Assembly (NCBI GenBank): GCA_001829495.1
Contig: MIBJ01000025.1
Location: 1 to 52,739, forward strand
Reading direction: 5' to 3'
DNA from: Spirochaetes bacterium RBG_16_49_21
GTDB lineage: Bacteria; Spirochaetota; UBA4802; UBA5550
DNA length: 52,739 nt
Shown here: positions 1 to 52,739 of the stretch, in pieces
How positions within the stretch are numbered: the first letter of the stretch is position 1
Layout: each line of letters opens with the position of its first letter
The notes under the pieces: model-generated
Told to the model about the DNA's origin: nothing
Databases searched by the model: none
What the model saw: the letters and a program-made list of their open reading frames with translations, nothing else
Program-made: the position numbers and the translations under genes

Positions 1-1
1 A

Positions 2-417
2 GAAGGCAAGATGATCCCTAAAAAGTATACCTGCGACGGCACGAATGTTTCCCCACAGCTCGCATGGAGCGGCATTCCCGCGAATGCCAGGAGCATCGCT
101 CTCATATGCGATGATCCTGATGCGCCGTCCGGCACATGGGTGCATTGGGTTGTTTTCAACATGCCGGCCGCGACCAAGGAGATCTCGGAAGCCGGTGGGC
201 TGCCGGCCGGAGCGCAGCAGGGGATTAATGATTTCAAAAGGATTGACTACGGCGGGCCCTGCCCGCCAAGCGGCACCCACCGTTACTACTTCAAGATTTA
301 CGCGGTCGATATGACGCTCAATCTTAAGGAGGGCGCTACCAAAGCGGATCTCCTCTCGGCCATGCAGGGCATATACTTGCACAGGGCCAGATCATGGGGA
401 AATACCAGCGCTCGTGA
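2..417 (+). pseudogene. YbhB/YbcL-type PEBP (Raf kinase inhibitor-like) protein, 5'-truncated by window and frameshifted
   Basis: The translation carries the PEBP family signatures: IPKKYTCDG, a DDPDAP-GTWVHWV ligand-pocket motif and a GPCPPSGTHRY motif. The reading frame is open to the window edge and the residues before the first Met (EGK) fit the family, so the true start lies upstream. After AMQ (about base 368) the frame continues into an unrelated tail of about 45 residues. One frame over, the family C-terminus GHILAQGQIMGKYQRS follows at once and stops at 415-417. A single base missing from a G run (CAGGG instead of CAGGGG) explains this. Either it is a recent frameshift mutation or a sequence error; if an error, the gene is intact and ends at 417. 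These proteins are small soluble or periplasmic proteins of uncertain role. Confidence 0.8.
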
Positions 418-564
418 TTGCCGGTGCGCGATGGTCCACAGCAAGATGGTGCTGGCCGATCCGTTCGGCAGACATCCGATACTGATCACCGGCTCGACAA
501 CGCTATTGTCTTGACATTTCATCAGGCTGCTTCCATTGTTCAGTACAGATGCAGGAGGCAGGCC

Positions 565-2166
565 ATGTCTTTACCCACCAGAAACAATCCCTACACCTTC
601 AATGAATTTCTTCAATGGCGTAAAAACGTAGACTATTACGGCGACGATCCCTTTCTCCGGAAGGCGCTGAAGCATTTCACCGGCAGGGATTGGGAGTCCG
701 TCGATGCCGAGGCGCGGAAAATCTCGCCCAAGGTCTCGTTCCGCTGGCGCGACATGGCCGAGGCCGCCGCAGTCCCGGAAAAGCGCCCCTTTCTGATGCA
801 GTATGACGGGCAGCACAACCGGATCGACCGGATCGTGCGTCCCCGCGAAACCGAGACCATGGAAAAGGAGATATTCTCGGAAGGCCTTTTCTCACCGTCC
901 TCGTCTCCCTGGGTCAAGCTCATGAAGATGTACCTGATCTACCAGAACGGCGAAGCCTGCATCGCCTGCCCCATCACCTGCACCGAGGGGCTCGTGGCGA
1001 TCCTCGATAAATTTGCGGACACGCCGGAGACGCAGCGGATTCTCCGGCACTGCAGGGCCGGCATCGACGGCGACTTCGCCATCGGCGCGCAATACCTTTC
1101 GGAGATACAGGGCGGGTCCGACGTGCCCTCCAACGTGCTGGAAGCCGCGCAGGAGGGCGGCGTCTGGAAGCTCTACGGCACCAAGTTCTTCTGCTCCGCC
1201 ACCCACGCCGATTACGCCGCTGTCACGGCCAAGCCCGCGGGCTCGGACAAGGTCGCGCTCTTCGTGATGCCCTCGTGGCTCCCCGGCGACAGGGAACAGG
1301 AACGCCGCAACGGGTATACCATCGACCGGTTCAAGTGGAAGCTGGGCACCAGCGAGCTCACCACGGCCGAGATAACGCTGAACGGGGCGGTGGCGTACCC
1401 GCTGGGACCACTCGACCGGGGCGTGGCCAACGTGGTAGGCATCGTCCTCACCTATTCGCGCCTCACCGTGGGCCTTTCATCGGCTGCCACCATGACCAGG
1501 GCGGCTCGCGAAGCCGTGCGGTACGCGTCCTTCCGGGAGGCCTTCGGGATGAAAATCGACCGCTTCCCCATGATGGTGGGGCAGCTGCGCGCTATGGAGC
1601 GCTCGGCGAAGCGGACCACGGCCGGCGCCTTCAGTCTCTACCGCGATTTCCTGGACATGGGGGGCGAGCTCAAAGGGGGCCTCGGCGCAGACGAGCCGGC
1701 GGGCGTCCGGGAAAAGCGCTTCAACGTACGCGAGCTCATCATGCTGCAAAAAATTACGGCGTCACGGGACTGCACCGACCTGGTCCATGAGGCCATGTCC
1801 GTTTTCGGCGGCCACGGGGTGATGGAGGACTTTTCATCCCTGCCGCGTCTCTATCGCGATTCCGCAGTGAACGAGCTCTGGGAAGGTCCCCGCAACGTGC
1901 TCCTCACGCAGATCCATCGCGACTGCCAGCGCGCCGCGTCCTGGTACCGTCCCTCGTCCTTTGTGGCGGGGATTCTCAAGGGCGCCGACGGCCGCCTCAT
2001 CGCGGAGATGGGAAAGGAAATGGACGAACTGGTGGCGCACCCGAGCCTGGTCCAGCCCGGCGAGGGGAGCATTGCCGTATGCGCTCGGTGGGACGACTTC
2101 TGCCACCGTCTCTTTCACGCGTATCAGGACCGGGCGCTCGAAGAGGCGGAACGCGATCCGATATGA
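565..2166 (+). CDS. AidB-like acyl-CoA dehydrogenase family flavoprotein
   Basis: The product is 533 residues, close to E. coli AidB (about 540). I chose the ATG at 565 because CAGGAGG lies 6 bases upstream (552-558); the frame is open further upstream but that overlaps the PEBP gene. Visible motifs are a FAD/substrate motif EIQGGSDVPSN (middle domain), a helical C-terminal domain with FGGHGVMEDF, and NELWEGPRNVL, matching the SxWEGxxN region of AidB. The family binds FAD; canonical members oxidise acyl-CoA to enoyl-CoA, whereas AidB itself is linked to alkylation response, so the substrate is open. The 3' end overlaps the convergent CDF gene by 43 bp. The CoA synthetase and dehydratase genes in the window make an acyl-CoA role plausible, but this is inference. 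Confidence 0.85.
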   Translation: MSLPTRNNPYTFNEFLQWRKNVDYYGDDPFLRKALKHFTGRDWESVDAEARKISPKVSFRWRDMAEAAAVPEKRPFLMQYDGQHNRIDRIVRPRETETMEKEIFSEGLFSPSSSPWVKLMKMYLIYQNGEACIACPITCTEGLVAILDKFADTPETQRILRHCRAGIDGDFAIGAQYLSEIQGGSDVPSNVLEAAQEGGVWKLYGTKFFCSATHADYAAVTAKPAGSDKVALFVMPSWLPGDREQERRNGYTIDRFKWKLGTSELTTAEITLNGAVAYPLGPLDRGVANVVGIVLTYSRLTVGLSSAATMTRAAREAVRYASFREAFGMKIDRFPMMVGQLRAMERSAKRTTAGAFSLYRDFLDMGGELKGGLGADEPAGVREKRFNVRELIMLQKITASRDCTDLVHEAMSVFGGHGVMEDFSSLPRLYRDSAVNELWEGPRNVLLTQIHRDCQRAASWYRPSSFVAGILKGADGRLIAEMGKEMDELVAHPSLVQPGEGSIAVCARWDDFCHRLFHAYQDRALEEAERDPI

Positions 2167-3113
2167 TGCTGCTCTCCTGATGCGTTTTCAGGGTCAACAT
2201 GAATCACAACATTTTCAAGATGCCTCAGTTGGTTGCGCAACTGATCCCGTACCGCTACGGCTACTACATGCCCGCTTTCCACGGATAGTTGTGAATCCAC
2301 GGTGATATTCAATTCCCCAACAAGATTATGGCCAAGCCAACGGGCACGAATTTCGGTTACATCCTTCACCTGAGGGATATGATCGACCGCATGTCGTATC
2401 TCATCAATAATATCAGGATCAACACCATCAATCAGCCGTGCGAATATCGTCTTTCCCGAATCATACACTATTTTCATGATGGTTGCGGTTATCAGCAAGC
2501 CTATGATCGGGTCGGCAAACGGGTAACCGAGTAAAGCGCCGATTGCACCGAAAAGCACTGCAAGACTGGTTAGACCGTCAACCCTCGCGTGGTATCCATC
2601 GACGATGAGCGCCGCGCTTTTCATTTTTTTACCGGTCCTTATTCGCAGTATTGCCACCGCTTCATTGCCGATAAAACCGATCATAGAAGCGCCAATTACG
2701 GCCCATACATTTTTTATTTCAACCGGGTGCATGAGCCGATCAATCGATTCGTATCCGGCAACTATGGCGCTTATCAAAATTATGAAGACGATAAAAACTC
2801 CGGCAAGGTCTTCCACCCTGCCGTAACCGTAGGTGAACCGTTTGGTTGGTTTTTTTTGAAGTAATTTGAAGGCTAGTAAAAGCGGCACCGCCGTTATTGC
2901 GTCACCGATATTATGGATCGTATCGGCGAGAAGGGCGACACTTCCGGAGTGCATGACCACGATTACCTGCAATAACGCGGTCATAAATAATCCAATAAAT
3001 GACCATTGAATAGCCCGAATTCCCTCTCTCGTTGACGCGATATTCGCATTGTGTATCCCATGTACGTGACCGTGAGATCCGTGATTTTTCTTTTCATTTC
3101 CATGTCGGAACAT
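2124..3113 (-). CDS. Cation diffusion facilitator (CDF) family metal exporter
   Basis: The product is 329 residues with a His-rich N-terminus (HGSHGHVHGIH), about six transmembrane segments and a C-terminal cytoplasmic domain of the CDF fold (residues about 215-305). Metal-site residues are visible in LADTIHNIGDA (TM2) and DGYHARVDG (TM5), matching the paired acidic/His site of Zn2+/Fe2+/Mn2+ exporters. The family uses proton exchange to export divalent metals across the inner membrane. The gene is convergent with the acyl-CoA dehydrogenase gene, overlapping by 43 bp, and divergent from the small RHH-like gene, with which it shares a promoter region holding an inverted TTGACAGC motif. Metal specificity cannot be read from the sequence. 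Confidence 0.92.
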   Translation of the reverse strand: MFRHGNEKKNHGSHGHVHGIHNANIASTREGIRAIQWSFIGLFMTALLQVIVVMHSGSVALLADTIHNIGDAITAVPLLLAFKLLQKKPTKRFTYGYGRVEDLAGVFIVFIILISAIVAGYESIDRLMHPVEIKNVWAVIGASMIGFIGNEAVAILRIRTGKKMKSAALIVDGYHARVDGLTSLAVLFGAIGALLGYPFADPIIGLLITATIMKIVYDSGKTIFARLIDGVDPDIIDEIRHAVDHIPQVKDVTEIRARWLGHNLVGELNITVDSQLSVESGHVVAVAVRDQLRNQLRHLENVVIHVDPENASGEQHHIGSRSASSSARS

Positions 3114-3230
3114 TTGAGCGCTCCTTCTATCACATCGCTGTCATCTCAACTCCTTCACTTTTGCAGAAGAAAATATATGTTGTCGTTTCATCATATCTTC
3201 ACTCCCTTTTTGGCTTTTTAGCGCGTATAG

Positions 3231-3320
3231 CCATATAAATCAATATGGCATATAGACAGCTTGCTGTCAATAATTTTTTTATATTTTATTGCTTGACAGC
3301 TTAGTGTATATCGTTTAACT
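3231..3320. promoter_or_regulatory. Divergent promoter/operator region between CDF exporter and RHH-like gene
   Basis: Two TTGACAGC boxes point away from each other. The minus-strand box (3270 down to 3263) gives TTGACA-N17-CATATT toward the CDF gene. The plus-strand box (3293-3300) gives TTGACA-N17-TAACTT toward the small gene at 3328. Both boxes are followed by similar TATAT-containing sequence. A separate perfect inverted repeat CCATAT-N6-ATATGG lies at 3231-3248. The arrangement suggests one regulator controls both genes; the RHH-like protein is the obvious candidate. The -10 elements are weak matches. Confidence 0.45.
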
Positions 3321-3327
3321 TATAAAT

Positions 3328-3498
3328 ATGAAAAAGAAAAATGAAGAATCAATGAAGAAGACAACCATACGAATCCCTATGGACGCGTACAAAAAGATCG
3401 CTCATTATTGTATTGATAACGATGTTAACATGCAGGATTTTCTAAAAATGGCCGCACTCCACTGGATAGACCATAAAATCAATCTGAAAAAGGATTAA
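3328..3498 (+). CDS. Small ribbon-helix-helix-like protein, VapB/CopG-type antitoxin candidate
   Basis: The product is 56 residues. After a Lys-rich start, the segment TTIRIPMDAYKKIAHYCID followed by MQDFLKMAALHWI has the beta-strand/helix/helix pattern of RHH antitoxins and transcription factors. The ATG at 3328 is used; a second in-frame Met is at residue 9. Just downstream, behind an AGGAG site, is the surviving tail of a VapC-type toxin, so this was probably the antitoxin of a VapBC pair. With the toxin gone it may survive as a DNA-binding repressor of the divergent promoter region. Function is inferred from pattern and context only. Confidence 0.55.
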   Translation: MKKKNEESMKKTTIRIPMDAYKKIAHYCIDNDVNMQDFLKMAALHWIDHKINLKKD

Positions 3499-3507
3499 AA
3501 AGGAGCC

Positions 3508-3624
3508 ATGCCCAAGGAGTTGGTCGCGTACGCTGCGGTAAAAAACGGCATGCCGCTTCTCCACAAGGACCGCGACTTCGACATAATAGCGAAACATACG
3601 AAACTCAAATTAGTCACGCCATGA
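3508..3624 (+). pseudogene. C-terminal remnant of a VapC-type PIN-domain toxin
   Basis: An open frame of 38 codons, directly after an AGGAG ribosome-binding site, reads ELVAYAAVKNGMPLLHKDRDFD followed by IIAKHTKLKLV (segments separated here for brevity). This matches the last third of PIN-domain VapC ribonucleases, where the conserved D-x-D-F-D segment holds late acidic residues. The first roughly 95 residues, including the N-terminal catalytic Asp, are absent. A deletion appears to have joined the antitoxin's downstream ribosome-binding site to an internal Met. The product cannot be an active nuclease. Confidence 0.6.
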
Positions 3625-3681
3625 TCCTATGGCCGGGTTTCACGCGCAGCGACATTAATTCTTGATTATCAACGAAGGACC

Positions 3682-5505
3682 ATGAGAAAACAAAAAAAAG
3701 ATACGGGAACCGGCAGATTAAAAATCGGCGACAACTGGAACGCGATCACCATCATCGCGCTGTCGCAGACAAATCCCCTGAAGGCAATCGCGGAGTTCGC
3801 GGAAAACAGCATCGACGCCAAGGCGCGGAACATACAGATAATCAAGGGCAAACACCGCGGCGAGCACTACCTTCGCGTTATCGATGACGGCGAGGGCATC
3901 GATGACTTCAAATACGTGGCGACCCATATCGCCGATTCGATCAAAAAGCGGCTTAAAAGCGAAGGCATCGCGGGTATCCAGGGCGAATTCGGCATCGGCC
4001 TGCTGAGCTTCTGGACCGTGGGTGAAGAGCTAGTCCTGACATCGACAGGAAAAGAGGGGATTACCAGGCGCATGAGGCTTGTGAAGAACAATCCCGGGTA
4101 TTCCATTGCACCCGTCAATGCCCTCTTCGGCAATCGGGGGAGCGAGCTTCTCATCCAGCCGATCCTGCCGGGCATCCGCCAGCTCAACGGCGAAAAGATA
4201 CAGAATTATCTGGCCTCGGAGCTACGCGACCGCATTAGTAAATCCGGCGTGAACATCAGCATCATTGACAGGACGGCGCGCAAACAGCTCACGGTCAGGC
4301 CAAGGCAATTCACCGGGAGGCTATTGCACAACCTCCCCGAGATAAAAAGCCCCATCGGCGACATTTATTGCGAGCTGTACCTCTCAGAACCGAAACCGGA
4401 GCACGCGGTCGGCCTTTACCGGTTCGGCACCCGGGTACTTCCTTCGATCGCGTCGCTTGATCGTTTCAATGCATCCCCGTGGACATCAGGATATATCGAG
4501 GGAATCATCGATGTTTCGTTTCTTCAACTAACGCCGGGCACCAGGGACGGCATAATATTCGACGCTTCGTACGATTCTTTCTGCGAATCCATGGCCGAAG
4601 TGACGGCGCTGCTGTCGGAGATCGTTTCAGAGCAGGAAAAAACCGAGGAAGAAAAGACGAGCAGGAACATCATGCAGAAGGTTAAAAAAGCGCTCCGGGA
4701 GGCCTTCCTGATACTGCCGAGAGAGGAATACAACTGGCTCGACATTCATACCGGCGACAGGGCGACACAGGGAGACGGCACGGGTTCCTCACGCGATTCC
4801 GAACCGGCGTCTGGTCACAGGCCGGAACCCGCAACCGCTGCGGGGGGTGCTACGTCCGAAGCTATTGCCAAAACTGCGGAAAAGGCGGCGCAGAAGGCCT
4901 TCTTCGAATATCCCGGCCCCCTCTATGGCCTTCTTATGAGCCCGTCATCGGCTATTATGGGCGTTAGTGAAAAGAAAAAATTCCGAGCGATCGCACGAGA
5001 CAGGAACAAACGTCAAATAAATTCCGGCGTGGACACGAAATGGAAAATTAAAGAAGGCTCCGGAACCCTTGACCCGCCCGAGGGGGAAATAGTGGAATTC
5101 ACCGCTCCGGATGAACCCGGCATCTCGATCATCGAAGCGACCGCGTTCCAGGATGATGCCACCGCAGCGGCCGAATCCGTCATAACCGTAACGGACCAAT
5201 TGATGCCGAAAAAGGATTCGTCAGCGGGATTGATGAACAAAAAAGGACTGCCGGGATATACCTATCGGAAGGCCCCGGGAGAGCTCTGGCGTTCCCGCTT
5301 CGACCTTGAAAAGTACGTGATAGTCATCAATAACGGACATGCCGATTTCATATTCGCTTCAAAAAACAACACCCGGAAGCTGAAATACATTCTGCGCCTT
5401 TACAGCAAGGAGCTCATCCTCGGCAACTTCCCGGAATTGTCCAAGGAAGAGCTGCTGGAGCGCATGATAGAACTGACCCTGTATACGGAAGAGCATATAC
5501 GGTGA
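3682..5505 (+). CDS. GHKL-superfamily ATPase (Hsp90/MORC-like) with Ig-like and unknown C-terminal domains
   Basis: The product is 607 residues. A Bergerat ATP-binding fold is clear: N-box AEFAENSIDA (E38, N42), G1 box VIDDGEGID (D68-G72) and G2 box GEFGIGLLSFW (G101-G106). Residues about 130-340 resemble the transducer region of Hsp90/MutL/MORC-like proteins. A low-complexity linker (about 360-400) leads to a beta-rich Ig-like segment (about 420-515) and a C-terminal domain (about 525-607) with RSRFDLEKYVIVINNGHADF. ATP-driven dimer clamping is expected from the family. It is the first gene of a tight same-strand trio with a zinc-binding protein (15-bp gap) and a phosphoesterase-exonuclease. 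The role is unknown; defence or DNA/RNA quality control is inference. Confidence 0.8.
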   Translation: MRKQKKDTGTGRLKIGDNWNAITIIALSQTNPLKAIAEFAENSIDAKARNIQIIKGKHRGEHYLRVIDDGEGIDDFKYVATHIADSIKKRLKSEGIAGIQGEFGIGLLSFWTVGEELVLTSTGKEGITRRMRLVKNNPGYSIAPVNALFGNRGSELLIQPILPGIRQLNGEKIQNYLASELRDRISKSGVNISIIDRTARKQLTVRPRQFTGRLLHNLPEIKSPIGDIYCELYLSEPKPEHAVGLYRFGTRVLPSIASLDRFNASPWTSGYIEGIIDVSFLQLTPGTRDGIIFDASYDSFCESMAEVTALLSEIVSEQEKTEEEKTSRNIMQKVKKALREAFLILPREEYNWLDIHTGDRATQGDGTGSSRDSEPASGHRPEPATAAGGATSEAIAKTAEKAAQKAFFEYPGPLYGLLMSPSSAIMGVSEKKKFRAIARDRNKRQINSGVDTKWKIKEGSGTLDPPEGEIVEFTAPDEPGISIIEATAFQDDATAAAESVITVTDQLMPKKDSSAGLMNKKGLPGYTYRKAPGELWRSRFDLEKYVIVINNGHADFIFASKNNTRKLKYILRLYSKELILGNFPELSKEELLERMIELTLYTEEHIR

Positions 5506-5520
5506 GATTTACCCGTTGCC

Positions 5521-6228
5521 ATGGCGAATAGATCAAAAATAACGAGCCGGGTAATTCATTCCGCGTCTTTGATTCTCAACGAAAAACAGTATGTGTCCAT
5601 CATTGACGTCTTCCTGCACATGGAATGGCTGACGCCTACTCATGTCTTTGATTGGAGAAAAGGTAAAATTGCTTATCTAGAAAGAACAATACAGGCTAAT
5701 CTGAATAAAATTTCAGATGCGATACGCGTACTTCAATCATGGGCGAAAGAAAATAATCTTAAACCGAGTGAAACCGCGTATGTTTTGAAGACCGGCGCGT
5801 ATAAGAGAAATCTACGGTTTACCAAAACAGGTGATGAAAATTTGGAAAAAGCATACCGGACGCATTATATTTCTCCCCTACTTTCAGAAAAAAGGAGAGC
5901 CAAACTCGAAGAAAAATTGAGTAAACCGGGAGATATAGTTGTTTACATGATTGTAAGAGACACGAAATGCTCCAGATGCTTAAAGGACATCCATAAAGGA
6001 GAGCTTTTATTCATGGATGCCGATAAACCGCTTTGCTTACCATGCGCAAAGCTTGGCCACCTAATATATCTTCCCGCAGGCGATGCAAAACTTTCACGCC
6101 TTGCAAAAAAGTACAGCGAACTGCGGGCTGTTGTAGTTAAATTCAGTCGGGCCAGAAAAAGATATGAACGCCAGGGATTGCTCATACAAGAAAGTGCCTT
6201 AAAGAAGGCTGAAGAGGACTGCAAATGA
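5521..6228 (+). CDS. Zinc-binding protein resembling the N-terminal part of DUF2293-type proteins
   Basis: The product is 235 residues. The first 125 form a helical domain with no motif I can name. Then come a four-Cys knuckle (CSRC at about 150-153 and CLPC about 22 residues later), a segment LPAGDAKLSRLAKKYSELRA, and VVVKFSRARKRYERQGLL. From memory, the last two segments resemble the region just before the DUF2293 domain in longer proteins; here the protein stops immediately after, so it may be a shortened form. It starts 15 bp after the GHKL ATPase gene and is followed 55 bp later by the phosphoesterase-exonuclease, consistent with one transcription unit. It is markedly more AT-rich than the first part of the ATPase gene. 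Confidence 0.6.
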   Translation: MANRSKITSRVIHSASLILNEKQYVSIIDVFLHMEWLTPTHVFDWRKGKIAYLERTIQANLNKISDAIRVLQSWAKENNLKPSETAYVLKTGAYKRNLRFTKTGDENLEKAYRTHYISPLLSEKRRAKLEEKLSKPGDIVVYMIVRDTKCSRCLKDIHKGELLFMDADKPLCLPCAKLGHLIYLPAGDAKLSRLAKKYSELRAVVVKFSRARKRYERQGLLIQESALKKAEEDCK

Positions 6229-6283
6229 TCTTCGTAATTCTCAAACTTCTTAATGTTGCTTATATCTTAGCAAAAAATGAACA

Positions 6284-7981
6284 ATGAAAATTCTTGCCTT
6301 CAGCGATTGGAGAACACCGCCACGGGAAATTCTTCTTTCTATTATGGATGAATATAAACCTGATGCAATTGTATATGCCGGTGACGACATTTATCGTTTT
6401 ATACCTTCAAGCACGCCAATTCTATTTAAGACGGGAAAGCATATAATTGAGCTTTCATACCCGGAATTTTCTCCTATCGAAAAATCCAAGAGACGAGTTT
6501 TTACTCCTGCTGTTAGTTCCTTTCTTGAAAAACTCGCAGCCTGGAATCCCTTTTTTATGGACCATTTTATTCCTTTTCACTACGTAAATGGAAATGATGA
6601 CCCATTACTCAATCACAGTGGTCGTTTATTTACCCGTCTTCATGGTGCTAAATTTAAATTTGATAACAAAACTTTCTATTTGAATGAAACATCAACTGGG
6701 CGTATATGTTTTAGTCGTTATCCTCCATTTGCAGTTGAAATAACTAGACGCTGTTTAAATTTATTACCGCGTGAAGAAATGCCTCATAAGAATATTGCTG
6801 AACTTGATGATTATTCTACTTGGGGTTTATATGCTCCGATCCAGCCAAGTTTTGGGCATTTTGATATCGTAACTGGAAAAGAGCGCATTTCAGCTTTCGG
6901 GTTTCAATGTGAATATGGCTCAGACGTTGATGTCACAAATTTCCCTTTGCATGAAGCGCATATTTTTATTTCACACCTACCTCCATATGGAACTCTTGAC
7001 TTATCACAGCGTTTTGGTGTTAATCATATCGGATCCAAGCGACTCCTTAGAGCTATTAAGAAGTATCAACCTAACATCTTAATTTGCGGGCATAGTCATT
7101 TATGGGGCGGCAATGTTAAAAAGATAGGGAATACTATTGTCTTAAATATCAGCTCACATGATTCTACTAATAGTCCTGCAAATTATGCAATTATCAATAC
7201 TAATAATTGGGCAGTAGAACTTCTATCTTCCAAGAAGAAATCATTTCTTGAAATCCCCGGCATGAGGAAGCTTTTCAATGACATCTCAGAAAAGCCGATG
7301 CTGGCCCCAGTTAAATTCCGGAAATCAAGGCCTACTGATGCAAAGCAACTCCTCTCTCTTTTAGACCACATCGAAAAACAGGGAAGAAATGTTAAGATGT
7401 TAAAAGAGCGTGTAAAAAGCCTCTCTTGGGAAAAACCTAAAATTATTAAGGCACTGTCGTTCAACCCCCGTAATCAAGTATTTGTAGATGTTGAAACCGG
7501 TTCCTTCCAAGGACGATATCCAGGTAACTTATGGCTAATAGGTCTTCTCTATAAAGACAAAATTAGGCAGTTTCTTTATCCGAAGGAAGAAGCATCATTT
7601 TTACGCTTTTTAAAAATAAACAAGATTAAATCACTAGCGTCTTGGACAGGTTATGATGCTCTGTCATTACGCCCAATTTTTGATAATGCGCAAATTGGCA
7701 TAACTTTCATTGATGCATGCAAAAGAATTAGAAACTGTATAATTTGGCATACCTTCAAACTCCATGATTTATATTCCGCACTTTTCGGTCCATCATCAAT
7801 TAATAATGAATGTATTTCTGGTTTCGAGGCTGGAGTATATGCCGATCACTTAATACTCTCAAAAAAACGATGCTCGTATTGCCCATCAAAACGAGATATC
7901 ATGGGAAAAATAAGGGATCGTAATAAAATTGATTTGCTGCAAATGAAAGAAGTCTGTATGCTAGTATGGCAATTTAGATAG
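6284..7981 (+). CDS. Calcineurin-like metallophosphoesterase fused to an RNase H-like (DEDD) exonuclease domain
   Basis: The product is 565 residues. Residues 1-300 are a metallophosphoesterase: FSDWR (D8), YAGDD, NGNDD, FISHLPPYG and ICGHSHLWGG line the dinuclear metal site. The usual D-x-H near the N-terminus reads D-W-R, so one ligand His is replaced. Residues about 400-565 resemble the predicted RNase_H_2/YprB exonuclease domain: FVDVETG (D402, E404), SWTGYDALSLRP, an Asp in FIDAC, and a late RNKIDLLQM matching the YNRxDL signature. Such domains cut phosphodiesters and trim nucleic acid 3' ends. The fusion in one chain, in a cassette with a GHKL ATPase, is unusual. The gene is AT-rich compared with its flanks, a possible sign of transfer. 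Confidence 0.75.
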   Translation: MKILAFSDWRTPPREILLSIMDEYKPDAIVYAGDDIYRFIPSSTPILFKTGKHIIELSYPEFSPIEKSKRRVFTPAVSSFLEKLAAWNPFFMDHFIPFHYVNGNDDPLLNHSGRLFTRLHGAKFKFDNKTFYLNETSTGRICFSRYPPFAVEITRRCLNLLPREEMPHKNIAELDDYSTWGLYAPIQPSFGHFDIVTGKERISAFGFQCEYGSDVDVTNFPLHEAHIFISHLPPYGTLDLSQRFGVNHIGSKRLLRAIKKYQPNILICGHSHLWGGNVKKIGNTIVLNISSHDSTNSPANYAIINTNNWAVELLSSKKKSFLEIPGMRKLFNDISEKPMLAPVKFRKSRPTDAKQLLSLLDHIEKQGRNVKMLKERVKSLSWEKPKIIKALSFNPRNQVFVDVETGSFQGRYPGNLWLIGLLYKDKIRQFLYPKEEASFLRFLKINKIKSLASWTGYDALSLRPIFDNAQIGITFIDACKRIRNCIIWHTFKLHDLYSALFGPSSINNECISGFEAGVYADHLILSKKRCSYCPSKRDIMGKIRDRNKIDLLQMKEVCMLVWQFR

Positions 7982-8098
7982 ATGGGGATCAATAACAGCA
8001 GCTTCTAAACTTTCCCCTGCTCCTTGAAAATCGGATAGTATGGTTTTTTCATAATGATCTGACTCGGTGTATAATGAATTTTTCATAAATAATCTCTT

Positions 8099-8992
8099 TT
8101 ACTTTTTCCCCTCAAGTTCCTCTATGGCGCGCGGCCAATCCTTCTTTAATAGCTGCGAGAGCACCCTGTCCGCAAGCAGCTTGCCGCCGGTTTGACACCG
8201 GGGACAGTAGTCCGTTTCATTTTCCGCATATTGAATGCGCTGTATCTGCGTATTGCACACGGGGCAGGGCTTTTTGTAACGGCCGTGCACGGCCATATCT
8301 TCATGAAATGCGGTGACTTTTTCCGGAAACCCCCTTCCCGTCTCTTCCCGCAGGCGGGCCGTCCATTCTTGTAAAACGGTTTTTGCGGCATCAAAAAGCC
8401 GTTCGACCTGCTCATCATCCATTTTTTGGGTTAACCGCAGGGGCGATAGACGGGCCCTGTGCAGAATTTCATCAGAATAGGCATTGCCGATACCGCTGAA
8501 GAGTCGGGGGTCGGTAAGCGCCCGCTTGAGAGTATGGTTCTCGGACACAAGTCGTTCCCGGAATTCATGCAGTGAAGCTTCAAAAATCTCAAGACCTCCG
8601 GGATCAAATTCTTCAAGGCTCGACGCGCCATGGATTATATGGAGAGAGGCGCGTTTCTTCGTACTATGTTCAATGACAAGCAGGGAGCCGTTGGAAAAAT
8701 CAAACGCAGCCAGGCCGTTTTTACGCGGGACAGCAACCCCCTTCTTTTTCCAATAGAGGCGGCCGGCGATCATCAAATGAATTATGAGATAATAATCATC
8801 GGCAAGGGAGAAAACAATGCGCTTGCCCATCCGTCTGAAATGCCGGAGCGTCAAACCCTCGATTGAGGAAACCGGCGGATCAACAGAACGAAGAAAAAAG
8901 GGGGACAAAAGACGAACTTTTTCCAGGACCTGATTTTTAAGCAGATCTTCAAGTCGTTCTATGTAAACAGTGATGTCGGGGTATTCCGGCAT
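8099..8992 (-). CDS. Fpg/Nei-family DNA glycosylase/AP lyase
   Basis: The product is about 297 residues. I start at the ATG at 8992, not the Met three codons upstream, because the family needs Pro2 as the catalytic nucleophile; this start yields M-P-E-Y-P-D. Other marks are the conserved Lys in MGKRIVF, the H2TH-region motif FSGIGNAYSDEIL and a C-terminal zinc finger CPVC-x17-CPRC. The N-terminus PEYPD differs from Fpg (PELPE) and Nei, so it belongs to a divergent subgroup and the damaged base it removes cannot be told. It is the last gene of a three-gene repair group transcribed leftwards, 71 bp after the TIGR03915-like gene. Confidence 0.88.
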   Translation of the reverse strand: MPEYPDITVYIERLEDLLKNQVLEKVRLLSPFFLRSVDPPVSSIEGLTLRHFRRMGKRIVFSLADDYYLIIHLMIAGRLYWKKKGVAVPRKNGLAAFDFSNGSLLVIEHSTKKRASLHIIHGASSLEEFDPGGLEIFEASLHEFRERLVSENHTLKRALTDPRLFSGIGNAYSDEILHRARLSPLRLTQKMDDEQVERLFDAAKTVLQEWTARLREETGRGFPEKVTAFHEDMAVHGRYKKPCPVCNTQIQRIQYAENETDYCPRCQTGGKLLADRVLSQLLKKDWPRAIEELEGKK

Positions 8993-9062
8993 GGATCGCA
9001 CCTCAGTATGCAGAATTCAAAAAAATTAAAAAAAGATAAAGCGAAAAATCATTTAATTTCAA

Positions 9063-9827
9063 TCAAGCGATACGTTCCACAAGATGCTTCCAGTAGCGCC
9101 GGGGTAAAAATTGTTTCTGCAATCTCTTATTTTTTCTGTAACCGATGGCGATATTCGTAAAATAATTATTCCACAGGTTTTGACATGCCAGCTCCGCATC
9201 ATCATACTCAATTGTGTCAACGATTTCAAAATCGATAATATCCCACTCTCCCCCGGAATACCGGGAAGCGATATTTCTTCCAATGTCGTGAATGATCCAA
9301 TGCTCTTGCGCCATGCGTTCCGCAAAATGAGGCGACAGTAGCGGAAGGACATTGTAATCGGGCTCAATGGGCGCGTAATATATTCCTCCCGGGGCGAGCC
9401 TGAAACGAACAAGCCCGGTCATTCTATGCCATTCCCGGGCTACTTTTTCCGCCAAGCGGCGCAGGGGCATTGCGTTGTCATGAGCAGAGTAATGATCCAA
9501 CAGCTTGCCGTAACGCCATCCCAGATTGAGGTAGTCGATAATGCATTGGGGAGCATTTGGTACCTCAGACAGATAGCAAAAGAGAACACGCTTGTATGCC
9601 AAAGGAGGAAGCTTTGTCTTAATCGCCCCTATGACCTCTTCCGCCTTATTTAAGTCGGTAGCAACATGGATATAATCATGGAAAAGAAGCGGGGTATCCG
9701 GCTCCATGACGAGAATACAATGAGGGATGATATTCCCTTTTTCAGCCTCGTAAGCTATGGTCATTAACCCATGAAACGAGCCGTCATAGATATACGTAAC
9801 CTGCCCTGATCCGGACGCCGGGGACAT
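9063..9827 (-). CDS. TIGR03915-like putative DNA repair protein
   Basis: The product is 254 residues. It begins with VTYIYDGSFHGLMTIAYEA and ends with RRYWKHLVERI, patterns I recognise from the putative repair proteins (TIGR03915/DUF4130) always paired with a radical SAM protein. Conserved EWHRMTGLVRFR and GGIYYAPIEPDYNVLPLLSPHFAER segments are present. The start codon overlaps the stop of the upstream radical SAM gene by one base (TAATG), so translation is coupled. The biochemical role is not established; partnership with a radical SAM enzyme and a Fpg-like glycosylase argues for repair of damaged bases. Confidence 0.85.
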   Translation of the reverse strand: MSPASGSGQVTYIYDGSFHGLMTIAYEAEKGNIIPHCILVMEPDTPLLFHDYIHVATDLNKAEEVIGAIKTKLPPLAYKRVLFCYLSEVPNAPQCIIDYLNLGWRYGKLLDHYSAHDNAMPLRRLAEKVAREWHRMTGLVRFRLAPGGIYYAPIEPDYNVLPLLSPHFAERMAQEHWIIHDIGRNIASRYSGGEWDIIDFEIVDTIEYDDAELACQNLWNNYFTNIAIGYRKNKRLQKQFLPRRYWKHLVERIA

Positions 9828-11149
9828 TACAATTCTCCGGTGATGGCAATAATTCCGGGCTCCGGCGCCGTCAGGAAGTTGGAACCGAACAGATCAAGCT
9901 GGCCGATGCTCCGTTCTTTGTTACGAGCAGCGGTCAACAAGAGAGGAGCATGATTTCCGATAATGCGCTCTTTGATCGATACAACGTCAAGTTCTTCTTT
10001 TTCAAGATGTTTGCCGTTACAGGTGACAAAGAAACGGGCTCTTTTCAATACAACGCCTGTTCTTTGGAGCTCATCAAAAGTTAGGGACCGTACCGTACGC
10101 GATTTCATTATGCGTTGAGCCGATCTCATGCCGATTCCGGGTACCCTCAGAAGCATCGCGTAATCGGCTTTGTTGATCTCCACCGGGAAAAGGTACATAT
10201 TAGAGAGAGCCCACTGGCTTTTAGGATCCAATTCCGGATCAAAATTCTGATTTTTTTCGCTTAAAAGCTCTCCGGCATTAAAGCCATAAAATCGGAGCAG
10301 CCAATCCGCCTGATAGAGCCTGTGCTCACGTCTGAGAGGGGGCTCTGCCACGGGCAGCCGGGCATCAGAAGCGGTGACCGGAACATACGCCGAGTAGTAA
10401 ACTCTCTTAAGAGAGAAGCTGCGATACAGCGCTTCGGAAAGATTCAAAATGGTGTAGTCACTCTCGGGACTGGCTCCTATGACCAACTGGGTGCTCTGAC
10501 CGGCCGGGACAAAGCCTCGTTCACGGCCGGGAGAATAATCTCTTTCCCGGCAGTCCAGTATGTTGCTCTTAATGTTTATCATCGCCTTAAAAATGGCCCC
10601 CTTTTTTTTCTGGGGAGCAAGCAGGGTAAGGCTCTTTTCAGAGGGAAGCTCAATATTCGCGCTCATTCTATCCGCAAGAAAACCCGTCTTTCTTATGAGC
10701 ACCGGATCTGCACCGGGCATCGCTTTGGCATGGATATATCCATTGAACCGGTACTTTTTGCGCAGTATTGTTACTGTCCGAAAAATAAGCTCCATGGTAT
10801 AGTCCGGGTTCCTATATATGGCGGAACTCAAGAAAAGACCCTCTATGTAATTCCTCCGGTAAAGCTGAACGGTTAGTTCCGCAATCTCTTCGGGCGTAAA
10901 GAGCGCCCGGGGAAGATCGTTGGATACCCTGTTTATGCAATACGCGCAGTCATACGTACACATGTTGGTGAGCAATATTTTAAAAAGAGAGATACAGCGC
11001 CCGTCATCGGACCAGCTATGGCAGATGCCGCTTTTTACCGCCGTTCCTATTCCCCCCAAGTCGTTCTTCCTGCTGCTTCCGCTTGAAGCGCAGGAAGCAT
11101 CATATTTTGCCGAGCGGGAGAGTATTTCCAGTTTTTTGTATAAATCCAT
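9827..11149 (-). CDS. Putative DNA modification/repair radical SAM protein (TIGR03916-like)
   Basis: The product is about 440 residues. The radical SAM cluster motif CTYDCAYC (C-x3-C-x2-C) follows LLTNM near residue 60, and a C-terminal helix-hairpin-helix VPGIGMRSAQRIM suggests DNA binding. The family start MDLYKKLEILSRSAKYDASC favours the ATG at 11149; an in-frame ATG at 11182 would add 11 residues. The family resembles spore photoproduct lyase in concept: SAM-derived radical chemistry on nucleic acid, but this is not proven. It is the first gene of the repair operon and lies behind a TTGCCA-N16-TATAGT promoter overlapped by a palindrome. Confidence 0.87.
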   Translation of the reverse strand: MDLYKKLEILSRSAKYDASCASSGSSRKNDLGGIGTAVKSGICHSWSDDGRCISLFKILLTNMCTYDCAYCINRVSNDLPRALFTPEEIAELTVQLYRRNYIEGLFLSSAIYRNPDYTMELIFRTVTILRKKYRFNGYIHAKAMPGADPVLIRKTGFLADRMSANIELPSEKSLTLLAPQKKKGAIFKAMINIKSNILDCRERDYSPGRERGFVPAGQSTQLVIGASPESDYTILNLSEALYRSFSLKRVYYSAYVPVTASDARLPVAEPPLRREHRLYQADWLLRFYGFNAGELLSEKNQNFDPELDPKSQWALSNMYLFPVEINKADYAMLLRVPGIGMRSAQRIMKSRTVRSLTFDELQRTGVVLKRARFFVTCNGKHLEKEELDVVSIKERIIGNHAPLLLTAARNKERSIGQLDLFGSNFLTAPEPGIIAITGEL

Positions 11150-11205
11150 TAAGAGCAATCCGTGCTGAAAATAATCCAGCATATCCCCAGTTTTAATAAC
11201 CGGTG

Positions 11206-11237
11206 AATTATACTATACATAAGTATAGTTACTTGGC
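11206..11237 (-). promoter_or_regulatory. Promoter with palindromic operator for the DNA-repair operon
   Basis: On the minus strand TTGCCA (11237-11232) and TATAGT are 16 bases apart, each 5/6 matches to sigma70-type boxes. A perfect 7-bp inverted repeat ACTATAC-N4-GTATAGT (11212-11229) covers the end of the spacer and the -10. A repressor bound there would block the promoter. A LexA-like damage regulator is the natural guess for a repair operon, but the motif matches no LexA box I know. Confidence 0.55.
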
Positions 11238-11494
11238 AACTACTTTTTGATGAAATTAGAAAATTTTTTTCAGACTCTGTGAAAGCCCTTATCCATAGGG
11301 TGAAGCCGAGTCGATCAAACAAGGGCTTCCGGAGCGTCTGATATGGTGGATTCAGTTATGCCTAAATGACGGAATAGAGGATTGGCAAAATAATTATCCT
11401 GATGTATTATCAAGATGATTCTTTATATTTATATATGAACAAAGATGATGCCGGCACAGAGCGCACAAATATCCAACAGATTCTTATTATCCCG
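11238..11494. other. Intergenic stretch between repair operon and response regulators
   Basis: No gene is evident between the repair-operon promoter and the leaderless response regulator. The only structure I see is an 8-bp stem, AAGCCCTT (11283-11290) with AAGGGCTT (11321-11328), closing a loop of 30 bases. It could be part of a small RNA or a leftover; it matches no riboswitch I recognise. Confidence 0.3.
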
Positions 11495-11508
11495 TATACT
11501 ATTGTGCC
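11495..11508 (+). promoter_or_regulatory. -10 element of a probable leaderless transcript
   Basis: TATACT (11495-11500) ends 8 bases before the ATG at 11509, and no Shine-Dalgarno precedes that ATG. A transcript starting about 7 bases after the -10 would begin at or next to the start codon. The paralogue at 12771 has the same 8-base spacing. No good -35 is visible here. Confidence 0.45.
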
Positions 11509-11964
11509 ATGACTGATAACGTCACCAAAATTATAATCGTCGATGATCACCCTTTCGTACGGCAAAGCATGAAAAGAGTCATTGAAAAAGAGCAGGACCT
11601 CTCGGTCATCCGTGAAGCCGGAAGCGCTGAGGAAGCAATCCGCCTGATCTGTCGGGAGGAGCCGGACCTGGTTATCGTCGACATCTCCCTGGAAAGCGAG
11701 GCGAGCGGCCTGGACCTCATCAAAACGCTCCGTGTCCGGTTCTCCCGCATAAAAACATTGGTACTTTCGATGCACGACGAGAACATATATGCCGAGCGGG
11801 CATTCCGCGCAGGAGCCCACGGATACATCACCAAAAAAGAAGCGCCGGGGGGCATCATCGACGCCATACGCACGGTGATGAAGGGAAAACCGTACCTGCG
11901 CGGCAGCATCTCGATGGCCCTCAGGGACCGGCTATTCAAGGAAAAGGCGATGGATGAGAAATAG
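11509..11964 (+). CDS. NarL-type response regulator, receiver domain only (DNA-binding domain lost)
   Basis: The product is 151 residues. A receiver domain is complete: acidic pair VDDHP, phospho-acceptor Asp in IVDIS, the Ser of LVLSM and the Lys of TKKEAP. It is closely similar throughout to the first 145 residues of the regulator at 12771, then ends (KAMDEK) where that paralogue continues into its LuxR-type helix-turn-helix. It is thus a duplicated copy that lost its output domain, and could act as a phosphate sink or as a dominant partner by dimerisation. About 260 bp of repeat-containing sequence follow. Confidence 0.85.
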   Translation: MTDNVTKIIIVDDHPFVRQSMKRVIEKEQDLSVIREAGSAEEAIRLICREEPDLVIVDISLESEASGLDLIKTLRVRFSRIKTLVLSMHDENIYAERAFRAGAHGYITKKEAPGGIIDAIRTVMKGKPYLRGSISMALRDRLFKEKAMDEK

Positions 11965-12019
11965 ATTCCCGCTCCACCGGGTCTTATAGAAAAAAATTCA
12001 TACCTCTACACGCCGTTCT

Positions 12020-12220
12020 TAATTACTCGAGTTAGGCGAATTTTGTTAAAAATCTCTTACTCCCTCCCCCCTACATGGGGGAGGGTTGGGGTGGGGGTGA
12101 TTAATGTATGGCGTATAGGTTACTTTTGTACGCCAAAAACATCTATTTCACCCTCCCCTCACCCCTCCCATCAAGGGAGGGGACTGCTTTAATTAAAAAT
12201 CGCCTAACTCAAGTTAATTA
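12020..12220. mobile_element. MITE-like palindromic element, G/C-rich repeat family A with terminal inverted repeats
   Basis: The 201-bp element is bounded by imperfect terminal inverted repeats: TAATTACTCGAGTTAGGCGA at 12020-12039 and its near reverse complement at 12200-12220 (one inserted base, one mismatch). Inside are a G/C-rich arm CCCTCCCCCC-N4-GGGGGAGGG followed by GGTTGGGGTGGGGGTGA, a loop with GGCGTA and TACGCC, and a second arm ending GGGAGGGGA. The same inner arms recur at 24852-24944 and, as a half, at 16676-16714. It carries no gene. Non-autonomous transposition is inferred from the terminal repeats. Confidence 0.6.
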
Positions 12221-12734
12221 TTACCTCACGAAACACGTTATGCCGTATCACCGAAACCATGAGGGGGGATTAACGGATTCTTAGATAAAAAGGCAATACT
12301 TCGGTGATAGTCAGAAACTCTTGTATGTTTTATCTTATTGATATTCAGATGTGCCTGTAAACCAAACAAGCTTTTATCAAGACTGAGTGCTCCGGAACGA
12401 GCTGTACCGAATGAAACCAATGAATAAGAGAACCGGTATTATGACCCGCTCATCCATTGAAGAAGATGAGGTAAACATCAGGGGAAATACCTCATCCCGA
12501 ACCATTGAAAATTCTCCGGAGCGCGAGAACGATGATGCGATGACGCCCGCGACACAGCGGTTCCTATACGCCACCCACCTCACCTCCTCATTCTTTGGAT
12601 GCGATGGGGAAGACCTCATCGGCAATGTCATCGATGCCGTGAGCAATTCCCCCGCGCTTTTTAACCCCCCTTTGGGGGGTTTTTGGGGGGCGTGAGAGCG
12701 TGAATTAAAATTCACTACTCATGTAAAATTTTAA
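12221..12734. other. Intergenic region with a degraded coding remnant cut by a repeat
   Basis: Between the family-A element and the next promoter lies a plus-strand frame (12438-12660) whose third codon positions are mostly G or C, as in the neighbouring genes. It reads FLYATHLTSSFFGC then DGEDLIGNVIDAVS and runs into the family-C repeat at 12662, which supplies its stop. It has no recognisable start or ribosome-binding site. I read it as the remnant of a gene, possibly a sensor component near the response regulators, interrupted by the repeat. Confidence 0.3.
12662..12704. repeat. Dispersed repeat family C, copy 1
   Basis: A short palindrome CCCCCC-TTT-GGGGGG followed by a G-rich run and CGTGAGAGCGTGA. 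A second copy with the same order (CCCCCC-TCT-GGGGGG, G run, CATGAGAACGTGA) is at 46394-46434. Confidence 0.6.
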
Positions 12735-12767
12735 TTTACAGAAAGGAAGAAGTCCGTATGCTATCAT
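12735..12767 (+). promoter_or_regulatory. Promoter of the second response regulator (probable leaderless transcript)
   Basis: TTTACA (12735-12740), 16 bases, then TATGCT (12757-12762), which ends 8 bases before the ATG at 12771. No ribosome-binding site fits that ATG. A GGAAG at 12743-12747 lies far upstream. The -10-to-ATG spacing equals that of the paralogue at 11509. Confidence 0.5.
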
Positions 12768-12770
12768 ACC

Positions 12771-13433
12771 ATGAGCGGCAATACGGTGAAAATCATCCTC
12801 GTGGACGACCATCCGCTGGTCAGGCAGGGACTGAAAAAGGTCATAGAGAAGGAACAGGACCTGGCCGTAATACAAGAAGCCGGCAGCGCCGAAGAGGCGC
12901 TACGGCTCATCAACAGGAAGGAGCCGGACCTGGCGATAATCGACATCTCCCTCGAAGGAGAGGCCAACGGTCTTGATCTCGCCAAAGCTCTACGAGAGCG
13001 ATACGGCTCCATCAAGATATTGGTGCTTTCAATGCATGATGAGAACGTCTATGCGGAACGCGCGCTCCGGGCAGGCGCGCGCGGCTATGTCGCCAAAAAA
13101 GAAGCCCCGGGGGTCATCATCGAGGCGGTACGGACCGTTATGAGGGGAGAGCTTTACCTGAGCGGCAGGACTTCCATGAAGATCATCGACCGCCTGTTTC
13201 AGGGAAAGGAGATGTCCGCGGAATCGATAACGGAGGTGCTCTCGGACCGCGAGCTGGAGATTTTTCAGTTGATCGGCAGCGGCATGGGCACCGGGGATAT
13301 CGCCAAAACGCTCAATATAAGCGTGAACACCATTGAAAGCCACCGGAAAAAAATAAAAGAAAAACTGGGGATTGACAAGGGTACGGAGCTGGTCAAGACC
13401 GCGGTGCAGTGGGCGGTGACCCGGAAGGTATGA
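12771..13433 (+). CDS. NarL/FixJ-type response regulator with LuxR helix-turn-helix
   Basis: The product is 220 residues. The receiver domain (1-125) has the VDDHP acidic pair, Asp in IIDIS and Lys in AKKEAP. The C-terminal LuxR-type DNA-binding domain (about 150-215) shows LSDRELEIFQLIGSGMGTGDIA, then LNISVNTIESHRKKIKEKLG (segments abutting). It would bind DNA as a phosphorylated dimer. No histidine kinase is adjacent, so it is an orphan here. It is the intact paralogue of the receiver-only gene at 11509. Start chosen from the paralogue alignment. Confidence 0.92.
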   Translation: MSGNTVKIILVDDHPLVRQGLKKVIEKEQDLAVIQEAGSAEEALRLINRKEPDLAIIDISLEGEANGLDLAKALRERYGSIKILVLSMHDENVYAERALRAGARGYVAKKEAPGVIIEAVRTVMRGELYLSGRTSMKIIDRLFQGKEMSAESITEVLSDRELEIFQLIGSGMGTGDIAKTLNISVNTIESHRKKIKEKLGIDKGTELVKTAVQWAVTRKV

Positions 13434-13458
13434 ACTGCCGCAATGCCGGCAGCCGCGA

Positions 13459-15273
13459 TCACCGCACGCCCTGAATTTGAAGCGCTTTGTCGAAGGATAT
13501 GACCGCGTCATAGGTAATTTCAGCCTTTGCCCCGGCCCCCAGATCAAGCTTCCATTTACGGATACCCTGGGCGTAGCGCGTGGTCTTTTCGAACTGCTCG
13601 TCCTTTAAAAATTGGTGCGACAGGTTTTTGACCTCCGCGTCGATCTTTTCGTTCCGCGACAACGGCAGGGCGTCGTGCACGAACACTTCAATGCCGCGGG
13701 GGAGACGGTTCTCGACCGTGAGCTTATAGCGGTAAAGGATTCTCCGCTTGCCCCTCAGCAGGCCCGCGGCGTCCTCATACTTTTTGACGAGCTCCTTCTT
13801 CGCGGCGATGCGCGATTCAATGCCCAGGATAATCTCCTCCGCCATGTCCGGCGCTACCGCCGGCATGGCGGCCTTGCCCATGAACTCGTTGTCAAGGAAG
13901 ATCTGAGCCTCGCCGGCAAGCCAGGGAAGTCCGGTGGTGTTCCGGACCGCCGCCTTGAGGTAGGCGCTGGGCACGTCTGCGGGGATCGCCTCATAAAAGA
14001 AGCGCGGAGCGCTCCCTTTTTCAAGACGGAATTCGCGTATGAACTTCTTCTGGTATTTGGCGGACGAGGCGATGTTCAGTCTTCCCGGGAAGCTGATTTC
14101 AAAATAGGGTCCTTTTTCGCGTATCTCGGTTTCATCAGGCTGGAGCCGGTCCATGTCCGCTTTGCTGATCGCCTTCTTTTTCGCCGTTTTTCGCTCCGCT
14201 GCCGCGCCTTCGCCGTAGTCCAGTGCCTCGCTCCGCGAGGGAGCCGCAATATCGAGGTACCAGGGTTTGAGGCCCGGGGGGCTAATGGCGCTCGCCGGCG
14301 CGCCGGTGGAAAAAGAGAGCATGATATCCTCCCAGTTCTCGCCGGTCATCTGGTAGACGTTGCCGTACACGAAGAGCCCGATCCGCTTCTCCGCGCTGTC
14401 GGCGCGCACGTCGTACTTCATCTCCCAGGAGGTGTTCGGTATGACGTAGGTAAAGCTGAAGTCCGCCTCGCCTGGCGCGGGCGTATTTATCTCCACCGCC
14501 AGGCGCTTCTCGATATCCACCTTTTCCGTCGGATTTTTAAGAATTCTTGTCCGCTCCGCGTAACGATCCGATATATCGGCGAACTGCTGGATCTGCATTG
14601 CCGCCCGATTCGTCAGAATGGCGGTATTGAGCGAGCGATAGGTGCTGAAATAGGAGGTGCCGGCGATCTGGGAAAGCTCGAATTCCCATTTCTGGATATT
14701 CTTGCCGATAGTCTCGCGCTCCCGTTCGATCTCCCTCTTTCTGGCGAGGAGGCTCTTTCTCTTTCCCGCAGTGTAGGTGAGCGTATTGTCCCAGACCTTC
14801 GCATCGGGGATACGGGTCATGAGCTCCTTGGATACCGTCTGGTTGGTGAAGTCCATTATTGAATCGAGGAACTTTTCCTGCGACTGGATGATCTTGAGCT
14901 CGTCCACAAAGAACTGATCCCGTTCCCTGAGGGCCTTGAGCCGGTCTTCTATATCAAGAATCTCCTTACGTTTTTTCTTCACGAGCGCCTTCTTCACCAC
15001 CTCCAGGGATACGATCGATCCGGTAAAGTTACGGGGCAGGCTGCCGCGCACCGACCAATCGTACAAAAGCGGCGGCAGGCTCCCCAGGGTTATGCGGTTC
15101 ATTCCCTCTTTAAACCGAAGACGCACCGTGCGGGTTATGGCAGCCTGGTTCTGGTAGAGCTTCACGGCCGTGATTCTGCTCGACAGCGCCTTTTCCTCAG
15201 AATCGTCTGCGCCTGCCGCGCTGTACCAGAGGCCGGCTATAACACAGAATACCATCATGAACGTTCGTTTCAT
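13459..15273 (-). CDS. Exported DUF4139 (mucoidy inhibitor MuiA-like) protein
   Basis: The product is 604 residues with a signal peptide (MKRTFMMVFCVIAGLWYSAAGADD, cleavage expected near residue 22). The N-terminal part ITAVKLYQNQAAITRTVRL is typical of the DUF4140 region. It is followed by a coiled-coil (about 90-260) rich in Lys, Glu and Arg, then DUF4139 with FSFTYVIPNTSWEMKYDVRAD and NWEDIMLSFSTGAP. Function of this family is not established. It is convergent with the response regulator (25 bp apart) and divergent from the MarR gene. Confidence 0.85.
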   Translation of the reverse strand: MKRTFMMVFCVIAGLWYSAAGADDSEEKALSSRITAVKLYQNQAAITRTVRLRFKEGMNRITLGSLPPLLYDWSVRGSLPRNFTGSIVSLEVVKKALVKKKRKEILDIEDRLKALRERDQFFVDELKIIQSQEKFLDSIMDFTNQTVSKELMTRIPDAKVWDNTLTYTAGKRKSLLARKREIERERETIGKNIQKWEFELSQIAGTSYFSTYRSLNTAILTNRAAMQIQQFADISDRYAERTRILKNPTEKVDIEKRLAVEINTPAPGEADFSFTYVIPNTSWEMKYDVRADSAEKRIGLFVYGNVYQMTGENWEDIMLSFSTGAPASAISPPGLKPWYLDIAAPSRSEALDYGEGAAAERKTAKKKAISKADMDRLQPDETEIREKGPYFEISFPGRLNIASSAKYQKKFIREFRLEKGSAPRFFYEAIPADVPSAYLKAAVRNTTGLPWLAGEAQIFLDNEFMGKAAMPAVAPDMAEEIILGIESRIAAKKELVKKYEDAAGLLRGKRRILYRYKLTVENRLPRGIEVFVHDALPLSRNEKIDAEVKNLSHQFLKDEQFEKTTRYAQGIRKWKLDLGAGAKAEITYDAVISFDKALQIQGVR

Positions 15274-15383
15274 ATTCTCATTAGATGAATTCGCCGGGAA
15301 AAAGCAAGCTATTTTACCTCCGTCATTCAGAAATTCGAAGATTTTAAGTATTTAATTATTTTATAAATTTCTTATTTTTTTAC

Positions 15384-15455
15384 TTGACGACCAAACGGTT
15401 GCTGTATATATTTGCTACTAACAATAGTTGCGATAGGCAAATATATATGCCTATC
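15384..15455 (+). promoter_or_regulatory. Promoter and palindromic operator upstream of the MarR gene
   Basis: TTGACG (15384-15389), 17 bases, TATATT (15407-15412) is a strong sigma70-type promoter. Downstream, within the expected leader, lies a perfect 8-bp inverted repeat GATAGGCA-N8-TGCCTATC (15432-15455). A weaker dyad, GCTACTA/TAGTTGC, overlaps the probable start site. MarR proteins commonly repress their own operons through such dyads, so autoregulation of the downstream cluster is likely. Confidence 0.6.
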
Positions 15456-15478
15456 CCCCGGCGTCGCCAGTTTGGATT

Positions 15479-15934
15479 ATGAAATATAGTATTGTAGATA
15501 CGATCATGCTGTTGAACGAACAGTGCTGCCATTTAAACGAGCAGGACGCAGCCGAAAACAACCTGACCTCAAAGGAGATGCAGGTCCTGCTTTCACTCAA
15601 TCCGGAGGAGACCGTCTCGAGCGTTGATCTGGCGCAGCGTAACCTCCTTTCGCCTTCGCGGATGAGCCGGATCATCGACGGGCTTGTTTCCAAGGAATAC
15701 CTCAACCGTGAGACCGACGAGCATGACCGGCGGTACAGCCGGCTCTCATTAACGCCCGGCGGCATTAAAAAAAACAAGCATACAATGGAATTCAAAAAAC
15801 GGTGTGAGTCAAAAATAAAATCCAAATTGTCCGAGAATGAATTCGCCATTATTCAAAAGGCGCTGCGTCTGTTACTATTTTCCATGGAGGATGAGCATGG
15901 GATCAGCTTCACCGATTCAACTGGACACCATTAA
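15479..15934 (+). CDS. MarR-family transcriptional regulator with an N-terminal vicinal Cys pair
   Basis: The product is 151 residues. The winged-helix shows LTSKEMQVLLSL, the recognition helix LLSPSRMSRIIDGLV and the wing RETDEHDRRYSRLSLTPGG. The first helix carries NEQCCHLNEQ, a vicinal Cys pair (about residues 16-17) in the part of MarR proteins that forms the dimer interface and ligand pocket; this could sense thiol oxidation or a metalloid. It begins the cluster and overlaps the methyltransferase start by about 38 bp, so the two are translationally coupled. No clear ribosome-binding site precedes the ATG at 15479. Confidence 0.88.
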   Translation: MKYSIVDTIMLLNEQCCHLNEQDAAENNLTSKEMQVLLSLNPEETVSSVDLAQRNLLSPSRMSRIIDGLVSKEYLNRETDEHDRRYSRLSLTPGGIKKNKHTMEFKKRCESKIKSKLSENEFAIIQKALRLLLFSMEDEHGISFTDSTGHH

Positions 15935-16538
15935 TGAGCGCTACAGCGGCCTCGCACAGTCGAATTGCTGCCTTTCATGCGGCGGCGCGCTCAACTTCGC
16001 CGGTGTTTCGGCCGGCGAGGTTTGCATCGACCTGGGGAGCGGCCGGGGAACCGACGTTCTCCGCATGGCGGACAGCGCCGGCCCGGGCGGGTTCGCGTAC
16101 GGAATCGATGTATCCGACGGGATGCTTGAAAAGGCGCGGGAAAACGCCCGGAAATTCGGCGTATCCAATGTTCGCTTCATTAAATCCGAGCTGGAGGATA
16201 TCGGGCTGGATGACGGCGTCGCAGACGTGGTGATATCCAACTGCACTCTCAATCACGCGGAAAACAAACAGCGGGTATGGAAGGAAATCCACCGCATACT
16301 GAAAAAGGGCGGACGATTTGTCGTGAGCGACATCTATTCGACTGCCGATGTGCCGGAAGAATACCGGAACGATCCACAAGCGGTTGCCGAATGCTGGGCC
16401 GGGTCCGTAACCAGGGACGAGTACCTTCGAACGGTTACGGCCGCGGGATTCTCGGATATACGGATACTCGAAGAGAGCAAGCCCTATCCGAAAGGTAAAA
16501 TCGAGGTGGCGAGCTGGACGATAACGGCCCGAAAATAA
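15897..16538 (+). CDS. ArsM-like SAM-dependent methyltransferase
   Basis: The product is 213 residues from the ATG at 15897, which has GGAGG 6 bases upstream; an ATG at 15891 is the alternative. Motif I is VCIDLGSGRGTD, motif post-I GIDVSDGMLEKA, and VISNCTLNHAENK and KKGGRFVVSDIYS follow. The cysteine pattern is that of arsenite methyltransferases: an N-terminal SNCC pair (C24-C25) plus C28, the Cys of ISNC, and the Cys of AECWAGS. In ArsM these bind As(III). Methylation of arsenic or a similar thiophilic substrate is therefore likely; a peptide or selenium substrate is possible given the neighbours. It is followed by the putative peptide gene after 33 bp. Confidence 0.8.
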   Translation: MGSASPIQLDTINERYSGLAQSNCCLSCGGALNFAGVSAGEVCIDLGSGRGTDVLRMADSAGPGGFAYGIDVSDGMLEKARENARKFGVSNVRFIKSELEDIGLDDGVADVVISNCTLNHAENKQRVWKEIHRILKKGGRFVVSDIYSTADVPEEYRNDPQAVAECWAGSVTRDEYLRTVTAAGFSDIRILEESKPYPKGKIEVASWTITARK

Positions 16539-16571
16539 AACAAGGAATCAACAAAAAGGAGATATAACACC

Positions 16572-16667
16572 ATGAATACACTCATCAGGCAGAAGAGCGC
16601 CGAAAATCATACGGCCGCACAGTGCTGCGCAAAGATATCGTCTATCATTGCCGGCTGTCATGATTGA
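16572..16667 (+). CDS. Putative RiPP precursor peptide, 31 residues with CC and C motifs
   Basis: A short open frame with a strong Shine-Dalgarno (AAGGAGAT, 16556-16563) begins MNTLIRQKSAENHT and ends AAQCCAKISSIIAGCHD. It lies between a methyltransferase gene and a radical SAM/SPASM maturase, the classic place for a precursor. The Cys-rich C-terminal half would be the core and the polar N-terminal half the leader. It is too short for ordinary gene callers. The stop is TGA, and a hairpin-forming repeat starts 8 bases later. The coding call rests on the ribosome-binding site and context, not on homology. Confidence 0.6.
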   Translation: MNTLIRQKSAENHTAAQCCAKISSIIAGCHD

Positions 16668-16675
16668 GGGGATAC

Positions 16676-16714
16676 CTCCCTCCCCCTTGACGGGGGAGGG
16701 CTGGGGTGGGGGTG
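16676..16714. repeat. Half copy of G/C-rich repeat family A
   Basis: CCTCCCTCCCCC-TTGAC-GGGGGAGGG followed by CTGGGGTGGGGGTGA is the first arm of the family-A element (compare 12060-12100 and 24852-24890). Its hairpin lies between the peptide and maturase genes and could attenuate transcription, giving more peptide than enzyme. Confidence 0.6.
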
Positions 16715-16729
16715 AAAGGGGATTTGCTC

Positions 16730-18046
16730 ATGCATAGATTTTCACGATACAATATTATGGGGAAGATACGGGATTCAGAAAACTATTTTCTAATGAATCC
16801 CCTGACAAAAAGCGCGGATATCCTTGCGCCGGACAAGGCGCAGGAGATTATAAATAAAACCTACGCCGATACCGATGAGCTGTCCGCCAAGGGATACATC
16901 CTTGACCAGGCAGAAGAGGAGCGGCTGTACAAGCTTCGCTACCTTGATTTCCTTGAAGAGCGCGACTCGAACGAGGTCCAGATATTTTTTGTACCGTGGT
17001 ATGAGTGCAATTTTTCCTGTTCCTACTGCTACCAGGAGGGATATTCCCGCGAGCATAAGCCATTGACCGAGGAGGTCATTAATGCCTTTTTTGATTATAT
17101 CACCCGCGAATTCGCCGACAAGAAAAAATATATCACCCTGTTCGGCGGCGAGCCGCTCCTTGCCGGGAGCGGCGCCCGGCCGCGTATCCAACAGATTGTC
17201 ACGCAAGCTGCGGAGCGCGGCATCGCAATAGCGATAGTCACCAACGGCTATAACCTTTACGACTACCTTGAGGTGCTGTCGCGGGGCGTGATCCGCGAGA
17301 TACAGGTGACGTTGGACGGAACGCGGCCGAAGCATGACGGCCGCCGCTTCTTAAAAAACGGGGCGCCTACGTTCGACCGCATCGTGGCCGGCATCGACGG
17401 GGCGCTTGAGCGGCACTTCCCGGTCAACCTCCGCATGGTCGTAGACCGGGACAATATTGATGATCTTCCCGGCCTGGCCGCCTTTGCCATTGACAGGGGA
17501 TGGACGAAAAACCCGCTCTTCAAGACGCAGATAGGCCGGAACTACGAGCTCCACCGGTGCCAGGCCGACAACAAGCGGCTCTTCGACCGGGCGGGCCTGT
17601 ACGAGAAATTATACCGTATCATACAGGAACATCCTCATTTCCTTGAATTCCACCGGCCCTCCTTTTCGGTCTCCCGTTTTCTGTTCGATAATGGGGAACT
17701 GCCGCTGCCGCTTTTCGATTCATGCCCCGGATGCAAGAGCGAATGGGCCTTCGACTACACGGGAAGAATCTATCCCTGCACCGCGACTGTCGGGAAGGAG
17801 GGAGAGGAAGTCGGAAGCTTCTATCCGGAGGTCTACAAGCGGGACGATATCATCCGTGAGTGGGAGTCGCGCGATGTGACCTCGATCCCGGAATGCGCCG
17901 GGTGCGGCATGCAGCTCGTGTGCGGCGGCGGATGCGGGTCAGTGGCGAAGAACAGGACCGGAAAACTGCATTCCCCCGACTGCCGGCCGGTCCAACCTCT
18001 GCTGGAGATGGGAATATCGCTCTATTTCAACAAGGGAAAAATTTAA
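16730..18046 (+). CDS. Radical SAM/SPASM peptide maturase
   Basis: The product is 438 residues from the ATG at 16730 (AAGGGGA about 9 bases upstream); an in-frame GTG at 16706 lies within the repeat and is unlikely. The radical SAM cluster motif is CNFSCSYC (C93-x3-C97-x2-C100), followed by LFGGEPLL and IVTNGYNL. The first 90 residues resemble the leader-peptide-recognition region of such maturases. The C-terminal SPASM domain is complete: CPGC, YPCTATVG, then CAGCGMQLVCGGGCGSVAK and a last Cys in SPDC, enough for two auxiliary Fe-S clusters. SPASM enzymes modify ribosomal peptides, for example by thioether formation at Cys, which fits the neighbouring Cys peptide. Confidence 0.9.
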   Translation: MHRFSRYNIMGKIRDSENYFLMNPLTKSADILAPDKAQEIINKTYADTDELSAKGYILDQAEEERLYKLRYLDFLEERDSNEVQIFFVPWYECNFSCSYCYQEGYSREHKPLTEEVINAFFDYITREFADKKKYITLFGGEPLLAGSGARPRIQQIVTQAAERGIAIAIVTNGYNLYDYLEVLSRGVIREIQVTLDGTRPKHDGRRFLKNGAPTFDRIVAGIDGALERHFPVNLRMVVDRDNIDDLPGLAAFAIDRGWTKNPLFKTQIGRNYELHRCQADNKRLFDRAGLYEKLYRIIQEHPHFLEFHRPSFSVSRFLFDNGELPLPLFDSCPGCKSEWAFDYTGRIYPCTATVGKEGEEVGSFYPEVYKRDDIIREWESRDVTSIPECAGCGMQLVCGGGCGSVAKNRTGKLHSPDCRPVQPLLEMGISLYFNKGKI

Positions 18047-18057
18047 AAGCCATCTAC

Positions 18058-18170
18058 ATCTCCCCGACCTCACCCCCCCTGCCCCCCTCTCCAAATTGGA
18101 GAGGGGGGTATAATTAAGCCTTATGCACCCCCCTCTTATTAAGGAGAAGGGGGGATGAGGTCGGGGAGAT
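18058..18170. repeat. Palindromic repeat family B, copy 1
   Basis: The 113-bp unit is bounded by perfect 15-bp inverted repeats ATCTCCCCGACCTCA, each extended by a C or G run. Inside are two hairpins, including CCCCCCTCTCC-N4-GGAGAGGGGGG. A related, more divergent copy is at 26933-27080. It sits between the maturase and thioredoxin reductase genes and could also serve as a terminator or RNA-stabilising structure. Confidence 0.6.
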
Positions 18171-18198
18171 TAATAAACAGTCTCAAAGGAGAGGCAAT

Positions 18199-19491
18199 AT
18201 GTCAGGTAAAATAATTTATATTAATTCATCACAGTATGAAAGCGAGGTTTTAAAAGGCGGCACGGTGGTCGTTGATTTTTATTCGAGCGAGTGCCCGCCC
18301 TGCGAGGCCCTGGCTGCGAAATTCGAGCCTCTGAGCGGGATATACGGCGGCGACGTCAGATTCATCAAGATATTCCGTCAGGACAACCGGCCGCTTGCCG
18401 AGAAACTCGGGGTGCTCTCCTCTCCAACGGTCATTTTTTACAAGAACGGCGCCGAAGTCGGCGAACGCCTGATCGGCGGCATCAGGCGTTCGGACCTCGT
18501 AAAAAATCTCGAATTGCTCATACCCGAAGAACGCGCGGCCGAGCTGCGGGCGCTCGCAAAGCCCCTGACCACGGAATGCGACGTGCTCATCATCGGCGGC
18601 GGCCCCACGGGTCTCACCGCCGGGATCTACGCGGCCCAGGCCCGGCTGAAAACCATTCTCGTCGACCAGGCCCTTCCGGGAGGCCAGGTGAAAATCACGC
18701 ATCTGGTCTCAAACTATCCGGGATTTGAAAAGCCCGTTGAAGGATACATGCTTACGCACTTCATGACCGAGCAGGCCAAACACGCCGGCGTCGAATTCCG
18801 CCAGGCGGTTGAGGTAAGCGACGTCGACCTTGCTTCCAAGACCATCCTCGTCGACGGGTTTGAGACCGTCCGGGCGAAAAAAATCATCCTTGCCACCGGC
18901 TCCTCATACCGCGAGCTCAGCGTTCCCGGCGAGCTTGAATACAAGGGCAACGGCATATCATACTGCGCCACCTGCGATGCAAAGTATTACGACGACAGGG
19001 ACGTGGTGGTGATCGGCGGCGGCAACTCGGCGGTCGAAGAGTCGCTTTTCATAACAAAATTCGCCCGCACCGTCACCATCGTGCACCAGTTCGATAAATT
19101 GCAGGCGAACCGGGAAGCGCAGGAGCGGGCGTTCGCCAACGATAAGATACGGTTCATCTTCGAGCATGAACCGAGGGCTTTCGACAAGCGGCCCGACGGC
19201 GGCATGGACGTGACGATAGAAGACCTGAAAACCGGCGGCCGGAAAACGCTCCGCTGCGATGGAGTGTTCATCTTCGCCGGCATGAAACCGAACATCGAGC
19301 TCTTCAACGGCTCGCTTGCGCTCGACCGGTGGGGATATGTCGCAGCCGACGAATTTCTCCGGACAAACATCCCCGGCGTGTTCGCGGCCGGAGACATCCG
19401 GAGCAAACCCTACCGGCAGATCACGACCGCGGTCGCCGACGGCACCATAGCCGCCATTACCGCGATGAAAGAGCTGGAGAGCATCAATTGA
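18199..19491 (+). CDS. Thioredoxin-thioredoxin reductase fusion lacking the NADPH arginines
   Basis: The product is 430 residues with an AAAGGAGAGG ribosome-binding site. Residues 1-115 are a thioredoxin fold with active site ECPPCE (C32, C35). Residues about 125-430 are a low-Mr flavin thioredoxin reductase: IIGGGPTGLTAG (FAD), redox site CATC (C256, C259) and VVIGGGNSAVEE (nucleotide-binding Rossmann). The segment that normally reads HRRDxxRA and binds the NADPH 2'-phosphate is HQFDKLQA (296-303), so both arginines are gone. NADH, a reduced flavin or ferredoxin may be the donor. The order (thioredoxin first) is opposite to the mycobacterial fusion. It probably supplies thiol reduction to the upstream peptide/methyltransferase cluster. 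Confidence 0.9.
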   Translation: MSGKIIYINSSQYESEVLKGGTVVVDFYSSECPPCEALAAKFEPLSGIYGGDVRFIKIFRQDNRPLAEKLGVLSSPTVIFYKNGAEVGERLIGGIRRSDLVKNLELLIPEERAAELRALAKPLTTECDVLIIGGGPTGLTAGIYAAQARLKTILVDQALPGGQVKITHLVSNYPGFEKPVEGYMLTHFMTEQAKHAGVEFRQAVEVSDVDLASKTILVDGFETVRAKKIILATGSSYRELSVPGELEYKGNGISYCATCDAKYYDDRDVVVIGGGNSAVEESLFITKFARTVTIVHQFDKLQANREAQERAFANDKIRFIFEHEPRAFDKRPDGGMDVTIEDLKTGGRKTLRCDGVFIFAGMKPNIELFNGSLALDRWGYVAADEFLRTNIPGVFAAGDIRSKPYRQITTAVADGTIAAITAMKELESIN

Positions 19492-19514
19492 CCCGGTGAG
19501 TATGGGGTGGAATA

Positions 19515-19588
19515 GCTCTGACCCCAAATTCAGGGCTGAGACGATATCCCCAAAGTGCAAAATAGCAAAATAAGAGGCTCTGACCCCA
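19515..19588. repeat. RAYT-associated repeats GCTCTGACCCCA (two copies)
   Basis: GCTCTGACCCCA occurs at 19515-19526 and 19577-19588, upstream of the transposase gene. The inverted form TGGGGTCAGAGC is found just after that gene at 20271-20282 and in a cluster at 37789-37937. Such motifs are typical of REP elements mobilised by REP-associated tyrosine transposases. Confidence 0.7.
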
Positions 19589-19654
19589 TATTTTTTTAAC
19601 ATTCCTCCACCTACAAACGTATCTATAGTAAATACCCAGTATTAGGAGGAACCT

Positions 19655-20245
19655 ATGCCAAGACCTTTACGTAATGTTGCTCAGGGACTTACTCACCACA
19701 CGTACAGCAGATGCCACGGAAAGAGAAATCTTCTGCTTGGTAAATATGGAAGAAAATATTTCATCGAATCAATCAGGGAGTGCCAGGAGAGGTACGATTT
19801 TGAGCTCATCGCTGCCGAGATTGTCGCCAATCACATTCACCTTATCATTAAAACGAACAGGGATAAACAAACAATCTCCCGCATAATGCAGTATATTAAG
19901 GCCAGAATTGCAGAAAAATACAACCGGGCTACGGGGGAGACGGGTGCATTCTGGAATGAACGCTTCGGCTCCACGGTTATTGAGGAGGCGGAGAATCCAC
20001 CGGAGTATCTGTTATGGCTCTTATGGTATATTGGCTACAATCCTGTAAGGAAAGGCCTGTCACGAAACCCTCGCACCAATGATATCGGGTTCATAAACTG
20101 CTATCTCGACAGAAATCACATAATTCCCATAAAAATAACCCTGCATTATTTCTTCTTTAGGCTAGGCAATACCTTTGAAGACTGCGTGACAAGATTCTTA
20201 TTCTACGAAGAGGCCTATCTCAAGAGACTCGCGGTGTATTTTTGA
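19655..20245 (+). CDS. REP-associated tyrosine transposase (RAYT, IS200/Y1 family)
   Basis: The product is 196 residues preceded by AGGAGG (19645-19650). The HUH motif is NHIHLII (about residues 59-65) and the downstream Tyr lies in the IMQYIKARIAEKYNR helix; FWNERFGSTVIE and LWYIGYNPVRKGL are typical of the family. The N-terminal MPRPLRNV and HHTYSRCHGKRNLL also fit. It would cut and rejoin single-stranded DNA at palindromic REP ends. It is flanked by its candidate repeats on both sides, appears intact, and interrupts no gene. Confidence 0.9.
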   Translation: MPRPLRNVAQGLTHHTYSRCHGKRNLLLGKYGRKYFIESIRECQERYDFELIAAEIVANHIHLIIKTNRDKQTISRIMQYIKARIAEKYNRATGETGAFWNERFGSTVIEEAENPPEYLLWLLWYIGYNPVRKGLSRNPRTNDIGFINCYLDRNHIIPIKITLHYFFFRLGNTFEDCVTRFLFYEEAYLKRLAVYF

Positions 20246-20270
20246 TGGATATCGATGATAGAAGATAGAA

Positions 20271-20282
20271 TGGGGTCAGAGC
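20271..20282 (+). repeat. RAYT-associated repeat TGGGGTCAGAGC, inverted copy
   Basis: It is the reverse complement of the two copies upstream of the transposase, so the gene lies between inverted copies. It is only 14 bp from the end of the helicase gene. Confidence 0.7.
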
Positions 20283-20295
20283 CAATATCGTTTTT

Positions 20296-23200
20296 TTAAT
20301 ACCTCTTCCACAGCTCAAGGCCCTTGTACGCGGCCCTGAATCCGAAATCGACCAGGGCATCGCGGTATTCGCTGGCCGGCGCGGCAGTATCGTTGATTTT
20401 TTCCACGAAAACTTTTTTAAGGGGATTGAAATCGCGGGACAGCACTATCTTAAAAAGCTCCAGGCTCTCATGAAAACGGGGATGGCCGGGCGGGATATGG
20501 AAACGCAATTCCTTTCCATTTCTGAATGACTCAAGCAGAATCCGCCTCCCCTTAACGACCAGATGAGTGGAACCGACCCGGCGCGGCAATCTCCCCTTGA
20601 GGCTCTCGAGCCGCTTCCCGCAGAGAGAGGCCGGATCTTTCGCGTTCAGCCACCAGACTGCCTCCTCATCCAGCCCCTCTCGTAAAAATCGGAACGCCTC
20701 AAAGGAGATGAACTGCACGCCGGGGATGCCCTCGAAAAAATAGCCGCTCATGATCTCTCCGGAGAGCTCCATGAGGCGGAGGATCGGAAACATCTTTTTC
20801 CACTGCATCGCGGCCGACTCATTATCCAGAAGCTCGCGGAAAAGAATGCCGTAGCGGTCAAAAAGGACCCTCGCGCGCTCCTTTTCGAGCTCCTGCCGGT
20901 CTATCCGGTCCAACTCAACCGGCAATACGTCCAGTATCCGCCAGTACCCCTGTAGCGGACGACTTGTGCTCCATCTGCTGATTCCCGGCCGCCTTATTCC
21001 GAATCTCGCTCGTTGTCCCCCCGCATCAAATCCTACCGGCTCAAAGTCGTTCAGTATCCCTTTGCGCAGGGTTTCCATGGAATCGTTCGCAATGGCCGAT
21101 CTCCAGGCGAGATCCCAGAGCGTCCCGGTCGCCTCCTCAATGCTCAGATTCGCGTGCCGGGTAATATCGAACAGGTTGTATCTTCCCCGGGCGTCCGGAA
21201 AAAGAAGCCGCGCCTTTTCAACATCCTTTTTATGGGCTTCGATGAAAATCCCGATCTCGGCATCCAGGGCAAAGGCCGTCATTCCCTTGCCCGAGCCGAA
21301 CCATAACAACGGCGTTGAATTTAAAAGGCTGTCCAGCCATGCAAACTGATAATTCCGCATGCGCGCAGGAAGGATATCCTCCTCCCACAGGGAAGCGTCG
21401 GCGGCAAAGCCGAAAAGCTTCTCAAGCCGCGCTTGAAGATCGTCGATTGTCTCACCGGGCCGCGCAACCCCCTGATAGGAGGCAAGAAAAAGGGGCAGAT
21501 AATCAACGGACAAAGCCTTGAAAGAGGGCTGCCGGTCCAGGCGCGCCATTCTAAGAAGCCGCTCAAGGTTATCCGCATGGCAGACTTCCTCGGATTCGCT
21601 CCTTTCCAGAATTGCGTCAACAATTATGCGGCCTTGCCCCGCCAGATCCTCCAGCAGAGCGTTCAGCCCGCTTCCACGGATTCCCAGATATTCTTCTATC
21701 CGGCTTCGGAGGACCGGCCCATAGTAGGAAAGCCACTGGACAAAGAACTCAGACAGGTCCATTCCGCTTTCAATACTCCTCTCTTTTTGCAATGCGGGGA
21801 CCGCGCCATCCCCTGCATTCTCTACATTAAAAAGCCTTGTTATGAGCGGCATATTTTCCAGGGCGACCGCATGCCGTACCGGGCTTCCCTTCAGCTTGAT
21901 GAAGGCTATTTTTTTCTGAATGGCCTCAGGGAGGGGTTCCGGGAAATCGGACGAGTCCCTCCGGCATGCGGCAAGGAGCCGCACCCACTCACCCTCGGGG
22001 ATAAGAAGACGCTCCTTGAGCCAGTCCAGAACCTCCTGGGGGAGTGCAGGCGCATACCCTGCCTTGGTGCGCTGGAGCCGGGCTTCAAGCTCTTCTGCCA
22101 GCCGCTCCGGGATGCGCGGCCGCAGCCGCGAAGAGTAAAGAACCTCATCCAGTATAGTGCGGCTCAGGTTGGAGATGCCCCGGCTTTCAGGGGTATCGTC
22201 CGCATACATGTATTTATTGGTCTGCCGCCAGATCAGGTTCTCACAGAAGGGGGACGGAGCGTCATTCGTCACCTCGATCAATTCAATCCGGCCGGAATTG
22301 AGCTCATCGAGCACCGGGATGAGATTATCCAGGTCGAAGGCGTCCTGAAAACACTCACGCCATGTTTCGAGGAGGATGGGAAAATCGGGATAGCGTGCAA
22401 TGGTTTCCATCAGCTTTTTTGAGCGAAGCCTGTTCAGCCAGAGCGGAAAGCGCCGGTGTAAACTTGCACGGGGAAGAAGCAGGGCGCGCGCTGCGTTCTC
22501 CCTGAATTTAGCGCCGAAAAATCCTGAAGTCTCCAGGCGCTTGCGCAAAAGCTCACGGAGATTTTCAGGCGTAACCATCCGGATAGCTTCCTGCACGGAT
22601 ACGTCGTCCGGCAGAATCAGGAGGATATTGGCGTCGCTCACGAAAATCTCAAGCTGCGCGTTATAGCGCTCCTCCCAGGCTGCCGCAAGAGCCATTGCAA
22701 AGGGTCGGTTGAGACGTCCGCCCCAGAAGGTATGCAGCACGGTTTCGCGACTGTCCGGACCGCCGCTTCCGCCGCGATAGTGCTCGATGATGATCCGGCG
22801 GCGGTGCGGAAGCTTTCCCTCAGAAGCCTCTTTTTGGCGCTGCAAAAATTCAACAAGGGCATCGGCTGCCCTCCTGGTCATCGAATACTTCTCTTCAAGC
22901 TTTTGCGTGAATTTTTCCGGGTCCGACAGCTCCTCGTCCGCTTCCTTTAAAAAAGACAGAATTCTCTCCGAATAATAAAAATCTCGGTCGAAGGCCTCCG
23001 CCTTCCAGAAAGGGACCATTCCGGCTGCGGCCTGAAGCGGAACGACTTCAACGTCGTTGTGCGTGATATTCCGGATCCGCCATATCTGCGTTCCCAGGGT
23101 AAAGGCGTCTCCGATCCTCCGCTCCCACACGAATTCCTCGTCCAGCTCGCCGATCTTCGCCCGGGTATCCTGGACCCGTAAGCTGTAATATCCCCGATCC

Positions 23201-24711
23201 GGTATCGTACCGCCGGAGGTGTAGATCAGATAGGAAACGCCCGGCTTTGCGCTCGCGGTATTATCGATCTTGTCTATGGAGATGCGGGGCGAAAGCTCCT
23301 TCAGACGGCTGTCCGCGTACCGGCCCGCGAGCATCTCAAGAACGAGCTTATACTGCTTGAGGGAGAGGCCATGGAAGGAATAGCAGGTTTTTATGAAGGC
23401 ATACAGGGAATCGATGTCCCACTCTTGGGCGCTCACCATGGATATGATGATCTGCGCCAGCACGTCGAGCGGGCATTCCACCGGACGGATCGGCTCGATC
23501 CCGGCTTCTTCGATGCTCCGTGCCATGACCGCTGCGGTGAGAAAATCCATGCCATGAACGGGATAGAGCCTTCCCCTGCTTGTTTCGCCGACCCCGTGGC
23601 CGGAACGCCCGATGCGCTGGAGCGCGGAGGAGATGGAAAAGGGGGTCTGTACCAGGACAACCTCGTCCAGCTCGCCGATGTCGATGCCGAGCTCAAGCGA
23701 GCTGGTCGCCACGATCGCCTTGAGCTCCCCTTTTTTCATCCGCTCTTCGACCTCAAGCCTGATCTCGCGCGCGATCGAGCCATGGTGGGAATAGGCGACG
23801 ATCTCCTCCTCGCCGTCGTTCAGGAACCGGGCCAACTTCTCCGCCGTCATGCGGCTGTTTGCGAACAGAAGGGTCGAGCGGTTTTTCCGGATAGTTTTCT
23901 TCATCTCGCCCGCTATCATCCGCCACCAGGTATCCTCTTCCCTGACCGTGGGACTCTCCTCCGGATATTCGACTGAAATCGAATAGCGCTTTTCATCCTC
24001 AGAACGAAGGATTGCGACCCGGCGCTTTTTGTATTCCGGATCCGGCGAAGGACGCAGCATCTGGAAGCCGCCCACAAAGTCTGCGACGACCTCAAGCGGC
24101 CGCACCGTGGCGGAAAGCGCAACGCGCTGGAATTCGCCGCTCTCCCGGGTGAGCCGCTCAACCGCGCTCATGAGGTGAACGCCCCGCTTGTTTCCGGCGA
24201 GCGCGTGGATCTCGTCCAGTATCACGGTTTTTAAGCCCTGGAAAACGGCCCTGCCGCTTTTGCTCGTGAGCATGATATTGAGGCTTTCCGGGGTGGTGAT
24301 GAGAATCTCGGGAGGGTGCCGGTACAGCCGCCGCCGCTCGTCCGAAGGGGTGTCCCCGCTTCTCGTCATCACGCGGATGGCGGGGAAAGCTTCCCCTGAT
24401 CCGTTAAAATAATCCTCAAGCTCCGCAAGCGGACCCAACAGGTTGCGTCGGATGTCGTTATTGAGCGCCTTAAGGGGAGAAACGTAGAGCACGACCGTGC
24501 CGCCGCTTCTCCATTTTCCGGCCACCATTTGATTGACGGCCCATAAGAATGCGGCAAGGGTTTTGCCGCTTCCGGTCGGCGCGGTTGCGAGCACGTGACT
24601 GCCCGCGGAGATTTCTTTCCACGCACGGGACTGTATCCGCGTGGGCTCGCCCAATCGTTCGCTGAACCATTTGGCCACAACCGGGTGAAAGAGATTTAAA
24701 ACATCATCCAT
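20296..24711 (-). CDS. lhr: Lhr-family DEAD/DEAH-box ATP-dependent helicase
   Basis: The product is 1471 residues, near E. coli Lhr (about 1540), so it is the long form. Helicase motifs are ordered at the N-terminus: IQSRAWKEI (Q-like), TAPTGSGKT (Walker A), TTPESL, DEIHALAGNKRG (Walker B), SATV, then in the second RecA domain FANSRMTAEKLARFL, ATSSLELGIDIGELDEVV and QRIGRSGHG. The winged-helix and Lhr-specific beta-barrel follow, with YYSLRVQDTRAKIGELDEEF, LHTFWGGRLNRPFA and WRETNKYMY-like segments, then a long C-terminal region. Lhr unwinds RNA:DNA hybrids and DNA 3'-5' and is repair-linked. A TATAAT box (24740-24735 on the minus strand) lies upstream. The gene is monocistronic. Confidence 0.93.
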   Translation of the reverse strand: MDDVLNLFHPVVAKWFSERLGEPTRIQSRAWKEISAGSHVLATAPTGSGKTLAAFLWAVNQMVAGKWRSGGTVVLYVSPLKALNNDIRRNLLGPLAELEDYFNGSGEAFPAIRVMTRSGDTPSDERRRLYRHPPEILITTPESLNIMLTSKSGRAVFQGLKTVILDEIHALAGNKRGVHLMSAVERLTRESGEFQRVALSATVRPLEVVADFVGGFQMLRPSPDPEYKKRRVAILRSEDEKRYSISVEYPEESPTVREEDTWWRMIAGEMKKTIRKNRSTLLFANSRMTAEKLARFLNDGEEEIVAYSHHGSIAREIRLEVEERMKKGELKAIVATSSLELGIDIGELDEVVLVQTPFSISSALQRIGRSGHGVGETSRGRLYPVHGMDFLTAAVMARSIEEAGIEPIRPVECPLDVLAQIIISMVSAQEWDIDSLYAFIKTCYSFHGLSLKQYKLVLEMLAGRYADSRLKELSPRISIDKIDNTASAKPGVSYLIYTSGGTIPDRGYYSLRVQDTRAKIGELDEEFVWERRIGDAFTLGTQIWRIRNITHNDVEVVPLQAAAGMVPFWKAEAFDRDFYYSERILSFLKEADEELSDPEKFTQKLEEKYSMTRRAADALVEFLQRQKEASEGKLPHRRRIIIEHYRGGSGGPDSRETVLHTFWGGRLNRPFAMALAAAWEERYNAQLEIFVSDANILLILPDDVSVQEAIRMVTPENLRELLRKRLETSGFFGAKFRENAARALLLPRASLHRRFPLWLNRLRSKKLMETIARYPDFPILLETWRECFQDAFDLDNLIPVLDELNSGRIELIEVTNDAPSPFCENLIWRQTNKYMYADDTPESRGISNLSRTILDEVLYSSRLRPRIPERLAEELEARLQRTKAGYAPALPQEVLDWLKERLLIPEGEWVRLLAACRRDSSDFPEPLPEAIQKKIAFIKLKGSPVRHAVALENMPLITRLFNVENAGDGAVPALQKERSIESGMDLSEFFVQWLSYYGPVLRSRIEEYLGIRGSGLNALLEDLAGQGRIIVDAILERSESEEVCHADNLERLLRMARLDRQPSFKALSVDYLPLFLASYQGVARPGETIDDLQARLEKLFGFAADASLWEEDILPARMRNYQFAWLDSLLNSTPLLWFGSGKGMTAFALDAEIGIFIEAHKKDVEKARLLFPDARGRYNLFDITRHANLSIEEATGTLWDLAWRSAIANDSMETLRKGILNDFEPVGFDAGGQRARFGIRRPGISRWSTSRPLQGYWRILDVLPVELDRIDRQELEKERARVLFDRYGILFRELLDNESAAMQWKKMFPILRLMELSGEIMSGYFFEGIPGVQFISFEAFRFLREGLDEEAVWWLNAKDPASLCGKRLESLKGRLPRRVGSTHLVVKGRRILLESFRNGKELRFHIPPGHPRFHESLELFKIVLSRDFNPLKKVFVEKINDTAAPASEYRDALVDFGFRAAYKGLELWKRY

Positions 24712-24851
24712 TTAACAACTCTACAACAGAGATAATTATACTAAAATATACGAACGGGAATGAATATGAAATAAAAAAATTATTTTTATATCGACATCTT
24801 TATTATCTTATTTTAAAAATAAACTTGAATCGAGCAAAATTGATTTAGGAA

Positions 24852-24944
24852 CGCCCTCCCCCTTGAGGGGGGAGGGCTGGGGTGGGGGTGAAAAAAGTTA
24901 GCGCTCTAATCACCCTCCCCTACCCCTCCCATCTAGGGAGGGGA
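24852..24944. repeat. G/C-rich repeat family A, full core copy
   Basis: Arm 1 is GCCCTCCCCCTTGAGGGGGG then AGGGCTGGGGTGGGGGTGA; arm 2 is TCACCCTCCCC followed by TACCCCTCCCATCTAGGGAG and GGGA, separated by about 20 bases. The inner arms match the element at 12020-12220, but the 20-bp terminal repeats seen there are absent here. Confidence 0.65.
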
Positions 24945-24960
24945 ATTCGCGAACAGAGGA

Positions 24961-26916
24961 ATGAATATGAAACATAAATCGTTCACAATAACCATCATTA
25001 TACTGTGCGCCGTCACTTTATTCGCCGGATTATTTATGGTGAATGGTTTTGCGGGGCTTGAGCCGGATGAAAAAAAGCTCGTTATACTATTCACCCATGA
25101 CATGCACTCGCAATTTCTTCCCCGGCTCGTGCGCTCGAAAGCGGGAGCCGGTGAGGAGATCGGCGGTTACGCGAGGATGTATTCCCTCATCAAAAAAGAG
25201 AGAGCAAAGAACGGCGGCGCGATCCTTCTGGTAGACGCCGGCGATTTCGCCATGAGCACCTTATTTCAGACCAATTTCATGAAAGAGGCCTCGGAAATCC
25301 GCCTGATGGGCCGGATGGGTTACGACGCGATCACCTTCGGAAATCACGATTTCGATTTCCGCGCACAGGGGCTGGCAAAAATGCTTGCCTCCGCCAAAAA
25401 GAAGGGGAAGCGGCTCCCTCCCATCGTGTCCTCGAATATTGTGTTTAGCCAGGATCAACAGAAAACCAGCTCCCTTGAAAAGGCATTTAAGGAATATCCG
25501 GTAAAACAATATAGTATTATCAAAAAAAACGGGCTGCGGATCGGCATCTTCGGCCTCATGGGAAAAGACGCGGCAGAGGACGCGCCGTTCGCGCGGCCCG
25601 CCGTTTTTACCGATTACATCGAGGCGGGCAGGCGAATGGCGGACATCTTGAAGAACAGGGAAAAGGTCGACATGATCGTGTGCCTGTCGCACACCGGAAC
25701 CTCCCCGGTTAAAAGCCATTCAGAGGACGAGATCCTTGCAAAAAAAGTTCCGGAAATAGACGTCATTATAAGCGGCCATACCCATACCGTACTGCCGAAG
25801 CCGATCGTATCGGGAAAGACGATCATCGTGTCATCGGGCTGCTATTCTTCATACCTGGGGATTCTGGAGGTCTCTTTTTCCGGTCAAAACCGGGCCCGCG
25901 TTGAAAAATACGAGATCAGAAAAATAACGCCTGATATTCCGGAAGACAAAAAAATTTCCCGTGAGATTTCCCGTTATCGAAGGCTTGTAGACACGAATTA
26001 TCTTCAAAAGTTCGGGTACCGGTTTAGCCAGTCAGTCGCCGAGAGCGGCTTTGACATGGAATCGCTCACGTACGCATACGAGCATCCGGGAGAGATGGGA
26101 ATAGGAAACCTGGTAACCGACGCGTATCGCGAGGCTGTCCGGAAGGCCGAAGGGAAGAACTACGATTACGTCCATGTCGTCATACACGCCCTGGGCCATA
26201 TCCGCGATTCCTTTTTAAAAGGAAAGATCACCACTGCCGAGGTGTTCCGGGTACTGCCCCTGTATCTGGGTATGGACGGGCTCCCCGGTTATCCGCTGGC
26301 TTCTTTCCGGCTGACCGGCAGGGAGATCAAAAGAATTCTGGAGATCGAGACGACCGTGGCGCAGCTCAAGGATGATGCGCATCTTCAAGTCTCCGGCGTG
26401 TCGTTCACCTACAACCCGAATCGCGTCCCGTTCGACCGCGTGATGTCCGTGATGATGCGGGAGAAGAACGGCAAGCTGATACCGGTTCAGGAAGGCAAGC
26501 TCTACCGCATCTGCCTGAACTTCTATTCCGCCAACATGATGAAAGACCTGCCCAAGCTCTCGTACGGCCTGATCAGGGCGGTGCCGAAAGATAAAAACGG
26601 CGCGCCTATTTATGACATGAAAACAGCCATTATCGACGCCAACGGAAGCGTGCCCGGCACGCAGGAAATAAAGGAATGGCTGGCGCTCGCCTCGTACCTG
26701 AAAAGCTTTCCGTCCGCGAACGGAAACGGCATACCGGACATACCGGAGCGGTACAGCCGGCTTGAGGGCAGGATCAAGGCTATCCCATCATGGAATCCGG
26801 TGAGCCTTGTTGCAGGAGCTAACTACATTACCTATTCGGCGTTGGGGATCATTTTGGTCCTGTTCGGCGGTATCGGATTCATCATCGTGAAGGTTGTGCG
26901 GAAGGTCGGGGACTGA
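24961..26916 (+). CDS. Membrane-anchored 5'-nucleotidase/UshA-like metallophosphoesterase
   Basis: The product is 651 residues. An N-terminal signal or anchor segment (residues about 8-28) is followed by the metallophosphoesterase domain: LFTHDMHSQF, LLVDAGDF, TFGNHDFDFR, VCLSHTG and IISGHTHTVLPKP, a full dinuclear site. The C-terminal 5'-nucleotidase domain (about 340-600) follows with MGIGNLVTDAYREA and LRLTGREIKR-like segments. A transmembrane helix (about 625-645) ends the protein with a short basic tail, so it is held in the inner membrane facing the periplasm. The family hydrolyses nucleotides or cyclic nucleotides for salvage; the substrate here is not known. GAGGA lies just before the ATG. 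Confidence 0.87.
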   Translation: MNMKHKSFTITIIILCAVTLFAGLFMVNGFAGLEPDEKKLVILFTHDMHSQFLPRLVRSKAGAGEEIGGYARMYSLIKKERAKNGGAILLVDAGDFAMSTLFQTNFMKEASEIRLMGRMGYDAITFGNHDFDFRAQGLAKMLASAKKKGKRLPPIVSSNIVFSQDQQKTSSLEKAFKEYPVKQYSIIKKNGLRIGIFGLMGKDAAEDAPFARPAVFTDYIEAGRRMADILKNREKVDMIVCLSHTGTSPVKSHSEDEILAKKVPEIDVIISGHTHTVLPKPIVSGKTIIVSSGCYSSYLGILEVSFSGQNRARVEKYEIRKITPDIPEDKKISREISRYRRLVDTNYLQKFGYRFSQSVAESGFDMESLTYAYEHPGEMGIGNLVTDAYREAVRKAEGKNYDYVHVVIHALGHIRDSFLKGKITTAEVFRVLPLYLGMDGLPGYPLASFRLTGREIKRILEIETTVAQLKDDAHLQVSGVSFTYNPNRVPFDRVMSVMMREKNGKLIPVQEGKLYRICLNFYSANMMKDLPKLSYGLIRAVPKDKNGAPIYDMKTAIIDANGSVPGTQEIKEWLALASYLKSFPSANGNGIPDIPERYSRLEGRIKAIPSWNPVSLVAGANYITYSALGIILVLFGGIGFIIVKVVRKVGD

Positions 26917-26932
26917 AAAGCTTCCCAAACAT

Positions 26933-27080
26933 TCCCCGACCTCACCCCCCGGCCCCCTCTCCCATTAAGAAATGAAAAAAGGAGAGGGGAAGTCTAAGAA
27001 TGAAACTTAATATTTCAGAAACCCTCTCCTTTCTTCCGAGTTTAATAGGAGAGGGTGCGCGGAGCGCGGGTGAGGTCGAG
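26933..27080. repeat. Palindromic repeat family B, copy 2
   Basis: Bounded by TTCCCCGACCTCACC at the left and GGTGAGGTCGAG at the right (inverted), with internal CCCTCTCC/GGAGAGGG hairpins. It is longer and more diverged than the copy at 18058-18170. It fills the gap between two secreted-protein genes. Confidence 0.55.
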
Positions 27081-27116
27081 TCAGTCTTCGGGATTTAAGG
27101 GGTAATTATCGCCGGC

Positions 27117-28472
27117 ATGATTCTAAGGACGATACATAAAAAAATATTTCTCATACCAGCATTGCTTCTATTTTCTTCTTATAGTTTTCCCGCCAATGGC
27201 ATTGGAATCAGCCGGGAACAAGACCCTTCTGCTCCGAAGAAGAAAAAACATGAGTACCGGCATATCCTCGTCCTGGGCGCAAACAGGCCCTTCAGCGGGG
27301 GCTCCAATGCCTTTACAACGATCGTGGCCTATTTCTGGTTCGGAGAAAACTTTGCCGACCCTGATCTTTATACGGAATTCAGGCTGACCACAACCAGGAT
27401 TGCAGGCATCGTCGGGGTGAAGACCGACCGGGTCTTTGCCGGAGTAAAGCCGATGCTTGAGCATTCGACCTATTCGGGATGGCGCTCGTACAACAGGGGA
27501 TATGACGACAAAACGCGGGACATCCGCGGCAGCAATGCAGGCATGGGAGTCTTTTTCCGGTATACCCGGCTCAGGATACTATCCACAACCGTCGCTTTTT
27601 TCCCATCCTATTATTTTTATAAGCTCCCGGTCCTTACCCCGAATAAAAATAAATACATACAAACGCCCAACAGCCACTTTCAGATCAAGCCGAGCTTAAA
27701 GATAACATTAAGCGATGTTGCCGACAAGAGCCTCGGCAGGATCAAGCACGGTTACCTGCTGGAGGTTGAATACCAGTACGCGCGCCGGATCGGATACGGC
27801 ACCTGGTACGATTACGACCGCCTTTTTTACAAGGAAAAATACGAAGGGCGATGGATACTGCCGGCAGCAGCCGGGCTGTACCAGGGGATCTGGTACAAAT
27901 CGACGATCACGGACACCCAGCGACTTTATATCTCCGCAGGCGGATATTACAACTTCACGGGTGATTACAACCTCCTGTTCGATTTTTACGGCGGCTGGTT
28001 CCAGGGGGTTGACCGGAACAATGCGGAGCAGATCGGCTACTTTCTCGCGGATTACGCGGTCATGCCCGGGTATTTTGATACGGAATTCTATTCCCACCTT
28101 TACCTGATCGGCCGGCTCCGGTTCGGCATACCCCTCCCCTTCTGGAACGCGCGTATCCAACCCGGATACAATCTCCTGTATATGCCCGGAAAAAACGAAG
28201 TCGTCGGAGTCGGCAGGGGGGCCATGGCAAACTCGAACTGGTGGCTGGTCAGAGGCTACCCGCGGAAGTTCTATACCAGCGTATCGTGCGAATTCTCCAT
28301 TCAACTGGGGAACCTTCTCCCCCTGTTCATGAGCTACGCGTACGGCATCGATGCCCGGCGGGCGCGTTCGTCCTACGATGTCTATTATTCCCGGATACAT
28401 CTTGCTCAAGTAAGGCGGGGGAATCATGAAGCGCAGGCTTACGTCGCAATGGCGTTCGGGAAGAATGATTAA
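27117..28472 (+). CDS. Predicted outer-membrane beta-barrel protein, unknown function
   Basis: The product is 451 residues with a signal peptide (about 1-27, ending FPANG). The mature protein is rich in Tyr, Trp, Phe and Gly with alternating hydrophobic strands such as YLLEVEYQYARRIGYGTW and FYSHLYLIGRLRFGIPLPF, the pattern of a transmembrane beta-barrel, and it ends in a strand-like AQAYVAMAFGKND. I do not recognise a named family. It is convergent with the next barrel gene, only 4 bp apart. Confidence 0.65.
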   Translation: MILRTIHKKIFLIPALLLFSSYSFPANGIGISREQDPSAPKKKKHEYRHILVLGANRPFSGGSNAFTTIVAYFWFGENFADPDLYTEFRLTTTRIAGIVGVKTDRVFAGVKPMLEHSTYSGWRSYNRGYDDKTRDIRGSNAGMGVFFRYTRLRILSTTVAFFPSYYFYKLPVLTPNKNKYIQTPNSHFQIKPSLKITLSDVADKSLGRIKHGYLLEVEYQYARRIGYGTWYDYDRLFYKEKYEGRWILPAAAGLYQGIWYKSTITDTQRLYISAGGYYNFTGDYNLLFDFYGGWFQGVDRNNAEQIGYFLADYAVMPGYFDTEFYSHLYLIGRLRFGIPLPFWNARIQPGYNLLYMPGKNEVVGVGRGAMANSNWWLVRGYPRKFYTSVSCEFSIQLGNLLPLFMSYAYGIDARRARSSYDVYYSRIHLAQVRRGNHEAQAYVAMAFGKND

Positions 28473-28476
28473 GGAA

Positions 28477-29328
28477 TTAAAACATATAGCCGCAATAGAT
28501 TGATGCCGACAGGGTATTGGTCCGGAGCGTCTGGAATAGGTAATAATAATTAACTTCCAATCCGATGACCAGCCCGTTATTAAACAGGTGGGATATGCCG
28601 GCCCCTGCGCCGGCCACAAGGTCAAATGAGGAATCATCGAATCCCTGGACGGGTTGAACCGATAACGGCGTCGCCGGATTGCCGGTTGGAACCAGGTTAA
28701 ACCGTTGACCGCTTTTTCCCCTGGTATATGAGAAACCGGCTCCGGCGCGCAGATCTATATCGATGTATTTTGTGTTGAATTTATACATAGGGGAGGCGAT
28801 CACCGGAAGGATCGTTATATAATCCGATCCGTATTTCTTATCCGAATTGTAGAAAAACGAGGCATGCAGATCCGCGCCGAAGCCCTTCCATATATAGTTG
28901 TACTGAAACATGACCGTGCCGCCGTAACCGAAGCCCAGGCTTTCGCCCGGGCCGTCGATCAGCTTGGCTCCTCCCCCTCCCACGGCCACCAGGAAATGGC
29001 GCTTCGCTCCGTCATCTTCAGCCTGCAAACGCTTGATCTCTACGCCTCCCTTGAGGATTTTCTTGTCGTCTTCCAGGTTTTGATCGCCCGGCTCAAGCAC
29101 GATGCTGCGTATGAAAAAATTCTTTACGACGCGCACCTGCTTGGTGGCGGGATCCTGCACGGTGATCTGGTCCTCGGTCGTTGCGATAATGCTCCCTTTG
29201 ATCCTGGTGCCGTTCTTTAATTCGATCGTGGCGGCACTTGCTACGGTGTGACAGATAATTACGATGATTAGCCCGATAAAAAACGTTATGCTGAAATTCT
29301 TCCGGCATATCCGGATTAAATCGACCAT
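28477..29328 (-). CDS. Outer-membrane beta-barrel protein with an N-terminal KNGTxxxGxI module
   Basis: The product is about 283 residues from the ATG at 29328 (an upstream in-frame start at 29382 would overlap the neighbouring gene). A signal peptide (FFIGLIIVIICHTVASA) is followed by a small beta domain TIELKNGTRIKGSIIATTED and ITVQDP, like that repeated twice in the protein at 39023. The rest is a barrel of OmpA/OmpW type (VAVGGGGAKLIDG start, ending with strand SASIYCGYMF and its terminal Phe). The role is unknown. The terminal Phe is typical of barrels inserted by BamA. Confidence 0.7.
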   Translation of the reverse strand: MVDLIRICRKNFSITFFIGLIIVIICHTVASAATIELKNGTRIKGSIIATTEDQITVQDPATKQVRVVKNFFIRSIVLEPGDQNLEDDKKILKGGVEIKRLQAEDDGAKRHFLVAVGGGGAKLIDGPGESLGFGYGGTVMFQYNYIWKGFGADLHASFFYNSDKKYGSDYITILPVIASPMYKFNTKYIDIDLRAGAGFSYTRGKSGQRFNLVPTGNPATPLSVQPVQGFDDSSFDLVAGAGAGISHLFNNGLVIGLEVNYYYLFQTLRTNTLSASIYCGYMF

Positions 29329-29375
29329 AATACCGCATTCCCTCTGTGATTCTTGGACTTCATAAAAAGGCATTT

Positions 29376-32300
29376 CTACCAATTCAACTCGCTTTTATTG
29401 TTGGGTGATGAGAAATTAGCGAATGTATTCTCAACCGTGATCGTACGCTGGCTTCTTGATTGGCCTTGAATGTTGATCTTTATGGCCTGCCAGAAATCGA
29501 GATTGCCGGCGCCGGTCGGCAGGGAAAGCTGCATGACCAGACCCTGGGAATCGAACACCCTCATGGTTGCGGTCGTTGTGGACGCATACCAGTCGGTACT
29601 TGAATAGTTGTGCACGGTAAAGGTGTATATCCCATTATCATATCCATCACCATAACCGAACAGGTTGATCGCTTCCGGACCATAATCGTTGGTATCGTCT
29701 TGCACCAGGCTCGTGGTGGATGATGTTCCTGATTGATCACCGTCTCTTAAATACAGACCGGTGTTCTCGTTCCACGATTTATGATTTGACCAATAGACAT
29801 GGAAGCGGTCGATCGGATTGCCGTCCCATCGGGAATCCCCGGTGTTCGCATTATTCGTCGGCCCTACTACATGAAGGTCCAGGTCATTGGGCGCATTGCC
29901 CCATTGCACGACAACCCGCACATGCGGCTCCGTAAGTATCTCGCACATCGCATACCGTGAATTCGTGGTATCGCCGACGTTGCCGTCTACGATTACGTTA
30001 TCGATGGTGAGATTAAAGTACCCGGTCTTGCTGAATACCAGGGTGTAGGAGCCGGGGCTGAAAGAATTTGTGGTAAAGGTGCCGTTCGAGCTGTTCGTAG
30101 TCAGGGTCTGCACCAGGTTGTCCGACCAGTCGTATACATTGAGCGTTGCACTGGTAACGTTTGAGCCTGAGTTGGCATCAACGGACCTGCCGCTTATCGT
30201 CCCCGGCTGCGCCGCGGTGGAAACCAGGTAGAGCACGCCCACGTCGGTTGTGCCCACGGTGACCGTGATATTGGTCTTGGTGGTGCTGTTGAATCCGGTC
30301 TTAGATACCGTGATCTCGTAGGCCAGGCTGCCGATCGGCACATTGGTGAACGCAAAATCGCCGCTTGCGTTCGTCGAAGTTGTGGACGCGAACACGTGAC
30401 CCGCGGTACGATACAGATCCACCGTTGCCCCGCTTACGGCGTGTATCATGGAGTCAAGCACCTTGCCGGTTATGCCGCCCACCACGTCTATGCCGTTGGA
30501 GGCCGTTCCCCAGCCGCTCCAGTTGGCTGCAGCATCGCGCACCTTCACGCGGCCGTAATACCGCGGCCCATCGGAGGGTGACATGGTATAGGTGTAGGTC
30601 TGCGCCGTTCCGAGCGATGTGCCGTCCGCTCCGCCATATACGATTCCGCTGTCCGTTGCGATCTGGATCTTCACCTCAGCCACGTCGCCGCCGTTAGTCC
30701 AACTGAAGTCGAGGTTCTGATCGCTGTCATACGTCCCTGTATCGGAAACCGCCGGCGCCGCAGGGGCAGTCATGTCCACGGTCCAGGTATAACCGGTCGG
30801 CACTGTCTGATAGTTTCCGGCTGCGTCACGGCCGACGACATCAAGCGTGTGGCTCGCTTCGGAGAGGCCGCTTAAGGTGATGGGGGTCGCCACCGGTATA
30901 TCGGCGCTCCATCCGCCGCCGTCAAGCCTATATTGATAATATATTACGCCGGTGCCTGCCACGGTGATGTCGGCCGTGTTGTAATTGGCGGGGTTGGCCG
31001 GCGTACCGGTCAGGGTCGCCCCCGGTGGAGTCAGGTCAACAGTCCAGGTATAGGTAGTGGCGCTGCCCGTCTCTTGCCAGGTACCGGCAGCGTTCTTGGC
31101 AATGACCTCCAGCGTATGGCTCGCCTCGGAAAGGCCGCTCAATTGTATATGGCTCGCCACTGCCGTCTCGGCACTCCAGCCGCCGCCATCGATCCGGTAT
31201 CGGTAACTGACCACATCGGTACCGCTGACCGTGATGTTCGTGGTCCGGCTGTTGGTCGGGTTGGGCGGCGTGTTAGAGAGGAGCGCCGTAGGTACCGTCA
31301 GGTCTATTTCCCAGGTGTGGATGGTGGCGCTGCCCGTGGCCTGCCAGTTTCCTGCCGGGTCTCGGCCGATAACGGACAGGGTATGGCTCCCCTCGGACAG
31401 GCTGCTCAATTGTATATGACTCGCCACACCGATTTCCGCGCTCCAGGCGCCGCTGTCCAGCTTGTACTTGTAATACACCACATCGGTGCCGGCCACGATA
31501 ACATCGATGCTCGTCTGGTTCGTGGGATCCGGCGGTATGTTATTCAGGATGGCAGTCGGCGGCGTCAGATCAATTGTCCAGGCGTGCGTCGTGGCCGTAC
31601 CAAAGCCCTGCCAGTTTCCCGCAGAGTCTTTGCCCACCACATACAGGGTATGGCTCCCCTCGCCGAGCCCTGATCGTGAGATAAGAGTGGCTCGGGGTAT
31701 CTCGGCGCTCCATGACTCGCTGTCCAGCTTGTACATATAGGCCTGCACGTCCACACCGCCGATGGTAACATTTATGCTCTGGCTGTTGGTCGGGTTGGCG
31801 GGCGTGCCGGAAAGGGTCGCAACCGGCGCAGTGGTGTCTATGTTCCACGTATAGCTCGTCGGGCTGCCGAGCGGCTGCTCATTTCCCGCAAGGTCGCGGC
31901 CGACGATGCTGAGGGTGTGGCCGCCTTCGGCAAGGCCGCTCATCAGGTTAATGGGCGAAGTCTGGGGGTTGAGCCCGCTCCAGACGCCGCTGTCCAGTTT
32001 GTATCTGAACGTGGCGACCTGTGTGCCGCCCACGGTGAATGTGGGATTGACGTTATTGCTCGGGTTCTGAGGAGTCGAGTTAAAGATCGCAGTCGGCGCA
32101 GTGATGTCGACCGTCCACGTGTACGTGGTCGGGCTTCCGATGCTTTGCCAGTTACCGGCGCTGTCAAGGCCAAGGACTTCAATGGTGTGGGAGCCTTCAG
32201 AGAGAGCGAGCAGATTGATCGTCTGGATTAATTCAATGCCGGACGGCAAGGGATAGCCGCCGATCCAGCCGCCGCCGTCAATCTTGTATGAATACGCGGT

Positions 32301-33515
32301 TATATCCTCACCGCCTACCTGTATCGCTACGTCCTGACTATTGGTGGGATTTTCCGGAAGATCTGACAAGTCAGCTATGGGAGCGCACGTGTCGATGAGC
32401 CAGGTATAACTGGTGGGACCCGAAGACGACTGCCAGTTACCCGCTGCGTCGCGGCCGATTACCTCTATGGTATGCTGGGCAGGCGGATCGCCGGTAAGAT
32501 CGGTTTCAGTGATATGAGTACCGGCGTTAATTTCCCCGCTCCAGCCGCCGCCGTCGATCCGGTATTTATAGGCAGCCACGCCTGCCCCACCCACGACAAT
32601 GTCCGTATCCTGGTTGTTGGTCGGGTTCCCCGGTTTGTTATTAAGGATTACCGTAGGAGGCGCCGTATCAACGGACCAGGCATGCGTGGTGGGCGAAGTG
32701 AGGGATTGCCAATTGTTCAGGGAGTCTTTACCCACTACGTACAGGGTGTAGGTGTCATCAGCAAGTGCGCTCAGCTCTATATGGCTTGATACGCTTATCT
32801 CTCCGCTCCAGCTTCCGTCGTCCAGTTTATATTTATATGATAATATGTCATCGCCCTGGACGGCTATGTCCGTATAGGTTAAATTAGTCGGATTTACCGG
32901 CGTTCCGCTCAGCTCCGCCGCAACAGGACCGCGTCCGAGAAAATCGGCTGTTTTTGTTGTAATATAGTTTCCATTCTTATCAGCTACATTATTGACGTCA
33001 TCACTCGGATTGTGGACTACAAGAGTATACATCTGCCCATGAATCATTTCGTTAGTAGGTGTTCCCTGGACTGAAAGGTTCACCGTCAGGTTGTCGCCGG
33101 CAAGAGAGGCGCTCGTGACCGGAACATCGGGATTCCCGTTTTGTCCCTGTATGCGGTAGTTGGACGCGTTTTCGGCCGATGTTCTTTCCAACCCTTGCGA
33201 TTGATCAAAAAAAACAACACGCACATTGGTATGCGAGGTCGCGGTCACCGTGCTGATATCGGGCGGTACGGTATCAGGAGTGAGCAGGCCGCTGAAAGTG
33301 TATGTTCCCTTGTCTTTATGGCTGTCGAGGTATTTTTTGAACAGATTGCCCGTGCAATTAAGAAGCGCTAAAGCGATAAAAGCCGGCAATAATCCAAATA
33401 AAACTTTTTTTTTGGCTGATGTATATCCGCGGACAGAATTGAGTCTCTGTTTTTGTAAAAAAAAGATGTCTCGTACATAACGAGATTTTATGGATTTAAC
33501 TTTTATAAGTGACAT
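29376..33515 (-). CDS. Giant surface lipoprotein with eight tandem Ig-like repeats and a YfaP-like C-terminus
   Basis: The product is 1379 residues. A hydrophobic segment ends in the relaxed lipobox ALLNC (Cys about 54), of the kind seen in spirochaetes. A SbsA-like Ig domain (about 80-190) follows, then eight repeats of about 90 residues (about 195-930), each with NPTN, Y-K-Y-K-L-D-x-G-x-W-S, LSEGSHTL, GRDxAGNWQ and TYTWTVD-x-T-x-P. Then come a fibronectin-like domain, two carboxypeptidase-regulatory-like domains (GKVLDSMIHAVSGATVDLYR; DANSGSNVTSATLNVYDW) and a C-terminal domain with NAPNDLDLHVVGP typical of YfaP/VWA-associated domains. Adhesion or a structural role on the surface is inferred. 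The real start may be internal, since the N-region before the hydrophobic core is long. Confidence 0.82.
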   Translation of the reverse strand: MSLIKVKSIKSRYVRDIFFLQKQRLNSVRGYTSAKKKVLFGLLPAFIALALLNCTGNLFKKYLDSHKDKGTYTFSGLLTPDTVPPDISTVTATSHTNVRVVFFDQSQGLERTSAENASNYRIQGQNGNPDVPVTSASLAGDNLTVNLSVQGTPTNEMIHGQMYTLVVHNPSDDVNNVADKNGNYITTKTADFLGRGPVAAELSGTPVNPTNLTYTDIAVQGDDILSYKYKLDDGSWSGEISVSSHIELSALADDTYTLYVVGKDSLNNWQSLTSPTTHAWSVDTAPPTVILNNKPGNPTNNQDTDIVVGGAGVAAYKYRIDGGGWSGEINAGTHITETDLTGDPPAQHTIEVIGRDAAGNWQSSSGPTSYTWLIDTCAPIADLSDLPENPTNSQDVAIQVGGEDITAYSYKIDGGGWIGGYPLPSGIELIQTINLLALSEGSHTIEVLGLDSAGNWQSIGSPTTYTWTVDITAPTAIFNSTPQNPSNNVNPTFTVGGTQVATFRYKLDSGVWSGLNPQTSPINLMSGLAEGGHTLSIVGRDLAGNEQPLGSPTSYTWNIDTTAPVATLSGTPANPTNSQSINVTIGGVDVQAYMYKLDSESWSAEIPRATLISRSGLGEGSHTLYVVGKDSAGNWQGFGTATTHAWTIDLTPPTAILNNIPPDPTNQTSIDVIVAGTDVVYYKYKLDSGAWSAEIGVASHIQLSSLSEGSHTLSVIGRDPAGNWQATGSATIHTWEIDLTVPTALLSNTPPNPTNSRTTNITVSGTDVVSYRYRIDGGGWSAETAVASHIQLSGLSEASHTLEVIAKNAAGTWQETGSATTYTWTVDLTPPGATLTGTPANPANYNTADITVAGTGVIYYQYRLDGGGWSADIPVATPITLSGLSEASHTLDVVGRDAAGNYQTVPTGYTWTVDMTAPAAPAVSDTGTYDSDQNLDFSWTNGGDVAEVKIQIATDSGIVYGGADGTSLGTAQTYTYTMSPSDGPRYYGRVKVRDAAANWSGWGTASNGIDVVGGITGKVLDSMIHAVSGATVDLYRTAGHVFASTTSTNASGDFAFTNVPIGSLAYEITVSKTGFNSTTKTNITVTVGTTDVGVLYLVSTAAQPGTISGRSVDANSGSNVTSATLNVYDWSDNLVQTLTTNSSNGTFTTNSFSPGSYTLVFSKTGYFNLTIDNVIVDGNVGDTTNSRYAMCEILTEPHVRVVVQWGNAPNDLDLHVVGPTNNANTGDSRWDGNPIDRFHVYWSNHKSWNENTGLYLRDGDQSGTSSTTSLVQDDTNDYGPEAINLFGYGDGYDNGIYTFTVHNYSSTDWYASTTTATMRVFDSQGLVMQLSLPTGAGNLDFWQAIKINIQGQSRSQRTITVENTFANFSSPNNKSELNW

Positions 33516-33630
33516 AATATTAAAAAATGTTAACTAAATAATTATGAATTTAAAAAATTCTCTAATATTTAATATCTGATCACTCCAATAACAATTAATG
33601 CCTTATATAGAAGAAAAGTCAATAAAAATT

Positions 33631-33652
33631 CCGTCCGGACGGTTTTTTTTTT
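33631..33652. terminator. Bidirectional hairpin terminator candidate
   Basis: The palindrome CCGTCCGGACGG (33631-33642) is flanked by A-rich sequence on one side and ten T residues on the other. Read leftwards it is followed by AATTTTTATT, so it can end the dehydratase operon (stop at 33745). Confidence 0.6.
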
Positions 33653-33744
33653 AAAAAATTATTATTCCTAGCTTATAGCATATTAAATAATTATACATAA
33701 AATATATTTTGTTAAAATTTCTGCATGAAGAATAGAGTTTATTA

Positions 33745-35079
33745 TTAAACCCTCATCTGTCCCTGTTCAAGACTTTTCAGGAACCGGTCGATCCGCGTCT
33801 TTTGGATCAGGAAATCATCACCCCGGTTGTCGATGCAATCGCTGTCCAGTATGAGCATCGGTATCCCGTTCTTTTTAAAGGTTTCCTGCTCCATCCTGGC
33901 TGAGCTGTGGTAATGCCTGCACGATTTCGGGTAAAAGGCGATCAGGCCCTCGCCCTTATTCATTGCTTGAAGGATAAGCGAGCTCCTGGTCCCCACCTGG
34001 CAATAGGTCGGCGTCAGCACGGTTTTTCGCGCCAGCTCCCTGAAAGGGTCGCGGGCATCCATCTCGTCCCAATAGATGTAATTCACATGCGACCCGATGA
34101 TATCAGCCTTCTCCTCAATGTAATCGATCAGGGTATTTGCATAATAAGGCCGGAGATGCGCCCACCGTACCTTAGGTTTTTCGCCGGCCGCGCTCTTCTT
34201 CTTTGCCGCCGCTCTCAACTCATCGTACCGGGATTTATAAACATCCACGATCTGTTCCGTGCCCCACGTTTGCATGAGGTTCACGGCATAATCCATATCC
34301 TTGCTCCCCTGAACCGCGCCCGGCTCCTCGAGCAAAAATTTGTAGCCCAGCAGAAACCACTTGCGCGCCTCATTGGCGAGCTCGATCGTCTCAATCAATT
34401 TGGCTTCATCAAACACGGCTCCGGTTTCACTTGAAATGAACCGCACCATGTCCCCGAGCTGATCAGCCACGTATGAAACCGCATCCTCGTATCTCTTTTT
34501 CCCCTCTTCGTCGGGGCCGTATGACCATACGCTATAGGGTATATCGAGCACGAATTCAGGGCGATTGTATTTATGCGCGGCATACATGGCGAATTTCGCC
34601 GAAGGATCGCATATATGGGTGCTCGTGAGCAGGATGTCGGGAGATGGAAGAATGTCCTCAATCACCGCGCCCCCCCCGGTCTTGATGAATGAGCAAATAT
34701 CTTGAACATACCCGTTCCCCTCCGCGGTTTCCAGCCTTCCGACCGCCAGCCCCATCATGGCCAGCTGCGCGGCGGTCATCTCCACGGTCAGCGGCATGAT
34801 ACCCATCGCGTACATGATCTCGGTCGGCATGAACAGGCTTCTCCATCCCACGAGCTGATATTCGCCCTTCGCCTCCGGACTCCTGCCGTAGCTTCGCAGA
34901 AACTGATCGCTCAGGAGCCTTCCCCGTTTCTGCGAAGCAGTCAGTTCAGACCACGCTCCGGCGAACCGCTCCGCTGCCAGATCCTCCATCTGCCGCTCCG
35001 TCATGCCGGTCAGGGAAACGAAGTTCTTGTATTGAATCTCCCTCTGTTTTCTGTTTTCCTCGGTTATTCTGCCGTTCAT
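33745..35079 (-). CDS. 2-hydroxyacyl-CoA dehydratase family subunit (HgdB/BcrB-like)
   Basis: The product is 444 residues of the HgdB/BcrB/FldB family. The N-terminal part has GWRSLFMPTEIMYAMGIMPL, DICSFIKTG with a conserved Cys, and THICDPSAKF with another; a third region includes YCQVGTRSS and SCRHYH, likely cluster ligands. These subunits form a heterodimer that carries a [4Fe-4S] cluster and dehydrates (R)-2-hydroxyacyl-CoA, or reduces aryl-CoA, after ATP-driven electron injection by the activase. The ATG overlaps the stop of the preceding subunit gene by 4 bp (ATGA). It is the last gene of the operon, followed by a hairpin terminator. Confidence 0.88.
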   Translation of the reverse strand: MNGRITEENRKQREIQYKNFVSLTGMTERQMEDLAAERFAGAWSELTASQKRGRLLSDQFLRSYGRSPEAKGEYQLVGWRSLFMPTEIMYAMGIMPLTVEMTAAQLAMMGLAVGRLETAEGNGYVQDICSFIKTGGGAVIEDILPSPDILLTSTHICDPSAKFAMYAAHKYNRPEFVLDIPYSVWSYGPDEEGKKRYEDAVSYVADQLGDMVRFISSETGAVFDEAKLIETIELANEARKWFLLGYKFLLEEPGAVQGSKDMDYAVNLMQTWGTEQIVDVYKSRYDELRAAAKKKSAAGEKPKVRWAHLRPYYANTLIDYIEEKADIIGSHVNYIYWDEMDARDPFRELARKTVLTPTYCQVGTRSSLILQAMNKGEGLIAFYPKSCRHYHSSARMEQETFKKNGIPMLILDSDCIDNRGDDFLIQKTRIDRFLKSLEQGQMRV

Positions 35080-36128
35080 GCCGCCGACCTCCTGCCGATC
35101 TTCTTGATAAATGACGCAATTTCACGCTCGTTAACCTCTCCGGATATCTCCCCTTCAATCATTTTAACGGGAGCATGCCCGCCGATCATCTCCTTGTATT
35201 GGAGCATCCCCATCTGGAGGTTTGTACAGAACTTGACCGCATAGTAAACGATGCCCTGTATGCGGTAATCCTTGATGATCTGCACGGCGTCGGAAAGCCC
35301 CCGGTTGGCGTGCTCACCGAGCATGCGGGGACACGGCGGCTTTGAAAGATAACGGGCGGCAAGCGCATGGATCGGATCCCCCTCCGTATCCGCCATGCCG
35401 TAAAAATGCCTCACGCCGGTGCACGCGTCTTCAAACACCACGATCCCGCCTGCGTCCTCTACGGCCTCGTGCAATCGCGGGTTCCCGATGCCGCCGTAGA
35501 CCATGACCCGCGGCCGGGCGCTGTTTGAAGCTCTCGAATCGCTCTCCCAGGATGCGAGAAGGCTCTCCAGATCACGATTAAACTCATCGCGCGGCTCCGT
35601 CGTGCTTCTCTGTATGATTTTCAGAGCCTCGACTCCGGTAACGGGCGGGTTGTCGCGTTTTCGCAGCTCGAACAGCCGGGAAAGGAGCGCCCTGGTGCGA
35701 TTGTGCCGCACTATGGACGCGCGCAAGGCATCGTCCGTTATCTTCCCGTATCTCAGCTCTATTTTATCTTTTAAATGGCGGAGGCTTTGGGAAAAAAATG
35801 CAATGCTTTTCTCGTTGCAGACGCGCGGCACGTCAAGCAGATGGATACACTCGGGCTTGATGTCGTTTTGCTTGAACAGCCAGCCGTCGTAGAGCCGGCG
35901 CATGCATTCACAGGAATGAGCAACGACTACACCGTCCAGAAAGTCGTAGGAGCCGCCGAGCGCCCCTCCCATGCAGCTCCGCACATACGAGCAAATCGAG
36001 TCACCCAGATACACGTCTTCATGCGCCTTACCCGAATCCTCACGGATACCGTAGGCGGCGCACCCTGCCGCCTCGAATAGCTCAGTCGGCGTATAGGAAC
36101 AGAACCAGCCTATTGTTGCCTTAAGCAC
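35076..36128 (-). CDS. 2-hydroxyacyl-CoA dehydratase family subunit (HgdA/BcrC-like)
   Basis: The product is 350 residues starting at GTG 36128, chosen because GGAGGAG lies 4 bases before it and because the family begins IGWFCSYTPTELFEAAG; an ATG twelve codons upstream lies inside the activase gene. Conserved Cys residues are in CSYTP, DSICSYVRSC and AHSCECMRRL. The protein pairs with the product of the next gene. Start and stop overlap both neighbours (8 and 4 bp), so the three proteins are translationally coupled. Substrate (2-hydroxyacyl-CoA or aromatic acyl-CoA) cannot be told from sequence. Confidence 0.87.
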   Translation of the reverse strand: MLKATIGWFCSYTPTELFEAAGCAAYGIREDSGKAHEDVYLGDSICSYVRSCMGGALGGSYDFLDGVVVAHSCECMRRLYDGWLFKQNDIKPECIHLLDVPRVCNEKSIAFFSQSLRHLKDKIELRYGKITDDALRASIVRHNRTRALLSRLFELRKRDNPPVTGVEALKIIQRSTTEPRDEFNRDLESLLASWESDSRASNSARPRVMVYGGIGNPRLHEAVEDAGGIVVFEDACTGVRHFYGMADTEGDPIHALAARYLSKPPCPRMLGEHANRGLSDAVQIIKDYRIQGIVYYAVKFCTNLQMGMLQYKEMIGGHAPVKMIEGEISGEVNEREIASFIKKIGRRSAA

Positions 36129-37626
36129 TTTTCTCCTCCCTCTCTTCATCATTTGATATTTCATAAAACTCCTTGCATGCGTATAGGGTCTCCACCGGTC
36201 TTGAGCCGATAAACAGCTTTACGATGTCGCAAATCCTCTCGCTTTTGCAGTTCACGGCCTTGTGCTTGCCGCACTCTGAGAATACTGAGACGATCTTCGC
36301 AATGTTTTCAAAGCCCCTGAAACCGGTGGATTCGATCCCGATTTTGCGCGCGTGAAGGGCCATCCCTATCGCTCCCATGACATCGTGGTGCGTCGGAACG
36401 ATTATCTCGCAGGCACTCCCCTTTGCCTCCTGGATGCAGTCCTGCAGCGCCTTCGTCACGCCTATATTCGCAGCAACTCCTCCCTGAAAGATTACCGGCG
36501 AGGTCAATTTCTTTTTATCAATGCCGAGCGTGGAAAAAAAATTCATGGCCAAAGACCGGTGCAGCCCGGCTATGATGTTCTCTTTCGTGTTGCCCTTGGC
36601 CTGTTCAGCTATCAGGTCCCTGCCGACAAACACGGTGCATATACTTGAGAACCGGTAAGGCTTTGGGGCCGTGAGGGAGATTCTGCCGAAATCCTCAATG
36701 GGAATGCCGAGCCGTGCGGCCTGCGCATTGAGGAACGCCCCGGTCCCGGCGCCGCACTTTTTGTTCATGCCTGCGTCATCAAGCATCCCGTCGCTTATGT
36801 ACAACACCTTTGAATCCTGGCCGCCTATGTCAAACACGACCTTGGCGTCTGGATACATGTGGATCGCCGCTTCCGCATGGGCGTCCAGCTCTGTCTCGTA
36901 CACGTCGGCGTTTACCACCGCCCGGGCGATCTCATGACCGCTGCCGGTGACTCCGGTTCCGGCTATTTCAGCGTTTCGGGGAATCGAAGCGGCCACCCGC
37001 GCAATCGATTTCTTTATGTTGTTGAGTACGTCCCCTTCGGTCAGAGTGTAGTCGGTCTCCAATACGATACCGGTCTGGTCTACAAAAGCCGAATTTATGG
37101 AGATAGAGCCCGCATCTATTCCAAGATACCCCCGCAAAACAGGCGCCCATTCATTATTCTCATTGGGATATGCGTACAGTCCGTCCTCTTTTTGAAGGTA
37201 TTTGTATATCGGCCGGTCCATGGACTTAAACGAATTATCCAGGTATGCCAGAATGCCGGACGCCCCCCCTGTGCTTATACGCTGCTCAGCGCTCACCTTT
37301 ATCCAGATATCAGATCTGGTGGCGTCAACCCTTATTACAGCCCCCTCTCCCTGGCGGGTCTCAGGCATAATAGTCTCACCGAAGTCGCGTGCGCAAAGAT
37401 CTGAAGCAGCTTCTGCTTCGATTTTTAAACCCACAGCGGATATCCCCGCCTGCTCAACCGCCGACCATGCATCGATCTTTCTTTCTACATGGCTTTTCAG
37501 AAAGCGAAACGGAATGCGGAAATATACCTGATTTGCGTTCACCGGATATGCGCCAAATGCCTGCAACTCTTTGTCCGGATTATCTGAGCTGTTTATAGAA
37601 CCAGCCTTTTTTCCTTTGATGTTCAA
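36121..37626 (-). CDS. CoA-substrate-specific enzyme activase (BadF/HgdC-type ATPase) with N-terminal extension
   Basis: The product is 501 residues starting at TTG 37626, with AAGGAGG 5 bases upstream; the frame is open further but the operator lies there. The C-terminal 300 residues are an ASKHA ATPase: YLGIDAGSISINS, GVTGSG, FDIGGQDSKV, and KCGAGTGAFLN and SSICTVF, whose two Cys match the ligands of the cluster shared by the activase dimer. It hydrolyses ATP to push an electron into the dehydratase. The N-terminal 170 residues are not part of the normal activase (HgdC is about 260 residues) and I do not recognise them. It is the first gene of the operon. Confidence 0.85.
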   Translation of the reverse strand: MNIKGKKAGSINSSDNPDKELQAFGAYPVNANQVYFRIPFRFLKSHVERKIDAWSAVEQAGISAVGLKIEAEAASDLCARDFGETIMPETRQGEGAVIRVDATRSDIWIKVSAEQRISTGGASGILAYLDNSFKSMDRPIYKYLQKEDGLYAYPNENNEWAPVLRGYLGIDAGSISINSAFVDQTGIVLETDYTLTEGDVLNNIKKSIARVAASIPRNAEIAGTGVTGSGHEIARAVVNADVYETELDAHAEAAIHMYPDAKVVFDIGGQDSKVLYISDGMLDDAGMNKKCGAGTGAFLNAQAARLGIPIEDFGRISLTAPKPYRFSSICTVFVGRDLIAEQAKGNTKENIIAGLHRSLAMNFFSTLGIDKKKLTSPVIFQGGVAANIGVTKALQDCIQEAKGSACEIIVPTHHDVMGAIGMALHARKIGIESTGFRGFENIAKIVSVFSECGKHKAVNCKSERICDIVKLFIGSRPVETLYACKEFYEISNDEEREEKSA

Positions 37627-37698
37627 AGTATCCTCCTTATATATTATGATTGTTGTTTTTAACTCTGATCCAGCCGGCAATATTAAATAAACTATTTT

Positions 37699-37744
37699 GG
37701 ACTGACTGGTCAGTATCAAATAATTTAGACACGAAACTTGTCAA
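37699..37744 (-). promoter_or_regulatory. Promoter and TetR-type operator of the dehydratase operon
   Basis: On the minus strand TTGACA (37744-37739) is followed after 18 bases by TTTGAT and directly by the perfect palindrome ACTGAC-CA-GTCAGT (37701-37714), placed where a repressor would cover the start site. Over 18 bp it matches the site in front of the TetR gene (48247-48264) at 13 positions. Confidence 0.6.
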
Positions 37745-37960
37745 GAATATTTTTTATAAATTTTTAATAGGCATATATCAGAGAGTAATGGGGGTCAGAG
37801 CAATTCAAAAGGCGGCAAGCTTAAAGGTCAGAGTAAGCTTAAGTAAGCTAAAAGAAAAAACCGTGTTGCTTGTTAAGGGAGTTGGGGGTCAGAGCAAAGT
37901 CAAAAAGGTTAAAAGCGGCTGTATTAAGGGGTCAGAGCAACAATTTTTCCTCCCGGAACC
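37745..37960. repeat. Cluster of four RAYT-type GGTCAGAG repeats in a gene-free stretch
   Basis: Between the dehydratase promoter and the redox genes no real gene is seen. TGGGGGTCAGAGC lies at 37789-37801 and 37883-37895, AAGGGGTCAGAGC at 37925-37937, and a partial GGTCAGAG at 37826-37833, all in the same orientation and separated by 24-50 bases of A-rich sequence. They match the motif flanking the transposase at 19655. Confidence 0.6.
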
Positions 37961-38473
37961 CTAAATGAACCTTTCGAAGCGCTCCTTTTTGGCTTTGCAC
38001 ACCGGGCAAACTTCAGGGGGCTCCTCCCTCCCGCACAGATAGCCGCACACCTTGCAGCGCCATACCGGAAGGCTCAGACGGGACAGCGGCGACGATTTAA
38101 TCGCGTCCGCGTTCCTTTTCCGAATATGATCGGGCGGACGGCGCTCGGGAATCGGCTTGGCCTGCTTCCGGCCGCCGAGTACTTTCTGTGAAACGTACAG
38201 GGCGCAGTAACAGGCGTCGTATTCGGTCAGGTCGCTGTCCCGGTAATCGCAGGGGCATATGATATCGAGATCATCCGATTTGTCGCCGGACGCGAGCCTG
38301 CACGGGCAGGCCCAGTACCCGTACCGGTTTTCATTGATGAGAAGGCCCCGCACCAGGTCTTTGGTAAACATTATGTCAGGATTCAGGTGATACCCTGATT
38401 GTTCCGCTTCCCTGTTCAGCTTATTATAAAGCCGATCAATCGCTTCCGAAGATATCTCGACATTACGATTCAT
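37961..38473 (-). CDS. Ferredoxin:thioredoxin reductase catalytic-chain-like protein fused to rubredoxin-like domain
   Basis: The product is 170 residues. Residues 1-110 match the FTR catalytic chain: [17 protein letters not shown] and [11 protein letters not shown] provide the CPC, CPC and CxC cysteines for the [4Fe-4S] cluster and the adjacent redox disulfide. After a linker, residues about 135-170 ([11 protein letters not shown] and [13 protein letters not shown]) form a rubredoxin-type Fe site. Electrons could pass from rubredoxin-type iron to the cluster and then to a disulfide partner. The start overlaps the glutaredoxin stop by 4 bp (ATGA), so that protein is the likely partner. Spacings between cysteines differ slightly from plant FTR. 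Confidence 0.85.
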
Positions 38474-38751
38474 TTTACGAGCTCCCGTATCTTTTCTTCA
38501 TCAAAACCGACTATGCAGGACTCGCTATTGATCACCAGGGTCGGATACGAGCATTGCGGATTCCATTGGCGTATTGTGTCTTTTACGCCGGCCGTCTCCT
38601 CGCCGCTCAGGAGATCGACATAGGTATAATAATAATCAATCTTAAGCTCATCCAGAAGATTTCTGGCCTTCTTGCACCAGATGCAGGTGCTGAGCGCATA
38701 GAGTATTATTGTGCCGACGTTTTTACCTTCGACATGCGACAGCTCGGGCAT
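38470..38751 (-). CDS. Glutaredoxin-family protein (CIWC active site)
   Basis: The product is 93 residues from the ATG at 38751 (AAGGAG 7 bases before it). The fold has [21 protein letters not shown] with the redox pair C-I-W-C, then the cis-Pro YPTLVI and a glycine-aspartate [10 protein letters not shown]. Glutaredoxins pass electrons to protein disulfides. Its coupling to an FTR-like/rubredoxin protein suggests it is reduced by that protein, not by glutathione. Confidence 0.88.
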
Positions 38752-38890
38752 GATGTTCTCCTTTGCTATAACAAGCATTCATTAGCGAAACAAGGAACCG
38801 CGATATCAAAAATTATTAATACCCATCATGAAATAGATTATTATAAAGGTGAAGTCAATACAAAAAATTAATGCCCGGCCGGTCTCAGTG

Positions 38891-38927
38891 ATTTTTGCCC
38901 CGCCGCCTCCGGCGGCGGGGCAAAAAT
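38891..38927. repeat. Perfect 37-bp palindrome with 17-bp arms
   Basis: Arms ATTTTTGCCCCGCCGCC and its exact reverse complement flank a TCC loop. T residues lie at the 5' side and A residues at the 3' side on both strands, so it is not a standard terminator. It lies between the divergent glutaredoxin and barrel-protein genes. Confidence 0.7.
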
Positions 38928-39022
38928 GAATAATCATGAGCAGTTATGCGACAAGTCTAATATTTATTTATATATTAAGTTTACAACCGCAATTGCCGAT
39001 GTTTGAAAAAAATAAGCCTATA

Positions 39023-39961
39023 ATGATCCAGAGATTAAACTCAATGCGCAACTTTTTCAAAGCCGCCTTAATTCCCTCGTTAATTCTGGTGCTCTGTGTT
39101 ATTTCATCAACGGCCTCAGGAGACGTAATCATTTTAAAAGACGGAAGCATCTATCTCGGCCAGATAAAAAGCGCCGACAGCAAAGGCATTGTGATTGAAA
39201 GCTTCGGGAAAGACACCACCATTTCCCAGTCAAAAATCGTGAAATCGAGCAAAGACGTCCGCGATATTGCCGGGATCCCGGTCGAAGTGTTGATGAAGGA
39301 CGGCTCAATCATGAAGGGCGAAGTCCTGAACTATGACGATGAAATCGGCCTTTTGATCAGGGCGGATTTCGGGACCCTGACACTCAAGGCGGACCGTATC
39401 GTGTCGATTCACAACAGCGTGCAGAAAAAGCTATACTATGGGCCAAGTGCGCATATCGGGATTACTTCAGGGATCTATTTCCCGGTGGGAGGGTTTAAAG
39501 CAGATTTCATGAATCAGCCCTTTATTTCCCTGTTCACGGAAATAAATTCCGGGTTCGCACGCGGCCTGTTTTTCGGGGCCGACTTGGGATATTTCTTTTT
39601 AAGATATAAGCCGGACAGAGACATTCAATATAATTCCTTTACCCTCAAAGCCTATGCGCAGTACCGTTTCCTTGATTTCAGGACCCTGAAGAGCGCCGCG
39701 CGGATTTTCGTGCCTTTCGTGTCCGCCGGAGCGGGCATTATCTATATCGCGCGCAGGGACGAAAGGCTCCTGTCTCTCCTGACCTTCGCCGACACGCGAA
39801 AAAACGAAATTGACGCGCTTTATAACGCTGCGCTGGGGCTCGACCTGTGCGCAACCGATAACGTTATAATACGAGTACAGGGAGGCTGGCTCGCGATCCA
39901 GCAAAAGTCATCCCTTTTAAATTCTTTCACCGCGGGCCTTGGCTTTATAGGGGCATTTTAA
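39023..39961 (+). CDS. Outer-membrane beta-barrel protein with two KDGSxxxGxI modules
   Basis: The product is about 312 residues from ATG 39023; ATG 39044 (MRNFFKAALIPSL) is equally possible and ATG 38936 less so. A signal peptide ending ISSTASG is followed by two copies of a small beta domain (VIILKDGSIYLGQIKSADSK; VEVLMKDGSIMKGEVLNYDD), then a barrel with strands like YYGPSAHIGITSGIYFPVGG and the terminal Phe of GFIGAF. It shares its layout with the protein at 28477. The small domain is like Sm-fold modules that occur at the N-terminus of surface proteins. Function unknown. Confidence 0.7.
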   Translation: MIQRLNSMRNFFKAALIPSLILVLCVISSTASGDVIILKDGSIYLGQIKSADSKGIVIESFGKDTTISQSKIVKSSKDVRDIAGIPVEVLMKDGSIMKGEVLNYDDEIGLLIRADFGTLTLKADRIVSIHNSVQKKLYYGPSAHIGITSGIYFPVGGFKADFMNQPFISLFTEINSGFARGLFFGADLGYFFLRYKPDRDIQYNSFTLKAYAQYRFLDFRTLKSAARIFVPFVSAGAGIIYIARRDERLLSLLTFADTRKNEIDALYNAALGLDLCATDNVIIRVQGGWLAIQQKSSLLNSFTAGLGFIGAF

Positions 39962-40011
39962 TTTGATTTTCAGAGGTTCTCTCATTATTCTTTGCTTAGG
40001 ATAACCGCGGT

Positions 40012-41145
40012 ATGAAAAATCCGATCACCTTGTTTATTTTCACCTTGACCCTGTTATTGCCGGCGTGCGGCGATTCCCTCACCGGCGTTGTGGATCAGCA
40101 AGATGCATTGATCAAGCTAAGACTATTGGAAGGATCGCCGACACTGGCGCAGAAGATGCGGGGGATATGGATCATAGGCGGACTCTACGGCAACAGTATT
40201 GGTACCGCTATCCCCCAAGTTGATTTATATGACCCGGACACTGATACTTGGTTTCCATCAATAACCAGTATACCTTACCCGGTAAGTTTTGCTTCGGCAA
40301 CGTCAGTAAACAGCAATATTTATGTTATCGGTGGCTTTCGTTCTGACGGAACTGTCGCAATACTAGCGCAGGAATACAATATATTATCAAATACCTGGAC
40401 ATTAAAAAGCACAACCGGCTTTACCGCGAAGGCGAATGTATTGGGTGTTGTGTCTGATAATAAAATATATATTCTCGGCGGCTCTACAGGCATAGCTTCT
40501 GCTGCATGGGGAGGCACCCAAAATACTCAGAATTATAACCCTGCAGACGATTCATGGGTTTCGCTTCTGGCCACGACACTTCCTGCTGTCGGAACTGAAA
40601 GATTTGTATTGAGTTATAACGGTGTAATTTATCATATGGGCGGTAGAATAACAAACGCAACAACATTTTCAGCAACTCATGACGGGTATACCTGCAGTTC
40701 AAATGCAAACACCTCAACCGCTGAGACAGTATTATTAAATCCTCCTAATCAACGAACCGGAATCGCCGGCGCCGTATATCAATATATCAACGGCACTGTC
40801 AGAGTCTTTATTGCCGGTGGCATAACTGCATTAACTGGTTGCACTGGAAATTACATACTCCAGTCGACTACGGCAATAACCACTCAGAGTGCTTTCCAGT
40901 ACATATCCAACCCCTTTACCGGCGCATGGGCAAATGCGACCGCATTGCCACAAGCTATCGGTTTTAGCTCTGCCGTCGTTAAGGGGGGATATCTTTATGT
41001 CTTCGGCGGAATACAATCCATTTCTTCCTTTTCAGCAAAAACATATTGCATATCGCTGGACCCTCTAGGCGCGGCATGGGACCAAACAAAAGTGGACATG
41101 CCCATTGCGAGATACGGTCACAGCGCTGTGGTAATAAATCAATAA
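40012..41145 (+). CDS. Kelch-repeat lipoprotein
   Basis: The product is 377 residues with a lipoprotein signal TLTLLLPACGDS (lipobox LPAC, Cys 20). The mature part has about six Kelch-type repeats, such as GIWIIGGLYG, NIYVIGGFRSDG, KIYILGGSTG and YLYVFGGIQS, paired with downstream WxxxxxMP-like turns. They should fold as a beta-propeller attached to the membrane surface. Such propellers usually bind proteins or carbohydrate. It starts 50 bp after the barrel gene on the same strand. Confidence 0.85.
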   Translation: MKNPITLFIFTLTLLLPACGDSLTGVVDQQDALIKLRLLEGSPTLAQKMRGIWIIGGLYGNSIGTAIPQVDLYDPDTDTWFPSITSIPYPVSFASATSVNSNIYVIGGFRSDGTVAILAQEYNILSNTWTLKSTTGFTAKANVLGVVSDNKIYILGGSTGIASAAWGGTQNTQNYNPADDSWVSLLATTLPAVGTERFVLSYNGVIYHMGGRITNATTFSATHDGYTCSSNANTSTAETVLLNPPNQRTGIAGAVYQYINGTVRVFIAGGITALTGCTGNYILQSTTAITTQSAFQYISNPFTGAWANATALPQAIGFSSAVVKGGYLYVFGGIQSISSFSAKTYCISLDPLGAAWDQTKVDMPIARYGHSAVVINQ

Positions 41146-41234
41146 AATAGCTCAAGGAACACAAATGACTTATCCTAATAAACAACACTATATTCTCCGG
41201 ATAAACAGACATGAGATATTCATCGGAGATAATT

Positions 41235-42698
41235 ATGAGACAAACTAACTCCATCTTTATAATAAACATTATATCAATATTTTTCCTGTCATCCCTCTGC
41301 TTCGCGGAGGAGGACGTCAACGATCTGGTCTCCAAAGGAATCGAAAGCTACAAGCTGGAAAATTACAAAACATCATACGACTATTTCCGCAAGGCGATGA
41401 AAATAAATCCCCTCCATCCTGAGGCATCGCAGTGGTACTGGAGGATAAAATCCGAGCGCGACGTTAAAAATCTTACAGACAAAGGCCCGGCAGCGGACGA
41501 CAAAAGAGACAAAACCCGGCAGGAAAAGATGGAAACCCCGAAAAAAGAACCGGGAAAGCCTCTCCCGAAAGCAGCCAGGCCCGAAAATGCGATTGATAAG
41601 GAGATGAAAAATAAAATAATAAATATCGACGGCAGAATTACCACCCTGCTCAAGAGGATCAATGAGCAGAACAGGGAGATGGAAGCCCGGAAGGCGAAGG
41701 ATAAAAAAATTCTCGATCTGAAAACAGACGAGGCCTCCATTCGAACGACCATACTCGTCGCGGTGTTCGGATCAGTGTCTCTCCTCATGATCGTGTTCAC
41801 CTTCGTGGGCATATCCTGGAGCAGAAAAAGATTCAAAAAGCTGTCCGCCTTGTCCGGGACAGCCGATGAACGGATGGTGCACTTCCCGGCAGTGCTGAGA
41901 AGCTCCTCCCCGGAGCGCCCCGCCCTATCCGACAATCGCATTATTTCGATCCAGCAGGCGAGAAAACTGCTTACCAATGAAGGCGATTTGTCGGATAGAT
42001 TTCTTGCGGCCCCGCCGTCGCGGCCCATGGACCCCCTGAGCTCCATTGCACGGGAATACTTCGAAAATACGGCGGATCTGCCGCTTATCCAGCGCGACCG
42101 GGAACACTCGGGGCTCATGACCGATGCAGGCCAGTATTACCGCAGGCTCGAAGCTACGGTGGCCGGTTTCGTTTATCTTATCGAAAAAAAATTAAATCGC
42201 ATCAATAATGATACGAAAGTGAGAACTCTCTGCAATGAAATAGGAATGAGAATCGGCTTAACCTCAAACGAGATCATTGACCTGCGGCTCGGATCGCTGC
42301 TTAAGGATATCGGTTTTCTCCTGGTGCCGGAGGACATATTCTTCAAGGCCGGAAAATTAACCGAGGGAGAAAAAACAGAGGTGCGGAAACACGTGAGCTA
42401 TTCACTGAAGATCGCGCAATTCATCAATATGCCGGGTGAGGTGCTGGAAGCCCTCGTAAACCACCATGAGCTCTATAATTCTTCCGGCTATCCCTCAGGC
42501 ATAGGCGGCGACGAGATTCCGCTGCACTCGCGGATAATCAGCATATGCGACGGTTATGTTTCCCTGACATCTGATCGGCCTCACCGGAAATCCATAGAAA
42601 CCGGCAAGGCGCTGAAAATTATTGAAAAGGAATCGGACCGGTACGATCCCGATCTATTGAGGATATTTTTTGAAATTCTGCGTAATAAAAAAACATGA
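41235..42698 (+). CDS. Membrane protein with periplasmic TPR-like region and degenerate HD-GYP domain
   Basis: The product is 487 residues from ATG 41235 (GGAGAT upstream). A signal or anchor segment (about 5-22) precedes a TPR-like helix pair (about 25-70), a charged coiled-coil (about 95-160) and a transmembrane segment (TILVAVFGSVSLLMIVFTFV). The cytoplasmic part ends in an HD-GYP-like domain: SLLKDIGFLL where HDIGK is expected, then NHHELYNSSGYPSGIGGDEI and DGYVSLTSDRPHRKS. The GYP and second His motifs are kept, but the first HD metal ligands read K-D, so phosphodiesterase activity is doubtful. It may bind c-di-GMP or signal by protein contact. The MinD-like gene follows after 40 bp. Confidence 0.82.
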   Translation: MRQTNSIFIINIISIFFLSSLCFAEEDVNDLVSKGIESYKLENYKTSYDYFRKAMKINPLHPEASQWYWRIKSERDVKNLTDKGPAADDKRDKTRQEKMETPKKEPGKPLPKAARPENAIDKEMKNKIINIDGRITTLLKRINEQNREMEARKAKDKKILDLKTDEASIRTTILVAVFGSVSLLMIVFTFVGISWSRKRFKKLSALSGTADERMVHFPAVLRSSSPERPALSDNRIISIQQARKLLTNEGDLSDRFLAAPPSRPMDPLSSIAREYFENTADLPLIQRDREHSGLMTDAGQYYRRLEATVAGFVYLIEKKLNRINNDTKVRTLCNEIGMRIGLTSNEIIDLRLGSLLKDIGFLLVPEDIFFKAGKLTEGEKTEVRKHVSYSLKIAQFINMPGEVLEALVNHHELYNSSGYPSGIGGDEIPLHSRIISICDGYVSLTSDRPHRKSIETGKALKIIEKESDRYDPDLLRIFFEILRNKKT

Positions 42699-42738
42699 CC
42701 TTCTTGTTGCGTCAAATCCGTTCTGCATTTAAAACAGT

Positions 42739-43587
42739 ATGCGTAATGTATCGAGAAAATCAAAAGTACTGACGGTGAGCGGCGGGAAAGGCGGCACGGG
42801 GAAAACCTTTACCGCCGTCAACCTTGCCGTGGAAATGTCAAACCGGCTTTCCGCCAAATCGAAGAGGGGCTCTCTAAAGGCCGGGAACAGGGTCTTGCTG
42901 TTTGACGCCGATTATCATCTTTCCAACGCCCACCTGTTCCTGGGAGTAAAGCTTGCCCCATGCCTCGACCGCTTTCTCAAAGATCCCCACTCTCTGCCGG
43001 AATATATAACTTCGTCGGACTACGGCGTTGACCTCATCTCCTTCGGCGGAGACGAAAAATTCATCAATCCGATAGACATCAGTATCAACAGCGAAGTATT
43101 GGATGAATTGAGAAAACTGGAAACATTGTATGATTGGATCATAATCGACACCGGCGCCGGATTGACCCAGATCATTCTGCGGCAGATAATCATGGCCGAC
43201 TACTCTCTTCTGGTGACAAATCCTGAGCCCACCGCCATGATCGATTGCTACAAGATGATAAAATTCATTTCACGCGAGGATCAACAGTTCAAATACATCG
43301 AAATTGCGTTAAACAAGGTTCAGACTTTTGAAGAGGGATTCGTCAACTATAAAAAAATTGAGGAAATACTCGCCCAATTCCAGGTCCCGGTACAGATCCA
43401 TTTCGCGGGAGTCGTGTACAGGGACGACAAGCTTTTCAACCGCAGCCTTCTGCACGGCATTCCTGTCGTAAGCGCCGGCGGCAACACGCACATGAAAGAA
43501 TCATTTAACTATATATGGGACACGCTTCTGAAAGCCTCATTCTCGAAAAAAATCGAATCATTTTTCGAGAGAATATTTTTAGGATAA
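42739..43587 (+). CDS. MinD/FlhG-type P-loop ATPase
   Basis: The product is 282 residues. A deviant Walker A SGGKGGTGKT with the signature Lys, a VLLFDADYHLSNAHLFLG switch, a WIIIDTGAGL Walker B-type strand, and LVTNPEPTAMIDCYKMIK are typical of FlhG/MinD proteins. There is no visible amphipathic MinD membrane-targeting tail, although FFERIFLG could be a weak one. FlhG/MinD ATPases position flagella, poles or chemosensory arrays. It is coupled to the degenerate HD-GYP protein upstream, so the two may form a polar signalling pair. Confidence 0.87.
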   Translation: MRNVSRKSKVLTVSGGKGGTGKTFTAVNLAVEMSNRLSAKSKRGSLKAGNRVLLFDADYHLSNAHLFLGVKLAPCLDRFLKDPHSLPEYITSSDYGVDLISFGGDEKFINPIDISINSEVLDELRKLETLYDWIIIDTGAGLTQIILRQIIMADYSLLVTNPEPTAMIDCYKMIKFISREDQQFKYIEIALNKVQTFEEGFVNYKKIEEILAQFQVPVQIHFAGVVYRDDKLFNRSLLHGIPVVSAGGNTHMKESFNYIWDTLLKASFSKKIESFFERIFLG

Positions 43588-43670
43588 CCGCCTGTTTGTC
43601 ATTGACGGAAAACCAGGCTCTTACAACATAGCTACAAACAAGTCTATTATTCATTTCTCATAAGCATGCC

Positions 43671-43682
43671 GTCTAATTAGAC
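43671..43682. promoter_or_regulatory. Perfect 12-bp palindrome upstream of the CoA synthetase gene
   Basis: GTCTAATTAGAC lies 31 bases before the ATG at 43713 and just upstream of TATTATAATTATT, which contains a TATAAT. It could be the operator of the synthetase gene. Confidence 0.4.
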
Positions 43683-43712
43683 TATTATAATTATTACAGG
43701 AGATAGAACTCT

Positions 43713-45614
43713 ATGGCTGGTAACTATTCCACCTCTTATGAAGAATCAATAAAAAATCCCGATAAATTCTGGGACAAGGCAGCCCAAGATATCCAGTGGT
43801 ATAAACCTTACACCAAGGTTCTTGATGATTCCCGCAAGCCTTTTTACCGGTGGTTTACCGGAGGGGAGTTAAACACCTGCTACAATGCCATCGACTATCA
43901 TGTTGAAAAGGGGAAAAAGGATCAAACAGCGGTCATATACGACAGCCCGGTAACCGGCACGGTGCGCAGGATATCCTACGGAGAATTGCTCGAGCTCGTT
44001 TCACGGTTCGCGGGTGCGCTCTTATCCTGCGGCGCAGGCAGGGGGGACACGGTCATCCTATATATGCCGATGATCCCCGAGGCGCTCATCGCCATGCTCG
44101 CGTGCGCGCGCATCGGCGCGATCCATTCAGTCGTGTTCGGCGGATTCGCTCCCCCGGAGCTCGCGATCAGGATCGACGACGCAAAGCCGAAGCTCATAAT
44201 ATCCGCTTCATGCGGCATAGAGGGGAATAAGATCATCGATTACAAGCCGCTCCTTGACAAGGCGCTGGAGCTCTCCCGGCATAAGCCGGCCAGATGCATC
44301 GTGTACCAGAGAAAGCAGGCGAACGCTTCTCTGATACCGGGAAGGGATCTGGATTGGAATACGGCGATGCGGGATGCAAAGCCGGCCGGCTGCGTTCCGG
44401 TAAAATCAACCGACCCGCTCTATATCCTGTACACCTCCGGGACCACGGGAATGCCGAAGGGGGTCGTGCGGGACAACGGGGGACACGCGGTCGCCCTGAA
44501 GTGGAGCATGAAATATATCTACGATATCGAGCCCGGCGATCTGTTCTGGGCCGCTTCGGACGTGGGCTGGGTCGTGGGACATTCATACATCGTTTACGCT
44601 CCCCTCCTGCACGGGGCTGCGACCGTGCTCTATGAGGGAAAGCCGGTGGGCACCCCCGACCCGGGCGCCTTCTGGAGGGTCATCTCCCAGCACGGAGTCA
44701 AGGCGCTCTTCACCGCGCCGACCGCTTTCCGGGCGATCAAAAAGGAAGACCCTAACGGAGAATATATCCGCAAATACGACCTGTCCGGATTCAAAAACCT
44801 CTTTCTCGCCGGCGAGAGGCTTGATCCGGACACCCACCAATGGGCGAGCGACATGCTCAAGATTCCCGTGGTCGACCACTGGTGGCAGACCGAAACCGGG
44901 TGGGCGATAGCGGCCAACTGCATGGGGCTTGAGCCCTTGCCCATAAAGCCCGGATCACCCACAAAACCGGTGCCGGGCTACCGGGTGGTTATTCTTGACG
45001 GTGAAGGGAAGGAGCTTCCGAACGGGACTGAGGGCATCGTTGCCCTCAAGCTTCCCCTTCCGCCGGGGACTTTACCCACGCTCTGGAACAATGACGAAAA
45101 ATACAAGGAGTCGTATCTTGACATGTATCCGGGCTATTATTTTACCGGAGACGGGGGCTATTACGACAGGGACGGATACCTTTACATCATGGGGAGGGTG
45201 GACGACGTCATCAACGTGGCCGGACACCGGCTGTCCACCGGCGCCATGGAAGAGGTGATTGCGACGCATCCGGACGTTGCAGAATGCGCGGTCATCGGCG
45301 CGGCAGACAGCTTCAAGGGCCAGCTCCCGGTCGGGTTTGTCGTGTTAAAGGCCGGCGTTACGGGCGACCAACGGGATCTTGTCAATGATCTGGTAAAAAT
45401 GGTCCGCGAACAGATCGGCGCGCTCGCCTGTTTCAAGCAGGCGGTCGTGGTGAAGAGGCTTCCCAAGACCCGGTCGGGAAAAATCTTGCGGGGCACGATG
45501 CGCAAAATGGCGGACGGAGAGGACGTAAAGCCGCCCTCCACCATTGACGATCCGGCAATCCTGGACGAGATCAAGGAATCGATGTCCTCCATCGGGTACG
45601 GGAAAAAAGCGTAG
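43713..45614 (+). CDS. prpE: Propionyl-CoA (acetyl-CoA) synthetase, AMP-forming
   Basis: The product is 633 residues, the usual length of PrpE. The ATG follows AGGAGAT. Acetyl-CoA-synthetase-type motifs are YILYTSGTTGMPKGVVR (P-loop, residues about 233-249), VDHWWQTETGWAI (Trp pocket), YFTGDGGYYDRDGYLYIMGR (hinge) and the acetylation site KTRSGKILR. The reaction is carboxylate + ATP + CoA to acyl-CoA + AMP + PPi. The pattern VFGGFAPPELAIRIDDAKPK favours propionate over acetate as in PrpE. It would feed the acyl-CoA pathways suggested by the dehydrogenase and dehydratase genes. The 3' end abuts the convergent HEAT gene with one base between. Confidence 0.93.
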   Translation: MAGNYSTSYEESIKNPDKFWDKAAQDIQWYKPYTKVLDDSRKPFYRWFTGGELNTCYNAIDYHVEKGKKDQTAVIYDSPVTGTVRRISYGELLELVSRFAGALLSCGAGRGDTVILYMPMIPEALIAMLACARIGAIHSVVFGGFAPPELAIRIDDAKPKLIISASCGIEGNKIIDYKPLLDKALELSRHKPARCIVYQRKQANASLIPGRDLDWNTAMRDAKPAGCVPVKSTDPLYILYTSGTTGMPKGVVRDNGGHAVALKWSMKYIYDIEPGDLFWAASDVGWVVGHSYIVYAPLLHGAATVLYEGKPVGTPDPGAFWRVISQHGVKALFTAPTAFRAIKKEDPNGEYIRKYDLSGFKNLFLAGERLDPDTHQWASDMLKIPVVDHWWQTETGWAIAANCMGLEPLPIKPGSPTKPVPGYRVVILDGEGKELPNGTEGIVALKLPLPPGTLPTLWNNDEKYKESYLDMYPGYYFTGDGGYYDRDGYLYIMGRVDDVINVAGHRLSTGAMEEVIATHPDVAECAVIGAADSFKGQLPVGFVVLKAGVTGDQRDLVNDLVKMVREQIGALACFKQAVVVKRLPKTRSGKILRGTMRKMADGEDVKPPSTIDDPAILDEIKESMSSIGYGKKA

Positions 45615-45615
45615 C

Positions 45616-46179
45616 TCATGAAGCGGCCGTATTGTTCCTGGCCAGTGCCTGACGTACCATCCGGGCGGCTCCCGGCGTGTTGATTTTGGCGTTCGGCGCG
45701 TCAAGCGCGGATATCAGGTCGGAAATCTCCGGATAATCCCGATAATCATGCGACCCGGTGAAGAAATGATGGGCCCCTTTCCTCAGGAAGAACGACCCGG
45801 GGTTTTTTATCAATTCATCCAGAAGCGGATTTATAACCGGAAAGCCGATCGCTATCAGGCCTTCTCCGGCGACCCATCGTATGTCCTCATCTTTGTCATA
45901 CAGCGCAGTGATCAACAGCGGAATGGAATCAGGATCGGCAATCTGGCTTAATGTCTTGACCGCCTCCCAGCGTAAAATTACATCAGGATGATTTAGCAAA
46001 TCCGCGAGACGCTCCGCAACCTTGCGGCCCATGGACACCAGTTTTTCCCGTGCGTATTGTCTGGCCAAACCATCCTTGCTTTGCAGATCCTTAATAAGGG
46101 ATTGAATTTCCCTGTCCTTCACTTTTTTATGATAATAAACCGGCTTCCGGTTTTTCTTATATCCAGCATGTATATTCAT
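45616..46179 (-). CDS. HEAT-repeat protein
   Basis: The product is 187 residues from the ATG at 46179 (GGAGGAGGAAGG upstream); the frame is open to 46263. After a basic start (HAGYKKNRKPVYYHKKVK) three or four HEAT helices follow: ARQYAREKLVSMGRKVAERL, VILRWEAVKTLSQIADPDSI, IRWVAGEGLIAIGFPVINPL and a final helix. These act as protein-binding scaffolds. The conserved Gly/Pro residues resemble PBS-lyase HEAT repeats. It is convergent with prpE. No function can be assigned. Confidence 0.8.
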   Translation of the reverse strand: MNIHAGYKKNRKPVYYHKKVKDREIQSLIKDLQSKDGLARQYAREKLVSMGRKVAERLADLLNHPDVILRWEAVKTLSQIADPDSIPLLITALYDKDEDIRWVAGEGLIAIGFPVINPLLDELIKNPGSFFLRKGAHHFFTGSHDYRDYPEISDLISALDAPNAKINTPGAARMVRQALARNNTAAS

Positions 46180-46393
46180 AGATCCTTCCTCCTCCCCGAT
46201 CAGGAGATTATAAAAAAATAACCATAAATGGCAAAAAAACAAAATTTTTGCGGGCTCACCCAATCTTTCGGCCCCCTAAATCCCCCGGAGGGGGACTTAA
46301 AAGCTTTTGTAAAATAAGTGTTATAGCTGATAATCATGTATCATTGTTTCCTTGAAGGCACGGGTAACCAATGGATTGATTTGCAGGTAAACG
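46180..46393. other. Gene-free stretch with short G/C-rich palindromes
   Basis: Together with the following family-C repeat this fills about 310 bp between two minus-strand genes. It contains a palindromic repeat GCCCCCTAAATCCCCCGGAG followed by GGGGACTTA at 46271-46299, of a type dispersed in many bacterial genomes. I see no gene. Confidence 0.5.
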
Positions 46394-46434
46394 TAAGCCC
46401 CCCTCTGGGGGGTTGGGGGGCATGAGAACGTGAG
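46394..46434. repeat. Dispersed repeat family C, copy 2
   Basis: CCCCCC-TCT-GGGGGG, then TTGGGGGG and CATGAGAACGTGA, the same order as in copy 1 at 12662-12704. Confidence 0.6.
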
Positions 46435-46493
46435 ATGCAGGTATGCCAGGCGCACGCATATAAGGATGTGCTCAAAGAGCTGGAATGCAGCAA

Positions 46494-47618
46494 TCAACCG
46501 AATGGCGATTCAAGGGCGGCAACCGTCTCGTCATAAACGAGCCCTTCGCTCCTTTTCAAGAAGCCTTCGAGCGCTGATCTGGCTGCCTCCCCTCCGATAC
46601 GGCCGAGGGCCCAGGCGATCATGCCCCTGACGCGCTCGTCGATGCCTTCATCAAAGGCACGTACCAGCTCCGGAACATACCGTTCTTCCCTGCTGTTCCC
46701 CATAACCCGCGCGACATTCATCTTCCATCTCCACAGGTCGTCCGGGGACGAATAAAACATGTGCGGCCACACCTTTTCCATGAAATACTCGCGGCTCATA
46801 TGCAGGAGCGCGGCAAGATCAAAGTTTTGCGCCTTGGCCGCCACCCGCTTGTTCTCAGGAAGCTCCTGCGCGAGCCAGGGAAGGTTCCGGGGGCACACGT
46901 TCTGGCAGCGGTCGCACCCGTATACGTACATACCCATAGGCTCGCGCAACTCGCGGGGAGTGATGCCCTTTCCGTAGTAGGTGAGGTAGGATACGCACAT
47001 CCGCGATGCTATCACGCCGTTGCCCTTAAGCGCCTTTGTCGGACAGGCTGCGACGCAGGCGCTCCTGCACCAGTCCGGGCACCCCATCTTCATGGTCGGC
47101 CCGTCAGGTGCGAACTCGCGGTCAACCACCAGGGGGATCGGCGTCACCCAGGAACTCTGACGCGCCGTCCTCCCTGAATAAAAAAGGCAGTTCTTCCCGA
47201 ACGTCCCGAGTCCTGCCCGCGCGGCTGCTACGCGGTGCGGCAGGTTAAACGGGACTTTGGAATCAATGCCGTTTTCGCGCAGAAAAGAGCGGAAGGCCTT
47301 GATGCGGAGCGCGAGACCGTCCCTGGTCATCCGGTCATCGTCCAGGTAACAGCGGCCGAAATGGCCTGCCAGCCACGCGGGATACGCTTCCCGGAAATAC
47401 ACGTCAATCAGCACGATAATGGACTTGGCGGACGGGAGTATGGTCGCCGGGTCGGTCCCGGCCGTAAGCGCAAGCCCGCCGGCCTCTGCCCAACGGTAGT
47501 CTTCCGTGCGCTCCGCCAAACATTGACGGTGCGACTCGAAAGGCTCGGCGGTCGTAAAACCGGCATCCGCGAATCCGAGCCCAAGGGCTTTTTCTATTAT
47601 ATCATCACGCGTTACCAT
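46494..47618 (-). CDS. QueG-like double-cluster iron-sulfur protein with C-terminal HEAT-like region
   Basis: The product is 374 residues with AAGGAG upstream of the ATG. The N-terminal cobalamin-type domain has AAGLGTFGKNCLFYS (family AGLGWxGK) and a 4Fe-4S pair, CPDWCRSACVAACPTKAL and GCDRCQNVCP, as in epoxyqueuosine reductase. The C-terminal part has HEAT-like helices (VMGNSREERYVPELVRAF; ARSALEGFLKRSEG). QueG itself has W-x-G-K and a strict CDxCQ pattern; here the first motif reads TFGK and the order differs, so it is a QueG relative, probably not QueG. It lies 29 bp after the TetR gene and is likely co-transcribed and regulated by it. Confidence 0.82.
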   Translation of the reverse strand: MVTRDDIIEKALGLGFADAGFTTAEPFESHRQCLAERTEDYRWAEAGGLALTAGTDPATILPSAKSIIVLIDVYFREAYPAWLAGHFGRCYLDDDRMTRDGLALRIKAFRSFLRENGIDSKVPFNLPHRVAAARAGLGTFGKNCLFYSGRTARQSSWVTPIPLVVDREFAPDGPTMKMGCPDWCRSACVAACPTKALKGNGVIASRMCVSYLTYYGKGITPRELREPMGMYVYGCDRCQNVCPRNLPWLAQELPENKRVAAKAQNFDLAALLHMSREYFMEKVWPHMFYSSPDDLWRWKMNVARVMGNSREERYVPELVRAFDEGIDERVRGMIAWALGRIGGEAARSALEGFLKRSEGLVYDETVAALESPFG

Positions 47619-47647
47619 CTCCCTGCTCCTTGATCAGAATGGCTGCC

Positions 47648-48229
47648 TCAGGGGACGCCTATCAGATTATTTAAATAACCGATGCCTTCTACGATGGGGT
47701 CTTCCCGCTTGTAGAGCCGCGCCATCATGATGCTCCCTTCCATAACGGCGACAATATGACGCGCCATCGTATCCGGCGCGATCTTCGATGAAAGCTCGCC
47801 CTGCTCTCTCGCCTCCCTGAGCAGACCCGCGAATATCTGTTCCCACTGCGTGAAGACCGTGCGTATGAATGCGGCATATTTCTCATTCGTATCGCTCTTC
47901 TCCAGGGCCGTATTGCCGAAAATACACCCTCCGGAGAATCTCATGCGCCGGTGATAATTAAGGACAGCGTGAAGGATATCGCCGATCTTCCCCAGCGGAT
48001 CCGGGCTTTTGATGCTTTTTGATAAGTACTTGAAAAAGCGATCACCTGCTTCGCGAAGAAGCGAAAGACACAGATCATCCTTGCTGGCGAAGTGGAAGTA
48101 CAGATTTCCCTTTTTCACGCCTGTTGCATCTATGATATCCTGTATGCTCGTGTTTCCGAAACCCTTTCGGTTGAAGAGCGCTATGGCGGAATCAAGCACC
48201 CGGGCGCGAGTTTCCCTGCCTTTTGTCAT
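47648..48229 (-). CDS. TetR-family transcriptional regulator
   Basis: The product is 193 residues. The helix-turn-helix is ETRARVLDSAIALFNRKGFG, then NTSIQDIIDATGVKKGNLYFHFASKD (segments abutting), typical of TetR/AcrR. The C-terminal ligand domain has GGCIFGNTALE and ARHIVAVMEGSIMMARLY, similar to regulators of fatty-acid or drug responses. Its upstream region has an 18-bp imperfect palindrome ATACTGACCGGTTGGTAT (48247-48264) near a TTGACA box, so it likely represses itself. The same motif occurs upstream of the dehydratase operon at 37699-37716, so it may control that too. Ligand unknown; an acyl-CoA would fit. Confidence 0.9.
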   Translation of the reverse strand: MTKGRETRARVLDSAIALFNRKGFGNTSIQDIIDATGVKKGNLYFHFASKDDLCLSLLREAGDRFFKYLSKSIKSPDPLGKIGDILHAVLNYHRRMRFSGGCIFGNTALEKSDTNEKYAAFIRTVFTQWEQIFAGLLREAREQGELSSKIAPDTMARHIVAVMEGSIMMARLYKREDPIVEGIGYLNNLIGVP

Positions 48230-48246
48230 TTATGTGACCTATAACT

Positions 48247-48290
48247 ATACTGACCGGTTGGTATATTATTAATAATGCCCATTTTGTCAA
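48247..48290 (-). promoter_or_regulatory. Autoregulatory promoter and operator of the TetR gene
   Basis: On the minus strand TTGACA (48290-48285), 16 bases, then TAATAT, followed by the palindrome at 48264-48247 between the -10 and the ATG (48229). Its ACTGAC and GGT core agrees with the site at 37701-37714. Confidence 0.55.
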
Positions 48291-48306
48291 GGAATTTAAT
48301 ATATAC

Positions 48307-48684
48307 TTACTCCCCTTTCTCCCGCACGAACTGGCACACGACCTTTCGGTCCGGGACCGTGAGAGTTACTATCAGCCCCTTTTTATCGCTGGTGAGCGCG
48401 TAAGTGTATCCATACATCTCTTTTCCCTTACCCTTGCGGAAATCGAGAGTGTCGCCGTTGACGTTACCTATCAGCTCGAGCACCGAGCGCTCGCCGGTTA
48501 TAAGCTCCCAGGTGATGCGGTATGCGTTGAACCTGATCTTCCTGATTTCGATGGATTTGCCGCACCATGGGTCCGTGACCGTGGGTAATCGGGTATATTT
48601 CCCGTTGTAATCGAGAACGAGGCATAAACCTGATATGGTTATTGATATGAATAAAAAAATAAACAGTATGCCGCCCTTTTTCAT
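48307..48684 (-). CDS. Small exported protein of unknown function
   Basis: The product is 125 residues with a signal peptide (GGILFIFLFISITISGLCLV; the Cys gives a possible but weak lipobox). The mature part has two Cys (DPWCGKS and KVVCQFV), likely disulfide-bonded, and a lipocalin-like run of strands. I do not recognise the family. It is the first gene left of the TetR upstream region on the minus strand, reading toward the TetR gene. Confidence 0.6.
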   Translation of the reverse strand: MKKGGILFIFLFISITISGLCLVLDYNGKYTRLPTVTDPWCGKSIEIRKIRFNAYRITWELITGERSVLELIGNVNGDTLDFRKGKGKEMYGYTYALTSDKKGLIVTLTVPDRKVVCQFVREKGE

Positions 48685-48779
48685 GACAACCTCGCCGCGA
48701 TCCTATTAATTTTTTTCACACCTGACTTAAAAAAGCAACCAAAAATAAGTAATAAATAAAAAAATTTTGTTACAGGCAG

Positions 48780-48967
48780 GGCCTAATAGTGGGGTTGTCT
48801 AATCCGAAAACTGGCGCAGCATCTATTCTCACCTCGACCGAGTGTTCCCGGCGATCGTCGACAAGGGGAACGGCCCTGTCGTGTCGCGGGGCGCCGTCCA
48901 CGGTCACGCTCATGCCGCCGTTACCGTCATGTGTCTGAAATATGGCAATGTGGCAGATCGTTTCCCG
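48780..48967. other. Coding remnant next to the receiver duplication
   Basis: A plus-strand frame reads YSHLDRVFPAIVDKGNGPVV, SRGAVHGHAHAA, VTVMCLKYGNVADR with G/C-rich third positions, and is cut off at 48968 where the duplicated receiver sequence begins. I do not recognise the protein. It marks the left edge of the duplication. Confidence 0.3.
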
Positions 48968-49167
48968 GTAACTTCAAAACCATCCATGCCGGGCATCATT
49001 ACGTCCAGCAGAATCAGATCGATTTGATCGCCGGAAAGTTTCCCCAGCGCTTCCTCACCGTTTGCCGCCTTGACAATTTCATAACCCTGCGGAACAAGAT
49101 GTGCTTCAAGAAGTTCAATGTTTTGAGGCTGGTCATCAACAACTAAGATTACCGGTTTGTCTTTCAT
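48910..49167 (-). pseudogene. Truncated response-regulator receiver copy
   Basis: Residues 1-66 repeat the N-terminus of the regulator at 50460-51656 almost exactly (VILVVDDQPQNIELLEAHLV, LILLDVMMPGMDGFEV), then the frame enters unrelated sequence (TGKRSATLPYFRHMTVTAA) and stops. The phospho-acceptor Asp is present but the receiver lacks its last two strands and helices. It is the product of a partial duplication (48969-49342). Confidence 0.8.
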
Positions 49168-49210
49168 CCTCTATCTCTTTTGAATTTGACTTTTCAACAT
49201 GTTAGAAAAC

Positions 49211-49342
49211 TCACTTAATAAATTGACTAATTTCTTTCGCAAAGGTGCGCGTATTTATCGGCTTACCTATAAATCCGGTGTTAGTTATGCCTTTTATCTC
49301 TTCTCTGCCTTCTGGCATTACAGAAGCAGTCACAAAAACAAT
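49211..49342 (-). pseudogene. C-terminal fragment of a receiver protein, duplicated from 51700-51832
   Basis: The frame reads IVFVTASVMPEGREEIKGIT then NTGFIGKPINTRTFAKEISQ and FIK, ending in a stop. This is the last 43 codons of the receiver gene at 51700-52065, with a handful of substitutions. It lies in the same order relative to the truncated copy at 48910-49167 as the full genes do at 51456-51832. Confidence 0.8.
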
Positions 49343-49348
49343 TGTGCA

Positions 49349-50443
49349 TTATTTGCCTGACCCCATTTTTTTCTCTTTCTCAACCTTTAAAACCTCATAA
49401 ATTTCAACGGGCAACAACTTGCCTTTCAGTTGAACCATCTCTAGTGCGCGAATTTTTATTTTTCCTTCGACCCGCGATAGGGCACTTTTTGTAATGAGGA
49501 CTTGGCCGGGGCGTGCTGTTGACTCTACTCTCTGGGCGGTGTTCACGATATCGCCAATGACCGTGTAATCCATTGTTTCTTCAGTCCCTATGTTTCCGAC
49601 AACTACCTCGCCGTAGTTTATCCCTATGCCGATCCCTAGCTTTTTCAACTCCGGCGGCCAACCGTGTTTTAAATCTTCAAAAGCCCCTTGCATTTCCACG
49701 GCGGCCCGAACTGCCCATAACGTTTCATCTTCAACATCCGTCGGGGCGCCCCAGAAAGCCATGATGCAGTCGCCGATATATTTGTCAAATGTACCCTTGT
49801 TTCTGAAAACGATTCCTATAAGCTCCTTGTATATGCTGTTGAGCAAATGAATAAGTTCATCCGCATTCATGTTCTCAGAAAGAGAGGTGAATCCGCGTAT
49901 GTCGCAGAAAAACACCGCAACCTCTTTTCTATCACCGCCCAACTCCGAATATTTGTCTGGGTTGGCGAGTATCTGTTCAATAACGCTTCCGTCTACATAA
50001 CGATGCAACATACTGGATACCAGGTGATTCCTTAACTCCACTTCATCGCGGAGAAATTTTATCTTCAGCAAATTATTGACACGGGCGATAAGTTCGATCT
50101 TATGAAAAGGTTTGTTCAGGAAGTCGTCCGCTCCGGCTTTAAGCCCCTCGATTCTTGCCTCCATGTTATCAAGAGCTGTCAGCATGATTATTGGAAGGAA
50201 AGCGTTTCCCGAATCGTTTTTGACTTTTTTGCAAACCTCATATCCGTTCATGCCGGGCATCATTACGTCCAGCAGAATCAGATCGATTTGATTGCCGGAA
50301 AGTTTCTCCAGCGCTTCTTCACCGTTTGCCGCCTTGACAATTTCATAACCCTGCGGAACAAGATGCGCTTCGAGAAGTTCAATGTTTTGGGGCTGGTCAT
50401 CTACAACTAAGATTACCGGTTTGATTATTTTTTCTTTTTGCAT
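49349..50443 (-). CDS. Response regulator with class III adenylate cyclase output
   Basis: The product is 364 residues from ATG 50443; a GTG at 50479 would overlap the upstream gene. The receiver (1-125) has VILVVDDQPQN, Asp in LILLDVMMPGM and the Lys of NKPFHK. After a helical linker (HRYVDGSVIEQILANP) comes a class III cyclase domain: metal Asp in FFCDIRGFTSLSE and in KYIGDCIMAFWGAP, with the Lys of FDKYIGD favouring ATP, and IGDIVNTAQRVES holding the transition-state Asn and Arg. All catalytic positions are present, so cAMP synthesis on phosphorylation is expected. It starts 17 bp after the receiver-HD gene. Confidence 0.9.
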   Translation of the reverse strand: MQKEKIIKPVILVVDDQPQNIELLEAHLVPQGYEIVKAANGEEALEKLSGNQIDLILLDVMMPGMNGYEVCKKVKNDSGNAFLPIIMLTALDNMEARIEGLKAGADDFLNKPFHKIELIARVNNLLKIKFLRDEVELRNHLVSSMLHRYVDGSVIEQILANPDKYSELGGDRKEVAVFFCDIRGFTSLSENMNADELIHLLNSIYKELIGIVFRNKGTFDKYIGDCIMAFWGAPTDVEDETLWAVRAAVEMQGAFEDLKHGWPPELKKLGIGIGINYGEVVVGNIGTEETMDYTVIGDIVNTAQRVESTARPGQVLITKSALSRVEGKIKIRALEMVQLKGKLLPVEIYEVLKVEKEKKMGSGK

Positions 50444-50459
50444 TGTATTAACTTTAATT

Positions 50460-51656
50460 TTACTTTTTGCGGTCAACACGTGCGAGTACCTTTATGCTTG
50501 ATATCTTTCTGCCAAACTTTATAAAGTTTAAAAGCCTCACCAGAAATATCTCTGTCATCTCTGTTCCTTTAGGCACGATAAGCATTTTTTGTTCATCAAA
50601 AATAGACTCGGCAAGGACCATTCCGGGCACAATATCCTGAGGAGAGATTTCCCGAACAATAAAATCTTTCTCCACACTCCTCAGTTCAGCCTCCAGGGCG
50701 GCGAGCATTTCAGGGTCATATTTGTTTTTTTCCCCCTGAAAATCGGCAAAGATATCCAGCGCATGCCCGGTGCGTTTTTTTTCTGCGGTCACAAAATCAA
50801 GGGCCAGCTTAAGCATTCGCGCCATTGATGCTGTGCGCTTATTTTTGATTTCAAACGTTTTGGAAAAATCGATCATCTGACAGCCTATCGCCTCGGCAAT
50901 ACCCTCAAGCCTTGGAATATTACTGATAAGCTGCTGCGCTATCGCGGGGTGGCTTTTGAACATGAGTTGTTCTTTTCTGTTAAAAGCCTGTTTCCTATGA
51001 TATTTATCAATAATATCAGATGGCAGAGTCGAGAGACCTATCTGAGAAAGCATTGCGGCAATCTCATATTCCCATGCACCGTCAATCCGAAGCCGTTCGC
51101 AAAGGTTGCGTATCAGTTTTCTTGTAAGCTGGGCCATATTAAAAGCCTCTGGATTTATAAGCGCCAGAATATCAACAAGTATCTTTAAACTGCCCTGAAG
51201 GGTTTTTTGCATAACCGCGGTACTCTTGGTTACCTCGGACTCCAGCTCTTCCCGGTAATTACTCATCAAGTCGTTGTAGGCCTTGACCTTTAGCAGGGAC
51301 CGGACACGGGCCAAAAGCTCCATCTTGTCAACAGGCTTTGAAATAAAATCATCACAACCGGCTTCAATTCCCTTTACCCGATCTTCCGCTTCCCGCAATG
51401 CGGTAACCAGGATTATCGGAAGCAGTCGATGTGTATCATCCTGCCTGACCCTGCGGATAACTTCAAAACCATCCATGCCGGGCATTAGTACGTCCAGCAG
51501 AATCAGATCGATTTGATTGCCGGAAAGTTTCCCCAGCGCTTCTTCACCATTTGCCGCCTTGACAATTTCATAACCCTGCGGAACAAGATGCGCTTCGAGA
51601 AGTTCAATGTTTTGGGGCTGGTCATCAACAACTAAGATTACCGGTTTGTCTTTCAT
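50460..51656 (-). CDS. Response regulator with degenerate HD-GYP-like output
   Basis: The product is 398 residues with AGAGGTAGAG upstream of the ATG. The receiver (1-125) has VDDQPQN, LDVLMPGMDGFEVIRRVRQD and the Lys of SKPVDK. A coiled-coil (about 130-165) leads to an HD-GYP-related domain (about 165-385): IAAMLSQIGLSTLP stands where HDIGK should be and SHPAIAQQLISNIP keeps a downstream His, but neither the HD pair nor the GYP loop is present. The C-terminus ISPQDIVPGMVLAESIFDE is typical of RpfG-like regulators. It is probably not a phosphodiesterase but a signalling or scaffold output. Confidence 0.87.
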   Translation of the reverse strand: MKDKPVILVVDDQPQNIELLEAHLVPQGYEIVKAANGEEALGKLSGNQIDLILLDVLMPGMDGFEVIRRVRQDDTHRLLPIILVTALREAEDRVKGIEAGCDDFISKPVDKMELLARVRSLLKVKAYNDLMSNYREELESEVTKSTAVMQKTLQGSLKILVDILALINPEAFNMAQLTRKLIRNLCERLRIDGAWEYEIAAMLSQIGLSTLPSDIIDKYHRKQAFNRKEQLMFKSHPAIAQQLISNIPRLEGIAEAIGCQMIDFSKTFEIKNKRTASMARMLKLALDFVTAEKKRTGHALDIFADFQGEKNKYDPEMLAALEAELRSVEKDFIVREISPQDIVPGMVLAESIFDEQKMLIVPKGTEMTEIFLVRLLNFIKFGRKISSIKVLARVDRKK

Positions 51657-51699
51657 GCTCTACCTCTTTTGAATTTGACTGTTCAACATATCAGAAAAC

Positions 51700-52065
51700 T
51701 CACTTAATAAATTGGCTAATTTCTTTCGCAAAGGTGCGCGTATCTATCGGCTTACCTATAAATCCGGTGTTAGTTATGTCTTTTATCTCTTCTCTGCCTT
51801 CTGCCAATACAGAAGCAGTTACAAAAACAATGGGAATATCGCGTGTCTCTTTGTCTTGACGCAATATCCTGGCGGCTTCGGTACCGCGCATATCTGGAAG
51901 CCGCACATCCATAATTATAATATCCGGTTTTTCTTTCCTTGCAATGGCAATTCCGCTGGAAGCATTTTCTGCTTCAAATACTTCGAAGCCGGCGACCTCC
52001 AAAAGGTCTTTTTCCAGCAACAGATTGTTTGCATTGTCGTCGACAACTAATGCTTTCTTCCTCAT
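51700..52065 (-). CDS. Single-domain response regulator (receiver only)
   Basis: The product is 121 residues: VVDDNANNLLLEKDLLEVAG, phospho-acceptor Asp in IIMDVRLPDMRG, Thr in FVTAS and Lys in IGKPIDT form a complete CheY/DivK-type receiver with no output domain. It follows the kinase gene with one base between stop and ATG and is likely its immediate phosphate acceptor. Its 3' part was copied to 49211-49342. Confidence 0.9.
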   Translation of the reverse strand: MRKKALVVDDNANNLLLEKDLLEVAGFEVFEAENASSGIAIARKEKPDIIIMDVRLPDMRGTEAARILRQDKETRDIPIVFVTASVLAEGREEIKDITNTGFIGKPIDTRTFAKEISQFIK

Positions 52066-52066
52066 C

Positions 52067-52739
52067 TCACACCACCTGCCTGGATATAATAGGCAAAGTA
52101 AACCGGACCGAGGTGCCTTTATTTAGCCCCTCTGATTCTACAGAAAGCTTCCCGCCGTGCAGCTCAACCATCTTTCTGGAGAGCGGCAAACCGAGTCCGG
52201 TCCCCTCGGTTACCCGGGAATATGGAGTATCGACACGGAAAAACCCTTCAAATATTTTCTCCATGTTTTCAGGTGCGATACCGATTCCCGTATCCCAGAC
52301 CACTATTTCTATCTCTGAATCGGCTTTCTTCGCCCGCATGCCAAGTTTACCATCCTCGGGGGTAAATTTAACTGCGTTGGAAAGCAGGTTGTAAATTATC
52401 TCTTTTACCTTGAGCTCATCCGCCTCAATATTCGGCAGATCTTCGGCTATTTCAAGCAACATGCGCAGCTTCTTTTTACTGACCATATCCGCTACCAGCA
52501 GTGAAATCTCATTTAGCAGGCTTTTCATTGGTAAGCTGGATACTGCCAGCTTCATCTTTCCGGCTTCAACTTTTGCCATATCAAGTATCTGATTTATCAG
52601 TAAGAGAAGGTGCTTTCCGCTGGTTAAAACATTATTAACGTATTTCTTCTGCTTCTCATTAAGCGGTCCGAAAGTCTCGTCGTATAATACCTCAGAGAAA
52701 CCGTTAATGGAGTTAAGCGGGGTCCTGAGCTCATGCGAC
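52067..52739 (-). CDS. Sensor histidine kinase, 5' part beyond the window
   Basis: About 223 residues are inside the window. The H-box SHELRTPLNSINGFSEVL is read just inside the window edge, with N-box NLLSNAVKFTPEDG, G1 VVWDTGIGI, F-box and G2 GTGLGLPLSRKMVELHGG complete. The ATP-binding domain is intact and the protein ends at RQVV. The sensor region is off the window. It is the first visible gene of an operon that continues into one plain receiver and two receiver-output proteins, giving a branched pathway (HD-GYP-like and cAMP). Confidence 0.93.
   Translation of the reverse strand, partial: SHELRTPLNSINGFSEVLYDETFGPLNEKQKKYVNNVLTSGKHLLLLINQILDMAKVEAGKMKLAVSSLPMKSLLNEISLLVADMVSKKKLRMLLEIAEDLPNIEADELKVKEIIYNLLSNAVKFTPEDGKLGMRAKKADSEIEIVVWDTGIGIAPENMEKIFEGFFRVDTPYSRVTEGTGLGLPLSRKMVELHGGKLSVESEGLNKGTSVRFTLPIISRQVV

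Follow-up and report, generated by a model that had tools for sequence, protein, structure and literature searches.

A short cysteine-containing peptide, a radical SAM/SPASM maturase and an ArsM-type methyltransferase are encoded together, in most cases with a thioredoxin-thioredoxin reductase (Trx-TrxR), in loci that span at least six phyla, including Spirochaetota, Bacteroidota and Myxococcota. These genes are predicted, almost certainly, to form a RiPP-type system, and the ribosomal peptide is very probably matured by this radical SAM enzyme. Our reading of the whole, which is tentative, is of a RiPP that stays within the cell, where its end with three cysteines acts together with the ArsM-type enzyme and Trx-TrxR keeps that end in the reduced state; the peptide would probably serve as a thiol carrier that binds metalloids.

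The window, meaning the whole stretch of DNA analysed, comprises 52,739 nt of Spirochaetes bacterium RBG_16_49_21 (GCA_001829495.1, contig MIBJ01000025.1, forward strand). A sequence-only reading had described five genes running in one direction, and all five open reading frames are present on the plus strand between 15479 and 19491 (Table 1). Rfam gave no match at the gathering threshold over positions 13000-21000.

Table 1. Features of the locus, with positions in the window.
Feature	Position	Strand	Basis or remark
24-bp inverted repeat, candidate MarR operator (this window alone)	15432..15455	.	24 nt ahead of marR
MarR-family regulator, 151 aa; local, outside the conserved quartet	15479..15934	+	Pfam MarR_2
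ArsM-type SAM methyltransferase, 215 aa; quartet member	15891..16538	+	NCBIfam, fold, alignment
Predicted precursor peptide, 31 aa, MNTLIRQKSAENHTAAQCCAKISSIIAGCHD; quartet member	16572..16667	+	Conserved in family loci
C-terminal 16-residue conserved core AQCCAKISSIIAGCHD	16617..16664	+	Comparison of 79 cores
Radical SAM/SPASM peptide maturase, 438 aa; CxxxCxxC and eight more conserved Cys; quartet member	16730..18046	+	
Trx-TrxR fusion, 430 aa; quartet member	18199..19491	+	NCBIfam and Pfam domains

A match to the maturase was found in 86 regions, of which 80 loci were counted after exclusions. Four regions (L074, L075, L139 and L149) were not counted, since 300 of their maturase bases are identical to L007, L006, L138 and L034 respectively, two (L116 and L117, 27-28% identity, lacking the quartet) were kept apart as an outgroup, and the regions of matching genomes G032, G057, G061, G074 and G976 lie outside the counts. 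L139 comes from a different genome; its contig stops 116 nt ahead of the maturase match, and neither peptide nor methyltransferase is seen there. The 80 maturases form a clade with full support against the two outgroup rows. Among 72,556 plasmid records searched at E 1e-30 there was a single distant match, at 28.4% identity.

An ArsM-type methyltransferase lies near the maturase in 79 of the 80 loci (one of these, L148, is a partial match), and a peptide frame is likewise found in 79. The thiol-reducing fusion of the sequence-only reading proved to consist of a thioredoxin (residues 5-104) and a thioredoxin reductase (residues 128-426), and Trx-TrxR matches occur in 67/80 loci, a count to which L087 contributes a disrupted remnant and L144 a Trx and a TrxR encoded separately. 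Nine of the 13 loci that lack Trx-TrxR have at least 3.2 kb on each side. Judged by gene neighbourhood, the conserved unit is a quartet of putative methyltransferase, peptide, maturase and, in those 67 loci, Trx-TrxR. The peptide is directly upstream of the maturase on the same strand in 77/79 loci; in L087 and L144 the frame has followed the cluster to different positions and strands. One locus, L034, has a maturase and no CCxK...GCxD-stop frame.

The peptide gene has a strong ribosome-binding site, as had been noted from the sequence, with AAGGAG ahead of the ATG. The 31-codon frame proves to be a genuine gene: the comparison fixed beforehand to refute it found the frame in the homologous maturase loci with coding-type substitutions. 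The short cysteine peptide expected just upstream in homologues is also there, with an A[QL]CC...GC pattern, and the family frames end in A[QL]CC[AST]Kx[STA]xxxxGCHD-stop (79/80 loci). The search pattern, CCxK...GCxD-stop at most 3 kb from the maturase, itself predetermines the stop and six positions of the 16-residue core; among the residues it leaves free, A1 is kept in 79/79 cores, Q2 in 78/79, A/S/T5 in 79/79, S/T8 in 78/79 and H15 in 79/79. The pattern occurs at no other place in 798,322 fetched bases of family loci and nowhere in 4,000,000 order-1 random bases. Mean entropy over the 79 cores is 0.50, 0.45 and 1.45 bits at codon positions 1, 2 and 3. The peptide frame is thus far above chance, with its amino acids fixed and its third codon positions varying.

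The front of the peptide is variable and rich in lysine, and the C-terminal core is near-invariant. The core holds three cysteines (CC...C) and a Cys-His-Asp end. The peptide has no match in Pfam-A or NCBIfam.

The maturase matches Pfam Radical_SAM with 69.3 bits. Its CxxxCxxC motif is present in 32/32 aligned maturases and the SPASM-region cysteines in 30-32 of the 32. The enzyme has a radical SAM core, a SPASM-type cysteine-rich C-terminus and a predicted CteB-like fold. CteB is both the nearest solved fold to the predicted model (TM 0.66-0.69) and the best sequence match in the PDB (E 2.4e-20). The first 80 or so residues of the model show a strand-helix pattern and appear RRE-like by predicted secondary structure; Pfam gives no RRE family match for residues 1-80.

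The maturase passes no NCBIfam cut-off. Membership of the selenobiotic/SbtM family (TIGR04082), in which a radical SAM maturase acts on a Cys/Sec peptide, had been raised as a possibility and was rejected, since the score is 32.1 bits where 350 are required. CteB is the SCIFF maturase (TIGR03974; PDB 5wgg, 5why), SCIFF being named for six cysteines, and it likewise combines radical SAM and SPASM domains beside a cysteine-containing peptide. The window maturase reaches 78.5 of the 425 bits required by the SCIFF maturase model, however, and its system differs in adding an ArsM-type enzyme and Trx-TrxR and in having three cysteines in the core. The two best NCBIfam matches, CefB (NF038107) and TIGR04463, score 147.4 and 122.1 bits, far under their cut-offs of 600 and 525, and the peptide lacks the Cys-every-fifth pattern. 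The ranthipeptide maturase PapB (NF047865) is among the three best matches, although at 112.3 bits it too is under its cut-off (340). According to PMC9413430, PapB forms thioethers between Cys and Asp and accepts CXnD motifs with n = 0-6, a range against which the Cys-His-Asp end of the core may be set. PapA carries six CX3D/E motifs (PMC9413430), whereas the core has none.

The methyltransferase was said in the sequence-only reading to carry the cysteine pattern of arsenite methyltransferases, and the arsenic-site cysteines of CmArsM are indeed kept. Cysteines align to CmArsM positions 72, 174 and 224 in 75/75, 76/77 and 77/77 of the rows that have a letter there, the lone exception being L148, a partial row. 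The alignment has 78 rows; L007 was dropped (its match lies in two frames), and the rows of L022, L058 and L148 are incomplete or poorly aligned. The 13 structures nearest to the model are all As(III) methyltransferases, and ArsM/AS3MT proteins (NF008823; PDB 4fsd, 5evj, 8xt7) provide its nearest folds and profile matches. The enzyme differs from them in scoring 193.8 bits, below the arsenite methyltransferase cut-off of 263 (NF008823), in its near-invariant link to a peptide and a maturase, and in its place in the tree (L022 excluded), where the family parts from five ArsM comparison rows on a 100/98 branch.

The arsinothricin cluster arsQML makes a small organoarsenical amino acid, and we know of no ribosomal peptide in it. 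Radical SAM and ArsM genes also stand together there, in an arsenic context (PMC8552651, in part). In the present family, the L087 quartet system lies within an ars island and a separate canonical ArsM adjoins it, which would make plain arsenite methylation by the system redundant in that locus. Acr3 is near the system in L017, and occurs in 2/80 flanks against about 0.19 expected; it was not seen in the other 78 fetched regions. Among Spirochaetota genomes, a TIGR00832 (Acr3) match at E 1e-20 is present in 27/36 with the maturase against 112/356 without it (Fisher p 5e-7), some of these matches being fragments or below the family cut-off, which 126/392 genomes exceed. This association was given no weight because it is confounded: in the window's own family nearly all genomes carry Acr3, whether they have the system (5/5) or lack it (13/15), related genomes are not independent, and some of the matches are weak. 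A metalloid role for the system is, on our estimate, slightly short of an even chance.

In the proposed mechanism the maturase would bind the variable, lysine-rich front of the peptide and modify the core by radical chemistry, the likeliest outcome being a thioether or comparable bond at a conserved cysteine. The leftover cysteines of CC...C may then bind a soft, thiophilic species, for which As(III) is the best candidate. The peptide would hand the bound species to the ArsM-type enzyme, filling the role that glutathione has with other arsenite methyltransferases, and Trx-TrxR with NADPH would re-reduce the peptide and the methylated product. According to PMC12608789, AS3MT activity rises strongly with Trx/TR/NADPH, and complexes of arsenic with glutathione are given as substrates. 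That the matured peptide replaces glutathione as carrier ligand, the dedicated ArsM-type enzyme acting on peptide-bound As (or Sb or Se), Trx-TrxR recycling the peptide and an organoarsenical peptide possibly resulting, is a more speculative proposal that we hold as doubtful. Were it true, a RiPP-derived cofactor of detoxification chemistry would be common to at least six phyla. Should the cargo of the peptide be what the ArsM-type partner acts on, RiPP cofactors would be joined to metalloid methylation, and a ribosomal peptide, not glutathione, could present arsenic to a methyltransferase.

The peptide could itself be the methyl acceptor, the ArsM-type enzyme methylating a cysteine, the histidine or the C-terminal aspartate, with Trx-TrxR keeping thiols free; the product would then be cross-linked and methylated and would serve as a redox cofactor or signal, arsenic having no role. 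We consider this rather unlikely. It is favoured by a methyltransferase as constant as the peptide (79/80 each) and set on its own branch, by the scarcity of Acr3, by the canonical ArsM that L087 also carries, and by the invariant H and D of GCHD, which metal binding alone leaves unexplained; yet a peptide methylator would have no reason to keep the arsenic-site cysteine triad intact, the closest folds to the ArsM-type enzyme are all As(III) methyltransferases, and L087 has its ars island. It is less probable still that the peptide serves as a chaperone or buffer for metals or metalloids, or helps the methyltransferase to bind its substrate, and that the maturase acts on something else or adds only a minor change. 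The CC and third cysteine suit thiophilic ions, and conserved gene order (77/79) is all that ties the maturase to the peptide, but the two occur together in 79/80 loci, and both the fold and the family models place the maturase closest to peptide maturases.

Secretion is common among radical SAM/SPASM RiPPs, and a TonB-receptor gene follows the maturase in four related Bacteroidales loci. A secreted antimicrobial or signal of the usual kind is nevertheless improbable. Neighbour clusters of open reading frames of at least 65 aa in the fetched flanks include no recurrent exporter, protease or immunity gene, and with no protease or exporter recurring beside the quartet the product probably stays inside the cell. 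The core, whose sequence hardly changes between Spirochaetota, Bacteroidota and Myxococcota, does not resemble an antimicrobial under diversification and suggests a cofactor or carrier, not an antibiotic. Intracellular RiPP-derived cofactors made with radical SAM/SPASM enzymes are known in PQQ and mycofactocin; these have other precursors and partners, and against the mycofactocin model the window maturase scores 60.5 bits (cut-off 265). As for a chance frame beside the maturase, L034 with its maturase and no such frame is the one point in its favour, and presence in 79/80 loci, free third positions and movement with the cluster (L087, L144) make it scarcely credible.

No such peptide-maturase-ArsM system is described among the literature matches listed, judged by title and abstract start in a collection covering few subscription journals. 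The core strings AQCCAK, CCAKIS, CCAKTS and VAGCHD and the term 'selenobiotic' were not found in the literature searched, and matches to the shorter strings QCCAK, QCCSK, AGCHD, SGCHD and VGCHD are unrelated by title and abstract start. A study mining Bacteroidales RiPPs (PMC10352776) contains one methyltransferase and neither 'arsen' nor 'thioredoxin'; an article on RiPP methyltransferases (PMC11285071) contains no 'arsen', 'ArsM' or 'thioredoxin'.

The MarR gene had been counted as a member of the system. It is present in the window, but genes detected by similarity to it lie near only 13/80 maturases and are lineage-specific. No inverted repeat matching the candidate operator precedes MarR in 12 other loci, and a promoter-like 10-of-12 match at 15384-15412 is of a kind found at about chance level (5 found, 3.2 expected). 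The MarR protein itself scores 41.9 bits against Pfam MarR_2, above the cut-off of 27.

The RiPP-type system is real and widespread; its gene content, conservation, kinship and cysteine triad are shown. Judging by Pfam-A, NCBIfam and the literature searched, it is undescribed. The five genes that a sequence-only reading had proposed in the window are confirmed at their positions, all on the plus strand. Pfam and NCBIfam identify the four larger ones as a MarR regulator, an ArsM-like methyltransferase, a radical SAM protein and a thioredoxin-thioredoxin reductase (Trx-TrxR) fusion. The 31-residue peptide has no match in either database at E 1; the ribosome-binding site claimed for it is present, AAGGAG preceding the ATG.

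Coordinates of the system and of nearby or related features
Feature	Source	Position	Strand
MarR regulator	window	15479-15934	+
Methyltransferase	window	15891-16538	+
Precursor peptide	window	16572-16667	+
Radical SAM/SPASM maturase	window	16730-18046	+
Trx-TrxR fusion	window	18199-19491	+
Palindromic G+C-rich repeat and variants	window	16692-16714, 24868-24890, 12077-12099	
Long imperfect inverted repeat	window	18058-18170	
REP-associated tyrosine transposase-like gene	window	19655-20245	
Adjoining radical SAM genes (L158, L159)	own genome, G000:C37	6758-9575	
Small membrane-like protein	L013	4813-5058	
DUF1847 and DUF302 genes	L014	7323-7874, 9300-9707	

When genome contigs were scanned with the window maturase, 31 loci were found, with identities of 48-77%. 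A profile built from 32 maturases was used for a second search, in which the genome counts include seed genomes. It matched 36 of 392 Spirochaetota genomes, the window's own among them, 8 of 395 in the phylum to which the Bacteroidia record L026 belongs, 12 of 282 in that of L030 (labelled Myxococcota by the tree tool) and 5 of 150 in that of L034 (labelled Fibrobacterota by the same tool). Two of the eight in the phylum of L026 are L116 and L117, distant maturases set aside as an outgroup. Removal of four copies from the fetched regions left 82 distinct maturases, window included, of which 80 group in a clade with full support when L116 and L117 (248-257 bits) serve as the outgroup. Record titles place the loci in Spirochaetota, Bacteroidota, Ignavibacteriota, Margulisiibacteriota, Myxococcota and Fibrobacterota, and nearly all of their named records are metagenome-assembled. 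One genome, G981, has methyltransferase, peptide, maturase and fusion (the quartet) in three copies on three contigs (L134, L135, L136), the peptides having long fronts that differ in sequence.

The short Cys peptide that the sequence-only reading proposed to look for at homologous maturases was found, as a CCxKx(4-8)GCxD-stop frame within 3 kb of the maturase, in 79 of the 80 loci. This frame occurs nowhere else in their 798,322 bases, nor in 4,000,000 order-1 random bases, in L116 and L117 or in L002-L005, the loci of further radical SAM genes in the own genome. The peptide lies upstream of the maturase on the same strand in 77 of the 79, at a median of 76 nt from the start of the maturase match (range 8 to 415). 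L087 and L144 carry it on the opposite strand, at another place in the cluster; it is therefore an independent gene travelling with the system. The 16-residue C-terminal core consists of A (79 sequences), Q (78), C, C, A/S/T and K (79 each), a variable position, S/T (78), four variable positions, then G, C, H and D (79 each); among these, CC, K, GC and D, like the stop codon, were set by the search pattern itself. The frame also follows a coding pattern, entropy over the 79 cores being 0.50, 0.45 and 1.45 bits at codon positions 1, 2 and 3, so selection acts on the protein sequence of the peptide. The front is variable and often Lys-rich, with MKSLIKKK a common start; the L006 peptide has an additional CC motif. 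The sole locus lacking the peptide, L034, also lacks the methyltransferase and the fusion nearby; at E 1e-25 its genome has a single methyltransferase match, to an ArsM-like gene that is more distant (139.8 bits). The L034 maturase (48% identity) adjoins a MarR gene.

Within 4.5 kb of the maturase, 79 of the 80 loci have the methyltransferase, 67 a Trx-TrxR match and 13 a gene resembling the window's MarR. Trx-TrxR is missing from 13 loci, nine of which have 3.2 kb or more of flank on each side (L027, L028, L029, L031, L032, L034, L138, L147, L148). The own genome has three further TrxR-like genes, at 34-41% identity, and the fusion is therefore probably a dedicated one. No neighbour cluster other than those of maturase, methyltransferase and Trx-TrxR occurs in more than 11 of the 80 loci. 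This count covers ORFs of at least 65 residues in the fetched flanks and relies on mechanical gene calls, which break down in some loci of high G+C content. Neither a protease nor an exporter was seen to recur among these clusters. In L027-L029 and L032 (related Bacteroidales, CSSed sediment records, without Trx-TrxR) TonB-receptor and DUF5074-type genes follow the maturase. A small membrane-like protein with a GCxSGxCxITS motif is near the system in 11 loci; the L013 example has no match in Pfam or NCBIfam. DUF1847 and DUF302 genes adjoin the quartet in L014, and their clusters occur in 6 and 10 loci.

The arsenite-methyltransferase Cys pattern noted earlier holds across the family: Cys stands opposite positions 72, 174 and 224 of the As(III) methyltransferase CmArsM, numbered from the profile-to-PDB alignment, in 75/75, 76/77 and 77/77 rows. 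We take these three to be the arsenic site; the titles of two matched PDB entries name C72A and C224A. CmArsM structures head the profile search of the PDB (E about 1e-28), and the best 13 fold matches of the model (mean pLDDT 83.1, low around the CC motif) are all As(III) methyltransferases from two algae and human. In the tree, 77 methyltransferase rows lie on one side of a 100/98 branch (bootstrap unsettled) and five ArsM rows opposite: CmArsM, L087's canonical ArsM, and three labelled ArsM only by 55-57% identity to the latter. The enzyme is thus an ArsM relative that retains the metal site but has an identity of its own.

L087 is an ars island with an ArsR-type gene, a DsbD-like gene, the methyltransferase, the maturase, Trx-TrxR remnants, an ArsC-like gene (127.8 bits against a curated cut-off of 174.3), Acr3 (437.2 against 282.8), a canonical ArsM (281.5 against 263) and a second ArsR-type gene. 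The additional canonical ArsM argues against plain redundancy. Acr3 (465.4 against 282.8) also lies about 6 kb from the maturase start in L017, and in none of the remaining 78 fetched regions; two in 80 compares with about 0.19 expected if each 4.2-Mb genome has one Acr3 (P about 0.016).

The window maturase falls well under the NCBIfam cut-offs, its top matches being CefB (147.4 against 600), TIGR04463 (122.1 against 525) and PapB (112.3 against 340), and the L102, L094 and L116 maturases behave likewise. Membership of the selenobiotic family (TIGR04082), which the sequence-only reading had raised, was rejected at 32.1 bits against 350. L158 and L159 fit that model better (87.3 and 60.2 bits), yet also remain below its cut-off. 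The AlphaFold2 model (32 rows, mean pLDDT 90.3) is closest in fold to CteB, then to SuiB, anSME and ChlB; the rmsd is high, so the domains may be arranged differently. Predicted secondary structure suggests that residues 1-80 may be RRE-like. CteB forms gamma-thioethers to Thr (PMC10352776) and PapB forms Cys-Asp thioethers, CXnD with n = 0-6 (PMC9413430); the core here has S/T four residues past the second Cys and ends Cys-His-Asp. By kinship with CteB and PapB, thioether formation would be the likeliest chemistry.

Trx/TR/NADPH strongly increases AS3MT activity, and arsenic-glutathione complexes are among the substrates cited (PMC12608789), which suggests that the quartet shares one logic, that of a thiol carrier, a methyltransferase and a reductase. 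The core would be cross-linked, the product would stay intracellular with a metalloid as its cargo, and recycling would run through Trx-TrxR.

The 62-nt spacer between peptide and maturase in the window contains one copy of the G+C-rich palindromic repeat (GGGGGAGGGCTGGGGTGGGGGTG and variants). With one mismatch or fewer, this repeat has 42 sites in the own genome, against none for the reversed control. Between maturase and Trx-TrxR lies an inverted repeat with 28-nt arms (89%) and a second hairpin within. Neither repeat is taken as part of the system. The transposase-like gene directly behind the operon (64.6 bits against 80; Pfam Y1_Tnp above cut-off) may be connected with the repeats.
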